From Yersinia kristensenii (GTDB lineage: Bacteria; Pseudomonadota; Gammaproteobacteria; Enterobacterales; Enterobacteriaceae): a DNA stretch of 64,000 bases. The stretch covers positions 310,001 through 374,000 of the forward strand of contig NZ_UHIY01000001.1 of NCBI RefSeq assembly GCF_900460525.1. The letters run 5' to 3'. The position numbers were made by a program, and so were the translations under genes. The notes under the pieces are model-generated. The model was given only the letters and a program-made list of their open reading frames with translations. It was not told the DNA's origin and ran no database searches. Below, in pieces: positions 1-64,000 of the stretch (position 1 is the first letter of the stretch; each line of letters starts with the position of its first letter).

Positions 1-1628
1 CAGCGCGCCAGCACTTCTGCAATCTCTGCTTCAGTGACCCGGTTACGCAGCAACTTCATCGTTTTCCCTTCAAGCGCCGTTGCCGCCGCCAGCTGTTTTT
101 CCAGCTCAGGAATTTTACCGTACTGAAGTTCTGACATCTGAGCCAAGTCACCCACACGGCGAGCCTGCTCTAAGGTAATTTTGGCTTGTTCCAGTTCAGT
201 TTTAATATTCTGAGTACCGGTGAGGGCCGCTTTTTCCGCTTTCCACTCTTCCTCCAGCTCAGAATATTCACGTTCTTTCTGCTCTAACTCAGTGTTGAGC
301 ATTTCGAGACGTTTTTTACTGGCGTCATCAGACTCTTTCTTCAGCGCCTGCTGTTCCAGTTTCAATTGGATAATCCGGCGTTCCAGCCGATCCAATGATT
401 CTGGTTTTGAATCCATCTGCATACGGATGCTGGAACCGGCCTCGTCAATAAGGTCGATAGCTTTATCCGGTAGCTGACGATCCGAAATATAGCGGTGCGA
501 CAGCGTTGCCGCAGCCACAATTGCCGGGTCAGTTATCTGCACATGATGATGCAGTTCATAACGCTCTTTCAGCCCACGCAAAATGGCGATAGTGTCTTCA
601 ACAGTCGGCTCCGCCACATACACTTTTTGGAAACGCCGCTCTAGTGCCGCATCCTTCTCTATATATTGACGGTACTCATCGAGTGTTGTTGCACCCACGC
701 AATGTAATTCACCGCGTGCTAATGCAGGTTTTAGCATGTTGCCGGCATCCATCGCCCCGTCGCCTTTACCTGCGCCGACCATGGTATGCAATTCATCAAT
801 GAACAAGATCACACTACCTTCTTGTTTTGATAAATCATTCAACACGCCTTTCAAGCGCTCTTCAAACTCACCGCGATACTTCGCACCCGCAATCAGTGCA
901 CCCATATCTAATGAAAGTACACGTTTATGTTTCAGGCCTTCCGGCACTTCGCCGTTGACGATTCGTTGTGCCAGACCTTCAACAATGGCTGTTTTACCGA
1001 CACCAGGCTCGCCAATTAACACCGGATTATTTTTGGTCCGGCGTTGTAATACCTGAATAGTGCGGCGAATTTCTTCGTCACGGCCAATAACCGGGTCGAG
1101 CTTGCCTTGCTCCGCACGCTCAGTCAGGTCGATAGTGAATTTTTTCAATGCCTGGCGCTGGTCTTCAGCACCTTGGTCATCAACTTTGTCACCACCACGC
1201 ATATCTTCAATTGCCTTATTTATTTTATCTTTTGTTGCACCAGCAGCTTTTAACATGTCAGTTAAGGTGCCGCGGTCTTCAAGTACCGCCAGCACAAACA
1301 GTTCTGACGAGATAAATTTATCTGCACGTTTTTGCGCTAATTTGTCACAGAGATTCAATACACGAACCAGCTCGTTTGATGGTTGAACATCACCGCCAGT
1401 CCCTTCAACTTGTGGAAGACGACCTAATGCTTGATCAATGTCGCTGCGCAAATTAGCGACATTAATCCCCGCTGAGGTCAACAATGGGCGAACCGTCCCC
1501 CCATCCTGATTGAGCAATGCGCTCATCAAATGTAACGGTTCAATAAATTGGTTGTCGCGCCCAAGCGCTAAAGATTGGGCATCGGCGAGGGCTAGCTGGA
1601 ATTTGCTAGTAAGACGATCCAGACGCAT
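1..1628 (-). CDS. clpB: Disaggregase ClpB, N-terminal 542 residues (truncated by window edge)
   Basis: ATP-dependent Hsp104/ClpB chaperone that, with DnaK, pulls polypeptides out of heat-induced aggregates in the cytoplasm. Visible in order: N-terminal substrate domain (about residues 1-145), first AAA+ module with Walker A GEPGVGKT (near 206) and Walker [10 protein letters not shown], and the long charged coiled-coil middle domain (about 410-525). The second ATPase module lies beyond position 1. The ATG at 1628 follows a GGAGG site and matches the family N-terminus [12 protein letters not shown] sigma-32-type promoter sits just upstream. pgeF is the next gene upstream on the same strand. Identification is certain; the truncation is only a window effect. 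Confidence 0.98.
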
Positions 1629-1668
1629 AACACCTCCAATATTGGTCAAAATTGCTACTGGAGATTAG

Positions 1669-1693
1669 ATGAGGTCATCCCTCAAATTTTCAA
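1669..1693 (-). promoter_or_regulatory. Heat-shock (sigma-32) promoter of clpB
   Basis: On the minus strand a -35 element TTGAAA (1688-1693, preceded by C) is separated by 13 bp from the -10 element CCTCAT (1669-1674). This fits the sigma-32 consensus (CTTGAA, 13-15 bp, CCCCAT) and lies about 40 bp upstream of the clpB start, as in E. coli. Confidence 0.75.
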
Positions 1694-1758
1694 GGTTATT
1701 TCGACACTATATTTAAAGTAAAACGTTATGCGTCAGCGGATCGTCCTAATTCAATAGG

Positions 1759-2490
1759 TTATATCAGCCAGATTAAACTTGCCATACGTCCGGTAATTCC
1801 ATCGCGCCGATAAGAGAAAAAATGTTGTTTTTCAGTCACGGTACAGTGATCACCACCATAAATGGCGTGAATACCTGCGGCTTGCAACCGCAATTTGGCT
1901 AATAAATAGATGTCGGCGAGATATTTAGAGCCGGAAGGTGTGAATGCAGCAGCGGATTGTGCGTCGACCTGGAGAAAGGCCTGTTTTACTTCTTCGCCCA
2001 CTTCGAACTGCTGCGGGCCAATAGCCGGGCCTAACCAGGCAATAATAGAGGAAGGATTGGCATTGAACTGAGTGAGCGTTTGTTCCAGAACACCGGCACA
2101 AAGGCCACGCCACCCCGCATGGGCAGCAGCCACTTCATCACCCGCCAATGAGCAAAATAGTACCGGCAAGCAATCTGCGGTCATTACCGCACAAACTTGC
2201 CCAGCAATACGGCTGTAGACCGCATCAGCCTGAACATCAGAAATAGCCTTACCATCCAGATGCAGGACACGAGTGCCGTGTACCTGTTCTAACCAGACCG
2301 GCATTTGTGGTAAACCCGCTTGTTCCACTAAACATTGGCGGTTTGCAGTCACACTCGCGGCAACATCCCCAACATGGGTGCCAAGATTTAATGAATCATA
2401 AGGGAATTCGCTGATACCACCATGACGAGTCGTGCTACATGCTTTAACGCCAGCAGGCACTGGCCAATCGGGAAGTATCAGCTTGTTCAT
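1759..2490 (-). CDS. pgeF: Multicopper polyphenol oxidoreductase-family protein PgeF (YfiH)
   Basis: 243-residue protein of the YfiH/LACC1 family; in E. coli PgeF removes the wrong amino acid (L-Ser) from UDP-MurNAc during peptidoglycan synthesis. Family motifs visible: WLEQVHGT, VMTADCLPVLF, AAHAGWRGL with the conserved Cys/His metal ligands, and the C-terminal FFSYRRDGITGRMASLIWLI-like end. Two further in-frame ATGs exist at 2493 and 2496, but the ATG at 2490 matches the family start (M-S/N-K-L) and overlaps the rluD stop by one base (TAATG), indicating translational coupling. It is cotranscribed with rluD and upstream of clpB. Confidence 0.95.
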   Translation of the reverse strand: MNKLILPDWPVPAGVKACSTTRHGGISEFPYDSLNLGTHVGDVAASVTANRQCLVEQAGLPQMPVWLEQVHGTRVLHLDGKAISDVQADAVYSRIAGQVCAVMTADCLPVLFCSLAGDEVAAAHAGWRGLCAGVLEQTLTQFNANPSSIIAWLGPAIGPQQFEVGEEVKQAFLQVDAQSAAAFTPSGSKYLADIYLLAKLRLQAAGIHAIYGGDHCTVTEKQHFFSYRRDGITGRMASLIWLI

Positions 2491-3467
2491 TACCAATCCA
2501 TCTGATCTTTGAATTCTTCGGTATCCGCTTTCAGCGCATTAATCAGCTCAACCATATCTTCTGGTAATGCCGCATGCCATTCCATTTGAATGCCACTGAT
2601 AGGGTGATACAAACGCAGCATAGTTGCATGCAGCGCCTGGCGGTCAAAACCACGCAGAATAGCGATAAAGGAGTCTGATGCGCCGCGTGGTGGGCGCGGG
2701 CGACCACCATAAAGCTGATCCCCTACCAACGGATGGTTGATATGGGACATATGCACACGGATCTGGTGCGTACGGCCCGTTTCTAAACGCAGACGCAGGC
2801 GAGTATGAGCACGGAAGTGCTCCATAATCCGGTAGTGCGTTGTCGCCGGTTTGCCCATCGGGTGTACCGCCATATGTGTCCGCTTGGTAGAGTGACGAGA
2901 AATAGGCTCATCAACTCTGCCACCAGCCGTCATATTGCCGATGGCCACCGCTTCGTATTCACGGGTAATTTCGCGTGCTTGCAGTGCTTCAACCAATCGA
3001 GTCTGAGCCGGAACAGTTTTCGCCACTACCATCAAGCCGGTGGTATCTTTATCCAGACGATGTACGATACCCGCCCGTGGGACATCCATGATTTCTGGAT
3101 AATAATAGAGTAATGCATTCAAAACTGTACCATCCGGGTTACCAGCACCAGGATGCACGACTAAACCACGGGGTTTATTAATAACCAGAATATCGTTATC
3201 TTCATAGACGATATCCAGTGGGATTTCTTGAGGCGCCCAGCGGGCATCTTCCTCAATTTGCGCGTCAATTGCGACGAGCTCGCCACCCAACACTTTTTCT
3301 TTAGGTTTGTTAATTGTTTTACCGTCGACGGTGACCCTATCTTCTAAGATCCATTCTTTTATGCGAGATCTTGAATAATCAGGGAACAATTCGGCCAAAG
3401 CCTGATCTAACCGTTGACCGAGTTGTGATTCGGCCACCGTTGCGCTGAGTTGTACTTGTTGTGCCAT
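2490..3467 (-). CDS. rluD: 23S rRNA pseudouridine(1911/1915/1917) synthase RluD
   Basis: 325-residue RluA-family pseudouridine synthase that modifies helix 69 of 23S rRNA at U1911, U1915 and U1917. An N-terminal S4 RNA-binding domain (about residues 18-75, SRSRIKEWILEDRVTVDG) is followed by the catalytic domain with the motif HRLDKDTTGL carrying the catalytic Asp, and GRTHQIRVHM near the C-terminal third. Length matches E. coli (326). It is divergent from bamD, as in E. coli, and coupled to pgeF downstream. Confidence 0.97.
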   Translation of the reverse strand: MAQQVQLSATVAESQLGQRLDQALAELFPDYSRSRIKEWILEDRVTVDGKTINKPKEKVLGGELVAIDAQIEEDARWAPQEIPLDIVYEDNDILVINKPRGLVVHPGAGNPDGTVLNALLYYYPEIMDVPRAGIVHRLDKDTTGLMVVAKTVPAQTRLVEALQAREITREYEAVAIGNMTAGGRVDEPISRHSTKRTHMAVHPMGKPATTHYRIMEHFRAHTRLRLRLETGRTHQIRVHMSHINHPLVGDQLYGGRPRPPRGASDSFIAILRGFDRQALHATMLRLYHPISGIQMEWHAALPEDMVELINALKADTEEFKDQMDW

Positions 3468-3602
3468 ATGCAGCTTCTTGTTCGTTAACGTTGGGTTTTG
3501 ACGGCGATGCCGTTTAATATAATGTGCTATTGTATCTAGATCTTTGTCGGGAGCTTAACGGACAGTCTCCCGGAATAACACTTCGAGGATAATCAAAACG
3601 TC

Positions 3603-4334
3603 ATGACGCGTATGAAATATCTGGTGGCTGCCGCCACGTTGAGCCTGGTGCTGACCGGTTGCTCCAGTAACAAGGACGTGGTTCCCGATAACCCGCCTTC
3701 TGAGCTCTATGCTACCGCTCAGCAAAAACTGCAGGACGGTAACTTTAAGGGAGCGATTACGCAACTAGAAGCGTTAGATAACCGCTATCCTTTCGGGCCT
3801 TACTCCCAACAAGTTCAGCTTGATTTGATTTATGCGTATTATAAATCTGCTGATCTGCCGTTGGCGCAAGCCTCAATTGATCGCTTTATGCGCCTCAATC
3901 CAACACATCCTAACATCGATTACGTGTTATATATGCGTGGTTTGACCGACATGGCTCTGGATGACAGTGCATTGCAAGGTTTCTTCGGGATTGACCGTTC
4001 AGACCGCGATCCGCAACATGCTAAAGCCGCATTCCGCGATTTTAATCAGTTGATTCAAAGCTATCCGAACAGCCAATACGCAACTGACGCGCAAAAACGC
4101 CTAACCTTCCTGAAGAATCGTCTGGCCAAGCATGAACTGGCCGTGGCGCAATATTACACTAAACGAGGCGCTTACGTCGCGGTAGTTAACCGTGTCGAAC
4201 AAATGCTAAGAGATTATCCTGATACTCAAGCCACTCGCGATGCGCTGCCGTTGATGGAAAATGCTTACAAACAATTGCAACTCAATGCCGAGGCAGACAA
4301 AGTTGCCAAGATAATTGCGGCGAACCCAGCTTAA
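3603..4334 (+). CDS. bamD: Outer membrane assembly lipoprotein BamD
   Basis: Essential lipoprotein of the BAM complex that inserts beta-barrel proteins in the outer membrane. Signal sequence [20 protein letters not shown] ends in a lipobox LTGC with the acylated Cys at residue 20; the mature part is five TPR-like helical repeats ([33 protein letters not shown] and so on). 243 residues against 245 in E. coli, near-identical over most of the length. An internal ATG at 3612 would still give a signal peptide, but the start at 3603 (MTRMKYL) matches the family. It is followed by its own terminator. Confidence 0.98.
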
Positions 4335-4376
4335 TACCGTTTGTAACGAAAAATAAGTCTGGAACGATAAAATAAC

Positions 4377-4402
4377 AAACGGCAGCTCAGGCTGCCGTTT
4401 TT
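4377..4402 (+). terminator. Rho-independent terminator of bamD
   Basis: Perfect stem AAACGGCAGC / GCTGCCGTTT with loop TCAG, followed by a T run, 43 bp after the bamD stop. Confidence 0.9.
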
Positions 4403-4700
4403 AATTCTGTCTTTATTGCCACAAACTGAGGCGATTCATGTTGTTAGACTATCGCGCTGGGAGCCTGTCTAAACCGCAAAAATGATGCATCTGATATCTA
4501 TATCCAGACGATATAACTTATCGATAATGCGGCATTCTAATCAATGATTCAAGCTCTCAGCACCTATTCCTGACGTTAAATCACAGTTCCCATGACCTTT
4601 GCAAAAAGTGACAAAAATAAGTGATCTCGATCATACATTTTGTGAAAAAGAGAGGTATGCTGAAGTTATCCAAGACGGAGCAGACAGAGAGGTAAGTCAT
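4403..4700. other. Intergenic region bamD-raiA, raiA promoter region
   Basis: About 300 bp with no convincing gene. The raiA frame is open further upstream to 4599, but no ribosome site supports that extension. The region holds a CRP-like site at 4620-4635 and presumably the raiA promoter; I could not assign a -35/-10 pair with confidence. Confidence 0.5.
4620..4635. promoter_or_regulatory. Possible CRP-type site upstream of raiA
   Basis: AGTGA-N6-TCATA resembles the CRP palindrome TGTGA-N6-TCACA with three mismatches, about 70 bp upstream of raiA. Stationary-phase and cAMP control of raiA is known in E. coli; the site itself is only a pattern match. Confidence 0.35.
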
Positions 4701-5069
4701 ATGACAGTCAACATTACCAGTAAGCAAATGGATATCACCCCAGCAATTCGCAAGCATGTTGAAGACCGTCTCACCAAACTGGATAAATGGCAGGCCCAGC
4801 TGATAAACCCACATATTGTACTGTCAAAAGATCCGCAAGGATTCGTTGCTGATGCAACTATCAGTACCCCGATGGGGCCCTTGGTTGCCAGTGCCAAACA
4901 TGATGATATGTATGCTGCAATTAATGAACTCATCACCAAACTAGAACGCCAATTAAATAAAGTTCAACACAAAGGTGAAGCTCGTCGCGCAGCAAGCAGT
5001 GTTAAAGAGGCGAATCTGGAGTCAGCAGATTCAGCAGATGCCGAAGAAGAGTCCGAGCAGGAGCAATAG
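4701..5069 (+). CDS. raiA: Ribosome-associated inhibitor RaiA (protein Y, YfiA)
   Basis: 122-residue HPF/RaiA-family protein that binds the 30S A/P-site region in stationary phase or cold and blocks translation, counteracting 100S dimer formation. The conserved fold runs from [10 protein letters not shown] to [17 protein letters not shown]. The C-terminal tail is about nine residues longer than in E. coli (113) and very acidic ([11 protein letters not shown]). The start at 4701 follows an AGAGAGG ribosome site 7 bases upstream and matches the family; the open frame continues upstream to 4599 but that extension has no family support. A terminator follows. Confidence 0.95.
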
Positions 5070-5097
5070 CCGGGACAATCCATCTCATTTCGGATCT

Positions 5098-5122
5098 AAC
5101 GCGCTTTCGGGCGCGTTTTTTA
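5098..5122 (+). terminator. Terminator of raiA
   Basis: Stem AACGCGC / GCGCGTT with loop TTTCGG and a T6 tail, 28 bp after the raiA stop. Confidence 0.88.
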
Positions 5123-5208
5123 TTGACAGCAATTCAGACTGGCGGTTATGTTTGTTTTGGCTATAACATGTTATTTCCGTCAGCATCAACAACAGGTAAC
5201 CAGCAACG

Positions 5209-5256
5209 ATGATCAATAAAGTGTTTTTCTTCGCATTCTTTTTTACCTTCCCCTGA
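5209..5256 (+). CDS. pheL: phe operon leader peptide PheL (15 aa)
   Basis: A 15-residue [18 protein letters not shown] with seven Phe codons, too short for routine gene calling. It matches the E. coli PheL pattern ([10 protein letters not shown]). Ribosome stalling at Phe codons when charged tRNA-Phe is scarce favours the antiterminator and allows pheA transcription. It lies about 115 bp before pheA, with the attenuator in between. Confidence 0.93.
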
Positions 5257-5303
5257 TTGGGAGGCGTTTCGTCGTGTGATAAATAATGCGAAGACGAACA
5301 ACA

Positions 5304-5331
5304 AAGCCTCCCAAATCGGGGGGCTTTTTTT
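5304..5331 (+). terminator. pheA attenuator terminator
   Basis: Stem AGCCTCCC / GGGGGGCT followed by a run of T. The 5' arm GCCTCCC (5306-5312) is also complementary to GGGAGGC (5259-5265), just after the pheL stop codon, giving the competing antiterminator. This is the classic amino-acid attenuation layout. Confidence 0.92.
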
Positions 5332-5371
5332 ATGCGAAAAACATTCAGAAAAAATAATAAGGCAAATCCCT

Positions 5372-6529
5372 ATGACCGATAACCCATTACTGGTGCTACG
5401 TGAGCGCATCAGCGCACTAGACTTAAAACTGCTGGCGTTGCTGGCAGAGCGGCGTGAATTAGCGGTGGATGTGGCTAAAGCCAAACAACGCCATCATCGC
5501 CCGATTCGCGATAAAGAACGTGAGCGTGATTTGCTGGATGCACTTATCACCGCCGCCAAACCTTATGACCTGGATGGATTTTATATCACCCGCTTGTTCC
5601 AACTGATTATTGAAGATTCAGTATTGACTCAGCAGGCACTGTTACAACATCAGCTTAATCAGACCGCCCAGCACTCTGCCCGTATCGCTTTCCTCGGCCC
5701 GAAAGGTTCTTACTCACATTTAGCCGCACGGCAATATGCTGCTCGCCACTTTGAACAATTGATTGAATGTGGTTGCCAAAAATTCCAGGATATCTTTACT
5801 CAGGTAGAAACCGGCCAGGCGGATTACGCGGTATTACCCATAGAGAACACCAGCTCAGGTTCCATCAATGACGTCTATGACTTGCTGCAACACACCAGTT
5901 TGTCGATTGTCGGGGAAATAACCAATCCTATTGACCACTGCGTACTGATCGCCAGCGAAACTGACCTGAGCCAAATCAAAAACGTCTACAGCCATCCACA
6001 ACCTTTCCAGCAATGCAGCCAGTTCATTAACCGTTTCCCACATTGGAAAATCGAGTATTGCGAAAGCACAGCGGCTGCAATGGAGAAAGTGGCGCAGTTA
6101 AACTCACCGCATGCGGCGGCACTAGGGAGTGAAGCGGGTGGCGCGCTTTATAATTTACAGGTGTTGGAACACAATCTGGCGAATCAGCAGCAGAACATCA
6201 CTCGCTTTATTATTCTTGCCCGTAAAGCTATTGATGTTTCTGACCAGATCCCGGCAAAAACCACCTTAATTATGGCGACAGGTCAACAATCTGGGGCATT
6301 GGTGGAAGCGCTACTGGTGCTGAGAGATCACGGGATCATCATGACGAAGCTTGAATCACGACCAATAAATGGCAATCCGTGGGAAGAAATGTTTTATATC
6401 GATGTGCAGGCCAACTTGCGTTCTGAATCTATGCAAAAAGCGCTGGCGGATCTGACCCCCATTACCCGGTCATTAAAAGTATTGGGCTGTTATCCGAGTG
6501 AAAACGTGGTTCCGGTCAATCCCAGTTAA
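5372..6529 (+). CDS. pheA: Bifunctional chorismate mutase / prephenate dehydratase PheA
   Basis: P-protein of phenylalanine synthesis: chorismate to prephenate to phenylpyruvate. 385 residues (E. coli 386): AroQ chorismate mutase (about 1-90, [20 protein letters not shown]), prephenate dehydratase (about 100-285, [15 protein letters not shown] and [15 protein letters not shown]), and a C-terminal ACT domain with the GALVE and ESRP motifs for Phe feedback inhibition. The ATG at 5372 follows an AAGG site; the frame is open further upstream through the attenuator but that part is leader. Regulated by pheL attenuation and divided from tyrA by a shared terminator. Confidence 0.98.
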
Positions 6530-6557
6530 CCCTCTTTCTCTATAATCTTAATAGCAA

Positions 6558-6587
6558 AAAGTCACCCCGACACTGTCGGGATGACTT
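6558..6587. terminator. Bidirectional terminator between pheA and tyrA
   Basis: Long stem AAAGTCA-CCCGAC / GTCGGG-TGACTTT with a single mismatch, between the convergent ends of pheA (+) and tyrA (-). Confidence 0.85.
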
Positions 6588-6616
6588 TGATAAAACGGAT
6601 AAATTACAAATAACTG

Positions 6617-7738
6617 TTATTGGCGGCTGTCATTCGCCTGACGCAATAATGAACGGCTCTCCACCAAGAAGCGCTCTGCATAATCACCAAACCAATGCTC
6701 AACTTTCTGAAAACTTTTCACAAAGGCTTGTTTATCACTTTGTTCTAACAAGGTGATCGCCTCACCAAAACGTTTGTAATAGCGTTTAATCAGCGCCAAA
6801 TTATCTTCTGATGACATAATAATGTCGGCGTAAAGCTGCGGATCTTGCGCGAACAGCCGCCCCACCATTGCCAGTTCCAAACGATAAATCGGTGAAGACA
6901 GCGCCAATAGTTGTTCAAGCTGCACATTTTCCTCTGCTAAATGTAACCCATAGGCAAAGGTTGCAAAATGGCGCAATGCTTGAATGAACGCCATATTCTG
7001 ATCATGTTCAACCGCACTGATGCGATGTAATCTTGCCCCCCATACCTGTAGCTGCTCAAGTAGCCACTGATAAGCTTGTGGGGAACGACCATCGCAATAC
7101 ACCACAACTTGTTTCGCCAAACTGCCAACATCTGGCCCAAACATCGGATGTAAGCCGACAACTGGCCCTTCATGGGCGGCGAGCATAGCTTGCAACGGCT
7201 TATTTTTGACGGAAGCGAGATCTAACAAAATGCAATCTGGCGGTAATTTCGGCAAGCGGGCTATCACTTCTTCAGTGATATGGATGGGTACACTGACAAT
7301 TACCATCCCGGCATCCGCCAGAATAGATTCAGCCTGCGGCCAGTCCTCTTGTTCTAGCGTTTTTACCTGATAACCAGACAAAGTGAGCATTCGGCTGAAT
7401 AACCGCCCCATCTGCCCGTCACCGCCGATGATAACCACCGGGCGTAACTGAGGGCACAGTGTCTTAAACCCTTTGTCATTCTCGCTGGTATAAGACTCTC
7501 GCATAACCCGACGCAATACATCTTCAATCAAATCAGGCGGGACACCTAAAGCCTCGGCTTCCTGTCGGCGTGAGGCTAACATCGCAGCCTCACGATCCGG
7601 AACATAAATAGGTAAACCATAACGGCTTTTAACTTCACCTACTTCTGCCACCAAATGTAAGCGCTTCGCCAACAAGTCCAACAGTGCTTTATCAACTTCA
7701 TCAATTTGATCGCGCAAAGCGGTCAGTTCAGCCACCAT
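6617..7738 (-). CDS. tyrA: Bifunctional chorismate mutase / prephenate dehydrogenase TyrA
   Basis: T-protein of tyrosine synthesis: chorismate to prephenate to 4-hydroxyphenylpyruvate with NAD+. 373 residues as in E. coli. N-terminal AroQ chorismate mutase (about 1-90, [19 protein letters not shown]), then a Rossmann dehydrogenase starting with [17 protein letters not shown] near residue 103. The ATG at 7738 matches the family start [11 protein letters not shown]; the frame is open 29 codons further upstream inside aroF but without support. It starts two bases after the aroF stop, so the two form the aroF-tyrA operon. Confidence 0.98.
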
Positions 7739-7740
7739 AC

Positions 7741-8826
7741 TTACTTTTCCTCTGCAGTCCGTGCCGCCAGCGCTGAACGTAATTCCTGGTGCATGCCACG
7801 TAACAGGGTTTCGGTACTTTCCCAATCAATACAGGCATCTGTCACTGAAACACCGTAGCGCATATCGGCACGTGGTTGCTCAGATGATTGATTACCCTCA
7901 TGGATGTTACTTTCCAGCATCACACCAGTGATAGAACGATTGCCAGCCTTGATCTGTTCAACCACAGATTCAGCGACCGCAGTCTGACGACGGTAGTCTT
8001 TATTCGAATTACCATGGCTGCAATCTATCATTAAGGATGGAACGAGTCCCGCATCCTGCATCTGTTTTTCACACTGCGCGACATCTTGCGCACTGTAATT
8101 AGGGGTTTTACCGCCACGTAAAATCACATGACCGTGCGGATTCCCCTGAGTTTGCAATAAGCAAACCTGGCCCGACTGATTAATTCCCATGAAGCGGTGC
8201 GGCATAGCAGCAGCGCGCATGGCATTGATTGCCGTACCTAAACTACCATCAGTACCGTTTTTAAACCCAACCGGCATCGACAAACCGGAAGCCATTTCAC
8301 GGTGAGTTTGTGATTCAGTGGTACGTGCGCCAATAGCTGACCAGCTAAATAGGTCGCCTAAGTATTGCGGGCTATTCGGATCCAAAGCTTCGGTTGCCAG
8401 AGGCAAGCCCATGCCCACTAAATCCAGCAATAATTGACGAGCAATATGTAAACCTCTTTCCACATCGAAAGAGCCATCCATTGCTGGGTCATTAATCAAC
8501 CCTTTCCAACCGACAGTGGTTCTCGGCTTTTCAAAATAGACACGCATAACGATATATAAGCTATCACTCAATTCTGCAGAAAGAGTTTTCAAACGACGCG
8601 CATACTCCAGAGCAGCATCTACATCATGGATAGAACATGGGCCACACACGACTAATAGGCGTGAGTCACGACCCTGAATAATATCAGCAATGGTTTTGCG
8701 GGCAGCTTCAATCGCATACTGATCATTTTGGCTCAATGGAAACTGATTTTTCAGTTCTTCCGGCGTTATCAATACTTGTTCGGCACTGATATGGACATTA
8801 TTGAGCGCATCTTTTTGCATGATCAT
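7741..8826 (-). CDS. aroF: Tyrosine-sensitive DAHP synthase AroF
   Basis: 3-deoxy-D-arabino-heptulosonate-7-phosphate synthase, the first step of the shikimate pathway (PEP plus erythrose 4-phosphate). Class I signature visible: [45 protein letters not shown] and the C-terminal [12 protein letters not shown]. The MQKDALNN N-terminus and pairing with tyrA identify the Tyr-feedback isozyme. Two starts are possible: ATG 8826 (AGG eight bases upstream, chosen) or ATG 8820, which matches E. coli exactly. TyrR-box-like sequences lie upstream. Confidence 0.96.
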
Positions 8827-8900
8827 ATTCTTTACCTATCTCTGTTTAGCGGATGTCGTTGGGCGTGTTTGTCGTTTGAGAGCACCACAATACCATGGTG

Positions 8901-8952
8901 TGTAAAGTTTTCAATCCATATGTGTAAATAAATAATTACCACTAAATTTACA
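8901..8952. promoter_or_regulatory. TyrR-box-like sequences upstream of aroF
   Basis: TGTAAA occurs at 8901-8906 and 8923-8928, and TTTACA at 8947-8952. The element TGTAAA-N6-ATTACC (8923-8940) matches the TyrR consensus TGTAAA-N6-TTTACA at 10 of 12 positions. TyrR control of aroF-tyrA is known in E. coli; here it is inferred from the pattern. Confidence 0.5.
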
Positions 8953-9054
8953 GGTACTTTTAGGTCTGAGTTTTGCGGTGAGTCGCAGTTTCAACAGATG
9001 GCCCTAACCTCCCTCTGAGGTCATGATAAAATGCGGAAAATTTTTGGAGGCTGT

Positions 9055-9771
9055 ATGTTAAGAGTCATCATCGTCGACGATGAACAACCTGCGCGTGAAG
9101 ATTTACGCGAAAGATTAACTGAAGAACATGATATTGAGATCGTCGCCGAATGCAGCAACGCACTGGAAGCCATCCCCGCAATCCAGCGCCTACAACCCGA
9201 TGTGATATTTCTCGACATCCAAATGCCAAGAATTAATGGCCTGGAATTAGCCTCAATGCTGAATCCAGAAAATATGCCGCACATCGTGTTTGTCACGGCT
9301 TATGATGAATATGCTATCCGTGCTTTTGAAGAACATGCCTTTGACTATCTGCTAAAGCCTCTCGATCATCAACGGTTAGCGAAAACGCTAGTTCGCTTAA
9401 GAAGAGGTCTTGGTGTAAACAATAATTTACACAAAATAACAGAACCGATGTTGCGCCATATTCCCTGCTCTGGCCACAATCGCATTTTTTTACTGAAAAT
9501 TGAGGAAGTCGAATATCTCAGTTCTGAGCTCAGTGGGGTGCATGTTATAGGAACCGTACAATCTGGCTATACCCAGCTATCACTCAAAACGTTAGAAGAG
9601 AAAACCCCCTTTGTCCGCTGTCATCGACAATATATGGTCAATACCGAGCAGTTAGGCGAAATCCAACTGATGGATAACGGTTCTGCCGAAGTGATCACCC
9701 GCAGTGGTAAACATATCCCCGTGAGCCGCCGTTACTTAAAATCCCTAAAGGAGAAATTGGGAATTAATTAA
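9055..9771 (+). CDS. btsR: LytTR-family response regulator, BtsR (YehT) type
   Basis: 238-residue response regulator with an N-terminal receiver domain (VDDEQ acidic pocket, phospho-acceptor Asp in VIFLDIQMPRING, conserved Lys in YLLKPLD) and a C-terminal LytTR DNA-binding domain (RIFLLKIEEVEYLSSE to VSRRYLKSLKEKLG). It aligns with E. coli BtsR along the whole length; BtsS/BtsR senses extracellular pyruvate. The ATG at 9055 has an ideal GGAGG four bases upstream; the frame is open to 9031 without support. No histidine kinase (btsS) is adjacent: the neighbours are aroF (divergent) and dcuB. The partner kinase must be elsewhere. Confidence 0.85.
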   Translation: MLRVIIVDDEQPAREDLRERLTEEHDIEIVAECSNALEAIPAIQRLQPDVIFLDIQMPRINGLELASMLNPENMPHIVFVTAYDEYAIRAFEEHAFDYLLKPLDHQRLAKTLVRLRRGLGVNNNLHKITEPMLRHIPCSGHNRIFLLKIEEVEYLSSELSGVHVIGTVQSGYTQLSLKTLEEKTPFVRCHRQYMVNTEQLGEIQLMDNGSAEVITRSGKHIPVSRRYLKSLKEKLGIN

Positions 9772-10114
9772 AAGCTATTTCGGTCTGAAATATATTTATA
9801 TGTTGCATCATTGTACTATTAGTGAATTTTTAAAAAACAATGTTAATACATTATTTTCACAACCAGGTTTTATATTCTATTAATGCCATTTCATTCCACT
9901 TTAATTAATTAGAAAAGTCCGGGCTGATATAAAAATAGAGGCAGATCTCAGATTTAATTAGTTACATAACTGAACAATATAGCCTTGATATTCGCAAGGT
10001 TTTAATCAATGCCAATGTGCTCTGATAGATAAAAACGAGTATGAGCCATGTTCATTGCTTAAAAGCAGCCAATATACAACCGAATTTCATTCATGTTGGA
10101 AGCAAGGTAACGTT
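9772..10114. other. Intergenic region btsR-dcuB
   Basis: AT-rich 343 bp with no gene. It contains a 5-bp inverted repeat CCTTG-N7-CAAGG near 9981-9997. I do not see an FNR site with correct spacing although dcuB is FNR-activated in E. coli. The dcuB promoter is presumably here. Confidence 0.4.
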
Positions 10115-11458
10115 ATGATAACACTACAATTTATAATTATAATTCTCTGTCTATTAGTCGGTACACGCTATGGGGGTATGGGGCTGGGGTTAATAAGTGG
10201 TATTGGCTTATTTATTCTAACCTTTATCTTTGGCCTCGAACCCGGTAAACCGCCTGTCGATGTCATGCTCACAATATTAGCTGTTATTGGTTGTGCTGCT
10301 GTATTACAAACTGCAGGCGGATTGAATGTAATGATGCAATATGCTGAGCGATTATTACGGCGACACCCTCAGCATATTACGCTACTTGCACCATTCACTA
10401 CTTGGTCATTAACCTTTTTATGCGGCACTGGACATGTTGTTTACACCATGTTCCCTATTATTTCTGATATTGCGATTAAAAAAGGTATTCGCCCGGAACG
10501 CCCAATGGCGGTGGCATCGGTCGCATCACAAATGGCGATTACAGCTTCGCCTGTCTCGGTAGCGGTCGTCTCATTGGTGTCCATCATTGGTGCCAATCAC
10601 GGCATAGGCCATGCTTATAGTATCCTGGAGATTTTGGCAATCTCTGTCCCCGCTTCACTCGTCGGCGTACTGGTAGCTGCCTTATGGAGCCTGCGACGCG
10701 GCAAAGATCTGGATAAAGACCCTGATTTTCAGGCAAGAATCAAAGACCCTGAACAGCGCGACTTTATCTATGGATCTACCGATACATTGTTAAATCAGGT
10801 TTTCCCGAAACAGGCTTATTGGTCTACCTTGATATTTTTTGCCGCTATCGCAATCGTGGTATTACTGGGTGCATTTGCAGATCTGCGCCCTGCTTTTGAA
10901 GTTAAAGGCAAAATGCAGTCATTATCAATGAACCTGGTTATTCAGATGATGATGCTGATTGCTGGTGCAGTTATTCTTATTGGCTGCAAAGTGAAACCCA
11001 GCGATATCTCTAATGGCGCCGTATTCAAAGCCGGTATGGTCGCCATATTCTCTGTATTCGGTGTTGCCTGGATGAGCGATACCTTCTTCCAAGCCCACAT
11101 GGGCGACTTAAAACTGGTACTAGAAGACGTGGTGAAAAGCCAACCGTGGACTTATGCCATTGTGTTGTTCTTGGTTTCCAAGTTGGTCAATAGCCAAGCC
11201 GCGGCATTAGCAGCAATCGCCCCCATGGGTTTGCAGCTCGGTGTTGAACCTAAAATGCTCATCGCCTTCTTCCCGGCAGCTTATGGCTACTTTGTTTTAC
11301 CAACCTATCCAAGTGACCTTGCTTGCATCGGTTTTGACCGCTCGGGCACCACTAAAATTGGTAAATTTATTATTAACCATAGCTTTATCATTCCAGGTCT
11401 TATCGGTGTCATCTGTTCGTGCATCACTGGCTACCTGCTTGTAACGACTTTTATGTAG
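10115..11458 (+). CDS. dcuB: Anaerobic C4-dicarboxylate antiporter DcuB
   Basis: 447-residue inner-membrane Dcu-family transporter that exchanges external fumarate for internal succinate during anaerobic fumarate respiration. Full-length similarity to E. coli DcuB (446): EPGKPPVDVMLTI, TFLCGTGHVVYTMFP, ITASPVSVAVVSLVS, KLVNSQAAALAAIAP and YFVLPTYPSDLA, with about a dozen hydrophobic segments. The ATG at 10115 follows AAGG nine bases upstream and matches the family; an upstream in-frame start at 10055 would add 20 hydrophilic residues without support. A terminator follows. Confidence 0.93.
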   Translation: MITLQFIIIILCLLVGTRYGGMGLGLISGIGLFILTFIFGLEPGKPPVDVMLTILAVIGCAAVLQTAGGLNVMMQYAERLLRRHPQHITLLAPFTTWSLTFLCGTGHVVYTMFPIISDIAIKKGIRPERPMAVASVASQMAITASPVSVAVVSLVSIIGANHGIGHAYSILEILAISVPASLVGVLVAALWSLRRGKDLDKDPDFQARIKDPEQRDFIYGSTDTLLNQVFPKQAYWSTLIFFAAIAIVVLLGAFADLRPAFEVKGKMQSLSMNLVIQMMMLIAGAVILIGCKVKPSDISNGAVFKAGMVAIFSVFGVAWMSDTFFQAHMGDLKLVLEDVVKSQPWTYAIVLFLVSKLVNSQAAALAAIAPMGLQLGVEPKMLIAFFPAAYGYFVLPTYPSDLACIGFDRSGTTKIGKFIINHSFIIPGLIGVICSCITGYLLVTTFM

Positions 11459-11480
11459 TTAATGAGTCACTGTTGAGCTA

Positions 11481-11506
11481 AGAGCCAGAGCAATTCTGGC
11501 TCTTTT
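11481..11506 (+). terminator. Terminator of dcuB
   Basis: Stem AGAGCCAGA / TCTGGCTCT with a five-base loop and a short T run, 22 bp after the dcuB stop. Confidence 0.85.
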
Positions 11507-11697
11507 CATCCTTTCTTTTCGCCAGTATTCAAATACAAATTCCTTTCTGCTTATGACATTTTAAGAATGAACTTATCAAAAAAAACCTCTTATTATAATT
11601 AATTATTCAATCTGAAATATCTTATGAGTAAGTCGGATCACAACTGCTACAATGCGGGCCGCATCACAAAAACCATCTATTTCACCATGGACCTATT

Positions 11698-12465
11698 ATG
11701 TTTTCTTTACGTCATACCAGGGCGTTACCGTTTTATATCAGTACACTCGCATTATCCCTCTTCAGTACCGCGGTTCTTGCTGACGCGACTGTTTTTACTG
11801 CTTTAGATGATCCAGCCACAGCCAAAAAGAGCTTTGATGGCACCGTTGAAGCAGGTTATACCGCACAGTCAGGCAATACCAACAACTCAACATTGACCGC
11901 TAACTCAACGTTGACTTGGTTCCAGTCGAATACTGCTTATAGTTTGTGGGGCGCGGCGCGCAATACCAGCTCTAATGATCAGCGTTCTTCTGAGCGTTAC
12001 CAATTAGGCGGCCGTACTCGCTATAATCTGACAGATAGTAACTATTTGTTTGGGCAAGCAGGTTGGTTAAATGACCGTTATAACGGTTTTGATTCCCGCT
12101 CTGTATTGACCACAGGTTATGGTCGACAGATTATGACCACTCCATTGCACAATCTGCGGGTGGAATTTGGTCCGGGTGTCCGTCACGATGAATATTATCA
12201 AGGCGGCCGCTCGACGAGAGCATTAGCCTATGCGGGGGGTAACTATACTTATCAGTTGACTGACAACACCGTCTTCAGTGAAGGGGTTTCAGCACTGGCA
12301 AACGAAGAAACGACATTAAACTCAGAAACGGCATTGAATGTTGCTATCAATAAAAGCTTCGCATTGCGTTTAGCCTATGTCGTAACCTATAACACCAAGC
12401 CACCGGCCAGCGCGCCAAAGAATACAGATACCACAACATCAGTCACTCTGGTTTACGGCCTGTAA
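11698..12465 (+). CDS. ydiY: DUF481 outer membrane beta-barrel protein YdiY
   Basis: 255-residue YdiY-like protein (DUF481, described as salt- or acid-inducible in E. coli). Sec signal peptide at residues 1-28 ending in AVLADA, then alternating amphipathic strands rich in Tyr, Asn and Thr (GTVEAGYTAQSGNTNNS, LGGRTRYNLTDSNYLFGQAGW, RVEFGPGVRHDEY) and a C-terminal strand TTTSVTLVYGL typical of outer membrane barrels. Molecular function unknown. It stands alone between dcuB and the convergent rplS operon. Confidence 0.88.
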   Translation: MFSLRHTRALPFYISTLALSLFSTAVLADATVFTALDDPATAKKSFDGTVEAGYTAQSGNTNNSTLTANSTLTWFQSNTAYSLWGAARNTSSNDQRSSERYQLGGRTRYNLTDSNYLFGQAGWLNDRYNGFDSRSVLTTGYGRQIMTTPLHNLRVEFGPGVRHDEYYQGGRSTRALAYAGGNYTYQLTDNTVFSEGVSALANEETTLNSETALNVAINKSFALRLAYVVTYNTKPPASAPKNTDTTTSVTLVYGL

Positions 12466-12585
12466 TCATCTGTTAGTCTCTTTAGCGTGGTGTAATGTCA
12501 CGCTAATCCCCTCTGATATCCCTTCTATTTCCCTCACTGACTTTTCGTGCGGAGATCTCTGTCGCTATTTTATCGTCTTAGAAAT

Positions 12586-12617
12586 AAAAAAAGGGGTCAG
12601 CCAATGGCTAACCCCTT
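12586..12617 (-). terminator. Terminator of the rpsP-rimM-trmD-rplS operon
   Basis: Read on the minus strand, stem AAGGGGTTAGCC / GGCTGACCCCTT (one mismatch) followed by T7, 39 bp after the rplS stop. Confidence 0.9.
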
Positions 12618-12655
12618 CATAACTATTAACTTTTGGATGAAGCCTGAGCTGTACC

Positions 12656-13027
<372 letters not shown>

Positions 13028-13091
13028 CTAGGTAAACTGATATATCAGGAAGTTGGCACACGGCACAACATTCCTTTCATAGTTCTGTTGC

Positions 13092-13832
13092 TCAGGGCTT
13101 GTGTTCCCGTTGGAACTCAGCCAGCAACACCATTTGCTCGTCAGTCAGAGCTAGGCTTTCTAGAAGTTCAGGTCTTCTAAGCCAGGTACGGCCCAGCGAC
13201 TGCTTTAAGCGCCAGCGACGAATCTCGGCATGGTTACCCGACAGTAAAACTGGCGGAACTTCCATCCCTTCTAACACCTCAGGACGAGTGTAGTGTGGGC
13301 AATCCAGCAACCCATCAACAAAGGAATCTTCCTCCGCTGAGGCCTGATGACCCAGCACGCCCGGGATAAAACGGGATACTGAATCTATCAGAGTCATTGC
13401 CGGCAGCTCGCCACCGCTGAGAACGTAATCACCAATTGACCATTCTTCATCAATTTCAGTTTTGATTACGCGCTCATCAACTCCTTCGTACCGACCACAC
13501 ACCAGAATCATCTTCTGGTTGGTCGCCAGTTCGCAAACACCCTGTTGGTCCAGTTTGCGTCCTTGAGGTGACAGATAAATCACCTTTGCTCCCTCGCCTG
13601 CCGCTGCTTTTGCTGCATGAATGGCTTCCCTTAACGGTTGCACCATCATTAGCATTCCCGGGCCACCGCCATACGGGCGGTCATCCACGGTACGATGCCG
13701 GTCGTAGGTGAAATCACGAGGACTCCAACACTGCACGCTCAGCAGGCCATTTTTTACTGCCCGGCCAGTTACCCCGTAATCGGTTATTGCGCGGAACATC
13801 TCGGGAAACAGGCTAATAACACCGATCCACAT
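13092..13832 (-). CDS. trmD: tRNA (guanine37-N1)-methyltransferase TrmD
   Basis: 246-residue SPOUT-class methyltransferase that makes m1G37 in tRNAs reading CNN/CGG codons and prevents +1 frameshifts. Signatures: [26 protein letters not shown], the SAM-binding knot [14 protein letters not shown] and [14 protein letters not shown]. The ATG at 13832 matches the family; the open frame extends upstream to 13889 within rimM without support. It is about nine residues shorter at the C-terminus than E. coli (255). Confidence 0.97.
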
Positions 13833-13870
13833 TGTTTTGTTCCACTCATCTTTGCCGTTTAATTCGGAGG

Positions 13871-14419
13871 TCAAAAACCAGGATCCCAATCTACTTCAAC
13901 ACGTTGAGCAGTGAGATCGACATTCTTGATAACCTGCCCATGAAGAAACGGGACCAACCGCTCCTTCATACCGAATGCATCTTTCAGGTTTGCCTTGACT
14001 ACCATCACATCGTTAGAACCGGTTTCCATCATATCGATGATTTTACCTAGTTCGTAACCCGCGGTTGTTACTACCTGACAGCCCATAAGGTCTTTCCAGT
14101 AGTAATCATCCTCTTCCAGTTCAGGCAGTTGTTGGGAATCTACGATAATTTCGCAATTAGTCAGTAAATTCGCGGCATCCCGATCATCAACGCCTTTTAC
14201 CTTGATGATCAGATCCTGACTGTGGCGCTTCCAGTCTTCCAACTCGACATGCTGCCACTTACCATCCTGCTGGATAAACCACGGCTGGTAATCAAAAATA
14301 CTTTCGGCGTTCTCGGTGGATGAAAATACTCTGAGCCAACCGCGAATGCCGTAAGTTGAACCCATTTTACCGAGAACAATCGGCTGTTCGGGAACCACTG
14401 GATTGAGTTGCTTGCTCAT
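13871..14419 (-). CDS. rimM: 16S rRNA processing protein RimM
   Basis: 182-residue 30S maturation factor that binds S19 and helps assemble the 30S head; same length as E. coli. RimM N-terminal domain ([23 protein letters not shown]) and PRC-barrel domain ([30 protein letters not shown]). The ATG at 14419 (MSKQLNP) matches the family and has a GGTGG site upstream; a start four codons earlier (14431) is less likely. Lies between rpsP and trmD in the conserved operon. Confidence 0.97.
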
Positions 14420-14440
14420 AATAACCACCACCGCGACAGA

Positions 14441-14689
14441 TTAAGCTGCTTTCTTAGCGTCTTTGATCAGCACAGATACGCGATCAGAAACGGTTGCGCC
14501 CAGGCCAATCCAATGTTCGATACGGTCCAGGTCCAAACGCAGAGCTTCAGCCTGACCAGATGCGATCGGGTTAAAGAAGCCTACACGTTCGATGAAACGG
14601 CCGTCACGAGCATTACGGCTGTCAGTCACTACTACTTGATAGAACGGACGCTTTTTAGCGCCGCCACGAGCCAAACGAATTGTTACCAT
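14441..14689 (-). CDS. rpsP: 30S ribosomal protein S16
   Basis: 82-residue S16, required for 30S assembly. Matches E. coli from [18 protein letters not shown] through [12 protein letters not shown]. The ATG at 14689 has GAGG six bases upstream; the in-frame extension to 14776 crosses a hairpin in the leader and is rejected. First gene of the rpsP-rimM-trmD-rplS operon. Confidence 0.98.
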
Positions 14690-14712
14690 AACATCCTCTT
14701 TAGTTAATAAAA

Positions 14713-14746
14713 CAACTGGACCCCATCGGGGAACGGGGTCCAGTTG
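14713..14746 (-). repeat. Perfect 12-bp inverted repeat in the rpsP leader
   Basis: CAACTGGACCCC (14713-14724) and GGGGTCCAGTTG (14735-14746) are perfect complements with a 10-base spacer. On the minus strand the hairpin is followed by TTTTATT, 24 bases before the rpsP start, so it lies in the 5' leader of the ribosomal-protein operon and could act as an attenuator, an mRNA stabiliser or the end of a transcript from ffh. Confidence 0.7.
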
Positions 14747-14911
14747 CAATATAAAAAGCCCGAAAATTTTACTCATTTTGGCGCAAAAAGCAATCTAAAG
14801 CGTAGATTCCTATGCGCCAGTTTTGTAATAAGCACAATTTTCTTCGTTTACCGCTGTTTTTCAGCGGGAAATCTTTATTCACCCCACGCTGGTTTACCTC
14901 ACAGCGTGAAA

Positions 14912-15037
14912 TATACCCTTCGTACTTGAAACCGCAGGGTTGTTGGCTGCGCGCACTAACCAGAATCACTTACTTGAGTAAGTTCATCGGGATTAGTTTA
15001 CTGGCTGCCTACCTGCAACCCCAATTACTTTGGGTAT
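14912..15037. repeat. ERIC element (about 126 bp)
   Basis: Imperfect palindrome starting TATACCC and ending GGGTAT, with the diagnostic core TCACTTACTT-GA-GTAAG, the segment GTTGGCTGC and the stretch CTGCCTACCTGCAAC. This matches the enterobacterial repetitive intergenic consensus, of which Yersinia carries many copies. It sits six bases after the ffh stop, so ffh mRNA would include it as a long hairpin. Confidence 0.85.
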
Positions 15038-15042
15038 GACAT

Positions 15043-16404
15043 TTAGCGGCCCGGAAAACCTGGTGGCATCATACCTTTCATGCCACGCATCATTTTGGCC
15101 AAACCGCCATTTTTCATTTTCTTCATCATGCGCTGCATATCATCAAACTGTTTGAGCAAGCGGTTAACATCCTGCACTTGCACACCAGAACCAGTGGCGA
15201 TACGGCGTTTACGTGAACCTTTGATGATTTCTGGTTTAGCGCGTTCTTTCATCGTCATCGAATTGATGATGGCTTCCATCCGCACGGTTACCTTGTCATC
15301 CATCTGCGATTTCACGTTCTCTGGCAACTGACCGGCACCCGGCATTTTACTTAACATGCTGGCCATCCCGCCCATATTGCGCATTTGTTTTAGTTGATCA
15401 AGAAAGTCATTAAGATCAAAGCCATCGCCTTTTTTCAGCTTATTGGCCAGTTTTTCCGCCTGTACGCGGTCAACTTTGCTTTCGATATCTTCAATCAGGG
15501 ACAGCACATCGCCCATCCCCAGAATACGTGAAGCCACGCGGTCTGGGTGGAACGGCTCAAGCGCATCTGATTTTTCACCAACACCGAGGAATTTAATCGG
15601 CTTGCCGGTAATATGGCGGATAGACAGCGCAGCACCACCGCGAGCATCACCATCAACTTTGGTCAGCACGACACCGGTGAGCGGCAGCGCTTCATTGAAT
15701 GCTTTAGCTGTATTGGCCGCATCCTGACCGGTCATGGCATCAACAACAAACAAGGTTTCAACCGGGTTAATCGCGGCATGAACTTGCTTGATTTCGTCCA
15801 TCATCGCTTCATCAACGTGCAAACGACCGGCGGTATCGACAATCAGGACATCATAAAACTTCAGTTTCGCCTGTTGCAGAGCCTGATTGACAATATCAAT
15901 CGGTTTTTCCTGTACATCAGACGGGAAGAAATCAATACCAACACCTTCAGCCAAGGTTTCCAACTGTTTGATCGCCGCAGGGCGATAAACGTCAGCAGAC
16001 ACCACCAGCACTTTTTTCTTCTGCTTTTCTTTCAGGAACTTACCCAGTTTAGCCACACTGGTGGTTTTACCTGCACCTTGTAGACCCGCCATTAACACCA
16101 CTGCTGGCGGTTGCGCTGCCAGATTCAGTTCGTTATTGACCTCGCCCATGGCGGCAATAAGTTCATTCTTGACGATTTTGACGAATTCCTGACCCGGCGT
16201 GAGGCTTTTGTTCACCTCATGCCCGACAGCACGCTCTTTTACCCGGTTAATAAAGTCACGAACCACCGGCAGAGCTACGTCAGCCTCCAGTAACGCCATG
16301 CGCACTTCACGTAGCGTTTCTTTAATATTTTCTTCTGTCAGCCGGCCACGGCCGCTGATATTGCGCAGTGTGCGCGACAATCGATCAGTTAAGTTCTCAA
16401 ACAT
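15043..16404 (-). CDS. ffh: Signal recognition particle GTPase Ffh (SRP54)
   Basis: 453-residue protein component of SRP, same length as E. coli; binds 4.5S RNA and hydrophobic signal sequences and delivers ribosomes to FtsY. N domain (1-90), G domain with P-loop MAGLQGAGKTTSVAKL (about 100-115), DTAGRLH and TKVDGDARGGA, and a methionine-rich M domain (about 300-453) ending MRGMKGMMPPGFPGR. Divergent from ypjD. Confidence 0.98.
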   Translation of the reverse strand: MFENLTDRLSRTLRNISGRGRLTEENIKETLREVRMALLEADVALPVVRDFINRVKERAVGHEVNKSLTPGQEFVKIVKNELIAAMGEVNNELNLAAQPPAVVLMAGLQGAGKTTSVAKLGKFLKEKQKKKVLVVSADVYRPAAIKQLETLAEGVGIDFFPSDVQEKPIDIVNQALQQAKLKFYDVLIVDTAGRLHVDEAMMDEIKQVHAAINPVETLFVVDAMTGQDAANTAKAFNEALPLTGVVLTKVDGDARGGAALSIRHITGKPIKFLGVGEKSDALEPFHPDRVASRILGMGDVLSLIEDIESKVDRVQAEKLANKLKKGDGFDLNDFLDQLKQMRNMGGMASMLSKMPGAGQLPENVKSQMDDKVTVRMEAIINSMTMKERAKPEIIKGSRKRRIATGSGVQVQDVNRLLKQFDDMQRMMKKMKNGGLAKMMRGMKGMMPPGFPGR

Positions 16405-16569
16405 TGTCTCATACTCAACGTGGAAACAGGCCGCTCTGGCGACACAATGGGGGGATTATAACACGAAGCTTAAACGATCTCTGCTCTCACATCGGAGAAC
16501 GGTTGGAGAGGGACGCTCTCAACGCTATACTGGCTATCTAATTCACTTAGCCGATGCCCATATACCGCT

Positions 16570-17361
16570 ATGCCCGTGTTCTCCATTTTGGCTTTGATCG
16601 CTTACTCACTCAGTCTGGGCTTGATTGTCCCAAGTCTGGTGCAGAAAAATAGTGCTTACCGGCGCCTAGCGCTGATTTCTGCCGTCGTGGCGCTAGTGTG
16701 CCATGCTATTGCTCTGAAGCATCAGATTTTTGATGTCGGCGGCGGTCAAAATCTTACTTTATTGAATATTGGCTCCATTGTCGGGCTGATGATCTGCACT
16801 ATTATGACTATCGTCGCCTCACAGGGGCGTGGTTGGTTCTTGTTGCCGATTGTCTACAGCTTTGCCATGATTAATCTGGCACTTGCCAGTTTGTTGCCAG
16901 GTGAATTCATTACCCATCTGGAAGCCAGCCCTGCCATTTTTGTCCACATTGGGCTAGCCCTCTTTGCCTATGCAACACTTATCATCGCAGCACTGTATGC
17001 CCTGCAATTAGCTTGGCTTGATTATCAATTAAAAAATAAGAAAGTCACCTTTAATGCTGATATGCCGCCCTTGATGAGCATTGAACGCAAAATGTTTCAT
17101 ATCACCCAAATTGGGGTGGTCTTGCTGACCCTAACGCTGTGTACTGGCCTGCTTTATATGGATGACATATTCAGTAAAGAGAACGTCCATAAAGCGGTGT
17201 TATCGATCATGGCCTGGTTTGTTTATATTGTTTTATTGTGGGGCCATTACCATGAAGGTTGGCGCGGGCGTAGAGTGATTTGGTTCAGTTTTGCAGGCGC
17301 ATTTTTGCTAACTTTGGCCTATTTTGGCAGCCGCTTACTGCAGGAAATTATGATCTCTTAG
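16570..17361 (+). CDS. ypjD: CcsA/HemX-like inner membrane protein YpjD
   Basis: 263-residue polytopic membrane protein, same length and high similarity to E. coli YpjD; belongs to the cytochrome c assembly (CcsA/CcmC-like) superfamily with about eight membrane segments. Conserved stretches: NLTLLNIGSIVGLMICTIMT, YATLIIAALYALQLAWLDYQ, MSIERKMFHITQIG and LWGHYHEGWRGRR, the last two with His residues of the family. Exact function unknown. Divergent from ffh and followed by yfjD. Confidence 0.93.
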   Translation: MPVFSILALIAYSLSLGLIVPSLVQKNSAYRRLALISAVVALVCHAIALKHQIFDVGGGQNLTLLNIGSIVGLMICTIMTIVASQGRGWFLLPIVYSFAMINLALASLLPGEFITHLEASPAIFVHIGLALFAYATLIIAALYALQLAWLDYQLKNKKVTFNADMPPLMSIERKMFHITQIGVVLLTLTLCTGLLYMDDIFSKENVHKAVLSIMAWFVYIVLLWGHYHEGWRGRRVIWFSFAGAFLLTLAYFGSRLLQEIMIS

Positions 17362-17429
17362 CCGTTACCATCCGTACATGACCTTGTTGAACTGAACTAG
17401 CAGGGCCTTCATATCATTAAAGGAACACT

Positions 17430-18710
17430 GTGTTGGATCATGTTTCCACTAGCACGCTGATCATTATTCTGGTCATTATGGTCGTGGTTTCGGCTTATTT
17501 TTCTGCCTCCGAAACCGGCATGATGACGCTTAATCGCTACCGATTACGTCACTTGTCCAAGCAGGGTAACCGGGCCGCGCGGCGAGTTGAAAAGCTGCTA
17601 CGCCGCCCTGACCGCCTGATAAGTTTGGTCTTAATTGGCAATAATCTGGTCAATATTCTGGCCTCAGCACTGGCAACAATTGTTGGCATCCGGCTCTATG
17701 GCAATGCCGGGGTTGCCATCGCCACGGGCGTATTAACTTTTGTGGTGCTGATTTTTGCTGAAGTCATGCCGAAAACCATCGCCGCCCTTTATCCTGAGCG
17801 CGTAGCATTCCCCAGCAGTGTTTTACTGGCTCCGTTACAAAAAATCATGCTGCCACTGGTATGGTTACTCAACATCATCACCCGTGGACTGATGCGTCTG
17901 TGTGGTATTCGCGGAAATGTGCATCGCAGTGATGCAGTAAGTCCGGATGAATTACGCAGTATTGTGAATGAATCACACTCACAAATTTCTCGTCGTAATC
18001 AAGATATGTTGATATCAGTGCTGGATCTGGAAAAAGTCACTGTCAGCGATATTATGGTGCCGCGTAATGAAGTGGTCGGAATTGATATCAATGATGATTG
18101 GAAATCAATCATGCGGCAGCTAACACACTCGCCGCATGGTCGCATTGTGTTGTATCGCCAATCATTGGATGATGCTATCGGTATGTTGCGGGTGCGGGAA
18201 GCCTACCGGCTGATGACAGAGAAGAAAGAATTCAATAAAGAAAATCTGTTGCGGGCGGCTGATGAAATCTATTTCATTCCCGAAGGCACACCATTGAATG
18301 TACAACTGGTGAAATTTCAACGTAATAAAGAGAAAGTCGGCATGATCGTCGACGAATATGGTGATATTCAAGGATTAGTGACAGTGGAAGATATTCTGGA
18401 AGAGATCGTCGGCGATTTTACCACATCCATGTCACCTAGCCTGGCAGAAGAGGTTAATCCACAAAGTGATGGCTCAGTACTGATTGATGGTAGCGCCAAT
18501 GTGCGTGAACTGAATAAAGCATTCAACTGGTCACTCCCTGTGGACGCCCGCACTATCAATGGCATGTTATTGGAGGAGCTGGAGGATATTCCCCAGATAG
18601 ATGCTCAGGTTCGTATTGGAAACTATCTGATTGATGTGCTGGATGTTCAAGAAAACATGATTAAGCGGGTACGCGTCACCCCCATTCTATTTAATAGCCA
18701 TTCAGGATAA
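17430..18710 (+). CDS. yfjD: CNNM/CorB-type membrane protein with CBS pair and CorC/HlyC domain (YfjD)
   Basis: 426 residues: a DUF21/CNNM transmembrane domain (about 1-185, YFSASETGMMTLNRYR, FAEVMPKTIAALYPERVAF), two CBS domains (about 200-330, VSDIMVPRNEVVGID, VGMIVDEYGDIQGLVTVEDILEEIVGDF) and a C-terminal CorC/HlyC domain. The family is linked to Mg2+/Co2+ efflux. The start is GTG at 17430 with AAGGA eight bases upstream. Convergent with luxS, with a shared terminator. Confidence 0.93.
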   Translation: MLDHVSTSTLIIILVIMVVVSAYFSASETGMMTLNRYRLRHLSKQGNRAARRVEKLLRRPDRLISLVLIGNNLVNILASALATIVGIRLYGNAGVAIATGVLTFVVLIFAEVMPKTIAALYPERVAFPSSVLLAPLQKIMLPLVWLLNIITRGLMRLCGIRGNVHRSDAVSPDELRSIVNESHSQISRRNQDMLISVLDLEKVTVSDIMVPRNEVVGIDINDDWKSIMRQLTHSPHGRIVLYRQSLDDAIGMLRVREAYRLMTEKKEFNKENLLRAADEIYFIPEGTPLNVQLVKFQRNKEKVGMIVDEYGDIQGLVTVEDILEEIVGDFTTSMSPSLAEEVNPQSDGSVLIDGSANVRELNKAFNWSLPVDARTINGMLLEELEDIPQIDAQVRIGNYLIDVLDVQENMIKRVRVTPILFNSHSG

Positions 18711-18738
18711 TCCGCCGCCCCGGCGATATCGGGACAAT

Positions 18739-18766
18739 AAAAAAGACGCTTTACAGCGTCTTTTTT
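18739..18766. terminator. Bidirectional terminator between yfjD and luxS
   Basis: Perfect stem AAAAAAGACGCT / AGCGTCTTTTTT with loop TTAC; T runs on both strands serve the two convergent genes. Confidence 0.93.
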
Positions 18767-18784
18767 GCATTTACCATTCAAGAA

Positions 18785-19300
18785 TTAGATATGTAATTCA
18801 GCCAGTTTTTCTTTTGGCAGAGCCAGTTTTTCACTGTCGTTGATACCCACATCTCTCTCAAGAATGTGTCTGGCAATTTCCTGTGCTTCTTCCAGTGAGT
18901 GCATATGATAAGTGCCACACTGATATTCGTTCAGCTCAGGAATTTTTCGCTGGTCGGTGACTTTCAGTACATCGGCCATGGCTGCTTTCCAAGCATCAGC
19001 AACACGTTGCTCATCTGGAGTACCAATTAGGCTCATATAGAAACCGGTACGGCACCCCATTGGCGAGATATCAATAATCTCAACACCATTACCATTGAGA
19101 TGGTTACGCATAAAACCAGCAAATAGGTGCTCCAGCGTATGGATTCCTTTCTCTGGCAACACTTCTTTATTGGGTTTACAGAAGCGTAAATCAAATACAG
19201 TTATCTCGTCACCATGAGGAGTTTTCATCGTCTTAGCAACACGCACAGCCGGTGCATTCATGATGGTATGGTCTACGGTAAAGCTATCCAATAATGGCAT
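18785..19300 (-). CDS. luxS: S-ribosylhomocysteine lyase LuxS (AI-2 synthesis)
   Basis: 171-residue metalloenzyme (same length as E. coli) that cleaves S-ribosylhomocysteine to homocysteine and DPD, the AI-2 precursor, in the activated methyl cycle. Metal site visible: HTLEH motif (His54/Glu57/His58 region) and the third ligand Cys in [13 protein letters not shown] at 19300 with a GGAGG site upstream. Gene order luxS-micA-gshA is conserved. Confidence 0.98.
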
Positions 19301-19355
19301 TTAGTCACCTCCTCATAAAAAAATAATTTTTATTCGATCTTTTTTCGCAACCTAT

Positions 19356-19383
19356 GAAACTTTTTTCTATCCTGCGCGTCTTA
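19356..19383 (+). promoter_or_regulatory. Sigma-E promoter of micA
   Basis: -35-like GAAACTT (19356-19362) and -10-like TCTTA (19379-19383) with a 16-bp spacer, 7 bp before the MicA 5' end. Sigma-E control of micA is established in E. coli and Salmonella; the elements here are read by eye. Confidence 0.65.
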
Positions 19384-19389
19384 ATATGT

Positions 19390-19461
19390 GAAAGACGCGC
19401 ATTTGTTATCATCATCCCTGTTATCAGAGATGTTAATTTGGCCACAGCAATGTGGCCTTTT
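19390..19461 (+). ncRNA. micA: Small regulatory RNA MicA (SraD)
   Basis: 72-nt Hfq-dependent sRNA that represses ompA and other outer membrane protein mRNAs under envelope stress. The 5' part GAAAGACGCGCATTTGTTAT is identical to E. coli MicA, followed by the ATCATCCCTG seed region, a hairpin TCCCTG/CAGAGA, and the terminator stem GGCCACA / TGTGGCC plus T run. Lies between luxS and gshA as in other enterobacteria, opposite to both. Confidence 0.95.
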
Positions 19462-19466
19462 CTTTT

Positions 19467-21026
19467 TTATTGGCCGCCGTGAAGTACCAAATACTCTTCA
19501 AAGCTTAGCTTATCTTTGAGTTCCAGCTCACGTTGACGCACCCAAGAGGCTGCACCCTCTTCAGATAATTGCTCTTCAGTGAGTAATTCCAAAGGTTCAT
19601 TTTGCAGCATTTCCCGGTAGCGTTCTGCTAACTCAAGACCAACACCACCAATACCACCGTCTTTCATTGCTTGCAAAATACGCGCTGAAAACGTCAAACT
19701 TGGATCATCAAAGAACGCGACAAGTTCGTCACAAACCTGTTGATATTCAATGCTATCTTTACCATCCAATACTTCGGCAACACGGCGCAAGTCTGCAAAC
19801 AGATCTTTACCCACTTTCTCTAGCGGTTCACGGGTATCATTACAGCCCATACCGATAGTCTGACCGGGTTTACGCCCTTCCAAAATGACCCGATTCCAGT
19901 TTTTCCGGGTACACAGTAATTCGTCGCTGCTCATTTCAGGCGCATCAGCCAACACACACCAAATCAAGAATAAATCGAGGAAACGCGCTTGTACGGCATC
20001 AACACCAATGGGTGAGAATGGGTTAATGTCCAAAGAACGAACTTCAATATATTCAATCCCACCGCGCAACAAAGCATCAGAGGGTGATTCACCAGCACGA
20101 GTCACTCGCTTAGGCCGAATCGGAGCATAGAGTTCATTTTCAATCTGTAACACATTAGTGTTCAATTGCAGATGACGGTCACCGTCTTTTAGCCCCAATG
20201 CGGCATATTCTTCTGAAGGCGTTTTAATTGCGCGCTTTAGCCCAGCAACATAGGTATGCAGGTCATTGAAGGTAATGCCCAAATTACTTTGTGATTTATT
20301 GGTATAACCCAAGTCACTCAAACGTAATGAGGTGGCATAAGGCAGATAACACATGCCTTTATCATTGCGCTCAAACGGCAATGCAGTTTCACGCCCTTGC
20401 AGGAATGACGCGCAAATGGCCGGTGAAGCACCAAACAGATAAGGGATAACCCAGCCAAAACGATAATAATTGCGGATCAGTCGGAAATAACCAGCTGAAA
20501 TTTCTTCCTTGCCACTTTTTTCATCGGTAACACCCGCCCATGCCTGCCAAAACTCTAGCGGCAAAGAGAAGTTATAGTGGACACCGGAAATCGTCTGCAT
20601 CAAGGCACCATAACGATTTTTCAAACCCTCACGGTAAAGTGTCTTGAAACGACCAATATTAGAAGAGCCATATTTAGCCAGCTCAATATCCTGCTCTGCG
20701 CCAATAAAGCAAGGCATGCTCAGTGGCCACATGCGCTCATCGCCTAGCTTACGGGCGGTATAGCGATGGATATCGCGCAAAAAAGCCAGCAGATGGTCAA
20801 TATCGCCATCTACTGGTGTAATAAATTCCAGCAATGCCTCAGCAAAGTCGGTGGTAATCCACTGATGTGTTAATGCGGCACCCAATGACTCTGGATGGCC
20901 CGTCGAGGCTAATTGGCCATCGGCAGTCACTCTCAATGTTTCCCGCTCGATACCGCGGCGGATACCTTTCAGGGCTTTAGGGTGCGCTTCCAACCAAGTC
21001 AGCGCGTGTGATACATCCGGGATCAA
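19467..21026 (-). CDS. gshA: Glutamate-cysteine ligase GshA
   Basis: First enzyme of glutathione synthesis (ATP-dependent joining of Glu and Cys). 519 residues (E. coli 518), with family stretches [64 protein letters not shown] and [17 protein letters not shown]. The true start is a TTG at 21026: GGGAGG lies five bases upstream and E. coli gshA also starts with TTG (LIPDVS). An in-frame ATG at 21065 would add 13 residues without support. Confidence 0.96.
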
Positions 21027-21108
21027 ATCGACCTCCCGCTCTTGAAAACCATAACTCGCCAGCATACTGAAACTGCATAGATGTGACTATGTAAGTTTGT
21101 CACACTCT

Positions 21109-21537
21109 TTACTGCCACCAGGTAATTCCTTGTAACGTAACTACCGTTAACACGATATAACGCAATGCTTTTCCCAGACACAGAAAAAAAGCCACAAGAC
21201 CCCAAGGCATACGCAACCAGCCTGCCAACACACACATCAAATCGCCCACTACCGGTAGCCAGCTCAATAATAAAGCTGCCGGGCCAAAACGTTGAAGCCA
21301 GCCAAGGGCTGTACTCATCCCGCGCTGTGGCTTTAGTTCCGGTAATAAACGGCCTATAACAACATTAGTTAGCCCCCCAAGGGTATTACCGACGGTAGCA
21401 GACAACACCAGCATCATGGCTGGCGCACTCCCTGCCGTTAAGAGGGTGACTAACAGAATTTCAGAATTTCCCGGTAAGAGCGTTGCGCTGAGAAAGCTAC
21501 TCCCAAATAATGATGCAATAGCCAGCGTACTACTCAC
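21109..21537 (-). CDS. yqaA: Inner membrane protein YqaA (VTT/DedA-like)
   Basis: 142-residue small membrane protein of the SNARE-associated/VTT (DedA-like) superfamily, similar along its length to E. coli YqaA. Visible: SSFLSATLLPGNSEILLVTLL, GNTLGGLTNVVIGR, LLSWLPVVGDLMCVLAGWLRMPWG, about four hydrophobic segments. Its start overlaps the yqaB stop by four bases (ATGA), so the two are translationally coupled. Related proteins take part in lipid-carrier scrambling; the specific role is unknown. Confidence 0.92.
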   Translation of the reverse strand: MSSTLAIASLFGSSFLSATLLPGNSEILLVTLLTAGSAPAMMLVLSATVGNTLGGLTNVVIGRLLPELKPQRGMSTALGWLQRFGPAALLLSWLPVVGDLMCVLAGWLRMPWGLVAFFLCLGKALRYIVLTVVTLQGITWWQ

Positions 21538-22100
21538 AGTAGACGCACATCAACTATTGCCATATTGGCTCTTTTTGCCGCCTCAACACCAAAATCAGCA
21601 TCTTCAAAGACCACACACTTCTGTGCAGGCACACCAAGTAACTGCGCACAGCGCAAGAATGTCTCAGGTGCTGGCTTATGTTGAGTAACATCATCGGCAC
21701 CGACAATGACATCAAAATAGTCACGTAAGCCCAGGTGGCGTAAAAGCAGCTCTGCCATACCGTGCTCGCTTCCAGTACCAACAGCCATAGGTTTACGCCC
21801 ATGATAGGCTTTAACCACGTCTATGAGCGGCAGAGGCTTCACATTATCCATCAACAATGATTTAAACAGTGCGGTTTTCTCAGCAGCCAGCAAATGAGGA
21901 TCCAGATCCGATTGATGATTAGTAATAATTACGCTAGCAATTTGCCACGTCGGCGCGCCATTCAAAGCGACCAAAGCCTGCTCGTCAAAGGCCATACCAT
22001 AAGGCGTCAGCACCTGCCGCCATGCCTGACGATGCGTAGGCTCAGTATCCAGGATGGTGCCATCCATATCAAAAATCAGGCCTTCATAGCGATCGTACAT
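21534..22100 (-). CDS. yqaB: Fructose-1-phosphate / 6-phosphogluconate phosphatase YqaB
   Basis: 188-residue HAD-superfamily phosphatase matching E. coli YqaB. Catalytic motif I GLIFDMDGTILDTEPTHR with nucleophile Asp and acid/base Asp, motif II AVGTGSE, motif III Lys in HKPAPETFL and motif IV VVFEDADFGVEAA; a small helical C1 cap sits between motifs I and II. Upstream partner of yqaA. Confidence 0.95.
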   Translation of the reverse strand: MYDRYEGLIFDMDGTILDTEPTHRQAWRQVLTPYGMAFDEQALVALNGAPTWQIASVIITNHQSDLDPHLLAAEKTALFKSLLMDNVKPLPLIDVVKAYHGRKPMAVGTGSEHGMAELLLRHLGLRDYFDVIVGADDVTQHKPAPETFLRCAQLLGVPAQKCVVFEDADFGVEAAKRANMAIVDVRLL

Positions 22101-22347
22101 CGTGACCCCACGACCAGGGAGAAAATGAAAAGCTACTTTATCGCAAACTAACTAAATTGTCGCTCACTGTATAATCAGTTGAATTTAATCGATAAAATGT
22201 CATTCCCGATAGGAAGTAGCGCTATAACACATAGTAAAAATCAATGAGTTGAGAGGCATAACTAGATAAGGGGCTGAAAAAATCTAAATGGCAGTGTGAC
22301 GTAAGGTCTAAAAGCAGAAAACCCCGCCGTAGCGAGGTTTCTTAATA

Positions 22348-22424
22348 TGGTGCACCCAGGAAGATTCGAACTTCCGACCGCTCGGTTCGTAGCCGAGTAC
22401 TCTATCCAGCTGAGCTATGGGTGC
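22348..22424 (-). tRNA. tRNA-Arg (anticodon ACG), copy 1
   Basis: 77 nt including encoded CCA. Anticodon stem-loop CTCGG-CTACGAA-CCGAG gives anticodon ACG (read as ICG); T loop GTTCGAATC; acceptor GCACCCA / TGGGTGC. Last of three identical copies in the serV-arg cluster, transcribed in the minus direction. Confidence 0.98.
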
Positions 22425-22497
22425 AATTTTGTATTTCTAATTTTACGAGGGAGTTTCACCAAGTGAAACTTAACAACAAGATTGATGACCGAGAAGA

Positions 22498-22574
22498 TGG
22501 TGCACCCAGGAAGATTCGAACTTCCGACCGCTCGGTTCGTAGCCGAGTACTCTATCCAGCTGAGCTATGGGTGC
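22498..22574 (-). tRNA. tRNA-Arg (anticodon ACG), copy 2
   Basis: Identical to the copy at 22348-22424, including the CCA end. The spacer to copy 1 is 73 bp. Confidence 0.98.
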
Positions 22575-22632
22575 AATTAATTCTTTGACACTACCTGATG
22601 TTCATTTGACTATTTCACCATACTGCAAAATA

Positions 22633-22709
22633 TGGTGCACCCAGGAAGATTCGAACTTCCGACCGCTCGGTTCGTAGCCGAGTACTCTATCCAGCTGAGC
22701 TATGGGTGC
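22633..22709 (-). tRNA. tRNA-Arg (anticodon ACG), copy 3
   Basis: Identical to the other two copies; only 8 bp separate it from the tRNA-Ser gene upstream in the transcript. Confidence 0.98.
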
Positions 22710-22717
22710 ATAGTAAA

Positions 22718-22810
22718 TGGCGGTGAGGGAGGGATTCGAACCCTCGATACAGCTTTTGACCGTATACTCCCTTAGCAGGGGAGCGCCTTCAGCCTCTCGG
22801 CCACCTCACC
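22718..22810 (-). tRNA. serV: tRNA-Ser (anticodon GCT)
   Basis: 93 nt with CCA, acceptor GGTGAGG / CCTCACC, anticodon loop CTGCTAA (anticodon GCT) and a long variable arm typical of tRNA-Ser. First gene of the tRNA cluster downstream of csrA, as in E. coli (serV-argVYZQ, here with three Arg copies). Confidence 0.98.
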
Positions 22811-23141
22811 ATACGCTTCTTTCGAATTGTGCCTAACTTGCTTTTGAAGAAGCTCATCGGCACTGCGTGGCGCACATATTACTTTCCCGCACTTATAAGT
22901 CAAACAATTTTTCCTAACTCACGTTCATTTGCACAATTCACACACAACATGGGCAGTTTCACGTCAAAAAGAGTGTTTTATCAACAGAGAAGATAGCGTT
23001 TATTGTGATGCAGCCAGAGAACGAAAAAAAAAGAAATTATCCTGACCACCCCATTAAATGAGTCGTGAACAGATAATTATTACAGGAATAAGAACATAAA
23101 AAGGGAATGAAGAGCAAAATGAGAGGGGAATTAACAGCAGT
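22811..23141. other. Intergenic region csrA-serV
   Basis: No protein-coding signal. The tRNA operon promoter must lie in the part next to serV, and the csrA 3' end in the other; I could not assign precise elements. Confidence 0.4.
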
Positions 23142-23166
23142 AGCGCCTCGTGTAACACGAGACGCT
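23142..23166 (-). terminator. Hairpin downstream of csrA, possible terminator
   Basis: Stem AGCGTCTCGTG / CACGAGGCGCT (minus strand, one G-T pair), 9 bp after the csrA stop. No clean T run follows on the minus strand, so it may terminate or only stabilise the mRNA. Confidence 0.55.
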
Positions 23167-23175
23167 TCTTCAAAA

Positions 23176-23361
23176 TCAGTAAGTCGTCGGTTGAGACTTT
23201 TCTGCTTGGATACGCTGGTAGATTTCTTCACGGTGAACAGAAACCTCTTTCGGAGCATTTACACCAATACGGACTTGGTTGCCTTTAACCCCTAATACAG
23301 TAACCGTAACCTCATCGCCAATCATGAGTGTTTCACCAACTCGACGAGTCAGAATAAGCAT
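23176..23361 (-). CDS. csrA: Carbon storage regulator CsrA (RsmA)
   Basis: 61-residue RNA-binding dimer that binds GGA motifs in mRNA leaders and controls glycogen, motility, biofilm and virulence traits. [16 protein letters not shown] and the [12 protein letters not shown] segment with the RNA-contacting Arg44 are intact; same length as E. coli. Located between alaS and the tRNA cluster, as in other enterobacteria. Confidence 0.98.
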
Positions 23362-23614
23362 TCTTTGCTCCTTGAAAAATTAAAAGAGTCGGGTCTCTCA
23401 GTTTCCCCGCCATTATCCATCATACACCGTGAAAACGTAAGCTATCACATTCACATAAAATGTAAGTAGCTTGGTCAAGTCTCTAACTAATACAAGTTTA
23501 GCTGAAGCAAACAACTTTGCGTTTAACTTTGTTTTCGAACTATGACAGGAAAATTGAAAAACGCCATACCCAACATACAGATATGGCGTATTGATTTAAT
23601 AGGCCATTACTGAC

Positions 23615-26242
23615 TTATAATCGCGATGCTACCCATGCTTCAACACTGGCTAATGCTGATGGCAATGCTTGCACATCAGTACCGCCCGCCTGAGCCATAT
23701 CAGGGCGCCCACCGCCTTTACCGCCGACCTGTTGAGCAATATCAGCGATTAACTCACCCGCTTTTACTTTACCGGTGAGATCTTTGGTTACACCAACGAT
23801 TAGGCTGACCTTATCATCTGCGGTCGTTGCCAGCACAATAATTGCAGAACCCAGTTGATTTTTAAGGTCATCAACCATGGTACGCAACATTTTTGGCTCA
23901 ACATTATCCAACTGACTCACTAAAAGTTTCACACCATTGATCAATTTCGCACTAGACGATAATGAAGCACTTTCCTGAGCAGCTTGCTGATCTTTCAATT
24001 GCTGGAGTTCACGCTCGAGCATTTTACTGCGATCCAGCACCGCACGAACTTTATCTGCCAGATTATTGGTATCACCTTTAACCAAATGAGCAACATCCGA
24101 AAGCAGGTCACTCTGCTGGTGTAGTAGCGCGATAGCCCCCTCGCCAGTGACTGCTTCAATACGGCGAATTCCGGCGGCAGTACCTGATTCAGACAAAATA
24201 CGGAACAAGCCGATATCACCGGTACGGTTAGCATGAATACCACCACATAGCTCGGTTGAGAAATCACCCATGGTCAAGACTCTCACCTGGTCATCATACT
24301 TCTCGCCGAACAGAGCCATCGCGCCTTTTTCTTTCGCCGCATCCAACTCCATCACTTCAGTTTGAACTGGCATATTACGGCGAATTTGCTCGTTAACCAT
24401 ATCTTCTACCAGGCGAATCTGTTCCGGTTTCATTGCTTCAAAATGAGAGAAATCGAAACGCAGGTATTTATCATTAACTAATGAGCCTTTTTGAGCAACG
24501 TGGTCGCCCAGTGTTTTGCGTAATGCTGCGTGTAGTAAATGAGTTGCAGAATGGTTCAAACGAATACGGTTACGCCGCGCGACATCCACCTGAGCATCAA
24601 TGCTGTGATTAACCCTTAATGTTCCATGAGTTAACTGCCCTAAATGACCGATAGCTTGACCATATTTCTGAGTGTCAGCCACCGCAAAAGTAGCAGTCGC
24701 ATTTTTCAGTTCGCCTTTATCGCCAACTTGGCCGCCAGACTCACCGTAGAATGGGGTTTGATTCAGGACAACAACCGCCTCTTCACCTTCATGAATCTCA
24801 TCAACAGCTTCGCCATTGCGGAACAACGCGGTAACAGTTGCCTGCTGTTGAACATGGTCATAGCCAGAGAACTGGCTGGCACTATCGACCCGGATCAAGC
24901 TGTTATAATCGGCACCAAAACCACTGGATTCACGAGCACGGCGACGTTGGGCTTCCATTGCTTGCTCAAAACCGGCTTCATCCACTTTCAGATTGCGCTC
25001 ACGGCAGACATCTGCAGTTAAATCAACCGGGAAGCCGTAGGTGTCATACAGGCGGAAAGCCGTTTCACCATCGAGGGTATCACCGGTCAATTTACTCAGT
25101 TCTTCATCCAACAGAGCTAAGCCGCGCTCTAATGTCCGCGCAAACTGTTCCTCTTCGGTTTTCAGAACCTGTTCAACCATCGCCTGCTGTTGCTTCAATT
25201 CATCAGCCGCAGAACCCATGACAGTAATCAGCGGAGCAACCAGTTTGTAGAAGAAAGTCTCTTTCGCACCCAGCATGTTGCCATGACGGATAGCTCGACG
25301 AATGATACGACGCAGTACATAACCACGGTTTTCATTCGACGGAATAACACCATCAGAAATAAGGAAAGCACAAGAGCGGATATGGTCAGCAATAACTCGC
25401 AGCGACTTGCTAGAAAGATCCGTCGCACCAGTAACTTCCGCTACCGCTTTAATTAAATCGCGGAACAGGTCAATCTCGTAGTTTGAGTTAACATGTTGTA
25501 ATACCGCAGCAATACGCTCAAGCCCCATACCGGTATCAACCGATGGCTTAGGCAATGGCAGCATCGTGCCATCAGACTGGCGGTTGAACTGCATGAAGAC
25601 AATATTCCAGATCTCAATATAACGATCACCGTCTTCTTCAGCCGATCCTGGCGGGCCGCCCCAAATATGGTCACCATGGTCAAAGAAAATCTCTGTACAT
25701 GGGCCGCAAGGGCCAGTATCGCCCATTTGCCAGAAGTTATCTGATGCAAATGCACTGCCTTTGTTATCACCAATACGAATAATACGCTCACGCGGGATCC
25801 CGATATCGTTGGCCCAGATCTCATAAGCTTCGTCATCGGTTTCGTAAACAGTTACCCACAGTTTTTCTTTCGGTAGATTAAACCACTGTGCGCTAGTTAA
25901 TAACTCCCAAGCGAAACTGATGGCATCATGTTTGAAGTAATCGCCGAAGCTGAAGTTACCTAACATTTCGAAGAATGTGTGATGACGCGCGGTATAGCCT
26001 ACGTTTTCAAGGTCATTATGCTTACCACCTGCTCGCACACAGCGCTGAGAGGTCGTCGCACGAGAGTATGCCCGTTTATCCAAACCTAAGAAAACATCCT
26101 TAAACTGGTTCATCCCGGCATTGGTAAACAACAGCGTAGGGTCATTATTAGGGACCAAAGAGCTGCTTGATACAACCTGATGTCCCTTGCTATGGAAGAA
26201 ATCGAGAAACGCTTGACGAATCTCAGCGGTGCTCTTGCTCAT
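23615..26242 (-). CDS. alaS: Alanyl-tRNA synthetase AlaS
   Basis: 875-residue class II synthetase (E. coli 876). Aminoacylation core (1-460, with [38 protein letters not shown]), editing domain with the zinc-binding HSATH motif and [13 protein letters not shown], and C-terminal DHHA1/C-Ala domain ([15 protein letters not shown]). Lies between recX and csrA in the conserved order recA-recX-alaS-csrA. Confidence 0.98.
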
Positions 26243-26382
26243 AATTGCCCCGGAAACAAGCTAAAAGAATAGCCCGCGAGCGGATCGCGTTACTTTAAAT
26301 AGCAACACAAAGGGTAAGCTCACGAACAAAAAGTGGGACTAAGATAAATTTTCTTCGAGGGGAAGTAAAATCCTGTGTGCAT

Positions 26383-26886
26383 TCATTCGACAAAATCATT
26401 GTAAATCGACTGAATTTCTTCCTGGAAGAAACCACGATAGAGAAGATAGCGCTGAACCTTAGCCTTTTCTTTCCATTCAACAGGTAAAACTTCACTAAAT
26501 TTACGCTGCGCGATCTCTTTGGCAAGTAAACACCAATCTATTTCACTGATTTCAAAAGCAGCCTGAATGAGTTCTTTATCAACTCCCTTTTGTATCAATT
26601 CAGAACGGATACGCTGTGCGCCATATCCTTTACGACTACGACTCTTAATATAACTGGCCGCAAAGCGGGAATCATCTAACCAATTATGTTGGTAGCAATA
26701 AGCAACAATTTGCTCAATAACTTTCGGATCAATCTCTGCGGCAGGTTCGCAATCCCCACTACCAGTGCGTTTTCCCCAATTTCCTTTTGCCGAAAATGGT
26801 TGTGCAGCAAGCTTGCGACGCAGTTCAGATTCACTATGATCACGTTGGGAGAGGAGTCTCATGGCACGGCTTAATAGGTCATTCAT
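26383..26886 (-). CDS. recX: RecA regulator RecX
   Basis: 167-residue helical-repeat protein that binds RecA filaments and inhibits strand exchange and coprotease activity. Family features: MNDLLSRAMRLLSQRDHSESELRRKL, YCYQHNWLDDSRFAASYIKSR, GYGAQRIRSELIQKGV, and YLLYRGFFQEEIQSI near the end. It lies 321 bp after recA on the same strand; in E. coli it is expressed by read-through of the recA terminator, and a larger gap exists here. Confidence 0.95.
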   Translation of the reverse strand: MNDLLSRAMRLLSQRDHSESELRRKLAAQPFSAKGNWGKRTGSGDCEPAAEIDPKVIEQIVAYCYQHNWLDDSRFAASYIKSRSRKGYGAQRIRSELIQKGVDKELIQAAFEISEIDWCLLAKEIAQRKFSEVLPVEWKEKAKVQRYLLYRGFFQEEIQSIYNDFVE

Positions 26887-27207
26887 AAATATCCTTTTTA
26901 CTTGAGCCGCAGCAGTGTTAGCGACACTTATTACTCAGCCTATCCGTGGCCTCACCACTGCAAACTTATTCAATTCAGTCTCCAATGCTAATTGTCTATA
27001 AGAAGCTGCCCCTCATTACTGACTGAGATATTCATTCGTTTGTAGACTTGCTGCCACTTCGATTATGTTGGATATGAACATAAATTCAGATTGTTGCGCA
27101 CACCAGGATTGACTAAAACGGATACATCATTGACTAAAACGGCCCACGTATTAGGTGAGCCGCATGTTAACTACTTAATTTACTAATCAGGCCGATGGCC
27201 TTACAAA
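26887..27207. other. Intergenic region recA-recX
   Basis: No gene seen. It holds a direct repeat of ATTGACTAAAACGG (27108-27121 and 27129-27142, period 21 bp) and a short hairpin AGGCC / GGCCT near 27190 after the recA stop that may be part of the recA terminator. Confidence 0.5.
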
Positions 27208-28272
27208 TTAAAACTCTTCGCTGGTTTCATCTGCTTCATCAGCAAGTACTGCTGTGGCTACAGGTTGTTCGCCATTACCGCCATTGAGAAGCATTTCACG
27301 CAATTTCTTATCCAACTCAGCGGCAACCGCTGGGTTTTCTTTTAAGTAGTTACTGGCATTCGCTTTACCCTGACCAATCTTGTCACCGTTATAGCTATAC
27401 CATGCACCAGCTTTCTCAATCAGTTTGTGTTTAACACCTAAATCAACCAGTTCGCCGTTGATGTTAATGCCTTCACCGTACAGGATCTGGAATTCAGCTT
27501 GTTTAAATGGTGCTGCGATTTTGTTTTTCACCACTTTAACGCGAGTCTCACTCCCCACAACCACATCACCGTCTTTTACTGCACCAATACGACGGATGTC
27601 CAAACGCACGGAAGCATAAAATTTAAGGGCATTCCCCCCCGTTGTGGTTTCTGGGTTACCAAACATAACGCCGATTTTCATACGGATCTGGTTAATGAAG
27701 ATCAATAAGGTATTGGCGTTCTTCAGGTTACCCGCTAACTTGCGCATCGCCTGGCTCATCATACGTGCCGCGAGGCCCATGTGAGAATCACCGATTTCAC
27801 CTTCGATTTCAGCTTTTGGTGTCAGTGCGGCTACGGAGTCAACGATAATGACATCAACGGCACCGGAGCGAGTCAACGCATCACAGATTTCCAAGGCTTG
27901 CTCGCCGGTATCTGGCTGAGAGCACAGCAAGTTATCAATATCTACACCTAATTTTTTGGCGTAAATAGGATCAAGCGCATGCTCAGCATCGATAAATGCA
28001 CAGGTTTTGCCTTCACGCTGCGCGGCAGCAATAACCTGTAAAGTCAGTGTTGTTTTACCTGATGATTCTGGTCCATAAATCTCAACAATACGCCCCATCG
28101 GCAGGCCACCAGCCCCCAATGCGATATCAAGAGAAAGTGAACCAGTAGAGATGGTTTCAACATCCATTGAGCGGTCTTCGCCAAGGCGCATGATAGAACC
28201 TTTGCCGAATTGTTTTTCAATTTGGCCCAGTGCTGCTGCTAACGCCTTTTGTTTATTCTCATCAATAGCCAT
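27208..28272 (-). CDS. recA: Recombinase RecA
   Basis: 354-residue DNA strand-exchange protein and LexA coprotease (E. coli 353). Walker [10 protein letters not shown] (near 66-74), Walker [12 protein letters not shown]1 loop [15 protein letters not shown]2 loop [19 protein letters not shown], and an acidic C-terminal tail [11 protein letters not shown]. The ATG at 28272 ([11 protein letters not shown]) matches the family; the frame is open upstream to 28347 but that part is leader. A LexA box lies 82 bp upstream. Confidence 0.98.
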
Positions 28273-28353
28273 TTTTACTCCCTCTCTGGGATGCCGGGTT
28301 GCCCCTGTCATCACCACTGAATGTTGTTTTATGCAGGAAATTACCACTAATTA

Positions 28354-28373
28354 TACTGTACAATCATACAGTA
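28354..28373. promoter_or_regulatory. LexA (SOS) box of recA
   Basis: TACTGT-N8-ACAGTA: CTGT at 28356-28359 and ACAG at 28368-28371 with exactly 8 bp between them, a perfect match to the SOS consensus TACTGT(AT)4ACAGTA in the invariant positions. It lies between recA and pncC. Confidence 0.93.
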
Positions 28374-28379
28374 TCAAGA

Positions 28380-28874
28380 CTAATTTTGCAGAAAATCATC
28401 TAATAGTGTTTGTAGTGCGAAAACAGCTGCTTGCAATCTGACTTCGTCACGATCACCAAGAAAAAGTTGTTTTGTAGCACTGAGCTGACCATCACGCGTA
28501 GCAAAAGCAAACCACACGGTACCCACAGGCTTCTCTGCTGTGCCACCATCAGGCCCGGCAATCCCGCTGATCGATACCGAGAAGTCCGCACTGGCTGCGT
28601 GCAATGCGCCCTGCGCCATTTCCTGGACCACAGCTTCACTGACAGCACCGTATTGTGCCAATGTGCTTTCTTTTACACCCAATAAATCATGCTTTGCCGC
28701 ATTGCTGTATGTGACAAAGCCACGGTCAAAATAGGCTGAACTGCCCGCGATATCCGTCAGGGCTTTGGCGACCCAGCCGCCAGTACAGGATTCAGCACAG
28801 GTCACCCAAGCACCTCGGGCCTTTAACTTATGACCAATTGCAATACTGAGCTGACGTAATTGTTTCTCGCTCAT
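28380..28874 (-). CDS. pncC: Nicotinamide-nucleotide amidase PncC
   Basis: 164-residue CinA C-terminal-domain amidase that deamidates NMN to nicotinate mononucleotide in pyridine nucleotide recycling. Family stretches: GAWVTCAESCTGGWVAKALTDI, GGFVTYSN-like DRGFVTYSNAAK, SISGIAGPDGGTAEKPVGTVW. Stand-alone CinA-C form (no N-terminal domain), as in E. coli upstream of recA. Its last codons abut the recA SOS box. Confidence 0.95.
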   Translation of the reverse strand: MSEKQLRQLSIAIGHKLKARGAWVTCAESCTGGWVAKALTDIAGSSAYFDRGFVTYSNAAKHDLLGVKESTLAQYGAVSEAVVQEMAQGALHAASADFSVSISGIAGPDGGTAEKPVGTVWFAFATRDGQLSATKQLFLGDRDEVRLQAAVFALQTLLDDFLQN

Positions 28875-29110
28875 TGTTGCCCCTTACTCTTATTAAATCT
28901 TCTGGTGCTGATAGTAGCACTTCTTTAGCCCGTAACGGCAACCACTGTCAGTTATGCGAAACGCCTCGCAGGGTACAATGAAAAAAAGCGCTTTCTCTAA
29001 CAAAGCTTTACCTCAGAGGCTCAGCTGTTAGTATCAAAATAAAGAAGATGCGGCTGGTAATATCAGTGGTACCGGTAATTTATCCGGAATGATGAACTAA
29101 GGACGTGGCA

Positions 29111-30436
29111 GTGAAAAAAATTCTTAATGCCTTCTTCCCCCTCTATAGCGCAACCGTGTTGATGTTATTGGGTTCAGGTTTATTGACCACCTATATCTCG
29201 TTACGGTTGACCGCCATACATGTGTCTGGCGCATTAATCGGGGCAATTATCGCCGCAAACTATATTGGGTTGGTTATCGGAGGCAAGGTAGGCCATTTCC
29301 TGATTGCTCGGGTGGGCCATATACGCGCCTATGTAGCCTGTGCAGGTATTATTACGGCGGCGGTCTTGAGCCATGGGCTTACGGAATACATCCCTGCCTG
29401 GGTGGTTCTACGCTTGATTATTGGCCTGTGTATGATGTGCCAGTTTATGGTACTGGAAAGCTGGCTTAATGATCAGGCCGAGTCCAATCAGCGCGGTACA
29501 GTATTTGGCTTTTATATGGCGGCAACCTATGCCGGTATGGCATTAGGCCAGGTGGTATTAATGCTTCAACCTGAATTAGGTTTAAGCACACTCATGATTA
29601 TTGCTTTGTTCTTTGCTCTTTGTCTTGTGCCGGTTGCACTGACAACTCGCAGTAATGCCCAGCAGATGTCACCAGCCCCCATGGAGCTGAAATTCTTTAT
29701 CAGCTCAATCCCCAAAATACTGGCTTCAACATTAGTCATTGGCATGATTGTCGGTTCGTTTTATGGCCTGGCACCGGTCTATGCCAGTTTACAATCGCTT
29801 TCAACGCAAGAAACTGGTTTGTTCATGGCGTTATCTATTTTTGCCGGATTGGTTGCTCAACTCCCACTCAGTTGGTTGTCCGACCGCTATAACCGCACAC
29901 TATTGCTCCGTATTAACGCATTATTGCTGGCATTGACTGCACTGCCGCTGGCGCTGGTGCCTCATATCTCGTTTCATTTTTTATTGGTTTTAGGCTTTAT
30001 AGTCAGTATGTTGCAGTTCACCCTTTATCCGTTGGTCGTTGCGTTAGCCAATGACCTGATTGCCCCAGAGCGGCGAGTTTCTTTAGCCGCATGTTTACTG
30101 ATGTCATTCGGGGTAGGCGCGAGTATCGGCCCACTTGCTGTGGGGGCGTTGATTGCACCGCTGGGAGGCAATATTTTGTATGCGTTCTTCTCACTGTGCG
30201 GTTTAAGTCTGATAGCATTCAGCCGAACGATTAAACAAGATCAAGACGAATTTGTTAACGATGCTCCGGTGCCACATATGGCAATCCCCGACAGCTTGGT
30301 CAGTTCGCCTTTATCTCCAGCACTAAATCCCAGTTTTGATGAACAACTGATCCACGACATTATGCCGCCCCCCGATCAATCTGAAGCAGAAAAGGAACCC
30401 ACAGAAAACCCACCTGAGGGTAATTCTCAACAGTAA
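29111..30436 (+). CDS. MFS transporter of the YcaD family with a long acidic C-terminal tail
   Basis: 441-residue 12-helix major facilitator transporter resembling YcaD-type permeases: GLVIGGKVGHFLIARVGHIRAY (loop 2-3), VLESWLNDQAESNQRGTVFGFYMAATYAG, SWLSDRYNRTLLLRIN. Substrate unknown. From about residue 380 it carries a hydrophilic Pro/Glu/Asp-rich tail of some 60 residues that E. coli YcaD (382 aa) lacks. GTG at 29111 is preferred over GTG at 29105 because AAGGA is seven bases upstream of it. Monocistronic. Confidence 0.8.
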   Translation: MKKILNAFFPLYSATVLMLLGSGLLTTYISLRLTAIHVSGALIGAIIAANYIGLVIGGKVGHFLIARVGHIRAYVACAGIITAAVLSHGLTEYIPAWVVLRLIIGLCMMCQFMVLESWLNDQAESNQRGTVFGFYMAATYAGMALGQVVLMLQPELGLSTLMIIALFFALCLVPVALTTRSNAQQMSPAPMELKFFISSIPKILASTLVIGMIVGSFYGLAPVYASLQSLSTQETGLFMALSIFAGLVAQLPLSWLSDRYNRTLLLRINALLLALTALPLALVPHISFHFLLVLGFIVSMLQFTLYPLVVALANDLIAPERRVSLAACLLMSFGVGASIGPLAVGALIAPLGGNILYAFFSLCGLSLIAFSRTIKQDQDEFVNDAPVPHMAIPDSLVSSPLSPALNPSFDEQLIHDIMPPPDQSEAEKEPTENPPEGNSQQ

Positions 30437-30561
30437 TAATACTGGTGATGGCATGGGGAGTGACGGCAAGAAAAGCAGTAGCAGGTCACAAACGCGTCGA
30501 TTGAGGAAAACATTAGCTAAAACAACAAAGAAGAACGCGGAGAAAAGGTGTTTTTAATAAG

Positions 30562-30585
30562 AAAAACCCATCAGAAGATGGGTTT
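30562..30585 (-). terminator. Terminator of the dmsABCD operon
   Basis: Minus-strand stem AAACCCATC / GATGGGTTT with loop TTCT followed by a T run, 17 bp after the dmsD stop. Confidence 0.85.
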
Positions 30586-30601
30586 GAAGAGATGAGCTTG
30601 T

Positions 30602-31207
30602 TCAGTGATATATCTCAACCACTGCTGGAGTTACCTGCAATTCATGTTGCCAATGGGTAAGTGTCAGAGTGGCTAACTCGGCCAACCCTTGATAAAACGG
30701 ATGCCCCGCAGCAGACTGCTGCAAAGCTAAATAACGATACCCCCATGGCAGTAAATGATCTGCCAGTAACTCGGGTAAATCAGCGGGTTGATGTTCTGCC
30801 AGCCAGGCGGCCATCATGAGCATTAAACCGAACTGATCCTCCGGTTCTCCCTGTTCCAATGTGACTTCTACATGCTTTTGCGCCATCCAGTTACGCAGTT
30901 TTAGGGTGGAGTCGCCAAATAACACAATTTCTTTATCGAGATAGACGGAGCCCCAAGGTGGCGCGGGCAAAGCATAAGGGCCAATAAACAGCCGCTGCCA
31001 GGCTTCTTCTCGTGTTTCTTCACCTGCCGATTGCGCCAATAAATCCGCAATTGGCAGCAATTGTTCTTCAGATCCATAAGGCCACTGTGCGGCCCATGAG
31101 CCATTGCTCAATTGCGCCACAATATCACGGCATTCAGGGCTATCTGGCTCACAATAAAACAATATACCTAAGACTCGCCCCGTCAGTTCAACCTGCTGAT
31201 AAATCAT
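30602..31207 (-). CDS. dmsD: TorD/DmsD-family Tat proofreading chaperone
   Basis: 201-residue all-helical redox-enzyme maturation protein (E. coli DmsD 204) that binds the twin-arginine leader of DmsA and holds it back until cofactor loading. Conserved PPWGSVYLDKEIVLFGDSTL and EPEDQFGLMLMMAAWLAEH match DmsD rather than TorD. Start overlaps the dmsC stop by four bases, so it is the fourth gene of dmsABCD. Confidence 0.93.
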   Translation of the reverse strand: MIYQQVELTGRVLGILFYCEPDSPECRDIVAQLSNGSWAAQWPYGSEEQLLPIADLLAQSAGEETREEAWQRLFIGPYALPAPPWGSVYLDKEIVLFGDSTLKLRNWMAQKHVEVTLEQGEPEDQFGLMLMMAAWLAEHQPADLPELLADHLLPWGYRYLALQQSAAGHPFYQGLAELATLTLTHWQHELQVTPAVVEIYH

Positions 31208-32055
31208 GTCATTCCCACCGTCATATGCAGCCCATAAAACACGCCACGGCCAATCAATTCAGCAATAATAATCAATAACATGGCAAAAATCATTCCGAGA
31301 GTCATGGGCGCGCGCCCTCGGATTAACGGGCAAATCCAGCAACCCAAACCCAACACCAACAGCACCAAGCGCCAAACCATCAAGGTGCCGTAATGAGGAA
31401 TAAGCTCAGAAGCTTGCTGTACTGAGCTGTAAATCAGCGGCAAACTCGCCGCCTGCATAATGACACTGGCGATACTGATGATCAGCGCCAATACACTGAT
31501 CATTGGCAATTGCAGCATTGCTCGCCCATGAATATCAGCCAGTTGCAGCAGCAGATAACCCAAAATCGGCCCACCGATAAAGACGGTCAGCACAAAGCCC
31601 AGCGGCGTATAGACACTATCCCAAGTGGGTACAGTATCAATAGAGTAAACCCGACACATGGCGTAGACAAATACCACGCCCAGCACCATGGCGACCACCA
31701 GCCAGATCTTACCCAGCACGGCGGGCATCTTATCCAAAACCGCCAACAACCAGTAAAAACCGGCTACGGCAAAGAATAGCGAACCCGCGGCTATCTCATT
31801 ACTCAGTGCCGATTCTCCGACCCGATTTAATGAGTTGAATGCCCGCATCGGCGACCCCAGATGCAGCGTTGAGGCAATAAAGGCCAGCGCCATTAGCCCC
31901 CACAAGACAAACATACTGCGGTGAATCCGCTGTTGCTGCCCGCGGCTCAAGCCGCCAAATAACAGCGCCAGCCCCAGAACAATAAAGCCCCCGACCACGC
32001 ACTGCCCTAGTACCGTAAAGACCATTAATGGCCATTCATGCCATCCCATACCCAT
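31204..32055 (-). CDS. dmsC: DMSO reductase membrane anchor subunit DmsC
   Basis: 283-residue eight-helix inner membrane protein that anchors DmsAB and oxidises menaquinol. MGMGWHEWPLMVFTVLGQ, LHLGSPMRAFNSLNRVGESALSNEI and ELIGRGVFYGLHMTVGM match E. coli DmsC. The ATG at 32055 has GGAGG six bases upstream and sits one base after the dmsB stop; the open frame to 32118 lies inside dmsB. Confidence 0.95.
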   Translation of the reverse strand: MGMGWHEWPLMVFTVLGQCVVGGFIVLGLALLFGGLSRGQQQRIHRSMFVLWGLMALAFIASTLHLGSPMRAFNSLNRVGESALSNEIAAGSLFFAVAGFYWLLAVLDKMPAVLGKIWLVVAMVLGVVFVYAMCRVYSIDTVPTWDSVYTPLGFVLTVFIGGPILGYLLLQLADIHGRAMLQLPMISVLALIISIASVIMQAASLPLIYSSVQQASELIPHYGTLMVWRLVLLVLGLGCWICPLIRGRAPMTLGMIFAMLLIIIAELIGRGVFYGLHMTVGMT

Positions 32056-32056
32056 G

Positions 32057-32671
32057 TTATACCTCCTTCGGATTTGCCAGATGACCGGTGGTATCTCTGA
32101 CCGGGCGGCTGTTGGCATTTGGTTTCACGACAATATTCGGCAAGGTAAAATGCGCGGCGGGCAGTGGTGCAACTTCAGCTAACTCACCATATTTCTCACG
32201 CAATTCATCAATAGGGGCCATATCCAGCGCTCGCAATGGACAAGAATCGACACAAATTGGCTTTTTACCTGCTGCCACGCGCTCATAGCAACCGTCACAC
32301 TTAGTCATATGCCCTTTTGCTTCGTCATATTGCGGTGCACCGTACGGGCAAGCCATATGGCAGTAGCGACAACCGATACAAATATCCTCGTTCACCACCA
32401 CAAAACCATCATCGCGCTTATGCATCGCGCCACTCGGGCACACTTTGGTACAGGCGGGGTCACTACAGTGGTTGCAGGCGATAGAGAGATAGTAAGCAAA
32501 CACATTCTGGTGCCATGCACCGTTATCCTGCTGCCAGTCACCTCCGGCATATTCGTAAATGCGCCGGAAACTGACATCAGTTGATAAGTTTTTGAAATCC
32601 TTGCAAGCCAGTTCGCAAGTTTTGCACCCCGTGCAGCGGCTGGAGTCGATGTAAAAACCATATTGCGTCAT
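32057..32671 (-). CDS. dmsB: DMSO reductase iron-sulfur subunit DmsB
   Basis: 204-residue electron-transfer subunit with four [4Fe-4S] clusters, passing electrons from DmsC to DmsA. Four ferredoxin-like cysteine motifs are visible in order: CTGCKTCELAC, CNHCSDPACTKVC, CIGCRYCHMAC and CDGCYERVAAGKKPICVDSC. Starts 11 bp after dmsA. Confidence 0.97.
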   Translation of the reverse strand: MTQYGFYIDSSRCTGCKTCELACKDFKNLSTDVSFRRIYEYAGGDWQQDNGAWHQNVFAYYLSIACNHCSDPACTKVCPSGAMHKRDDGFVVVNEDICIGCRYCHMACPYGAPQYDEAKGHMTKCDGCYERVAAGKKPICVDSCPLRALDMAPIDELREKYGELAEVAPLPAAHFTLPNIVVKPNANSRPVRDTTGHLANPKEV

Positions 32672-32682
32672 CAGTTAGCTCC

Positions 32683-35127
32683 TTAAGCCTTGGTTACTTG
32701 AACGAGGTTGGTATGGGATGGGTTCCCTTTCGCCAACGGAGAGGGGCGCTGTGTGGTCAATACGTTAATACTGCCGGCCCTGTCGATGCGGTTTTTATCC
32801 GGGCTGTACCACGCCCCCTCCCCCAGCGCCACCACCCCCGGCATCATGCGCGGCGTGACTTTTGCATCAATGTGGACTTCGCCACGGCCATTGAAGATGC
32901 GCACAATGTCGCCATTTTTGATGTCGCGCGCGCGGGCATCTAGCGGATTAATCCACATTTCCTGACGGCAGGCCGCTTTCAGTACATCGACGTTGCCGTA
33001 AGTTGAGTGAGTTCTGGCTTTGTAATGGAAGCCGGTGAGCTGCAACGGATATTTTTGGTTTAGCGGGTCGTCAAAACTCTCGAAACCCGCGGCGTACACG
33101 GGCAATGGATCAATAATATCGTCCGGCTGCAACTCCCAAGTGGCGGCAATTTGTGCCAATTCGGCGGAGTAAATTTCGATTTTGCCCGATGGAGTCGTTA
33201 ACGGATTAGCCAAGGGATCGGCGCGGAATGCTTTATAGGCCACATGGTGCCCTGCCGGATCGCGCTTTTTAAAGATGCCCTGCTCGCGAAATTCCTCAAA
33301 TGACGGCAACTCAGGAATAGCCTGTTGTGATTGCTGATAAAGATGGCGTAACCACCCCTCCTGCGAGCGTCCTTCAGTAAATTGCTGCTCAACCCCCATG
33401 CGTTTTGCCAGCTCACTGGTCATTTCATAGATGTTTTTGCATTCAAAGCGCGGTTTGATGGCCTGATCGGCAAAAATGACATACGCCATATTGCCGCTGG
33501 AAGCATCAAGGCAGAAATCCATCTGCTCAGAGGCCGTGCAGTCTGGCAGGATAATATCGGCATATTGGGCTGACGAAGTCATGTGGTTATCAATGACTAC
33601 AATCATTTCGCATTTTTTATCATCTTGCAGAATGTCATGGGTGCGGTTAATTTCAGCATGTTGATTAATCAGGCAATTACTGGCGTAGTTCCAGATAAAC
33701 TTGATAGGCACGTCCAGTTTATCTTTGCCGCGCACCCCGTCGCGGGTGGCGGTCATTTCCGGACCGCGCTCAATGGCATCAGTCCACAAGAACATTGAAA
33801 TACTGGTTTTAACCGGGTTTTCCAAGGTCGGCATACGGACAAACGGCAAGCTATAGGAACCTTCACGCGCACCGGAATTACCGCCATTGATCCCTACGTT
33901 ACCCGTCAGGATCGCCAGCATGGCAATAGCACGGCTGGCCGTTTCACCGTTGGCATGGCGCTGTGGGCCCCAACCTTGCGCGATATAAGCGGGCTTGACC
34001 GAGCCGATTTCGCGCCCTAATTTAATAATTTTCGCCGCCGGAATACCGGTAATGGCCTCTGCCCATTGCGGCGTTTTAGCGGTTTCATCCGCACCTTGTC
34101 CTAAAATATAGGCTTTGTAATGGCCATTTTTCGGCGCGCTTTCTGGCAGGGTTTTTTCGTCATAGCCAACGCAATATTTATCGAGGAACGGCTGATCCAC
34201 CAGATTTTCAGTGATCATCACATAAGCCAGCGCACTGGCGAGTGCGGCATCTGTCCCCGGTCGCAGCGGGATCCACTCATCCTCACGACCTGCGGCGGTA
34301 TCGGTATAACGCGGATCAATCACAATCATCTTGGCATTGGATTTTTCCCTTGCCTGTTCCAGATAATAAGTGACACCACCGCCACTCATCCGGGTTTCGC
34401 CGGGGTTATTGCCAAACAACACCACCAGTTTGCTGTTTTCGATATCTGAGGGGCTATTGCCGTCAGCCCAGCCGCCATAGGTATAATTCAATCCGGCGGC
34501 AATCTGTGCAGTGCTGTAGTCACCATAATGATTAAGATAGCCGCCGCAGCAATTCATCAGCCGCGCCAATAAGGTTGAACCCGGCGGCCACGAGCGGGTC
34601 ATGGTGCCACCCAACGTACCCGTGCCATAATTCAGATAGATGGCTTCGTTTCCATACTCATTAATGATGCTTTTCATGCTGGCCGCAAGGGTATCAAAAG
34701 CCTCATCCCATGAGATCCGTTTGAACTTGCCTTCCCCGCGTGCCCCGACGCGTTTCATCGGGTATTTCAATCGGTCAGGGTTATACACGCGGCGGCGCAT
34801 GGAGCGGCCACGTAAACACGCTCGCACTTGGTGCAAACCCTCAAAATTGTCGTCACCGGTATTGTCGGTTTCGACATATTTAATTTCATCATCAACCACA
34901 TGCATGCGTAATGGGCAGCGGCTACCGCAGTTAACAGTGCAAGCGCTCCATATCACTTTGCCATCATTAGCCGGGTTTATAGCAGATTGAACCGCGCGGG
35001 CAGTGCGCGAAAACGGTAGCGAAAATGCCCCAGTCGCCACAGCGAGGCCGCCGATAAGGGTGGTTTGGACCAGTTTTCGGCGAGTAACTTCTGCCGTAAA
35101 CAGCCGGGATTCGTTGGTCTCTTTCAT
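32683..35127 (-). CDS. dmsA: DMSO reductase molybdopterin subunit DmsA
   Basis: 814-residue catalytic subunit (same length as E. coli) that reduces dimethyl sulfoxide and related N- and S-oxides with a bis-MGD cofactor. Twin-arginine leader TRRKLVQTTLIGG (residues 15-27) directs folded export; the N-terminal cluster motif CTVNCGSRCPLRMHV and RACLRGRSMRRRVY follow. ATG at 35127 is preferred (GGGA seven bases upstream) over one seven codons earlier. First gene of dmsABCD; an FNR-like site lies about 200 bp upstream. Confidence 0.97.
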   Translation of the reverse strand: MKETNESRLFTAEVTRRKLVQTTLIGGLAVATGAFSLPFSRTARAVQSAINPANDGKVIWSACTVNCGSRCPLRMHVVDDEIKYVETDNTGDDNFEGLHQVRACLRGRSMRRRVYNPDRLKYPMKRVGARGEGKFKRISWDEAFDTLAASMKSIINEYGNEAIYLNYGTGTLGGTMTRSWPPGSTLLARLMNCCGGYLNHYGDYSTAQIAAGLNYTYGGWADGNSPSDIENSKLVVLFGNNPGETRMSGGGVTYYLEQAREKSNAKMIVIDPRYTDTAAGREDEWIPLRPGTDAALASALAYVMITENLVDQPFLDKYCVGYDEKTLPESAPKNGHYKAYILGQGADETAKTPQWAEAITGIPAAKIIKLGREIGSVKPAYIAQGWGPQRHANGETASRAIAMLAILTGNVGINGGNSGAREGSYSLPFVRMPTLENPVKTSISMFLWTDAIERGPEMTATRDGVRGKDKLDVPIKFIWNYASNCLINQHAEINRTHDILQDDKKCEMIVVIDNHMTSSAQYADIILPDCTASEQMDFCLDASSGNMAYVIFADQAIKPRFECKNIYEMTSELAKRMGVEQQFTEGRSQEGWLRHLYQQSQQAIPELPSFEEFREQGIFKKRDPAGHHVAYKAFRADPLANPLTTPSGKIEIYSAELAQIAATWELQPDDIIDPLPVYAAGFESFDDPLNQKYPLQLTGFHYKARTHSTYGNVDVLKAACRQEMWINPLDARARDIKNGDIVRIFNGRGEVHIDAKVTPRMMPGVVALGEGAWYSPDKNRIDRAGSINVLTTQRPSPLAKGNPSHTNLVQVTKA

Positions 35128-35327
35128 AAGATTCCCACTTGGTTGCATTCCAGAAAATAGATAACACCCCCAAGGGATGGAATCCGATTAATTCAAAAAA
35201 ATGAGTAATTCAGCGGGAGGGGGATTAAGACGGAACCCAGTGGCCCAATGACAGCAATTGTTATAATTAGGGTAATAAATAGCCCGTCCCGCACCAGCAA
35301 CCCTACCTCTTTTGGGTGGTGTGGGAG

Positions 35328-35341
35328 TTGTTTGGTATCAA
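35328..35341 (-). promoter_or_regulatory. FNR-type anaerobic activation site upstream of dmsA
   Basis: Minus-strand TTGATACCAAACAA matches FNR consensus TTGAT-N4-ATCAA at 9 of 10 positions and is nearly the same as the known E. coli dmsA FNR site (TTGATACCGAACAA). It implies anaerobic induction of dmsABCD. Confidence 0.75.
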
Positions 35342-35407
35342 TAAAGCCATGGGGATTAAACTTCCCTCATGACTTTATTGTATATTTGTGACAATTATCC
35401 GTTCTTT

Positions 35408-36556
35408 TCAGCAAGCTTGATGATAAAGCGCCACAATCTCTGCAACTGAGGCTTCACGCGGGTTACCCCCAGTACAAACATCAGCAAACGCCGCCGCAGC
35501 CAGCGCTGGAATATCATCAGCCCGCATCCCGACAGCACTCAGAGAGGCTGGAATGCCAATATCACGGTTTAGTGCGAATACCGCCGCAATAGTTTGCTCG
35601 CGCACCTGCTCCAGCGGCGCACTCAATGCCTTTTCCAACCCCATCGCCACCGCAATTTGACGGAAACGCTCACCGGTATAAGGGGCGTTATAACGCATGA
35701 TATAAGGCAATAAAATGGCATTGGCCACACCGTGTGGCATGTTATAAAACGCCCCTAACGGGTGAGCCATACCATGCACCAGACCCAACCCCACATTTGA
35801 GAATCCCATTCCAGCAATATATTGCCCGAGCGCCATATCTTCGCTCGCCGCAGCATCCCCCATTACTGATGCCCGCAAGGCGCGGCTAATGACCTCAATG
35901 GCCTTGAGATGCAAAGTATCAGTCAGCTCCCAGGCACCTTTGGTCAGATATCCCTCAATCGCATGCGTTAAAGCATCTACACCGGTAGCCGCTTTAAGTG
36001 CCGCAGGCATGCTGTCCATCATGTCGGCATCAATAAATGCCACGGCGGGAATGGCGTGAGGATCAACACAAACAAATTTGCGCCTCCGCTCTTCGTCAGT
36101 AATCACATAGTTAATGGTCACTTCAGCGGCAGTCCCCGCCGTGGTGGGGATAGCCAGAATGGGGATACAGGGTTTTCGAGTGTTGGCGACTCCTTCCAGG
36201 CTGCGCACATCAGCAAATTCAGGGTTATTGATAATGATACCAATAGCTTTACAAGTATCTTGTGGCGAGCCGCCCCCTAGTGCTATCAGATAGTCCGCCC
36301 CACTTTGGCGAAAAGCATTCACCCCTTGCTGCACAATGTGGATGGTGGGATTAGGTTTAACAGCATCAAAAACGGCAAAATCGAGTCCGGCCTGTTCCAG
36401 GCGACTGATTAAACGGGTTGCCACGCCACATTCGAGTAGCATTTTATCCGTAACGACCAATGCTTTTTGATAACCGCGGCGCGTAACTTCATCGGTCAGC
36501 GCCGCCAGTGAACCACGACCAAACCACGCAGTTTCATTTAAAATCATTCTGTTCAT
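35408..36556 (-). CDS. fucO: Lactaldehyde reductase / L-1,2-propanediol oxidoreductase FucO
   Basis: 382-residue iron-dependent group III alcohol dehydrogenase that reduces L-lactaldehyde from fucose or rhamnose breakdown to L-1,2-propanediol anaerobically. NAD-binding ALGGGSPQDTCKAIG, PTTAGTAAEVTINYVITDEE, and iron ligands in GVDALTHAIEGY and GLVHGMAHPLGAFYNMPHG. Same length class as E. coli FucO. Second gene of the fucAO operon, 46 bp after fucA. Confidence 0.96.
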   Translation of the reverse strand: MNRMILNETAWFGRGSLAALTDEVTRRGYQKALVVTDKMLLECGVATRLISRLEQAGLDFAVFDAVKPNPTIHIVQQGVNAFRQSGADYLIALGGGSPQDTCKAIGIIINNPEFADVRSLEGVANTRKPCIPILAIPTTAGTAAEVTINYVITDEERRRKFVCVDPHAIPAVAFIDADMMDSMPAALKAATGVDALTHAIEGYLTKGAWELTDTLHLKAIEVISRALRASVMGDAAASEDMALGQYIAGMGFSNVGLGLVHGMAHPLGAFYNMPHGVANAILLPYIMRYNAPYTGERFRQIAVAMGLEKALSAPLEQVREQTIAAVFALNRDIGIPASLSAVGMRADDIPALAAAAFADVCTGGNPREASVAEIVALYHQAC

Positions 36557-36602
36557 GCTTGATTCCTCGGTGTTTTAATCCAACGGCTGTTTTGCCTACC
36601 CA

Positions 36603-37250
36603 CTACTCTTCAACCCGCAAACCGTAGGTTTTGAACTTTTCCAACACCACACTAATTTCTTCTTTGGATAACACGGGTACTTCATCAACAATCGGCAAGA
36701 TAGCCAGCAGCAGTGTTGCCAAAACCTCCACCTCATGGGCCAGCCACAGCGCTTTTGCCAGATTTTCTTCACAAGCAATCAGACCATGATGCTGTAACAA
36801 AGTCGCTTTACGGTTTTTCATCGCCACCGCGACATGTTCCGACAGCGCTTTGGTACCAAAGGTGGCATAAGGCGCACAGGGAATATCATCGCCCCCCGCC
36901 GCGGCAATCATGTAATGAATTGCCGGGATCGGGCGATTAAGGATCGAAACGGCGGTGCAATGGATAGAATGGTTATGTACCACCGCATTGGCATCGAGTC
37001 GGGTTTGGTAAACCGCCTGATGAAAACGCCATTCACTGGACGGAACTTTGCCCGCCTCGTGGTGGCCGTCGGCGTCAATATAAACAATGTGCGATTCAGT
37101 GAGCTTGTCGTAAGCAATACCGGATGGGGTAATCAAAAAACCCTCTTGATAGCGCACACTCACATTGCCTGCAGTGCCTTGATTCAGACCTAAACGGGTC
37201 ATTTCCAGACAAGTATTTATTATGTCGCGCGCCAATACTTCTTTTTTCAT
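36603..37250 (-). CDS. fucA: L-fuculose-phosphate aldolase FucA
   Basis: 215-residue class II zinc aldolase (same length as E. coli) splitting L-fuculose 1-phosphate into DHAP and L-lactaldehyde. Zn ligands in VVHNHSIHCTAVS and LLQHHGLIA and catalytic Glu in PSSEWRFH. First gene of fucAO, divergent from fucPIKUR, as in E. coli. Confidence 0.97.
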   Translation of the reverse strand: MKKEVLARDIINTCLEMTRLGLNQGTAGNVSVRYQEGFLITPSGIAYDKLTESHIVYIDADGHHEAGKVPSSEWRFHQAVYQTRLDANAVVHNHSIHCTAVSILNRPIPAIHYMIAAAGGDDIPCAPYATFGTKALSEHVAVAMKNRKATLLQHHGLIACEENLAKALWLAHEVEVLATLLLAILPIVDEVPVLSKEEISVVLEKFKTYGLRVEE

Positions 37251-37838
37251 TTTTTCCTCTCTTGGAATGCAAATGCTTAAATAGTGAAATGCATTAAATA
37301 ATGGATATGGGTTAATGATTGTGAATATTCGGCATATTTTTCTCTTATTTAATTAAAGTCAAAAATGAAGCACGCAAAAGTGTGAACCAGATCATGAGTA
37401 TTCATCACTTAATGATGATTTAAGTCTTATTTATTTTTATAAAATGTCCGTTTGGAAATACAATATGATTAAACGGTCAAATTATTGTTTACATATATAT
37501 TTATACCTAATTGACCGTTTGTGACAGAAACAAAAAAATCGGTCATCTCGACTGTGTGTTTGAAACACAATTCATTTCAAACGGTCATTAATTATTTTTA
37601 TTTAAAGTGACTATCATCACAAAATATAAGCATTGAGTTATCAATGTGATTTAGCTCATACTTTTTGGCGATTTTTACCTTATAAAGAACGGGACTTAAC
37701 GCAATGAGGATATTTTAATTTGCACTCAGGCAGTTCATATCAGCTAGAGAAAAATATCATTCATTAAATAAAAGACTTCCGTCGAGCATTTCGTATTTCA
37801 AGACGAGTAGAATAAGTGCAACATCTGACGAGGGCATC
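37251..37838. promoter_or_regulatory. Divergent fucAO / fucPIKUR control region
   Basis: 588 bp, AT-rich, no gene. It contains three CRP-like sites (37381-37396 TGTGA-N6-TCATG; 37606-37621 AGTGA-N6-TCACA; 37645-37660 TGTGA-N6-TCATA) and five copies of a 9-10 bp element AAACGGTCA in both orientations (see separate entry). Both fits cAMP-CRP plus a dedicated activator, as for FucR in E. coli. Confidence 0.7.
37444..37588. repeat. Array of AAACGGTCA elements, candidate FucR operators
   Basis: Copies at 37444-37453 (ATGTCCGTTT, inverted), 37471-37480 (AAACGGTCAA), 37511-37520 (TTGACCGTTT, inverted), 37537-37546 (AATCGGTCAT) and 37579-37588 (AAACGGTCAT). Copies 2 and 3 are an exact 10-bp inverted pair. 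Centre spacings are about 27, 40, 26 and 42 bp. FucR is encoded at the end of the divergent operon and is the obvious candidate binder; this is inference. Confidence 0.6.
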
Positions 37839-39158
37839 ATGGGAAATATTTTAATACAAACAGATAGCGCTAAAATTTCCGCCTCGGTAAGTGACGAGTC
37901 GGCAAATAAAAAAAGATATCTGATTCCTTTCGCATTGCTGTGCTCACTGTTCTTTCTTTGGGCAGTAGCAAACAACCTGAATGATATTTTATTACCTCAG
38001 TTTCAACAGGCATTTACTCTGACCAATTTCCAAGCTGGTCTGATTCAATCATCTTTCTATTTTGGTTACTTTTTGATCCCAATACCGGCTGGCATCTTGA
38101 TGAAAAGATTCAGTTATAAAGCTGGGATCATTACCGGATTACTGTTCTACGCTTTTGGGGCAGCCCTGTTTTGGCCTGCTGCTGAGACGATGAATTACAC
38201 CTTGTTTTTAATCGGTTTATTCATTATCGCTGCGGGTTTAGGTTGCCTTGAAACTGCCGCTAATCCGTTTGTTACCGTGTTGGGGCCTGAGAAAAGCAGC
38301 CATTTCCGTATCAACCTGGCGCAAACATTTAACTCCTTTGGTGCCATTATCGCCGTGGTATTCGGGCAAAGTTTAATCCTCTCCAATGTCCCTCATCAGA
38401 CACAGGAAGTATTAGATAAATTGTCGGTTGAGGATTTAAATAGCTACCATCATAGTTTGGTCAAAGCGGTACAACTGCCTTATTTGATTATTGTGGCAGT
38501 GGTTATTTTTGTTGCGCTGTTAATTCTTATTACCCGTTTCCCAACAATAAAAAGCGAGTCAGACGACACACATAACGGTTCATTCTTTGCATCATTACCA
38601 CGTTTATTAAAAATAACTCACTGGCGCTGGGCTGTATTAGCACAATTTTGCTACGTCGGTGCACAAACTGCGTGCTGGAGTTATTTAATTCGTTACGCCA
38701 TTGAGGAGTTACCTAATATAACTCCCGGATACGCAGCTAATTATTTAACCGCCACCATGGTCTGTTTCTTCATCGGTCGATTCAGTGGCACTTGGTTAAT
38801 CACCCGCTTCGCACCTGAGAAAGTATTAGCCGCCTACGCTTTCATTTCAATGGTGCTCTGTATTATTTCAGCAGCACTAGGGGGGCATTTTGGATTATTA
38901 GCACTGACTTTATGTAGTATGTTTATGTCAATACAGTATCCAACCATATTCTCTTTAGGTATTAAAAACCTGAATCAAGATACCAAATATGGTGCATCGA
39001 TTATTGTAATGACGATTGTTGGTGGCGGTATTGTGACACCTATTATGGGGCTGGTGAGTGATGCGGCAGGAAATATACCGACCGCAGAACTTATTCCTGC
39101 ACTGTGCTTCGCTATTATCTTTATTTTCGCCAAGTTCAAGACTGTACCTACGAATTAA
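37839..39158 (+). CDS. fucP: L-fucose:H+ symporter FucP
   Basis: 439-residue 12-helix MFS permease (E. coli 438) importing L-fucose with a proton. Near-identical blocks: LLCSLFFLWAVANNLNDILL (Asp46 region), ETAANPFVTVLGPE (Glu135 region), NLAQTFNSFGAIIAV and YPTIFSLGIKNL. First gene of fucPIKUR. Confidence 0.97.
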   Translation: MGNILIQTDSAKISASVSDESANKKRYLIPFALLCSLFFLWAVANNLNDILLPQFQQAFTLTNFQAGLIQSSFYFGYFLIPIPAGILMKRFSYKAGIITGLLFYAFGAALFWPAAETMNYTLFLIGLFIIAAGLGCLETAANPFVTVLGPEKSSHFRINLAQTFNSFGAIIAVVFGQSLILSNVPHQTQEVLDKLSVEDLNSYHHSLVKAVQLPYLIIVAVVIFVALLILITRFPTIKSESDDTHNGSFFASLPRLLKITHWRWAVLAQFCYVGAQTACWSYLIRYAIEELPNITPGYAANYLTATMVCFFIGRFSGTWLITRFAPEKVLAAYAFISMVLCIISAALGGHFGLLALTLCSMFMSIQYPTIFSLGIKNLNQDTKYGASIIVMTIVGGGIVTPIMGLVSDAAGNIPTAELIPALCFAIIFIFAKFKTVPTN

Positions 39159-39209
39159 TTTCGCCGGTGACTGATAAATCAAATTTGCTACAGAACATAA
39201 GGATCTATT

Positions 39210-40988
39210 ATGAAAAAGACAATTCAATTACCAAAAATTGGTATTCGTCCGGTTATTGATGGCCGCAGAATGGGCGTTCGTGAATCGCTGGAAGAACAAA
39301 CCATGAAAATGGCCCGTGCCACAGCAGAGTTCCTGCAAGAATTGGTTCGCCATCCTTGTGGAACGCCCGTTGAATGCGTCATTGCAGATACCTGTATTGC
39401 TGGCATGGCCGAATCTGCCGCCTGTGATGATAAATTCAGCTCACAGAATATCGGGCTAACCATTACCGTAACCCCTTGCTGGTGCTACGGCAGCGAAACC
39501 ATTGATATGGACCCGTTCCGCCCGAAAGCTATTTGGGGCTTTAATGGCACCGAGCGCCCTGGGGCGGTTTATCTGGCTGCGGCACTGGCTGCCCATAATC
39601 AGAAAGGGATACCTGCTTTCTCGATTTACGGCCATGACGTACAAGATGCCAATGACACGAGCATTCCTGCTGATGTGCAAGAAAAACTGCTGCGCTTTGC
39701 CCGTGCCGGGTTAGCCGTTGCCAGTTTGAAAGGCAAAAGCTACCTGTCACTGGGCGGAGTCTCAATGGGGATTGCCGGTTCCATCGTTGACCATAATTTC
39801 TTTGAGTCCTGGTTAGGTATGAAAGTGCAAGCGGTTGATATGACTGAACTGCGCCGCCGTATCGATCACAAAATCTATGACGAACAAGAACTGGAATTGG
39901 CACTGTCATGGGCCGATAACAACTTCAAGTTTGGGCCAGATAAAAACGCTGAGCAATATCGCCGTTCACCAGAAAGTAGCCGAGCGGTGCTACGTGAAAG
40001 TCTGCAAATGGCCATCTGTATCCGCGACATGATGCAAGGTAACGATAAGCTGGCGACCAAAGGTTTTGGTGAAGAAGCATTGGGTTATAACGCCATTGCA
40101 GCCGGTTTCCAAGGCCAGCGCCACTGGACGGATCAATACCCGAACGGCGACACCGCCGAAGCTCTGCTAAACAGTTCGTTTGACTGGAACGGAGTGCGTA
40201 AACCGATGGTTATCGCCACCGAGAACGACAGTCTGAACGGCGTGGCAATGTTGTTTGGTCATACTCTGACGGGGACCGCGCAGATCTTTGCCGATGTACG
40301 CACCTACTGGTCTCCAGAGGCGGTGCAGCGTGTGACAGGGTATCAACTTGAAGGGGCAGCTGAGCACGGCATTATCCATCTGATTAACTCAGGTTCTGCG
40401 GCACTGGATGGCACATGCAGCCAAAACGATGCACAAGGTAAACCGACCATCAAACCGCACTGGGAAATCAGCCAACAAGAAGCCGATGCTTGTCTGGCGG
40501 CAACCGAATGGTGCCCGGCAATTCATGAATACTTCCGTGGCGGTGGCTTCTCATCTCGCTTCCTGACCCGCGGTGGCGTGCCATTTACTATGAGTCGCAT
40601 CAACCTGATTAAGGGCGTCGGGCCGGTGTTGCAAATCGCCGAGGGCTGGAGTGTCGAGCTGCCGAAATCCGTGCATGACACCTTGGATAAACGCACTGAC
40701 TCAAGCTGGCCAACCACCTGGTTTGCACCACGCCTGACCGGCAAAGGGCCATTCAGCGATGTGTATTCAGTGATGGCGAATTGGGGGGCCAACCACGGCG
40801 TACTGACCATCGGCCATGTGGGCGCAGACTTGATTACGTTGGCCTCGATGCTGCGTATCCCGGTTTGTATGCACAACGTAGAAGAAGAAAGTGTTTACCG
40901 GCCAACAGCTTGGGGTGCACACGGTATGGATATTGAAGGGCAGGATTACCGTGCCTGCCACAATTACGGCCCATTATATAAAAAATAA
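39210..40988 (+). CDS. fucI: L-fucose isomerase FucI
   Basis: 592-residue Mn-dependent ketol isomerase (E. coli 591) turning L-fucose into L-fuculose. Family start [20 protein letters not shown], active-site segment [17 protein letters not shown] with metal ligands, and [22 protein letters not shown] near the end. 51 bp after fucP with an AAGGA site. Confidence 0.97.
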
Positions 40989-41086
40989 TGTGATGTTTGA
41001 GATGGGGTGCAGGGAAGCGCCCTTCTCCGACAGCAAACAATATCAAACCAAGGGGAAAACCTTTGGGCCGAGTGACAGGAGCATGT

Positions 41087-42583
41087 ATGAAGCGCGATGT
41101 GGTCATCGTTTTAGATTGCGGCGCCACCAATATCCGGGCGATTGCGGTCGATCCTCAAGGTGTGGTGGTTGCCAAAGCCGTGTTATCCAACCACAGCCAG
41201 CCCGATTCAGCCAATCCACAATGGCAATTGTGGCCGCTGGAGGGCATTTTGCACAGTTTTGCCCAGTGTTGTCGCCAATTACTGCCACAGATTCATCAAT
41301 GTAAGATCCATGCGCTGACCGTGACCACCTTTGGGGTGGACGGGGCTTTAGTGGATGCCAGTGGCAATATGCTGTACCCGATTATCAGTTGGAAGTGCCC
41401 GCGCACCATAGCGATAATGGAAGATATCTCCCGCTATATGTCTGCCGAAAAATTACAACAGATATCCGGTATTGGTCAGTTCAGTTTTAACACCTTATAC
41501 AAGCTGATTTGGCTACAAGAGAATAAGCCGGACTTGGTTGAGCAGGCCCATGCCTGGCTATTTATTTCATCATTGATCAATCAGCGCCTCACAGGGGAAT
41601 TTACCACTGACCGCACTATGGCTGGCACCAGCCAGTTGCTCGATGTGAAACGGGAACAATTCAGTGACGCTATTTTACAAAAGATAGGTATACAAGCCGA
41701 TTTATTCCCGCCGATGGTCGCCGCGGGTGAAATTATCGGCCAATTGTTACCGAGCATTGCCGCTGATTTGGGGCTACCAGCGGGCTTACCGGTGATTTCT
41801 GCCGGTCATGATACCCAATTTGCTTTATTCGGTTCAGGGGCAGATTTAGACCAGCCGGTGTTGTCATCAGGAACTTGGGAAATCCTGATGGTACGCACGC
41901 CGAACGTGAATACCGCCCTGCTGCCACAATTTACCGGTTCGACCTGTGAGTTAGACAGTTGCTCGCGCTTATTTAACCCAGGGTTGCAGTGGTTGGCCTC
42001 AGGGGTGTTGGAATGGGTACGAAAACTGTACTGGCACGATGATGCCTGTGCCGACATTTACCGGCAAATGATTGCCGAGGCGACAGCTATTGCGCCGGGT
42101 GCGAATGGTATGCGCATGGATTGCAACTTGCTGGGGAGTGCGGGTCATCATTTGTCCGGTGGCTGGCAAGGAGTGTCGCTATCGAGCGGGCGTGGGCACT
42201 TTTACCGTTCCGCGTTAGAGAGTCTGGCCTGGCAATTGAAGGATAATCTGGCAGTGCTGGAAAGGATTGGCGAATTCCGTACTCGGGAATTACTGCTGGT
42301 CGGCGGCGGCAGCCGCAATATGCTGTGGAACCAAATCAAAGCTGACGTGCTCAATTTGCCGGTTAAAGTCATTGATGAGTCGGAAACCACGGTGCTGGGA
42401 GCAGCGCTATTTGCCTGGCACGCAACGGGTTACTACGCCAGTGCCGAACAGGCCAGAGCACAGGTCAATTATCGCTATCAATATTATTATCCTGGCGAAC
42501 AACAGCCGTTTTATCAATCGCTTAACGCAAGTCCTGCCCCATTAGCTGCAACCATACCTTTAACAGGAGAGTGTCATGCTTAA
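41087..42583 (+). CDS. fucK: L-fuculokinase FucK
   Basis: 498-residue FGGY-family sugar kinase phosphorylating L-fuculose at O-1. [15 protein letters not shown] (phosphate 1 motif), [28 protein letters not shown], and the C-terminal [18 protein letters not shown] and [12 protein letters not shown]. About 25 residues longer at the C-terminus than E. coli FucK (472). The ATG at 41087 has AGGAG five bases upstream; the frame upstream to 40997 is untranslated spacer. Ends overlapping fucU by 8 bases. Confidence 0.95.
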
Positions 42584-43016
42584 AACTATCTCGCCACTGC
42601 TATCACCACAACTGCTAAAAACATTGGCGGAAATGGGGCACGGTGATGAAATCATTTTCTCAGATGCCCATTTTCCCGCTCATGCCATTGGCAAAAATGG
42701 TGGGCCACAAGTGATTCATGCTGATGGGTTATCTGTCAGCGCTTTACTGGCAGCCACTATTCCACTGTTCGAACTAGACAGCTACGCCCCACCACTGGTG
42801 ATGATGGCCGCAGTTGAGGGGGATACGCTGGACGCGTCGGTTGAACAACGTTATCTACAGGCTCTGTTCGGTGCAGAAAAAGCTTTACCGATTGAGCGCA
42901 TTGACCGTTTTGCTTTTTACCAACGCGCCCAACAAGCATTTGCGATCGTCATCACAGGAGAGACCGCCAAATATGGCAATATTCTCCTAAAGAAGGGGGT
43001 AACGCCTGTTTTTTAA
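42576..43016 (+). CDS. fucU: L-fucose mutarotase FucU
   Basis: 146-residue RbsD/FucU-family mutarotase interconverting alpha- and beta-L-fucose anomers to feed Fuc[18 protein letters not shown] carries the catalytic Asp/His, and the end [20 protein letters not shown] matches the family. It has a short insertion (KNGG near residue 34) relative to E. coli (140 aa). Start overlaps fucK by 8 bases with a GGAG site. Confidence 0.96.
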
Positions 43017-43109
43017 ATCGATGATCACGTAACCTCACGCCTTTAGCCATGTATTTAGTGTTGGTATTAAACTGGCATGTAATACATGGCATTGCTGATG
43101 GAGAGGATC

Positions 43110-43820
43110 ATGAAAGCATCCCGTCACCAGGAAATACTGCAACAGATCAAACAGCATGAAATGCTGACGACGGCAGACCTGGCTCGCTTACTTGCAGTCA
43201 GTCAGGAAACCATTCGTCGTGACCTGAATGAGTTACAAGCACAGGGATTGATCATCCGTCAGCACGGACGAGCCAAAAGTATTAAACGCGCCACCAAAGA
43301 CAGCGGTGATCCTTTCACCAGGCGGCTGAAAAGCCATCTTTCCAGTAAGGCCAGTATTGCCGCCCACGCCCTATCTCTGATTGACAGCGGAATGGTGATT
43401 GCGCTGGATGCCAGCTCCACCTGTTGGTATTTAGCGAAGAAGCTGCCAGATATTGATATTACGGTGTTTACCAATAGTGTGCGGATTTGTCAGGAATTGG
43501 CGAAACACCAAAATATCGAGTTGATCAGTGCCGGAGGGCGGTTACAGCGCAAATATGCCTGTTATGTTAATCCAGCACTGTTTTCCTTACTGAAAAGCAT
43601 CGAAATTGACCTGTTTATCTTCTCATGTGAAGGCATTGATACTGACGGCATTATGTGGGATTCCAACCCATTTAATGCCGAATTCAAAACCATGCTGCTG
43701 AAGCGCGCCACACAATCCATTTTACTGATCGACAAAAGTAAAATGTGCAGAACCGGCGAAGTGAAAATCGGCACCCTGGATGATGTTGAACAGGTTATCT
43801 CGAACGTCGATGCCAGCTGA
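43110..43820 (+). CDS. fucR: DeoR-family L-fucose operon activator FucR
   Basis: 236-residue DeoR-type regulator: N-terminal HTH (about 1-55, TTADLARLLAVSQETIRRDLNELQ) and C-terminal effector domain (DASSTCWYLAKKLPDI, FIFSCEGIDTDGIMWDSN, LLIDKSKM) that in E. coli senses L-fuculose 1-phosphate. ATG 43110 matches the family (MKASRHQ) and has GAGAGG upstream; an earlier in-frame ATG at 43086 lacks one. Last gene of fucPIKUR. Confidence 0.93.
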   Translation: MKASRHQEILQQIKQHEMLTTADLARLLAVSQETIRRDLNELQAQGLIIRQHGRAKSIKRATKDSGDPFTRRLKSHLSSKASIAAHALSLIDSGMVIALDASSTCWYLAKKLPDIDITVFTNSVRICQELAKHQNIELISAGGRLQRKYACYVNPALFSLLKSIEIDLFIFSCEGIDTDGIMWDSNPFNAEFKTMLLKRATQSILLIDKSKMCRTGEVKIGTLDDVEQVISNVDAS

Positions 43821-44126
43821 GCTGGCCTCTGATGTAACCTCTCAGCATGTAGACTTCAACACTGAAAAGCATTCTTATACAGAGATAAATATTGGCGGTC
43901 GGCCAGTTTCCCACCGTAATCCAACGAGAACCATCGATAAGTGCGGAAAATGAGACCCATCCTTTATAAAGAGGGTTGAGCCGTCGCCTCGCGCTGACAA
44001 TCTATAGTAAGATCATCGCCAAAGTCAGAGTTAAAAAAATATCGACTTGGCTCCGCTAATGGTTCCTCTAACGATTGTTTCTGTTATCGAACACTTTCGC
44101 TAACTGATGTTGAATGTGAGAAAAAT
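43821..44126. other. Intergenic region fucR-fumA
   Basis: 306 bp without a credible ORF, RNA gene or clear terminator hairpin. It must contain the fumA promoter; I could not place -35 and -10 elements with confidence. Confidence 0.4.
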
Positions 44127-45770
44127 ATGTCAAACAAACCGTTCCACTATCAGGATCCCTTCCCGCTAAAGGAAGACGATACTGAGTATTACCTTGTCAG
44201 TAATAATCACGTCTCGGTTGCACAGTTTGAAGGCCACGACATTCTGAAAGTCGAGCCAGAAGCCCTGACCCTCCTCGCCCAACATGCTTTCCATGACGCC
44301 TCATTCCTGCTCCGCCCCGCGCACCAAAAGCAAGTCGCCGCAATTTTGGATGACCCGGAAGCCAGCGAAAATGACAAATATGTGGCCTTGCAATTCCTGC
44401 GCAACTCGGAAATCTCGGCCAAAGGGATTTTACCGACCTGCCAGGATACCGGCACCGCCATTATCGTGGGTAAAAAAGGCCAACGTGTTTGGACGGGCGG
44501 CAATGATGCTGAAGCCCTGTCGCGCGGCGTGTATAACACCTTTATTGAAGATAACCTGCGCTACTCGCAAAACGCGGCGCTGGATATGTACAAAGAAGTG
44601 AACACCGGCACCAACCTGCCAGCGCAAATCGATCTGTACAGCACCGAGGGCGAAGATTACAAATTCCTGTTCGTCACCAAAGGTGGCGGCTCCGCCAACA
44701 AAACCTATCTGTATCAGGAAACTAAAGCGCTGTTGTCACCGGGTAAGTTGAAAGACTATCTGGTGGAGAAAATGCGCACCTTGGGTACAGCGGCCTGCCC
44801 GCCCTACCATATTGCTTTTGTTATCGGCGGCACCTCAGCTGAAAGCACCCTCAAGACCGTCAAACTGGCCTCCACCAAGTATTACGATGGCCTGCCAACC
44901 GAGGGGAATGAGCACGGGCAAGCTTTCCGTGATGTTCAGCTTGAACAAGAATTATTGGAAGCCGCACAGGACTTAGGTCTGGGCGCGCAATTTGGCGGCA
45001 AGTACTTTGCTCACGATGTGCGCGTCGTTCGCCTGCCACGCCACGGTGCATCCTGCCCGGTCGGGATGGGCGTTTCCTGCTCCGCTGACCGCAATATCAA
45101 AGGCAAAATTAACCGCAAAGGTATCTGGCTGGAAAAACTGGAGCAGAATCCGGGGAAATATATCCCTGAGCACCTGCGCAACAGCACCGAAGGCAAAGTG
45201 GTTAAAATCGACCTTAACCGCCCCATGGCCGATATCTTAAAAGAGCTGTCGCAGTATCCAGTTTCTACCCGTTTGTCATTGACCGGCACTATTATTGTTG
45301 GCCGTGACATTGCCCATGCAAAATTAAAAGAGCGGCTGGATAACGGCGAAGGGTTACCGCAATACATTAAAGACCATCCGATTTACTACGCGGGACCAGC
45401 CAAAACACCAGAAGGTTATGCCTCCGGATCCCTTGGGCCAACCACGGCGGGCCGCATGGATTCCTATGTCGACCTACTGCAATCCCACGGTGGCAGCATG
45501 ATCATGCTGGCAAAAGGCAACCGGAGCCAACAAGTGACGGATGCTTGTCACAAACACGGTGGCTTCTATCTGGGCAGCATCGGCGGCCCGGCTGCGGTGT
45601 TGGCGCAAAACAGTATCAAAAGTCTGGAATGTGTGGAATATCCTGAATTGGGTATGGAAGCCATCTGGAAAATTGAAGTGGAAGACTTCCCGGCCTTTAT
45701 CTTGGTGGATGATAAAGGTAATGATTTCTTCCAACAGATTCAGGCATCGAAATGTAACCGCTGCGGTTAG
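44127..45770 (+). CDS. fumA: Class I (iron-sulfur) fumarate hydratase
   Basis: 547-residue oxygen-labile [4Fe-4S] fumarase (FumA/FumB type, E. coli 548) interconverting fumarate and malate. N-terminal Fe-S domain with cluster cysteines in [18 protein letters not shown] and GASCPVGMG, and C-terminal beta domain with [16 protein letters not shown] and [26 protein letters not shown]. FumA and FumB cannot be told apart from sequence alone; absence of an adjacent dcuB favours FumA. The ribosome site is weak (GAG). Confidence 0.93.
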
Positions 45771-45779
45771 CATCAAAAT

Positions 45780-45807
45780 CCAACCTCGGTAGTTTCGCCG
45801 GGGTTGG
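45780..45807. terminator. Hairpin after fumA
   Basis: Inverted repeat TCCAACCTCGG / CCGGGGTTGGA with an eight-base loop, 9 bp after the fumA stop. No clear T run follows, so terminator function is uncertain. Confidence 0.5.
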
Positions 45808-45865
45808 ACCTATTACCAATGAAATGATTACCGGTAAAAACAGACAAAATTTTGAATAATTTTTA

Positions 45866-45882
45866 AGCACCCCACTGGTGCA
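45866..45882. promoter_or_regulatory. NtrC-type binding site upstream of the amide operon
   Basis: AGCACC-N5-GGTGCA matches the NtrC palindrome TGCACC-N5-GGTGCA in all but the first base. It lies about 180 bp upstream of the urtA promoter. I found no sigma-54 element downstream, so how it would act is unclear. Confidence 0.5.
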
Positions 45883-46060
45883 ATTTATTAACCTCTACCG
45901 CCATATTCCACCCGTTCCTGTTAGATAATCTCACCGCTTTGCTATTCTTCACCCGCCGTTAGCGCTTGCGCATTAATGAGCCATTTTCGTGCAACAGAAA
46001 GCCCTGATTTAGTGCAACGATTTTCAATTTTACTATTTGATTTTTATTGAAAATTCTTCG

Positions 46061-46090
46061 TTGACAACCACTCTAAATGCTTTTTATAGT
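46061..46090 (+). promoter_or_regulatory. Sigma-70 promoter of the urt-fmdA-amiCR operon
   Basis: Perfect -35 TTGACA (46061-46066), 18-bp spacer, -10 TATAGT (46085-46090). Predicted transcription start is near 46097, giving a leader of about 135 nt before urtA. Confidence 0.7.
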
Positions 46091-46138
46091 GGCCATGACT
46101 TCTCCGCAAGAACGCCAACGTTGTCGGCTTGTGGTTAT

Positions 46139-46150
46139 GGCAATAGAGCC
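46139..46150 (+). other. Hexaloop hairpin overlapping the leader terminator, possible ANTAR target
   Basis: GGC-AATAGA-GCC forms a 3-bp stem with a six-base loop beginning with A. Its 3' arm (46148-46150) is the same sequence as the 5' arm of the terminator, so the two structures exclude each other. ANTAR proteins bind paired hexaloop hairpins near terminators; the usual A1/G4 loop signature is only partly met here (A1 present, G at position 5). An upstream loop AACGTT (46117-46122) has A1 and G4 but an imperfect stem. Confidence 0.4.
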
Positions 46151-46187
46151 CTCGCAATGTCATCTGACTTTGCCGGGCTTTTTTTTT
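46147..46187 (+). terminator. Leader terminator (attenuator) before urtA
   Basis: Stem AGCCC-tc-GCAA-t-GTC / GAC-t-TTGC-c-GGGCT with loop ATCT, followed by T9, ending 45 bp before the urtA start and downstream of the promoter. It would stop transcription of the operon unless antiterminated; the operon itself encodes an AmiR-like antiterminator. Confidence 0.85.
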
Positions 46188-46232
46188 GGCTTTTTTTCAG
46201 ACCCACTTTTTTAACCAATATCAGGGGTATTT

Positions 46233-47495
46233 ATGTCGAAAATAAAATGGTCGAGAATGAAATGTCATCCCACCACACTCTCAATCGCGCTGGCCGTTGC
46301 CTGTGCCGTGACCTACTCAGATATGGCGATGGCGGCAGAAAAACCGGTGAAAATTGGTTTGTTGGAAGATGCATCCGGTAACTTTGCTTTACCGGTGATT
46401 CCCAAAATTCATGCCACAGAACTTGCGGTAGAAGAAATTAATGCCAAAGGCGGCATCCTCGGACGCCCAATCGAATTGGTCAAATACGATACACAATCCG
46501 ATAACACCCGCTTCCAACAAATGGCGCGCCGCTTAATTAAAAATGACAAAGTGGATGTGATATTTGGGGCGTTTTCCAGTGCCTCACGCGAAGCTATCCG
46601 CCCGATAATGGATCGCGAAAAACAGCTCTATTGGTATAACAATCAATATGAAGGCGGGGTGTGTGACTCCAATGTGTTCGTCACCGGCGCAGTACCTGAA
46701 CAGCAATTCTCAACCTTGATCCCGTGGATGATGGAGAAGTACGGCAAAAAAGTTTACACCATTGCTGCCGACTATAATTTCGGGCAAATCTCCGCTGAAT
46801 GGGTACGCAAAATTGTCGAAGAAAATGGCGGCACCATGGTGGGTGAGGAGTTTATCCCGCTGAGCGTTTCACAATTTGGTCAAACCATTCAAAACATCCA
46901 GAAAGCCAAGCCTGATTTCGTGATGACCTTGCTGGTCGGGGCAAACCAATCCTCTTATTACGAGCAACAAGCGGCGGCAAAACTGAACTTGCCCATGGGC
47001 AGCTCCGTCAGTGTCGGCCAGGCTTATGAGCACAAGCGCTTTAAAGCCCCAGCATTGAAAGATATGTATATCACGGCTAACTACATTGAAGAGGTGGATA
47101 GCCCCGCCAGTAATGATTTCAAACAGCGTTTCCACGCCAAATTCCCGAATGAACCTTATATCAATCAGGAAGCGGCCAATGCTTATGACGCGGTTTATCT
47201 GTACAAAGCCGCCGTGGAAAAAGCGGGCACCACAGATATGGATGCCGTGCGTAAATCACTGGAAAGTGGCGATATTTGTACTGACGGCCCCTCAGGAAAA
47301 GTTTGTATCGATCCGAAAAGTCATCATTTGAGCCACACCATCTATCTGGCCCATGTCAAAGACGACCACTCGATCGAGATTCCGAAAGTGTGGACAGACA
47401 TCAAACCGTATTGGTTGGGTGAGGCCGGTTGTAATTTGCCGGTGAAACCGGATAACAGCCAATACACCCCATCATCGCCACCGAAAAAAGCCTAA
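46233..47495 (+). CDS. urtA: Periplasmic urea/short-chain amide binding protein, UrtA type
   Basis: 420-residue type I periplasmic binding protein of the UrtA/FmdD/AmiC-like group. Signal peptide about 1-34 ending AMA before AEKPVKIG. Family segments: KIGLLEDASGNFALPVIPKI, ELAVEEINAKGGILGRPIEL, YWYNNQYEGGVCDSNVF, AADYNFGQISAEW, PYINQEAANAYDAVY. Captures urea or a small amide for UrtBCDE. The true ligand cannot be read from sequence; formamide or acetamide are plausible given the amidase genes downstream. Preceded by an attenuator. Confidence 0.88.
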   Translation: MSKIKWSRMKCHPTTLSIALAVACAVTYSDMAMAAEKPVKIGLLEDASGNFALPVIPKIHATELAVEEINAKGGILGRPIELVKYDTQSDNTRFQQMARRLIKNDKVDVIFGAFSSASREAIRPIMDREKQLYWYNNQYEGGVCDSNVFVTGAVPEQQFSTLIPWMMEKYGKKVYTIAADYNFGQISAEWVRKIVEENGGTMVGEEFIPLSVSQFGQTIQNIQKAKPDFVMTLLVGANQSSYYEQQAAAKLNLPMGSSVSVGQAYEHKRFKAPALKDMYITANYIEEVDSPASNDFKQRFHAKFPNEPYINQEAANAYDAVYLYKAAVEKAGTTDMDAVRKSLESGDICTDGPSGKVCIDPKSHHLSHTIYLAHVKDDHSIEIPKVWTDIKPYWLGEAGCNLPVKPDNSQYTPSSPPKKA

Positions 47496-47530
47496 CAAAA
47501 CCGGTGAGTGAAGGGTTGACCGCACCTAGA

Positions 47531-47603
47531 GGCACTTCGACGGCTCATACCGTTACGGCCCCAACGGCACGGTTCCCCTTCATTTGGCTCTGTCAGCAGT
47601 CTG
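47531..47603 (+). repeat. 73-bp operon repeat, copy 1 (urtA-urtB spacer)
   Basis: Aligns without gaps to 52195-52267. The first six and the last 13 bases (TGTCAGCAGTCTG) are identical. Columns 10-13 and 20-23 form ACGG / CCGT here and GTCG / CGAC in copy 2, so three of four base pairs differ but pairing is kept. It occupies the 204-bp gap between urtA and urtB, 96 bp before urtB. Confidence 0.75.
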
Positions 47604-47699
47604 AAAGGGCAACTTTGTCGGGAAGTCACCGCTTGAGCGAACTTCCCTGTGTTATCCATTTTCAATGGTGTCAATCAAGACACCCAGGATTGCCAATCG

Positions 47700-48569
47700 A
47701 TGTTAACGCTATCCTTTCTCTATTCGGTGATTTATCAGTTTGGCGATAACTTCGCCTATCTGGTGCTGGCAGCACTGGGGCTGGCGGTTATTTTTGGCAT
47801 GATGGGGGTGATCAATCTGGCGCACGGCGAATTCATTATGTGTGGTGCTTATGTCACCATTCTGATGAATAAAGCGGGATTGCCACTGCCTTTTGCCATG
47901 CTGGCCGGGACTTTGGCGGCGGCCTTCTTCGGCGGCGTCATCGAGCGCCTGGTGGTGCGCCATCTCTATGGCCGTTTGTATGATTCGGTGGTAGCCACTT
48001 GGGCTATCAGCTTGATTGTACAGCAAAGTATGCTGCTAATTGCCGGCCCATCACTGGAGGGGCTGTCTACGCCGTTCGGCTCATTCACCCTCGGCGAATA
48101 CTCCTTTGCCACTTACCGAGCATTACTGCCCTTCTTTGCCATTGCCATTTTAATGGTGCTCTATTGGCTATTTTTCCACACCAATTACGGCGTCTGTGCC
48201 AGAGCCACGATTCAAAATGCCCGCATGGCTGCCTGTTTGGGATTAGAAACTGACCGGATTTATACCCTGACATTCGCACTAGGCGCTGGGCTGGCAGGAT
48301 TGGCCGGGGCCATTTATGCCCCGACACTCACGGCCGTTCCCACCATGGGCAGCAGTTTTATTGTTCAAGCCTTTGTTTCAGTGGTGGTGGGTGGCGCAAA
48401 TGTACTTGTTGGCACCATTCCTGCAGCGATTGCATTAGGCGCGATACAAACTGGGCTGAATTCCTGGTATGGGCAATTAGCTGGGCAAGTTGGCTTATTG
48501 GTCACCGCCGTCTTGGTTATCCGCTTATTACCTAACGGTATTGGCAGCCTGTTTACCCGTAACCGCTAG
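47700..48569 (+). CDS. urtB: ABC transporter permease, UrtB type
   Basis: 289-residue branched-chain-amino-acid-type permease (LivH/UrtB family) with about eight membrane segments: YLVLAALGLAVIFGMMGVINLAHGEFIMCGAY is the family start, followed by AIVGGANV-like VVVGGANVLVGTIPAAIALG. Works with UrtC as channel. ATG at 47700 fits the family N-terminus; an in-frame GTG at 47649 would add 17 hydrophilic residues with no ribosome site. The Shine-Dalgarno at 47700 is weak (AGGA 11 bases away), so expression may depend on upstream RNA structure. Confidence 0.9.
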   Translation: MLTLSFLYSVIYQFGDNFAYLVLAALGLAVIFGMMGVINLAHGEFIMCGAYVTILMNKAGLPLPFAMLAGTLAAAFFGGVIERLVVRHLYGRLYDSVVATWAISLIVQQSMLLIAGPSLEGLSTPFGSFTLGEYSFATYRALLPFFAIAILMVLYWLFFHTNYGVCARATIQNARMAACLGLETDRIYTLTFALGAGLAGLAGAIYAPTLTAVPTMGSSFIVQAFVSVVVGGANVLVGTIPAAIALGAIQTGLNSWYGQLAGQVGLLVTAVLVIRLLPNGIGSLFTRNR

Positions 48570-48578
48570 GAGCTGCAT

Positions 48579-49637
48579 GTGACAACGACTTCTGTTCATT
48601 TATCGGCGGCAAAACAACGCACGCCGTCCACCACTCGGCTAGCAGCGCTGCTCATTTTGGTGGGTGCGCTTGCCCTGCCGTTAGTGGTCGATAGCGCCAT
48701 GATCGGCGATTTTTCCTACTTCCTACTGTGGACATTCTGTGCCATTGGGTTAGCGGCAATGTGGGGGCATGGCGGCATTTTATCTTTCGGCCAGACTGCG
48801 TTCTTTGGCCTTGCCGGTTACACCTACGGCGTGATGACCTTAAATTTCGGCGATGGTGTGCTCTCCACCTGGTCGGGCTTGATTATGGCCTTGCTGGTAG
48901 CCGCCGCCGTGGCTGCGGCACTGGGTTATCTGATGTTTTACGGCGGAGTGACCGGCATTTTTATCGGCATTGTGACCTTGTCTTTCACACTGGTGCTGGA
49001 AACCTTTATGTCACAGACCGCTGGCCCGCAATGGGCGATCGGCAGCGCGCGACTGAATGGTTTTAATGGCATGTCCGGTATGCCGCCGCTCTCTCTGCCG
49101 TGGTTTGATGGCAAATTACTGACCCTGGAGGGCAATGCCTTTTACTACCTGATTATCCTGTTGCTTGCCGGTGTTTACTGGGGGGTTAGGCGGGTATTGC
49201 GCTCTGATTTTGGCCTGACTTTGGCCTCTATCCGCGAGAACCCCCGGCGGGCAGAAATGCTCGGTATTGATATCCGCCGCTACCAATTACTGGTGTTCGT
49301 GCTCGGCGGTGTGCTCTCCGGGTTATCCGGCGCACTGTATACCTTATGGGGGTCTTATATTACACCGTCCTCCATGGGGCTGACCGCCGCCGCGATGCCA
49401 GTTATCTGGGTGGCGACCGCTGGGCGGAAAAATATTTTTGGCACCGCGGTTATCACCGCCCTGTTGGTGTGGTTATCCCAATGGCTGGCTATTTACGGCA
49501 GCGAATACGCCATGATCTTGCTGGGTGCCATTCTGCTGTTTGTGGTGCTGGCCGCGCCCAACGGCTTATTACCTTGGCTGGCAGAGAGAATCACCCGCAG
49601 GTCTACTGCGCGTCAGAAAAAAGGGGAGTCGCTATGA
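48579..49637 (+). CDS. urtC: ABC transporter permease, UrtC type
   Basis: 352-residue LivM/UrtC-family permease. Membrane segments throughout; conserved GLAAMWGHGGILSFGQTAFFGLAGYTYG, TGIFIGIVTLSFTLVLE, IRENPRRAEMLGIDIRRYQLLVFVLGG. Start GTG at 48579 with AGGAG six bases upstream, 9 bp after urtB. Ends overlapping urtD by four bases. Confidence 0.93.
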   Translation: MTTTSVHLSAAKQRTPSTTRLAALLILVGALALPLVVDSAMIGDFSYFLLWTFCAIGLAAMWGHGGILSFGQTAFFGLAGYTYGVMTLNFGDGVLSTWSGLIMALLVAAAVAAALGYLMFYGGVTGIFIGIVTLSFTLVLETFMSQTAGPQWAIGSARLNGFNGMSGMPPLSLPWFDGKLLTLEGNAFYYLIILLLAGVYWGVRRVLRSDFGLTLASIRENPRRAEMLGIDIRRYQLLVFVLGGVLSGLSGALYTLWGSYITPSSMGLTAAAMPVIWVATAGRKNIFGTAVITALLVWLSQWLAIYGSEYAMILLGAILLFVVLAAPNGLLPWLAERITRRSTARQKKGESL

Positions 49638-50368
49638 ATCCAGCAGCGCAAGATTTGATCCTCGAAACCCGTGGGCTAAGCAAACGCTTTGGCGGTATTC
49701 AGGTTATCAATCAAGTTGATTTGCAAATCCGTCGTGGTGAAGTCCGCTGTGTGATTGGCCCAAATGGCGCGGGTAAAAGTACCTTTTTCAAACTGCTGAC
49801 TGGCGAACATACGCCAAGTGATGGGGATATCCGCTTTTTTAATCGACGGCTGAACACTCTGCCGCCCTTCCAGCGCATTCGTATGGGCATGAGCATTAAG
49901 TTTCAGATCCCCGGCATCTTTCCTGAACTGACAGTTGAGCAGCATTTACAGCTATCACTCAGTCACTTACGCCCAGAGGTTCGCGCGCAAGCGGTCAGTG
50001 TCGATGAGCTATTAGAGCGCTTTAAGCTCAGAGCGGAATACCACCAGCTGGCCGGTAATTTATCTCACGGCAAGAAACAGTGGTTGGAAATTGCCATGGC
50101 GGTGTCGCTACAACCCACTTTACTGATGCTGGATGAGCCGGTCGCGGGGTTATCTATTGATGAAACCTATCTCACCGGCGAGCTGATTAAGCAGATGCAA
50201 AGTGACGGCCTGACATTGATGGTGGTGGAACACGACATGACATTCGTGCGGCAAATAGCTTCACAGGTCACTGTGCTCCATGGCGGACAAGTGTTTGCCG
50301 ACGGTAATGCCGCCGAGGTGCTAGCCCGTGAGGATGTGGCAGATATCTACTTGGGGAAAGCAGTATGA
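49634..50368 (+). CDS. urtD: ABC transporter ATPase, UrtD type
   Basis: 244-residue ATP-binding subunit. Walker A GPNGAGKST, signature region LSHGKKQWLEIAMAV (the SHG...QWLEI form is typical of UrtD rather than LivG), Walker B LLMLDEPVAGL and switch His in VVEHDM. ATG at 49634 overlaps the urtC stop (ATGA) and follows AGGGGAG; a long upstream frame lies inside urtC and is discarded. Couples ATP hydrolysis to UrtBC. Confidence 0.95.
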   Translation: MNPAAQDLILETRGLSKRFGGIQVINQVDLQIRRGEVRCVIGPNGAGKSTFFKLLTGEHTPSDGDIRFFNRRLNTLPPFQRIRMGMSIKFQIPGIFPELTVEQHLQLSLSHLRPEVRAQAVSVDELLERFKLRAEYHQLAGNLSHGKKQWLEIAMAVSLQPTLLMLDEPVAGLSIDETYLTGELIKQMQSDGLTLMVVEHDMTFVRQIASQVTVLHGGQVFADGNAAEVLAREDVADIYLGKAV

Positions 50369-51084
50369 ATAACGTGGTTTTACACATAGAAGGACTGACT
50401 GGCGGTTATGGCGGCGGGCAAGTGCTCAATGGCGTCACGCTACAACTGCACGCGGCGGAAGTCTTGGGGTTGATTGGCCGCAATGGCGTGGGGAAAACCA
50501 CCTTAATGCGCACGTTGATGGGTGCCGTTCCGGCGCGACAAGGCCAGATTTTGTTGGGGGAAATTGACATCACCCAGGCCTCGCCGCAGCGCCGCGCCCG
50601 TCTGGGAATCGGCTATGTTCCGCAAGGGCGCGAGGTATTTGCCGGGCTAACTGTGGCAGAAAACCTGCAAGTCGGCATGCAGTTTGTCCGTGAACACCGC
50701 GAGTTTGCCCAAGACTTACTGGAGCGAGTACTAGATTACTTCCCGATTTTGCGTCAAAGACTCAAACAAAAAGCCGGCACCATGAGTGGTGGTGAGCAAC
50801 AACAGTTGGCTATCGCCAGAGCCTTGGTCGGTTCGCCCAAAGTGTTATTGCTGGATGAACCCTCTGAAGGCGTCCAACCCTCTATCGTCAACATCATTGC
50901 CGATACCTTGGTGCGCATTGCCCGCGAGCTGCATGTGGCGGTGATTCTGGTCGAGCAGGATATCGCGATGATCCAGCGGGCCGCACAACGTTGTGCGGTG
51001 ATGGATAAAGGCCATGTAGTCGAAAACCTGTCAAAACAACAACTTTCTGATGATCTTTTAATGCGCCGTCATCTGGCTCTGTAG
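50365..51084 (+). CDS. urtE: ABC transporter ATPase, UrtE type
   Basis: 239-residue second ATPase of the importer. Walker A GRNGVGKTT, VPQGREVFAGLTVAENL, signature MSGGEQQQLAIARAL, Walker B LLLDEPSEGVQPSIV (the SEGVQPSI form is typical of UrtE) and VEQDIAM. Start overlaps the urtD stop by four bases. Confidence 0.95.
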   Translation: MNNVVLHIEGLTGGYGGGQVLNGVTLQLHAAEVLGLIGRNGVGKTTLMRTLMGAVPARQGQILLGEIDITQASPQRRARLGIGYVPQGREVFAGLTVAENLQVGMQFVREHREFAQDLLERVLDYFPILRQRLKQKAGTMSGGEQQQLAIARALVGSPKVLLLDEPSEGVQPSIVNIIADTLVRIARELHVAVILVEQDIAMIQRAAQRCAVMDKGHVVENLSKQQLSDDLLMRRHLAL

Positions 51085-51115
51085 CCGGGTGCCCTAATGA
51101 TGTGGAGAATTGCTA

Positions 51116-52105
51116 ATGAAATGGCTGGAAGAATCAATCATGGTTAAACGCGGTGTCGGTGCAGGTCGTAAACCGGTCACTCATCATTTGACGGAAGAGA
51201 TGCAAAAAGAGTTTCACTACACCATCGGCCCTTACTCAACGCCGGTTTTGACCATTGAACCCGGTGACCGGGTGATTGTAGACACGCGAGATGCTTTCGA
51301 GGGAGCGATTAGCTCAGAGCAGGATATCCCGAGCCAACTGCTCAAAATGCCGTTTCTCAACCCGCAAAATGGCCCGATTATGGTCAATGGTGCCGAGAAA
51401 GGCGATGTGATTGCGGTCTATATCGAATCCATGTTGCCGCGTGGGGTTAATCCGCACGGCATCTGCGCCATGATCCCGCACTTTGGTGGGCTGACCGGCA
51501 CAGATTTGACCGCCATGCTCAATGATCCGCTGCCGGAAAAAGTGCGCATGATTAAGCTCGATAGTGAAAAAGTCTACTGGAGCGAGCGCCATACCCTGCC
51601 CTATAAGCCGCATATTGGCACCCTGAGTGTGTCGCCGGAAATTGACTCCATCAATTCTCTGACACCGGATAATCACGGCGGGAATATGGATGTGCCGGAC
51701 ATCGGGCCGGGCAGTATTACTTATCTGCCGGTACGCGCCCCCGGCGGCCGCCTGTTTATTGGCGATGCCCATGCTTGTCAGGGGGATGGCGAAATTTGCG
51801 GCACCGCGGTGGAATTCGCCTCTATCACCACCATCAAAGTGGATTTGATTAAAAACTGGCAGCTCTCCTGGCCACGGATGGAAAACGCCGAAACCATCAT
51901 GAGTATCGGCAGCGCACGCCCACTAGAGGATGCCACCCGCATTGCTTATCGTGACCTGATTTACTGGTTGGTGGCCGATTTTGGTTTCGAACAATGGGAT
52001 GCCTACATGCTACTGAGCCAATGCGGCAAAGTGCGGCTGGGTAATATGGTTGACCCCAAATACACCGTCGGCGCAATGCTTAACAAAGAACTTTTAGCGC
52101 AGTAA
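51116..52105 (+). CDS. fmdA: Formamidase / acetamidase (FmdA_AmdA family)
   Basis: 329-residue amidase of the FmdA/AmdA family, hydrolysing formamide or acetamide to the acid and ammonia. Conserved PGDRVIVDTRDAFEGAI, GDVIAVYIESMLPRGVNPHG, PDNHGGNMDVPDIGPGS, GGRLFIGDAHACQGDGEICGTAVEF. Not related to nitrilase-type amidases. The ATG at 51116 has GGAG eight bases upstream; an alternative TTG two codons earlier is less likely. 31 bp after urtE, so in the same operon. Confidence 0.9.
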   Translation: MKWLEESIMVKRGVGAGRKPVTHHLTEEMQKEFHYTIGPYSTPVLTIEPGDRVIVDTRDAFEGAISSEQDIPSQLLKMPFLNPQNGPIMVNGAEKGDVIAVYIESMLPRGVNPHGICAMIPHFGGLTGTDLTAMLNDPLPEKVRMIKLDSEKVYWSERHTLPYKPHIGTLSVSPEIDSINSLTPDNHGGNMDVPDIGPGSITYLPVRAPGGRLFIGDAHACQGDGEICGTAVEFASITTIKVDLIKNWQLSWPRMENAETIMSIGSARPLEDATRIAYRDLIYWLVADFGFEQWDAYMLLSQCGKVRLGNMVDPKYTVGAMLNKELLAQ

Positions 52106-52194
52106 AAACGGCTAGCACAAGCATCCTTGCCTCCAGGTTAACGGGGTGAGGTTATTGATAAAGCTCGGAGATTGGCGGTGCGACTGCACCGATG

Positions 52195-52267
52195 GGCACT
52201 CCGGTCGCTTACGCGACTACGACCCATTCGGCACATTTCCCCGCTTATCAACTTTGTCAGCAGTCTG
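52195..52267 (+). repeat. 73-bp operon repeat, copy 2 (fmdA-amiC spacer)
   Basis: Second copy of the element at 47531-47603, same orientation, ending 54 bp before the amiC-like start. It folds a perfect 5-bp hairpin GTCGC-TTAC-GCGAC at 52204-52217, the counterpart of the ACGG / CCGT stem of copy 1. Part of it lies in an open frame continuous with amiC, but that translation has no similarity to the AmiC family. Confidence 0.75.
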
Positions 52268-52321
52268 GGCTGTTATTCAAGTTTATCTAATCGCCATTCT
52301 CAACAGCATAAGCAGGTGGCT

Positions 52322-53488
52322 ATGAGTTCAGAAACACCGGTCAATATTGGCTTGCTGTACTCCTTCAGTGGTGTGACGGCGGCACAAGAATTGTCGCAGT
52401 GGCGTGGGGCGACACAGGCGATTGCTGAAATTAACCAAAATGGCGGTATCAACGGCAGGCTGCTGAATGCCATTCATTTTGACCCAAAATCTGATGATGC
52501 GCAGTTCCGTGCTCTGGCCGAACAATTGATCGTCGAGCATGAGGTTAATGTAATTTTTGGCGGCTATACCTCCAGTAGCCGCAAAGCCATGTCGCCGATT
52601 GTAGAGAAATATCGGCGGCTGCTGTTCTATTCACAACTGTATGAAGGCTTTGAGTTTTCTGACAATATTTTCTATGGCGGCGCAGCACCTAATCAAAACT
52701 GCGTACAACTAGCAGACTATCTGACGGGCCAATTTGGCGCGCGAGTGTATTTGATTGGCTCCCGCTATATCTATCCCTACGAATGTAATCGCAATATGCA
52801 GGAACTCATTCTGCAACGCCATGATGGTGCAGTGATTGGCGAGCGCTACCTGGATCTGAATGCCCCTTATGAGGCTTTCCTGCCCATTATCGAGGAAATA
52901 ACCAAAAAGCAGCCCAATTTTATCTTCAGCACGGTGGTCGGGCAAACCGTCCCTTTCTTGTATCAAGCTTATCAGGCGGCAGGGCTAGATCCTGCCCGCA
53001 TGCCTATTGGCAGCCTGAATACATCAGAAACTGAGATTGCCATTATGGGGGCGGAAGTGGCACAGGGCCATTTTAGCTCAGCCCCTTATTTCCAAAGCAT
53101 TGGCACAAAAGCGAATCAATCAGCACTCAAACAATTCCATCAGCAATTCGGGCCGGAATTCACCACCGACATGAATTGGGAAGCCACCTACAGTCAGGTG
53201 CATTTATTCGCCAAAGCTATGGCCGAGTGCGGCAGTGACCATATTTATCCGCTGTCCGCCGCCTTGCGCGGCAGCCAATTTGATGCGCCACAAGGCCGCA
53301 TTCGTATTGACCCGCTGAACCAACACACCGGGCTTTATCCGCGCATTGGTATGGCGAATGAAAGCGGGCAATTTACTATCGTGCAAGAATCTCGCCGTAT
53401 CGTCGAACCCGACCCCTATATGACCAACCAAATTCAGGGCGATTGGGTCACCAAACTCACGACAGTGGGGTATCCACATGCGACCTAG
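52322..53488 (+). CDS. amiC: Cytoplasmic amide sensor, AmiC-like
   Basis: 388-residue periplasmic-binding-protein fold without signal peptide, matching Pseudomonas AmiC (385): IGLLYSFSGVTAAQELSQ, VNVIFGGYTSSSRKAMSPIVEKY, YEGFEFSDNIFYGGAAPNQN, IGSRYIYPYECNRNM, FSTVVGQTVPFLYQAY, NTSETEIAIMGAEVAQGHF, FDAPQGRIRIDP. AmiC holds AmiR inactive until an amide binds. ATG 52322 follows AGGTGG; the 50 codons of open frame upstream cross the 73-bp repeat and are not part of the protein. Overlaps amiR by 11 bases. Confidence 0.9.
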   Translation: MSSETPVNIGLLYSFSGVTAAQELSQWRGATQAIAEINQNGGINGRLLNAIHFDPKSDDAQFRALAEQLIVEHEVNVIFGGYTSSSRKAMSPIVEKYRRLLFYSQLYEGFEFSDNIFYGGAAPNQNCVQLADYLTGQFGARVYLIGSRYIYPYECNRNMQELILQRHDGAVIGERYLDLNAPYEAFLPIIEEITKKQPNFIFSTVVGQTVPFLYQAYQAAGLDPARMPIGSLNTSETEIAIMGAEVAQGHFSSAPYFQSIGTKANQSALKQFHQQFGPEFTTDMNWEATYSQVHLFAKAMAECGSDHIYPLSAALRGSQFDAPQGRIRIDPLNQHTGLYPRIGMANESGQFTIVQESRRIVEPDPYMTNQIQGDWVTKLTTVGYPHAT

Positions 53489-54116
53489 CGACAGCAGAAT
53501 CAGCGCGACAGCCCTCTTACTCAGCCGCGGGATCCGCTGTGTGGTGCTACACCCCGACGACGACGATGGCGAAACCCTGACCAATCATTTGCGCCGAATG
53601 GGGTTTAAAGTGCAGGCTTTCTGGCCCATTCCCGAGCAACTGCCCGCCGATACCGACTTAATTTTCTATGCATTACAATCAGATAACCCAGAACCAGATG
53701 TGTCATGGTTCACCCCCAACAAACATGCGCTGATAACGGTTATCGCCTATGAGAACCCCACATTTATTGATCAAGCACTCAAGATGGGCGCGGACAGCAC
53801 CATAACCACCCCGCTGCGCGCCTCAGGTTTACTGTCGGCGATGGTGTTTGCTTTACACCATGCCCAACAGCAGCGGCAAATGAGTGATCGTATTGAGCGA
53901 TTGGAGAAAAAAGTGCTGGGCGTTCGCCAGGTCAGTGAGGCCAAAGCCATTCTGATGCGGATGCACAGCATTGGCGAAGAACAGGCCTACGAAATCCTGC
54001 GCCATCAGGCCATGGATAAACGCATTACCGTCGAAGAGATCTCATGCGCACTGATTCAAGCCAATGATATTTTCTCCTGGACCACCCCAGGAGCCACCAA
54101 TAACCGGAAGAACTGA
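53478..54116 (+). CDS. amiR: ANTAR-domain transcription antiterminator, AmiR-like
   Basis: 212-residue protein (Pseudomonas AmiR 196): a receiver-like N-terminal domain lacking the usual phospho-acceptor pocket (about 1-125), a coiled-coil linker (MSDRIERLEKKVLG, 135-148) and a C-terminal ANTAR RNA-binding domain (about 150-198) with EAKAILMRMHSIGEEQAYEI and LRHQAMDKRITVEEI. ANTAR proteins bind hairpins in leader RNA and block terminators. Its start lies inside amiC, so the two are coupled and made in matching amounts. Natural target: the urtA leader terminator at 46147-46187. Confidence 0.9.
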   Translation: MRPSDSRISATALLLSRGIRCVVLHPDDDDGETLTNHLRRMGFKVQAFWPIPEQLPADTDLIFYALQSDNPEPDVSWFTPNKHALITVIAYENPTFIDQALKMGADSTITTPLRASGLLSAMVFALHHAQQQRQMSDRIERLEKKVLGVRQVSEAKAILMRMHSIGEEQAYEILRHQAMDKRITVEEISCALIQANDIFSWTTPGATNNRKN

Positions 54117-54171
54117 GTTTCGATTGTTCGGAGCTCCCCCAGAACATCATTCAGAATTTATGAGGATAATC

Positions 54172-55905
54172 ATGTCGATAGCCCCTTACCTTGCAGCCGC
54201 CATTCAATTTGAACCCCGCATGTTTGCCAAAGAAGCAAATTTGCAGCAATTATTGGCATTGGTAGAACAGGCGGCACAGAAAGGTGCTCGTCTGATTACC
54301 ACCCCAGAAATGGCGACCACCGGCTACTGCTGGTTTGATCGACAGGAAATTGCACCAATGGTCGAAACCGTCCCCGGCGAAAGCACTGCCCGTTTCGCTG
54401 AATTAGCGCAACGTTATCAATGCTATATCGTGTTAGGTATGCCGGAGGTAGACCAAGAAACCGCGCTGTATTACAACAGTGCGGTACTCATCGGGCCGCA
54501 AGGGGTCATTGGCTGTCATCGCAAAAGTCACGCCTATATATCAGAACCGAAATGGGCCGCTGCAGGAGATGTCGGGCATCAAGTGTTTGATACGCCGCTA
54601 GGGCGTATCGGCATGTTGGTGTGTATGGATATTCATTTTCCCGAAACCGCCCGCTTGCTGGCGCTGGATGGCGCTGATGTGATTTGCCATATCAGCAATT
54701 GGCTGGCGGAGCGCACCCCTGCCCCTTACTGGATCAGCCGGGCGATGGAAAATGGCTGTTATTTACTGGAAAGCAACCGCTGGGGGCGAGAGCGCGGAGT
54801 CCAATTTAGCGGCGGCAGCTGCATCATTGAACCTGATGGCAACATTGCAGCAGTGGTGGATGACGGCAACGGAATAGCTTATGCCGAAGTTGATATCAGC
54901 CGCAGCCGCCAGCGCCAGGTATTGGGCGAGTTAGTGTTTGAACAGCGCCGCCCTGACTATTATCACGCGCTATTAAGTGACAGTTTTTTGTGGAACCCGC
55001 AAGATTTCTTTGGGCTTTACGGCCAGCAGCCTTTGCCTCCGGGCAAACAGAGCCGCATCACGGTGGCGCAATTCTGCTCAACTGAACAGGTGGAAGAGAA
55101 TCTGGCGACCATTACCGCCATGACAGAAAGTGCCGTTTTACAACAAGGTAGCGAGCTAATTGTGTTTCCAGAGTTAGCCCTGACCGGCTATCACGCCGGT
55201 GCAGTCAATGCACAGACGCCAGAAAGCCCCGCCGTGCAGGCGTTAGCTCGCCTGGCCATGAGATTGCGGGTCTATCTGGTGGTGGGAATGGCTGAAAAAC
55301 AGCAGAATAAAAACTACAATACGCAGATGTTATTTGGCCCGGAGGGGATAATAGGCGGCTACCGGCAAATCCATCTTTCTCAACAAAATCAACAGTGGGC
55401 CAGCGCTGGGGAGCACTGGCAGGTGTTTGATACAGCGCTTGGCAGGGTCGGATTGTTGCTGGGCCATGATGCTCTACTCCCCGAGTCAGCGCGCATTCTG
55501 GCCCTGATGGGATGTGATATTATCGCCTGTTCTGCCGCCCTTCCGGCCGGTTTTACCGCCGCACATAAGGGCAGTGCTGTGGTACAAAATTACCCTATTC
55601 CGACTGGGGCCGACCCGCTGCACTGGCACTTATTCAGAACCCGTGCCGGGGAAAATAATCTTTATCTGGCCTTTGCCAATGCACTCGATGGCAGCAACCA
55701 ACGCGGAGGATATAGCGGAGTGTTCGGGCCAGAAACCTTTACTTTTCCACGGCTTGAGCGGCTGCTTTGGCAAGAAACGCAAACCGTCACACAAACCATT
55801 GATACTCGCTCCCTCGCGGGCAGCCCCTACCCTACCAATGTGGTGCGCCGTAAAGATTTGGTTGCCATGCGCCAGCCCCATCACTATAAACCGCTGCTGA
55901 GCTAA
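54172..55905 (+). CDS. Tandem nitrilase-superfamily amidohydrolase with a degenerate second domain
   Basis: 577 residues with two carbon-nitrogen hydrolase domains. Domain 1 (about 1-275) has the complete triad Glu46 (PEMATTGY), Lys118 (HRKSHAY) and Cys151 (LVCMDIHFPE). Domain 2 (about 293-577) keeps Glu334 (PELALTGY) but has Gln399 in place of Lys (YRQIHL) and Gly431 in place of Cys (LLLGHDALLPE), so it should be catalytically dead. Probably hydrolyses an amide or nitrile in the same pathway. ATG 54172 follows AGGA; the upstream open frame overlaps amiR and is rejected. Last gene of the operon. Confidence 0.85.
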   Translation: MSIAPYLAAAIQFEPRMFAKEANLQQLLALVEQAAQKGARLITTPEMATTGYCWFDRQEIAPMVETVPGESTARFAELAQRYQCYIVLGMPEVDQETALYYNSAVLIGPQGVIGCHRKSHAYISEPKWAAAGDVGHQVFDTPLGRIGMLVCMDIHFPETARLLALDGADVICHISNWLAERTPAPYWISRAMENGCYLLESNRWGRERGVQFSGGSCIIEPDGNIAAVVDDGNGIAYAEVDISRSRQRQVLGELVFEQRRPDYYHALLSDSFLWNPQDFFGLYGQQPLPPGKQSRITVAQFCSTEQVEENLATITAMTESAVLQQGSELIVFPELALTGYHAGAVNAQTPESPAVQALARLAMRLRVYLVVGMAEKQQNKNYNTQMLFGPEGIIGGYRQIHLSQQNQQWASAGEHWQVFDTALGRVGLLLGHDALLPESARILALMGCDIIACSAALPAGFTAAHKGSAVVQNYPIPTGADPLHWHLFRTRAGENNLYLAFANALDGSNQRGGYSGVFGPETFTFPRLERLLWQETQTVTQTIDTRSLAGSPYPTNVVRRKDLVAMRQPHHYKPLLS

Positions 55906-55962
55906 GCCCCCTCCCTAACAACTCTCGGTTAAAGACTGCCGGGAGTGGTTGTGCAATGAGCT

Positions 55963-55982
55963 TTTTGCACATATGTGCAAAA
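55963..55982. promoter_or_regulatory. Candidate SorC operator 1
   Basis: Perfect 20-bp palindrome TTTTGCACATATGTGCAAAA. Two more copies follow nearer sorC. Confidence 0.65.
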
Positions 55983-56101
55983 CCCACCACATCACGCAAA
56001 ATAAAAATGTGATCAGAATCGAATATTTGTTCGGAATAAAGCGGGCAGACACAAAAACCGTTTTTATATTTATTTAATACAAATCAATCCATTAAAGAAG
56101 C

Positions 56102-56117
56102 TTGCACAGATGTGCGA
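56102..56117. promoter_or_regulatory. Candidate SorC operator 2
   Basis: TTGCACAGATGTGCGA, one mismatch from palindromic TTGCAC-N4-GTGCAA, centre 137 bp from operator 1. Confidence 0.55.
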
Positions 56118-56245
56118 TATCTGAAATTAATTCCAATGAGTCTATTAGGGGATTGTTTTGCCATTGGTGAGATATTCGTTATTTTGTACTTTTGACTTAA
56201 AAAATAGAAAGTGATTATATCAGGTCATAGATAACTTAATGACAT

Positions 56246-56261
56246 CTGCACAAATGTGCAA
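56246..56261. promoter_or_regulatory. Candidate SorC operator 3, over the sorC ribosome site
   Basis: CTGCACAAATGTGCAA, ending 9 bp before the sorC start codon at 56271 and just upstream of its ribosome site, centre 144 bp from operator 2. Position suggests autoregulation. Confidence 0.55.
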
Positions 56262-56270
56262 GAGGCTGAA

Positions 56271-57230
56271 ATGGAAAAAAGCGATGATCTGCGCCTGATG
56301 GTGAAAGTTGCACAAATGTATTATGAGCAAAATTTCACACAAGCTGAGATAGCGCGGGCGCTGGGGATTTACCGCACCAGCATTAGCCGAATGCTCAAAA
56401 AAGTACGCGAACAAGGTATTGTCACTATTTCAATCAACTATAACTATAACGAAAATTTGTTGTTGGAACAGCAGTTGAAATCGCGCTTTAAATTACGCGA
56501 AGCGATTGTCGTTTCTTGCGAGCAGGACACCTCGCCGGAACAGCAACTGATATTGATGGGAAAACAATGTAGCGCATTACTGAATAGAATTATTGAAAAT
56601 GGCGATATTCTGGGCTTCTCCTGGGGCAGTGCGATTGCCACACTGGTTGAGCAAATGGATGTCTCGCCAGTATCGCGCCAATTAACCTGTATTCCCATGG
56701 TTGGCGGCCCTTCAGGTAAATTGGAAAGCCGCTTTCATGTCAATACACTGGTCTACAGCGCCGCAATGAAATTAAAAGGCGAGTCATTGCTGATCGATTT
56801 CCCGGCTATTCTGGAAAAAAGTGTTATCCGCGATGGTATTGTGCAATCTCAGCATTATCAGGCGATTGCCGATTATTGGCAGCGACTGGATATCGCTATA
56901 TTTGGTATTGGTTCACCCAATATTTCTGGCAATTCTACCTGGCGTGCCTTTTATGGTAGCGATGTTATTGACCACTTTAATGACCGACAGGTGGCGGGTG
57001 ATATCTGTTCTCGCTTTTATGATTTACAGGGTAATCCGGTTGAAACCACTATCTCGGATAAAACCATTACCATTCAATTGGACAAAATTAAGAAAGCCCG
57101 TTATTCCATTGGAATAGCGCACTCTCACGAGAAAATTAGCGGGATCATCGGCGCGATTAAAGGAAAATATATTAATAGCCTGGTGACCACCAAAGAAACT
57201 GCCGAGGAGATATTAAAACTCACGGCATAA
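56271..57230 (+). CDS. sorC: SorC-family transcriptional regulator of the sorbose operon
   Basis: 319 residues (Klebsiella SorC 315): N-terminal HTH (about 20-50, FTQAEIARALGIYRTSISRMLKKV) and the sugar-phosphate-binding SorC domain (GDILGFSWGSAIATLVEQM, MVGGPSGKLESRFHVN, FGIGSPNISGNSTW). In Klebsiella it activates with sorbose and represses without. ATG 56271 has GAGG five bases upstream; the GTG at 56256 is less likely. First gene of sorCDFBAME. Confidence 0.92.
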   Translation: MEKSDDLRLMVKVAQMYYEQNFTQAEIARALGIYRTSISRMLKKVREQGIVTISINYNYNENLLLEQQLKSRFKLREAIVVSCEQDTSPEQQLILMGKQCSALLNRIIENGDILGFSWGSAIATLVEQMDVSPVSRQLTCIPMVGGPSGKLESRFHVNTLVYSAAMKLKGESLLIDFPAILEKSVIRDGIVQSQHYQAIADYWQRLDIAIFGIGSPNISGNSTWRAFYGSDVIDHFNDRQVAGDICSRFYDLQGNPVETTISDKTITIQLDKIKKARYSIGIAHSHEKISGIIGAIKGKYINSLVTTKETAEEILKLTA

Positions 57231-57352
57231 CGTATTCATTAATAATGACAGTGGGGGGTTAACTCCCCCTTAAAACCTAAAGACCATTTAACAAATCATA
57301 CTTTCGGTATGTGGCCGAGTATTATCCAAAATTAGATAGACAGGGAAATATT

Positions 57353-58159
57353 ATGAGCGATTGGCTAAATTTAAAAGATAAAGTGGTTATTGTCACCGGT
57401 GGTGCGTCAGGGATTGGTTATGCCATTGTAGAAGAATTACTGACGGCGGGAGCCAAGGTACAATTAGCTGATGTTAATCCACTTGAGGGTGAGATTAAAA
57501 ATAATCCGCAATTGAATTTTATTCAATTGGATATTTCTGACCGTAATAGCGTACAAGCCGCAATAGATAATATTTTGGCTCAACACGGGCATATTGATGC
57601 GCTGGTTAACAATGCGGGGATTAATCTCCCACGACTGTTGGTCGATCCCAAGCAAAGTCATAGCCAATATGAACTGAAAGATAATGAATTTGAAAAAATG
57701 GTTAATGTGAATCAGAAAGGGGTCTATCTGATGTCACAAGCTGTAGCACGCAATATGATAGAAAATAAAAATGGCGTCATTATTAACCTCACCTCAGAAA
57801 GCGGATTGGAAGGTTCAGAAGGCCAAAGTTGCTATGCCGCGACTAAAGCCGCGCTATACAGCTTTACCCGCTCGTGGGCCAAAGAACTGGGGAAATACGG
57901 TATCCGCGTAGTGGGTGTCGCACCCGGCATTTTAGAAAAAACCGGTTTGCGCACTCTCGATTATGAAGAAGCACTGGCCTACACCCGCAATATCACCGTT
58001 GAACAATTGCGCGACGGTTATACCAAGAATGCCATTCCAATTGGCCGGGCAGGGAAACTCTCTGAAATTGCTGATTTCGTCACTTACCTATTATCCGAAC
58101 GCGCCAGCTATATCACGGGTGTGACCTATAACATTGCCGGCGGCAAAACTCGCGGTTAA
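57353..58159 (+). CDS. sorD: Sorbitol-6-phosphate 2-dehydrogenase SorD
   Basis: 268-residue short-chain dehydrogenase (same length as Klebsiella SorD) oxidising D-glucitol 6-phosphate to fructose 6-phosphate. Cofactor motif VTGGASGIGYA, NNAGINLP, catalytic Ser/Tyr/Lys in LTSESGLEG and CYAATKAAL, and GRAGKLSEIADFVTYLLS near the end. ATG 57353 follows AGGG; 122 bp after sorC. Confidence 0.93.
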   Translation: MSDWLNLKDKVVIVTGGASGIGYAIVEELLTAGAKVQLADVNPLEGEIKNNPQLNFIQLDISDRNSVQAAIDNILAQHGHIDALVNNAGINLPRLLVDPKQSHSQYELKDNEFEKMVNVNQKGVYLMSQAVARNMIENKNGVIINLTSESGLEGSEGQSCYAATKAALYSFTRSWAKELGKYGIRVVGVAPGILEKTGLRTLDYEEALAYTRNITVEQLRDGYTKNAIPIGRAGKLSEIADFVTYLLSERASYITGVTYNIAGGKTRG

Positions 58160-58170
58160 CAGGAGGCATA

Positions 58171-58593
58171 ATGGTTAATGTCATTTTTTGTGGTCACGGT
58201 GACTTAGCGGTTTCAATGCTCAACTCCGTCAATATGGTGTATGGCGAAACACAAAATATTACCCCGCTGCTATTTAACCGAGGCGAAAACGCCGAAGACT
58301 TAGTGAAGAAAATGCAGGATGTCATGGCAAAAAATCACAATGACGCCTGGCTAATTGCGGTGGATTTACAAGGTGGCAGCCCTTATAACGCCGCCGCGCG
58401 TCTGGCATTCAGTGATAATCGAATTCAAGTCATCAGCGGATTATCTTTGCCATTGGCATTGGAAATTGCTGATAACCAGCAAGTGATGGCGGCGGAAGAA
58501 CTGACGGACTATTTACTCGATATCGGCACACAGTGCGTGCAGTCATTCCGACACCAACAAAATAGCGAAGAAGAAGAGGCCGACTTTATATGA
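58171..58593 (+). CDS. sorF: Sorbose PTS EIIA component SorF
   Basis: 140-residue mannose-family EIIA that takes phosphate from HPr on His9 (VIFCGHGDLAVSM) and passes it to SorB. DLQGGSPYNAAARLAF and VISGLSLPLALEI are typical of the family. Overlaps sorB by four bases. Confidence 0.93.
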   Translation: MVNVIFCGHGDLAVSMLNSVNMVYGETQNITPLLFNRGENAEDLVKKMQDVMAKNHNDAWLIAVDLQGGSPYNAAARLAFSDNRIQVISGLSLPLALEIADNQQVMAAEELTDYLLDIGTQCVQSFRHQQNSEEEEADFI

Positions 58594-59081
58594 AAATCAA
58601 TCTGGCAAGAATTGACGACCGGCTGATTCATGGTCAGGTCACCACGGTTTGGGCCAAAGAAGCCAAAGCCGAGCGTATTATTATTTGTAGCGACGAAGTT
58701 TATAACGATGAAATCCGGAAAACATTATTAAAACAGGCCGCACCACCGGGAATCAAAGTGAATGTCGTTAATATTGAAAAGGCGGTGGCAGTTTATCACA
58801 ACCCGAATTATATCAACGACACAGTTTTTTATTTATTCACCAATCCAAATGATGTTTTACGATTGGTAGATCAGGGCGTGAAAATTTCCGTGATTAATAT
58901 TGGCGGCATGGCCTTTAAACAAGGAAAAACACAATTAACCAAAGCAGTATCAGTGGATAAAAATGATATTAACGCCTTTTATGCATTAGCTGAACGTGGT
59001 GTTCATTTAGATTTACGAGTAGTCACTTCCGATCCTGATGTGGATGTGATTAAAAAACTACGTGAGTTGGAGTCTAAATAA
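58590..59081 (+). CDS. sorB: Sorbose PTS EIIB component SorB
   Basis: 163-residue mannose-family EIIB. Phospho-His14 in the signature RIDDRLIHGQVTTVW; VNIEKAVAVYHNP and INIGGMAFKQGKTQLTKAVSV match family EIIB. Donates phosphate to incoming L-sorbose held by SorA/SorM. Confidence 0.95.
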   Translation: MKINLARIDDRLIHGQVTTVWAKEAKAERIIICSDEVYNDEIRKTLLKQAAPPGIKVNVVNIEKAVAVYHNPNYINDTVFYLFTNPNDVLRLVDQGVKISVINIGGMAFKQGKTQLTKAVSVDKNDINAFYALAERGVHLDLRVVTSDPDVDVIKKLRELESK

Positions 59082-59226
59082 CGGCACGTCAATTAATAGA
59101 CAAATAATAACTCAGGTTTTATTAAACATTTAAATCCTATTACTTAACCTGGGCAATACAACTATTTAATTATAGTCCACGACTATAGCAGTGATGACCG
59201 CGTTGTATTGTCCAAAGGGGTCCACC

Positions 59227-60024
59227 ATGGAAATAAGTTTACTACAAATAATCTTAATCTTTATTTTCTCATGCATTGCCGGTATCGGCAGCGTGCTGGA
59301 TGAATTCCAAACTCACCGGCCATTAATCGCCTGCACTATTACTGGTTTAATTCTTGGCGATATGACCACCGGCGTTATCCTCGGCGGTACGTTGGAGTTA
59401 ATCGCCCTTGGTTGGATGAATGTGGGTGCCGCGCAATCTCCCGACTCTGCGCTCGCCAGTATTATCGCCACCATTCTGGTGATTGTCGGCCATCAGAATA
59501 TTGCCACCGGGATCGCCATTGCCCTGCCGGTAGCCGCTGCTGGCCAAGTGTTGACGGTCTTTGCCCGCACCATCACTGTAGCGTTCCAGCACGCAGCTGA
59601 CCGAGCCGCGGAAACAGCCAATTTCGCCATGATTGATTTTATGCATGTATCGGCATTGTTGGTTCAGGCCATGCGAGTTGCCATTCCGGTATTGATCGTG
59701 TCTATCTTTGTCAGCGCCGATACCGTTAGCCATATGCTCAGTGCTATTCCAACGGTAGTGACCCATGGGTTGCAAATTGCGGGCGGATTTATCGTGGTGG
59801 TCGGCTACGCCATGGTGCTCAACATGATGGGCGTGAAATACCTTATGCCCTTCTTCTTCCTCGGTTTTATTGTCGGAGGCTATCTCGGTTTCAGCCTGCT
59901 CGCGTTCGGCGGCATCGGTCTGATTATTGCCTTGCTGTATATCCAGTTAAACCCGCTTTATCAGAAACCGGCAGCAGCTGTAGCCCAAGCCAACCAAGCC
60001 AAACTTGATGAATTAGAAGATTAG
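59227..60024 (+). CDS. sorA: Sorbose PTS EIIC permease SorA
   Basis: 265-residue membrane channel component of the sorbose PTS (mannose family), with about 8 hydrophobic stretches: GLILGDMTTGVILGGTLELIALGWMNVGAAQSP is diagnostic. Start ATG 59227 (MEISLLQII) follows AGGGG; an earlier in-frame ATG at 59191 is rejected. A 145-bp gap separates it from sorB. Confidence 0.94.
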   Translation: MEISLLQIILIFIFSCIAGIGSVLDEFQTHRPLIACTITGLILGDMTTGVILGGTLELIALGWMNVGAAQSPDSALASIIATILVIVGHQNIATGIAIALPVAAAGQVLTVFARTITVAFQHAADRAAETANFAMIDFMHVSALLVQAMRVAIPVLIVSIFVSADTVSHMLSAIPTVVTHGLQIAGGFIVVVGYAMVLNMMGVKYLMPFFFLGFIVGGYLGFSLLAFGGIGLIIALLYIQLNPLYQKPAAAVAQANQAKLDELED

Positions 60025-60035
60025 GAGACGCCGAC

Positions 60036-60866
60036 ATGACCACATTAAACAAACGATTAACCCGGTCTGATCTGTTTAAAATGTTTTTACGCAGTAACTT
60101 GCAACAGGCCTCTTTTAACTATGAACGTATTCACGGCCTGGGTTTCTGCTACGACATGGTACCCGCCATTAAGCGCTTGTATCCGCTAAAAGAAGACCAA
60201 ATTGCCGCCCTGAAACGCCATTTAGTGTTCTTTAACACCACTCCAGCAGTTTGTGGGCCAGTAATTGGCGTCACCGCCGCGATGGAAGAGGCGCGAGCCA
60301 ATGGTGCGGATATTGATGAAGGGGCAATCAATAGCTTGAAAATCGGGCTGATGGGGCCGCTGGCTGGGGTCGGTGACCCGTTGATTTGGGGGACTTTGCG
60401 CCCAATCACAGCCGCTTTGGGAGCCTCGCTGGCACTGAGTGGTAATGTGCTAGGGCCGATTCTGTTCTTCCTTTCCTTTAATTCTGTGCGCCTGGCGCTG
60501 AAATGGTTCGGTCTGCAATACGGTTTCAACAAGGGCATCAATATCGTCAAAGATCTTGGCGGGAATTTGCTGCAAAAACTGACCGAGGGCGCCTCCATTT
60601 TGGGCTTGTTTATCATGGGGGTATTGGTCACCAAATGGACCAGTATCAATGTGCCGCTGGTGATATCGAAAACGCCGGGTCACGACGGCACCACTGTGAC
60701 CATGACGGTGCAGAATATTCTGGATCAGCTTTGCCCAGGTTTGCTGGCGCTGGGGCTTACCCTGTTAATGATGCGTTTACTCAAGCGCAAAATTAACCCT
60801 ATTTGGCTCATCTTCTCCCTGTTTGGCCTCGGAATTTTGGGCTCATGGCTTGGCATTCTTTCCTGA
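60036..60866 (+). CDS. sorM: Sorbose PTS EIID component SorM
   Basis: 276-residue mannose-family EIID. LTRSDLFKMFLRSNLQQASFNYERIHGLGFCYDMVP opens the family, followed by FFNTTPAVCGPVIGVTAAMEEARANG and GLMGPLAGVGDPLIWGTLRPI; C-terminal hydrophobic helix. 11 bp after sorA. Confidence 0.95.
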   Translation: MTTLNKRLTRSDLFKMFLRSNLQQASFNYERIHGLGFCYDMVPAIKRLYPLKEDQIAALKRHLVFFNTTPAVCGPVIGVTAAMEEARANGADIDEGAINSLKIGLMGPLAGVGDPLIWGTLRPITAALGASLALSGNVLGPILFFLSFNSVRLALKWFGLQYGFNKGINIVKDLGGNLLQKLTEGASILGLFIMGVLVTKWTSINVPLVISKTPGHDGTTVTMTVQNILDQLCPGLLALGLTLLMMRLLKRKINPIWLIFSLFGLGILGSWLGILS

Positions 60867-60951
60867 TTAATGCCGGGAGGTTTTTTATTCTATTTGAAGT
60901 TTTTTATTCGATCGGCTGTTTTGTATTTACAAATAATTGAGGTGGTTCCAA

Positions 60952-62202
60952 ATGAAAACTAAAGCACTGCGTTTATATGGCAAGAATGACCTGCGGCTGG
61001 AAAGCTTCGACTTACCGGAAATAGGCGATGATGAAATTCTGGCCACTGTCGTGACTGACAGTATTTGTCTCTCTTCATGGAAAGAAGCCAATTTGGGCGC
61101 TGACCATAAAAAAGTGCCAGATAATGTGGCGGAAAATCCGATTATTATTGGTCATGAGTTTTGCGGCGATATTTTACAAGTCGGCAAAAAATGGCAGCAT
61201 AAATTCAAACCCGGTAGCCGTTATGTGATTCAGGCTAATCTACAATTACCCGACCGCCCAGATTGCCCCGGCTACTCTTTCCCTTATGTCGGCGGTGAAG
61301 CCACTCATGTGGTTATTCCCAATGAAGTGATGGAGCAAGATTGCCTGCTGCCGTATGAAGGGGAAAGTTATTTTGAAGGTTCATTGGTAGAGCCACTTTC
61401 TTGTGTTATCGGCGCATTTAATGCCAATTACCATCTGGTTCCCGGCACTTATCAGCATAAAATGGGGATCAAACCCGGTGGTAATGTATTAATTCTGGGT
61501 GGCACCGGCCCGATGGGATTATTAGCCATTGATTACGCGTTGCATGGACCCGTTAATCCGCAATTATTGGTTATTACCGATCGCCACCAGCAAAAGCTGG
61601 ATTATGCCGCCCGCTTATATCCGAGCGAGCCGCAGACTCAAGTGCATTATCTGAATACCAAACACACTGATGATCAGTTTGAACGTTTAATGGCACTGAC
61701 GGAGGGCAAAGGTTATGACGATATCTTCGTTTTCGTCCCTTCAGCTGAGTTGGTCACATTAGCTTCAAGCCTATTAGCTCCGGATGGCTGCTTTAATTTC
61801 TTTGCTGGCCCGCAGGATAAGAATTTTATGGCGTCGGTTAATTTCTACGACCTCCATTACTCCTTTACCCATTATGTCGGCACCTCAGGCGGTAATACCG
61901 ACGACATGCGCGAAGCGGTGAAGTTAATTGAAGCGAAGAAAGTGAACGCGGGGAAAGTGGTATCTCACATTCTCGGGTTAAATGATGCGGCGGAAACCAC
62001 CTTGAATTTACCGCAAATTATCGGCGGTAAAAAGTTGGTTTATACCGGCAAAAATATGCCCCTGACCTCATTAAGTGAACTGATGAGTACCGAGCAAGAT
62101 TCGCCATTATTACAGGAACTGCAAGTCATTTTGCGCGAAACTGATGGATTGTGGTCAAAAGCCGCCGAAGATTTTGTCCTGGCGCACGCCCAAGAGATTT
62201 AA
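60952..62202 (+). CDS. sorE: L-sorbose 1-phosphate reductase SorE
   Basis: 416-residue zinc-type medium-chain dehydrogenase reducing L-sorbose 1-phosphate to D-glucitol 6-phosphate, the substrate of SorD. Metal and cofactor regions: PIIIGHEFCGDILQVG, SLVEPLSCVIGAF, LILGGTGPMGLLAIDYALHG. ATG 60952 follows AGGTGG; last gene of sorCDFBAME. A 24-bp inverted repeat (62215-62238) follows. Confidence 0.93.
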   Translation: MKTKALRLYGKNDLRLESFDLPEIGDDEILATVVTDSICLSSWKEANLGADHKKVPDNVAENPIIIGHEFCGDILQVGKKWQHKFKPGSRYVIQANLQLPDRPDCPGYSFPYVGGEATHVVIPNEVMEQDCLLPYEGESYFEGSLVEPLSCVIGAFNANYHLVPGTYQHKMGIKPGGNVLILGGTGPMGLLAIDYALHGPVNPQLLVITDRHQQKLDYAARLYPSEPQTQVHYLNTKHTDDQFERLMALTEGKGYDDIFVFVPSAELVTLASSLLAPDGCFNFFAGPQDKNFMASVNFYDLHYSFTHYVGTSGGNTDDMREAVKLIEAKKVNAGKVVSHILGLNDAAETTLNLPQIIGGKKLVYTGKNMPLTSLSELMSTEQDSPLLQELQVILRETDGLWSKAAEDFVLAHAQEI

Positions 62203-62214
62203 CCTGCCAATCAA

Positions 62215-62238
62215 GGGCGGTTGATATCATAACCGCCC
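62215..62238. terminator. Hairpin between sorE and the ArsR gene, probable bidirectional terminator
   Basis: Perfect stem GGGCGGTT / AACCGCCC with an eight-base loop between two convergent genes. T runs are weak on both sides. Confidence 0.6.
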
Positions 62239-62243
62239 TCAAC

Positions 62244-62591
62244 TCACTCTTCCGGTAGATGTTTTGCCGTCGACTCATCGGTAGTCGCATCATTGGCTAC
62301 CGCATTGAGCAACACATCCAATAAGCCGGGGAAACGGGCATCAATATCATCGCGCCGCAGTGATAACAAACTCTCGCGACCACAAGGCCGTTGCCAGATA
62401 ACACCACTTTCCCGCAATACACGCCAATGATGTGTCAGGGTAGATTTAGATAAACCTTGCACCAAAGTGCCACAGGCATGTTCGCCACCCGCAGCCAATC
62501 TACGCACCACCGCCAACCGCAGTGGATTACCTAAAGCCGTCAGCACATTTTCCAGCCGGATCTGCTCACGCTCAGGATGATTTGCAATCAT
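62244..62591 (-). CDS. ArsR-family helix-turn-helix regulator
   Basis: 115-residue winged-helix repressor: LTALGNPLRLAVVRRLAAGGEHACG, recognition helix region GLSKSTLTHHWRVLRESGVI. The metal-binding ELCVCDL motif of ArsR/SmtB is absent, so it is probably not a metal sensor; the single Cys in HACG could be redox-active. ATG 62591 has AGGA five bases upstream. Divergent from the EF-G gene at 62941; a perfect inverted repeat between them is its likely operator. Confidence 0.85.
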   Translation of the reverse strand: MIANHPEREQIRLENVLTALGNPLRLAVVRRLAAGGEHACGTLVQGLSKSTLTHHWRVLRESGVIWQRPCGRESLLSLRRDDIDARFPGLLDVLLNAVANDATTDESTAKHLPEE

Positions 62592-62791
62592 AGTGTTCCT
62601 ATTAATAAGTCACAGACGACGAACAAATTCCCCGTCAAACTGCCAGATTCGACCATATAAAACGGCCCTTAGCGGGCGGCAATATAGCCTATACTCCATT
62701 TTGGCCCTACTAAAAATTCTAGTGCAATGATGAAAACCCCCTCAACCATTGCTCAACACTATTATTGCACAGTTTTAGAACAAACAATTAA

Positions 62792-62815
62792 ATTGTACGT
62801 GTATATTCGTACAAT
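62792..62815. promoter_or_regulatory. Perfect 8-8-8 inverted repeat, candidate ArsR-family operator
   Basis: ATTGTACG-TGTATATT-CGTACAAT: eight-base arms with an eight-base spacer in the 349-bp region between the divergent ArsR-type gene and the EF-G gene. AT-rich imperfect 12-2-12-like sites are usual for this family. Confidence 0.6.
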
Positions 62816-62940
62816 GAGATTATACTAGTGGTGATCAAGTGATCATTAGCAGCAACGCTGAACTTAAACCAAACTCACAACTTCCCGGTAGGGCATCAAA
62901 CCGCCCGCCCCGAAATTGCCATCATCACTAAGGACTTAAT

Positions 62941-64000
62941 ATGGCACGTAAAACTCCTATCGAGCGCTATCGCAACATTGGTATCTCAGCCCACATCGAC
63001 GCCGGTAAAACCACCACTACCGAGCGTATTTTGTTCTACACCGGCGTCAGTCATAAGCTGGGTGAAGTGCATGATGGCGGCGCGGCTACTGACTGGATGG
63101 CACAGGAGCAGGAACGTGGCATTACCATTACATCGGCTGCCGTGACCTGCTTCTGGAAAGGGATGGACGGAACCTTACCTGAGCACCGCATCAATATTAT
63201 CGACACCCCCGGGCACGTGGATTTCACCATTGAAGTGGAACGTTCCATGCGGGTGCTTGATGGTGCGGTCATGGTGTATGACGCGGTCGGTGGCGTGCAG
63301 CCACAATCCGAAACCGTCTGGCGTCAGGCCAATAAATATCGTGTTCCACGCTTGGCATTCGTTAATAAAATGGATCGTCCCGGCGCTGATTTTTTCCGCG
63401 TACGCCAGATGATGATTGACCGTCTGAAGGCCAATCCGGTGCCCATTGTGATCCCCATCGGCAGTGAAGAGCACTTCACCGGCGTGGTAGATTTGCGGCT
63501 GATGCGCGCCATTATCTGGGATGAAGCTTCTCAGGGCATGACCTTTAGCTATGAACCCATCCCAGAAAACTTGCTGGCGACCGCCAATGAATGGCGCGAG
63601 AAAATGGTGTCAGAGGCGGCTGAAGCCTCTGAAGCGCTGATGACAGAATATCTGGAAACCGGCGACCTGACGGTGGATGAAATTACCCAAGGTCTGCGCA
63701 TCCGGACGATTGCCGGTGAAATTCAACCGATGATGTGCGGCAGTGCTTTTAAGAACAAAGGTGTGCAACGCATGTTGGATGCGGTGGTTGAACTGATGCC
63801 ATCACCAATAGATATTCCGCCGGTCAGCGGCACAGATGAAGACGGTAACGAAGTGAATCGTAAAGCTGATGATAATGAAAAATTCTCGGCGCTGGCATTC
63901 AAATTAATGACCGACCCCTATGTCGGCCAGCTGACTTTCGTGCGCGTCTATTCTGGGGTGCTGAGCAAAGGCGACAGTGTTTACAACCCGATTCGCGGCA
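62941..64000 (+). CDS. fusA: Elongation factor G, probable second copy (truncated by window edge)
   Basis: First 353 residues of a translocase-type GTPase: [30 protein letters not shown] (switch-P-loop), [73 protein letters not shown]. It resembles E. coli EF-G but is clearly divergent (for example [24 protein letters not shown]). It is outside the rpsL-rpsG-fusA-tufA operon and has its own promoter region with a nearby regulator gene, so it is probably a paralogue. Downstream end not visible. Confidence 0.88.

Follow-up and report, generated by a model that had tools for sequence, protein, structure and literature searches.

How do Yersinia cells switch on an operon in which a urea-type ABC importer stands together with amide hydrolases? 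We addressed this in the window, the whole 64,000-nucleotide stretch of Yersinia kristensenii DNA analysed here, for which an earlier note had proposed a nine-gene operon behind a leader with a strong terminator, controlled by AmiC/AmiR antitermination. All nine genes were located on the + strand in the order urtABCDE-fmdA-amiC-amiR-nitrilase, behind a promoter-like site and a short leader that contains the terminator hairpin, as listed below.

46061..46090, + strand: promoter-like site TTGACA-18-TATAGT, 11/12 consensus matches, both hexamers invariant in 15/15 genus leaders
46104..46134, + strand: P1, hairpin with hexaloop AACGUU (46117-46122) inside the longer stem CCGCAAG/CUUGUGG
46139..46150, + strand: P2, GGC[AAUAGA]GCC, sharing sequence with the terminator 5' arm
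46145..46187, + strand: intrinsic terminator, hairpin 46145-46181, T9 run 46179-46187
46233..47495, + strand: urtA-like periplasmic binding protein, N-terminus signal-peptide-like by eye, Phe/Val at the Trp120/Asn246 sites
47649..48569, + strand: urtB-like permease (true start may be internal)
48579..49637, + strand: urtC-like permease
49637..50368, + strand: urtD-like ATPase
50365..51084, + strand: urtE-like ATPase
~51140..52105, + strand: fmdA, acetamidase/formamidase family (PF03069; identical to PDB 5ubu at 319/320 residues)
52322..53488, + strand: amiC, cytoplasmic sensor of the ligand, predicted to inhibit AmiR (PF13433)
53478..54116, + strand: amiR, predicted pseudo-receiver and ANTAR antiterminator (PF21332 AmiR_N, PF03861 ANTAR)
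~54172..55905, + strand: tandem nitrilase fusion (PF00795, two stretches)

The nine-gene order was identical in 14/14 same-genus loci examined and a 54-nt core of the leader was invariant in 15/15 Yersinia leaders, the window's own counted, which argues that the arrangement is not a product of chance. Transcription of the operon would start from the site at 46061-46090, the best of nine promoter-like matches in 45700-56400; as 11.8 such matches are expected there by chance, the promoter match alone proves little. The 111-nt leader folds better than its shuffles (z -3.1, with 3/200 shuffles as good). Taken by themselves, the opening 50 nt of the leader in the window exceed shuffles in stability by a modest margin only (z -1.2).

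In the P. aeruginosa amidase operon amiC and amiR adjoin and the leader carries a terminator. The window's AmiC matches the P. aeruginosa protein 1qo0 (also 1pea) over residues 6-377 of 388 (E 2e-74), and AmiR matches the co-crystallised partner 1qo0_D over residues 9-192 of 212 (E 1e-20), with domain scores of 100.3 bits for PF21332 and 45.8 bits for PF03861, both over cut-off. Judged from proteins and gene order, the two systems share a cytoplasmic AmiC sensor, a pseudo-receiver-ANTAR protein AmiR, adjacent amiC and amiR and a leader terminator, whereas in the Yersinia operon the place of AmiE is taken by the ABC importer together with the acetamidase/formamidase and the nitrilase fusion. 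AmiC begins with MSSETPVNIGLL, in which no signal peptide is seen by eye, and its gene overlaps amiR by 11 nt, so that the earlier description of both features stands; in the YPxPYEG stretch it has Gln where 1pea and 1qnl carry Thr and Asn. The genome encodes one ANTAR protein. When compared at the eleven RNA-contact residues of EutV that are named in the accessible text on EutV-RNA binding, AmiR is identical at six (Tyr164, Lys149, Glu160, Arg168 and Met172 included), conservatively changed at one (K143R) and altered at four (R142V, K147E, N173D, R177T).

The leader holds two short hexaloop hairpins of which P2 overlaps the intrinsic terminator, the ANTAR dual-hexaloop arrangement set out in PMC3369931. 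As far as the published accounts of the E. faecalis EutV leaders go (PMC3369931; PMC8934654), these likewise have P1 and P2 hexaloop hairpins with P2 overlapping the 5' arm of the terminator, but in Yersinia the stem that encloses P1 is longer, a mismatch follows the closing pair of P1, and position 4 of the P2 loop is A. The P1 loop has both A1 and G4; its hairpin contains a single C.U mismatch at the second pair from the loop, beside the closing C-G pair and above a long stem, the second pair being unpaired in 10/30 distinct leader rows, and the alignment of P1 with its counterpart in Burkholderiales leaders needs no gaps. P2 has a stem of three pairs (GGC/GCC), and its loop AAUAGA has A1 and, at position 4, A rather than G. 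Since two features of the strict 2012 RNA definition are absent, the leader is best classed as a variant that is predicted to function like an ANTAR target, not as an ANTAR RNA in that strict sense.

The P2 pattern, which was derived from loops already observed, was found in 35/35 fmdA-type leaders having upstream DNA (L083, L095 and L108 had none; near-duplicates L077 and L117 were omitted from A3; the tree on loci took in 26 loci). In predicted folds of leaders cut after P2, P1 and P2 formed together in 30/30 distinct leaders, while at full length the P2 3' arm went into the terminator in 28/30 and the remaining two favoured P2 over the terminator. Among 2700 shuffles of nine leaders only two reached P1 plus P2. 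Covariation is nearly absent in the inner stems of P1 and P2 because these hardly vary, and structural support thus comes from conservation and from the enclosing and terminator stems.

Leader and regulator also travel together. fmdA and a close AmiR co-occur in the same 15/25 genomes of the genus, and across 394 genomes of the order, with the best 11 first-look candidates scored per genome, leader matches above 70 bits and close AmiR fell in the same three genomes; weak matches of 24.8-27.1 bits occurred in six order genomes without close AmiR. In the window's own genome one leader match was strong, with 78.7 bits where the runner-up had 17.9 (best 150 of 1359 first-look candidates).

Leader conservation, predicted folds and co-occurrence with AmiR together support the proposed control of the operon, and we consider AmiC/AmiR-dependent antitermination at this leader highly probable. 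On the other side stand the G4-less P2 and the mismatch in P1, the scarce covariation of the inner stems, the modest stability of the opening 50 nt, the two full-length leaders that favour P2, the 15 of 46 other amiCR loci that lack a strict dual-hexaloop motif, the six weak matches in genomes with no close AmiR and the four altered contact residues. When the inducer is absent, AmiC would keep AmiR inactive and most transcripts would stop at 46145-46187, ahead of urtA. A small amide in the cell would bind AmiC and release AmiR, whose ANTAR dimer would then catch the nascent RNA as P1 plus P2; as P2 would occupy the GCC required by the terminator 5' arm, the terminator could not form and RNA polymerase would continue into urtABCDE-fmdA-amiC-amiR-nitrilase. 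Both regulator genes come after the terminator that they are proposed to control, so that induction would raise AmiC and AmiR as well. We infer the AmiC-AmiR complex, ligand release and antitermination by analogy with P. aeruginosa AmiC/AmiR and E. faecalis EutV, with the difference that AmiR is predicted to be freed by a binding protein while EutV is reported to be phosphorylated.

How P2 is read is a further matter, as G4 in the hexaloop is reported to be obligatory for EutV. It is unlikely, we think, that AmiR binds chiefly P1 and hardly needs P2 for antitermination, or works by another route, the G4-less P2 being a poor site in this clade, though the core switch would hold even so. Such a P1-led action would agree with the retention of A1 and G4 in every P1 of the 34 fmdA-type leaders aligned, with the loss of G4 from P2 in Enterobacterales and Pollutimonas, and with reported binding to a single hexaloop (PMC8934654). 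Against it, no Enterobacterales copy examined departs from the P2 loop AAUAGA or from the GGC/GCC stem, and both overlap the terminator arm. Of two leaders from either side, that of Paraburkholderia graminis has G4 in P2 and that of Klebsiella sp. BIGb0407 has A4. We give even chances to the reading that in the Yersinia/Brenneria/Klebsiella/Pollutimonas clade an ANTAR switch works with a G4-less P2 (AAUAGA/AAAAGA, A at position 4 and G at 5), a natural change in the ANTAR RNA code through which P2 would be recognised in another way than P1, the regulator being one that is met repeatedly in Proteobacteria beside ABC importers of amide and urea type. Several AmiR residues that track the P2 loop among 33 AmiR compared are clade-specific (e.g. 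R161, Q151), which proves nothing since one clade alone carries the altered loop. The G4-less clade offers a natural test of the EutV-based model in which an ANTAR dimer reads two hairpins.

The nature of the signal was approached through the importer and the enzymes. Urea-binding UrtA uses W120, S122, Y141, Q144, E146, Y190, N246 and S274 (PMC10392092). In an alignment of 31 hand-chosen proteins, W120F and N246V were found in 8/8 fmdA-type UrtA aligned, while S122, Y141, Q144, E146 and Y190 were retained; the S274 column has Ser in the window and Asn in 7/8, at a place where the alignment is not safe. It is quite unlikely that the switch, with its core as proposed, responds to urea and that the operon is a urea-uptake system. 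Such a signal would accord with urtA, which passes the NCBI archaeal-type urea model TIGR03669 at 609 bits (urtB-E fall under curated cut-offs), with a urease elsewhere in the genome and with urease genes that adjoin several Alphaproteobacteria relatives. The Phe/Val replacements speak against it, as does the operon itself, which has no urease but an acetamidase/formamidase and a nitrilase; an amide substrate was likewise deduced for an fmdA-linked cluster in B. japonicum, according to the relevant part of PMC3098086. With two urea-binding residues missing from UrtA and these enzymes as neighbours, a short amide is the likelier substrate and, we infer, the likelier ligand; of the urea/amide uptake in the earlier note the amide half is favoured and the urea half is weakened. 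This questions the 'urea transporter' label on these genomes. The name 'fmdA' is itself loose, as the protein scores 76.3 bits against the 500-bit cut-off of the NCBI equivalog NF045496, though membership of Pfam PF03069 holds. The last gene, given as a nitrilase in the earlier note, is more exactly a two-domain nitrilase fusion: domain 1 retains Glu, Lys and Cys, and domain 2 is degenerate, Gln and Gly replacing Lys and Cys in the window protein, with Cys lost in 6/6 aligned homologues and Lys in five.

It is most improbable that the leader terminator serves attenuation in cis (a ligand-binding RNA, temperature or translation coupling) while amiCR acts elsewhere, for although a riboswitch would also give a long invariant leader, an Rfam scan of the whole window gave no family at gathering score in the leader, strong leader matches in the 394 order genomes accompany close AmiR only, no second strong target appeared among the 150 candidates scored in the genome, and in Klebsiella sp. 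BIGb0407 the terminator inner stem is altered while the ANTAR hairpins are retained.

AmiC/AmiR antitermination is a known kind of switch; its proposed use before this importer operon and the altered P2 contact are the points of note. A 2012 paper (PMC3369931, section 10) had already described, in general terms, ANTAR RNA targets that precede urea transporters. The Pseudomonas veronii urtABCDE-fmdA-fmdB-amiE cluster similarly joins amide hydrolases to a urea-type ABC importer, and a Klebsiella KOS9 plasmid operon, amiE-amiC-amiR-ABC, joins amiCR to an ABC importer but is amiE-based with four ABC genes; the accessible portion of that paper mentions no leader RNA for either locus (PMC13209695). 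On contig 1186 of Y. enterocolitica W22703 the interval from YE0815 to YE0816 contains an acetamidase/formamidase, an ABC transporter and a nitrilase; it probably represents the operon studied here, and the portion of the description available names neither regulator nor leader (PMC3079665). Our literature search, in which subscription journals were thinly covered, recognised no paper on the operon's leader or on AmiC/AmiR control in Yersinia. The analysis offers a prediction, with defined leader, regulator and targets, of how Yersinia and some plasmid-bearing Klebsiella turn on amide scavenging.

The earlier note knew of no such arrangement in Enterobacterales, while allowing for a prior description; the genome search for amiC-amiR beside urt genes showed that it is not confined to this genome. 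The nine-gene order also occurs on a Raoultella and a Klebsiella plasmid (the two retrieved out of 21 records whose AmiR is 80-90% identical), in Brenneria salicis and in Klebsiella sp. BIGb0407, and the eight-gene core in 22 Burkholderiales loci. The leader core of the Raoultella plasmid copy is identical to the Yersinia 54-nt core. No AmiR relative was found in the viral contigs searched.

Of 46 amiCR loci of other kinds, 31 have two hexaloops, each with G4, plus a T run in the 320 nt that follow amiR. Shuffles lead one to expect 0.07, and a further 781 kb of these loci contain the motif three times; the count is not blind, the motif having been set after the leaders of 27 of the 46 were viewed, and as it demands G4 in both loops the 31 matches are uninformative on G4 frequency. 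This count with controls was adopted because covariance model R1, run on the 46 other sources, gave matches too weak alone (11 at E<=1, nine just after amiR and two elsewhere). Among the 15 loci without the strict motif, L109, L122 and L124 each show, close to a T run, a hairpin that resembles P2 and has G4, and L114 has a candidate hairpin with A at position 4 and no T run, on account of which G4 loss may extend beyond one clade outside fmdA-type leaders. Predicted AmiC/AmiR pairs accompany ABC importers repeatedly in Gamma-, Beta- and Alphaproteobacteria. For context, an AmiR_N family search of 369 class genomes gave six over cut-off, and relatives with amiCR placed ahead of the urt genes are frequent.

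All nine genes that the earlier note had named, urtABCDE-fmdA-amiC-amiR-nitrilase, were found on one strand of the window, behind a terminator as it had described and, in addition, a near-consensus promoter. Its description of the regulatory pair also held: amiC and amiR overlap by 11 nt and, by eye, AmiC starts without a signal peptide; the UrtA N-terminus, likewise by eye, seemingly carries one. The features are:

46061-46090, + strand, promoter
46104-46134, + strand, hairpin P1 of the leader RNA, with a hexaloop
46139-46150, + strand, second hexaloop hairpin, P2, overlapping the terminator's 5' arm
46145-46187, + strand, leader terminator ahead of urtA
52168-52267, interspersed repeat of about 100 bp, between fmdA and amiC
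52322-53488, + strand, amiC
53478-54116, + strand, amiR
54172-55905, + strand, tandem nitrilase

The fmdA-amiC gap sequence has 31 matches, itself counted, across the 4.73-Mb genome containing the window. Within the genus, AmiR of at least 91% identity was noticed in 15 of 25 genomes (window counted), and the same 15 carry fmdA. The other 14 loci have all nine genes in identical order, each after the same fumarase-like gene, and a SorC/DeoR-like regulator lies 3' of the operon in 13 of the 14 stretches fetched. In the ten operon-less genomes none of the nine genes lies in the 6.2 kb that follow this fumarase-like gene, and in two of them (G012 and G015) the regulator comes almost directly behind it, so that the operon is gained or lost as a block. 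Judged from sequence, the nine-gene arrangement is not due to chance.

In the proposed reading AmiC would release the ANTAR protein AmiR on amide binding, and AmiR-bound P1 and P2 would prevent the terminator. The promoter hexamers are preserved in the 15 genus leaders, across which a 54-nt block reaching the terminator's 5' arm is invariant. A Raoultella plasmid operon, with an AmiR of 88% identity, has exactly this block, and Brenneria salicis and Klebsiella sp. BIGb0407 each have a nearly identical one; in the latter, the terminator's inner stem differs in sequence and retains its pairing. In Burkholderiales, operons that share the eight-gene core (urtABCDE-fmdA-amiC-amiR; such loci are termed fmdA-type here) have textbook ANTAR targets in most leaders, with P1 GAC[AAAGAU]GUC and P2 GGC[ACAGAA]GCC, P2 overlapping the terminator. 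A P2 pattern derived from loops already seen in fmdA-type leaders is present in all 35 having upstream DNA, and 34 of the 35, the window's among them, align from P1 through P2 without a gap. The stem enclosing P1 varies by group (CCGCAAG/CUUGUGG, CCUCG/CGAGG or CCAGU/ACUGG) and pairs in 30/30 distinct leaders despite these differences. Predicted folds gave P1 and P2 in all 30 when leaders were ended after P2, while in whole leaders P2's 3' arm goes into the terminator in 28; for nine leaders, shuffles reached P1 and P2 in 2 of 2700 cases. The first 50 nt of the window leader differ from shuffles in folding energy by only z -1.2, and the inner stems of P1 and P2 show nearly no covariation, because they hardly vary.

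The window loops are AACGUU in P1, with A1 and G4, and AAUAGA in P2. G4 is found in the P2 loops of fmdA-type Burkholderiales except Pollutimonas (AAAAGA), and AAUAGA in the fmdA-type leaders of Enterobacterales; in a tree of AmiC and AmiR, Enterobacterales and Pollutimonas cluster with support 97/92, Pollutimonas being a long branch. Outside this group, locus L114 has a P2 candidate with A4 and no T run. For the EutV-type RNA of E. faecalis, G4 is described, in the part of PMC8934654 available, as obligatory for efficient antitermination and the sole base-specific contact. Either AmiR of Enterobacterales and Pollutimonas would read A at P2 position 4, or P2 would be weakly bound and P1 dominant. 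Since the window leader has neither the three P1 stem pairs nor the P2 G4 that define dual-hexaloop RNA, we call it a variant, predicted to work like an ANTAR target. A pyrimidine-pyrimidine mismatch beside the C-G pair closing the P1 loop (46113-46126) is also seen in the distant AmiR-linked leaders L080, L116, L118 and L121.

The genome encodes a single ANTAR protein, and a scan with R1, a covariance model of the leader, gave one strong leader at 78.7 bits, the next scoring 17.9 among the 150 of 1359 candidates scored. Among the 394 genomes searched in the order, three have an R1 match of more than 70 bits, and the same three are the ones with an AmiR more than 90% identical; weak R1 matches occur in six further genomes, and AmiR of 31% identity in two further ones.

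FmdA matches PDB 5ubu, presumably from Y. enterocolitica, at 319 of 320 residues and scores below the NCBI formamidase cut-off. In the tandem nitrilase, the family triad of Glu, Lys and Cys is retained in the first domain of six of six homologues aligned; in the second, Cys is Gly in all six and Lys is Gln in five (the Enterobacterales), Lys being retained in an Azospirillaceae relative and, by reading its sequence, in Agrobacterium. Agrobacterium has a fusion of this kind following urtE, and so does an Azospirillaceae MAG. AmiC and AmiR both align with the P. aeruginosa pair in co-crystal 1qo0; of the 11 EutV residues named as RNA contacts in the available part of PMC8934654, six are identical in AmiR, one is replaced conservatively (K143R) and four are different.

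Regarding the ligand, the available part of PMC10392092 lists eight conserved residues with which UrtA binds urea. Urea is unlikely for fmdA-type UrtA, because Phe and Val replace Trp120 and Asn246 of that set in 8/8 aligned; the urease-linked relatives aligned likewise have neither. On Aminobacter plasmid pMET1 (L070) amiC-amiR precedes urtABCDE and urease genes, and its UrtA is also without this Trp and Asn. The AmiC residues at these places are Tyr and Val or Ile, as they are in P. aeruginosa AmiC. Where the structures 1pea and 1qnl have Thr and Asn, respectively, fmdA-type AmiC has Gln in 6/6, and its ligand may be, from these residues, other than acetamide itself.

The earlier note knew of no such arrangement in Enterobacterales. 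Its kind is already known, since its elements are covered by PMC3369931 (section 10; urea transporters among genes with upstream ANTAR targets) and, in the parts available, by PMC13209695 (a Klebsiella plasmid on which amiCR accompanies an ABC importer; a Pseudomonas urtABCDE-fmdA cluster that lacks amiCR) and PMC3079665 (enzymes and transporter of the same region in Y. enterocolitica W22703). Of this operon's leader, its AmiC/AmiR control and the altered P2 loop no description was found in the literature searched. Genome searches, which the note had suggested, found many amiC-amiR pairs beside urtA, but no confinement to Yersinia, the arrangement being shared by Brenneria, Klebsiella, the Raoultella plasmid and, in its eight-gene core, Burkholderiales. 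Among 80 loci kept out of 117 confirmed, 32 have the fmdA-type order (8 Yersinia, Brenneria, Klebsiella and 22 Burkholderiales) and 27, mainly Alphaproteobacteria, have amiC-amiR and then urt genes. A motif of two hexaloops that each contain G4, plus a T run, defined after 27 of the leaders had been seen, lies at most 320 nt 3' of amiR in 31 of the 46 loci of other types whose sequence does not end just after amiR (0.07 expected from shuffles; 3 elsewhere in 781 kb of the same loci). Agrobacterium fabrum pAt1 has amiC-amiR-urtABCDE-tandem nitrilase, the nitrilase 59% identical over 572 residues, and Comamonas antarctica has amiC-amiR-importer-nitrilase. In the operon copy on a Klebsiella michiganensis plasmid (L065, 10930-11910) an annotated IS5-like element, ISKpn26, separates amiC from amiR, and in a gammaproteobacterium (L173) with an fmdA-type cluster distant amiC-amiR relatives sit before urtA, not after fmdA.
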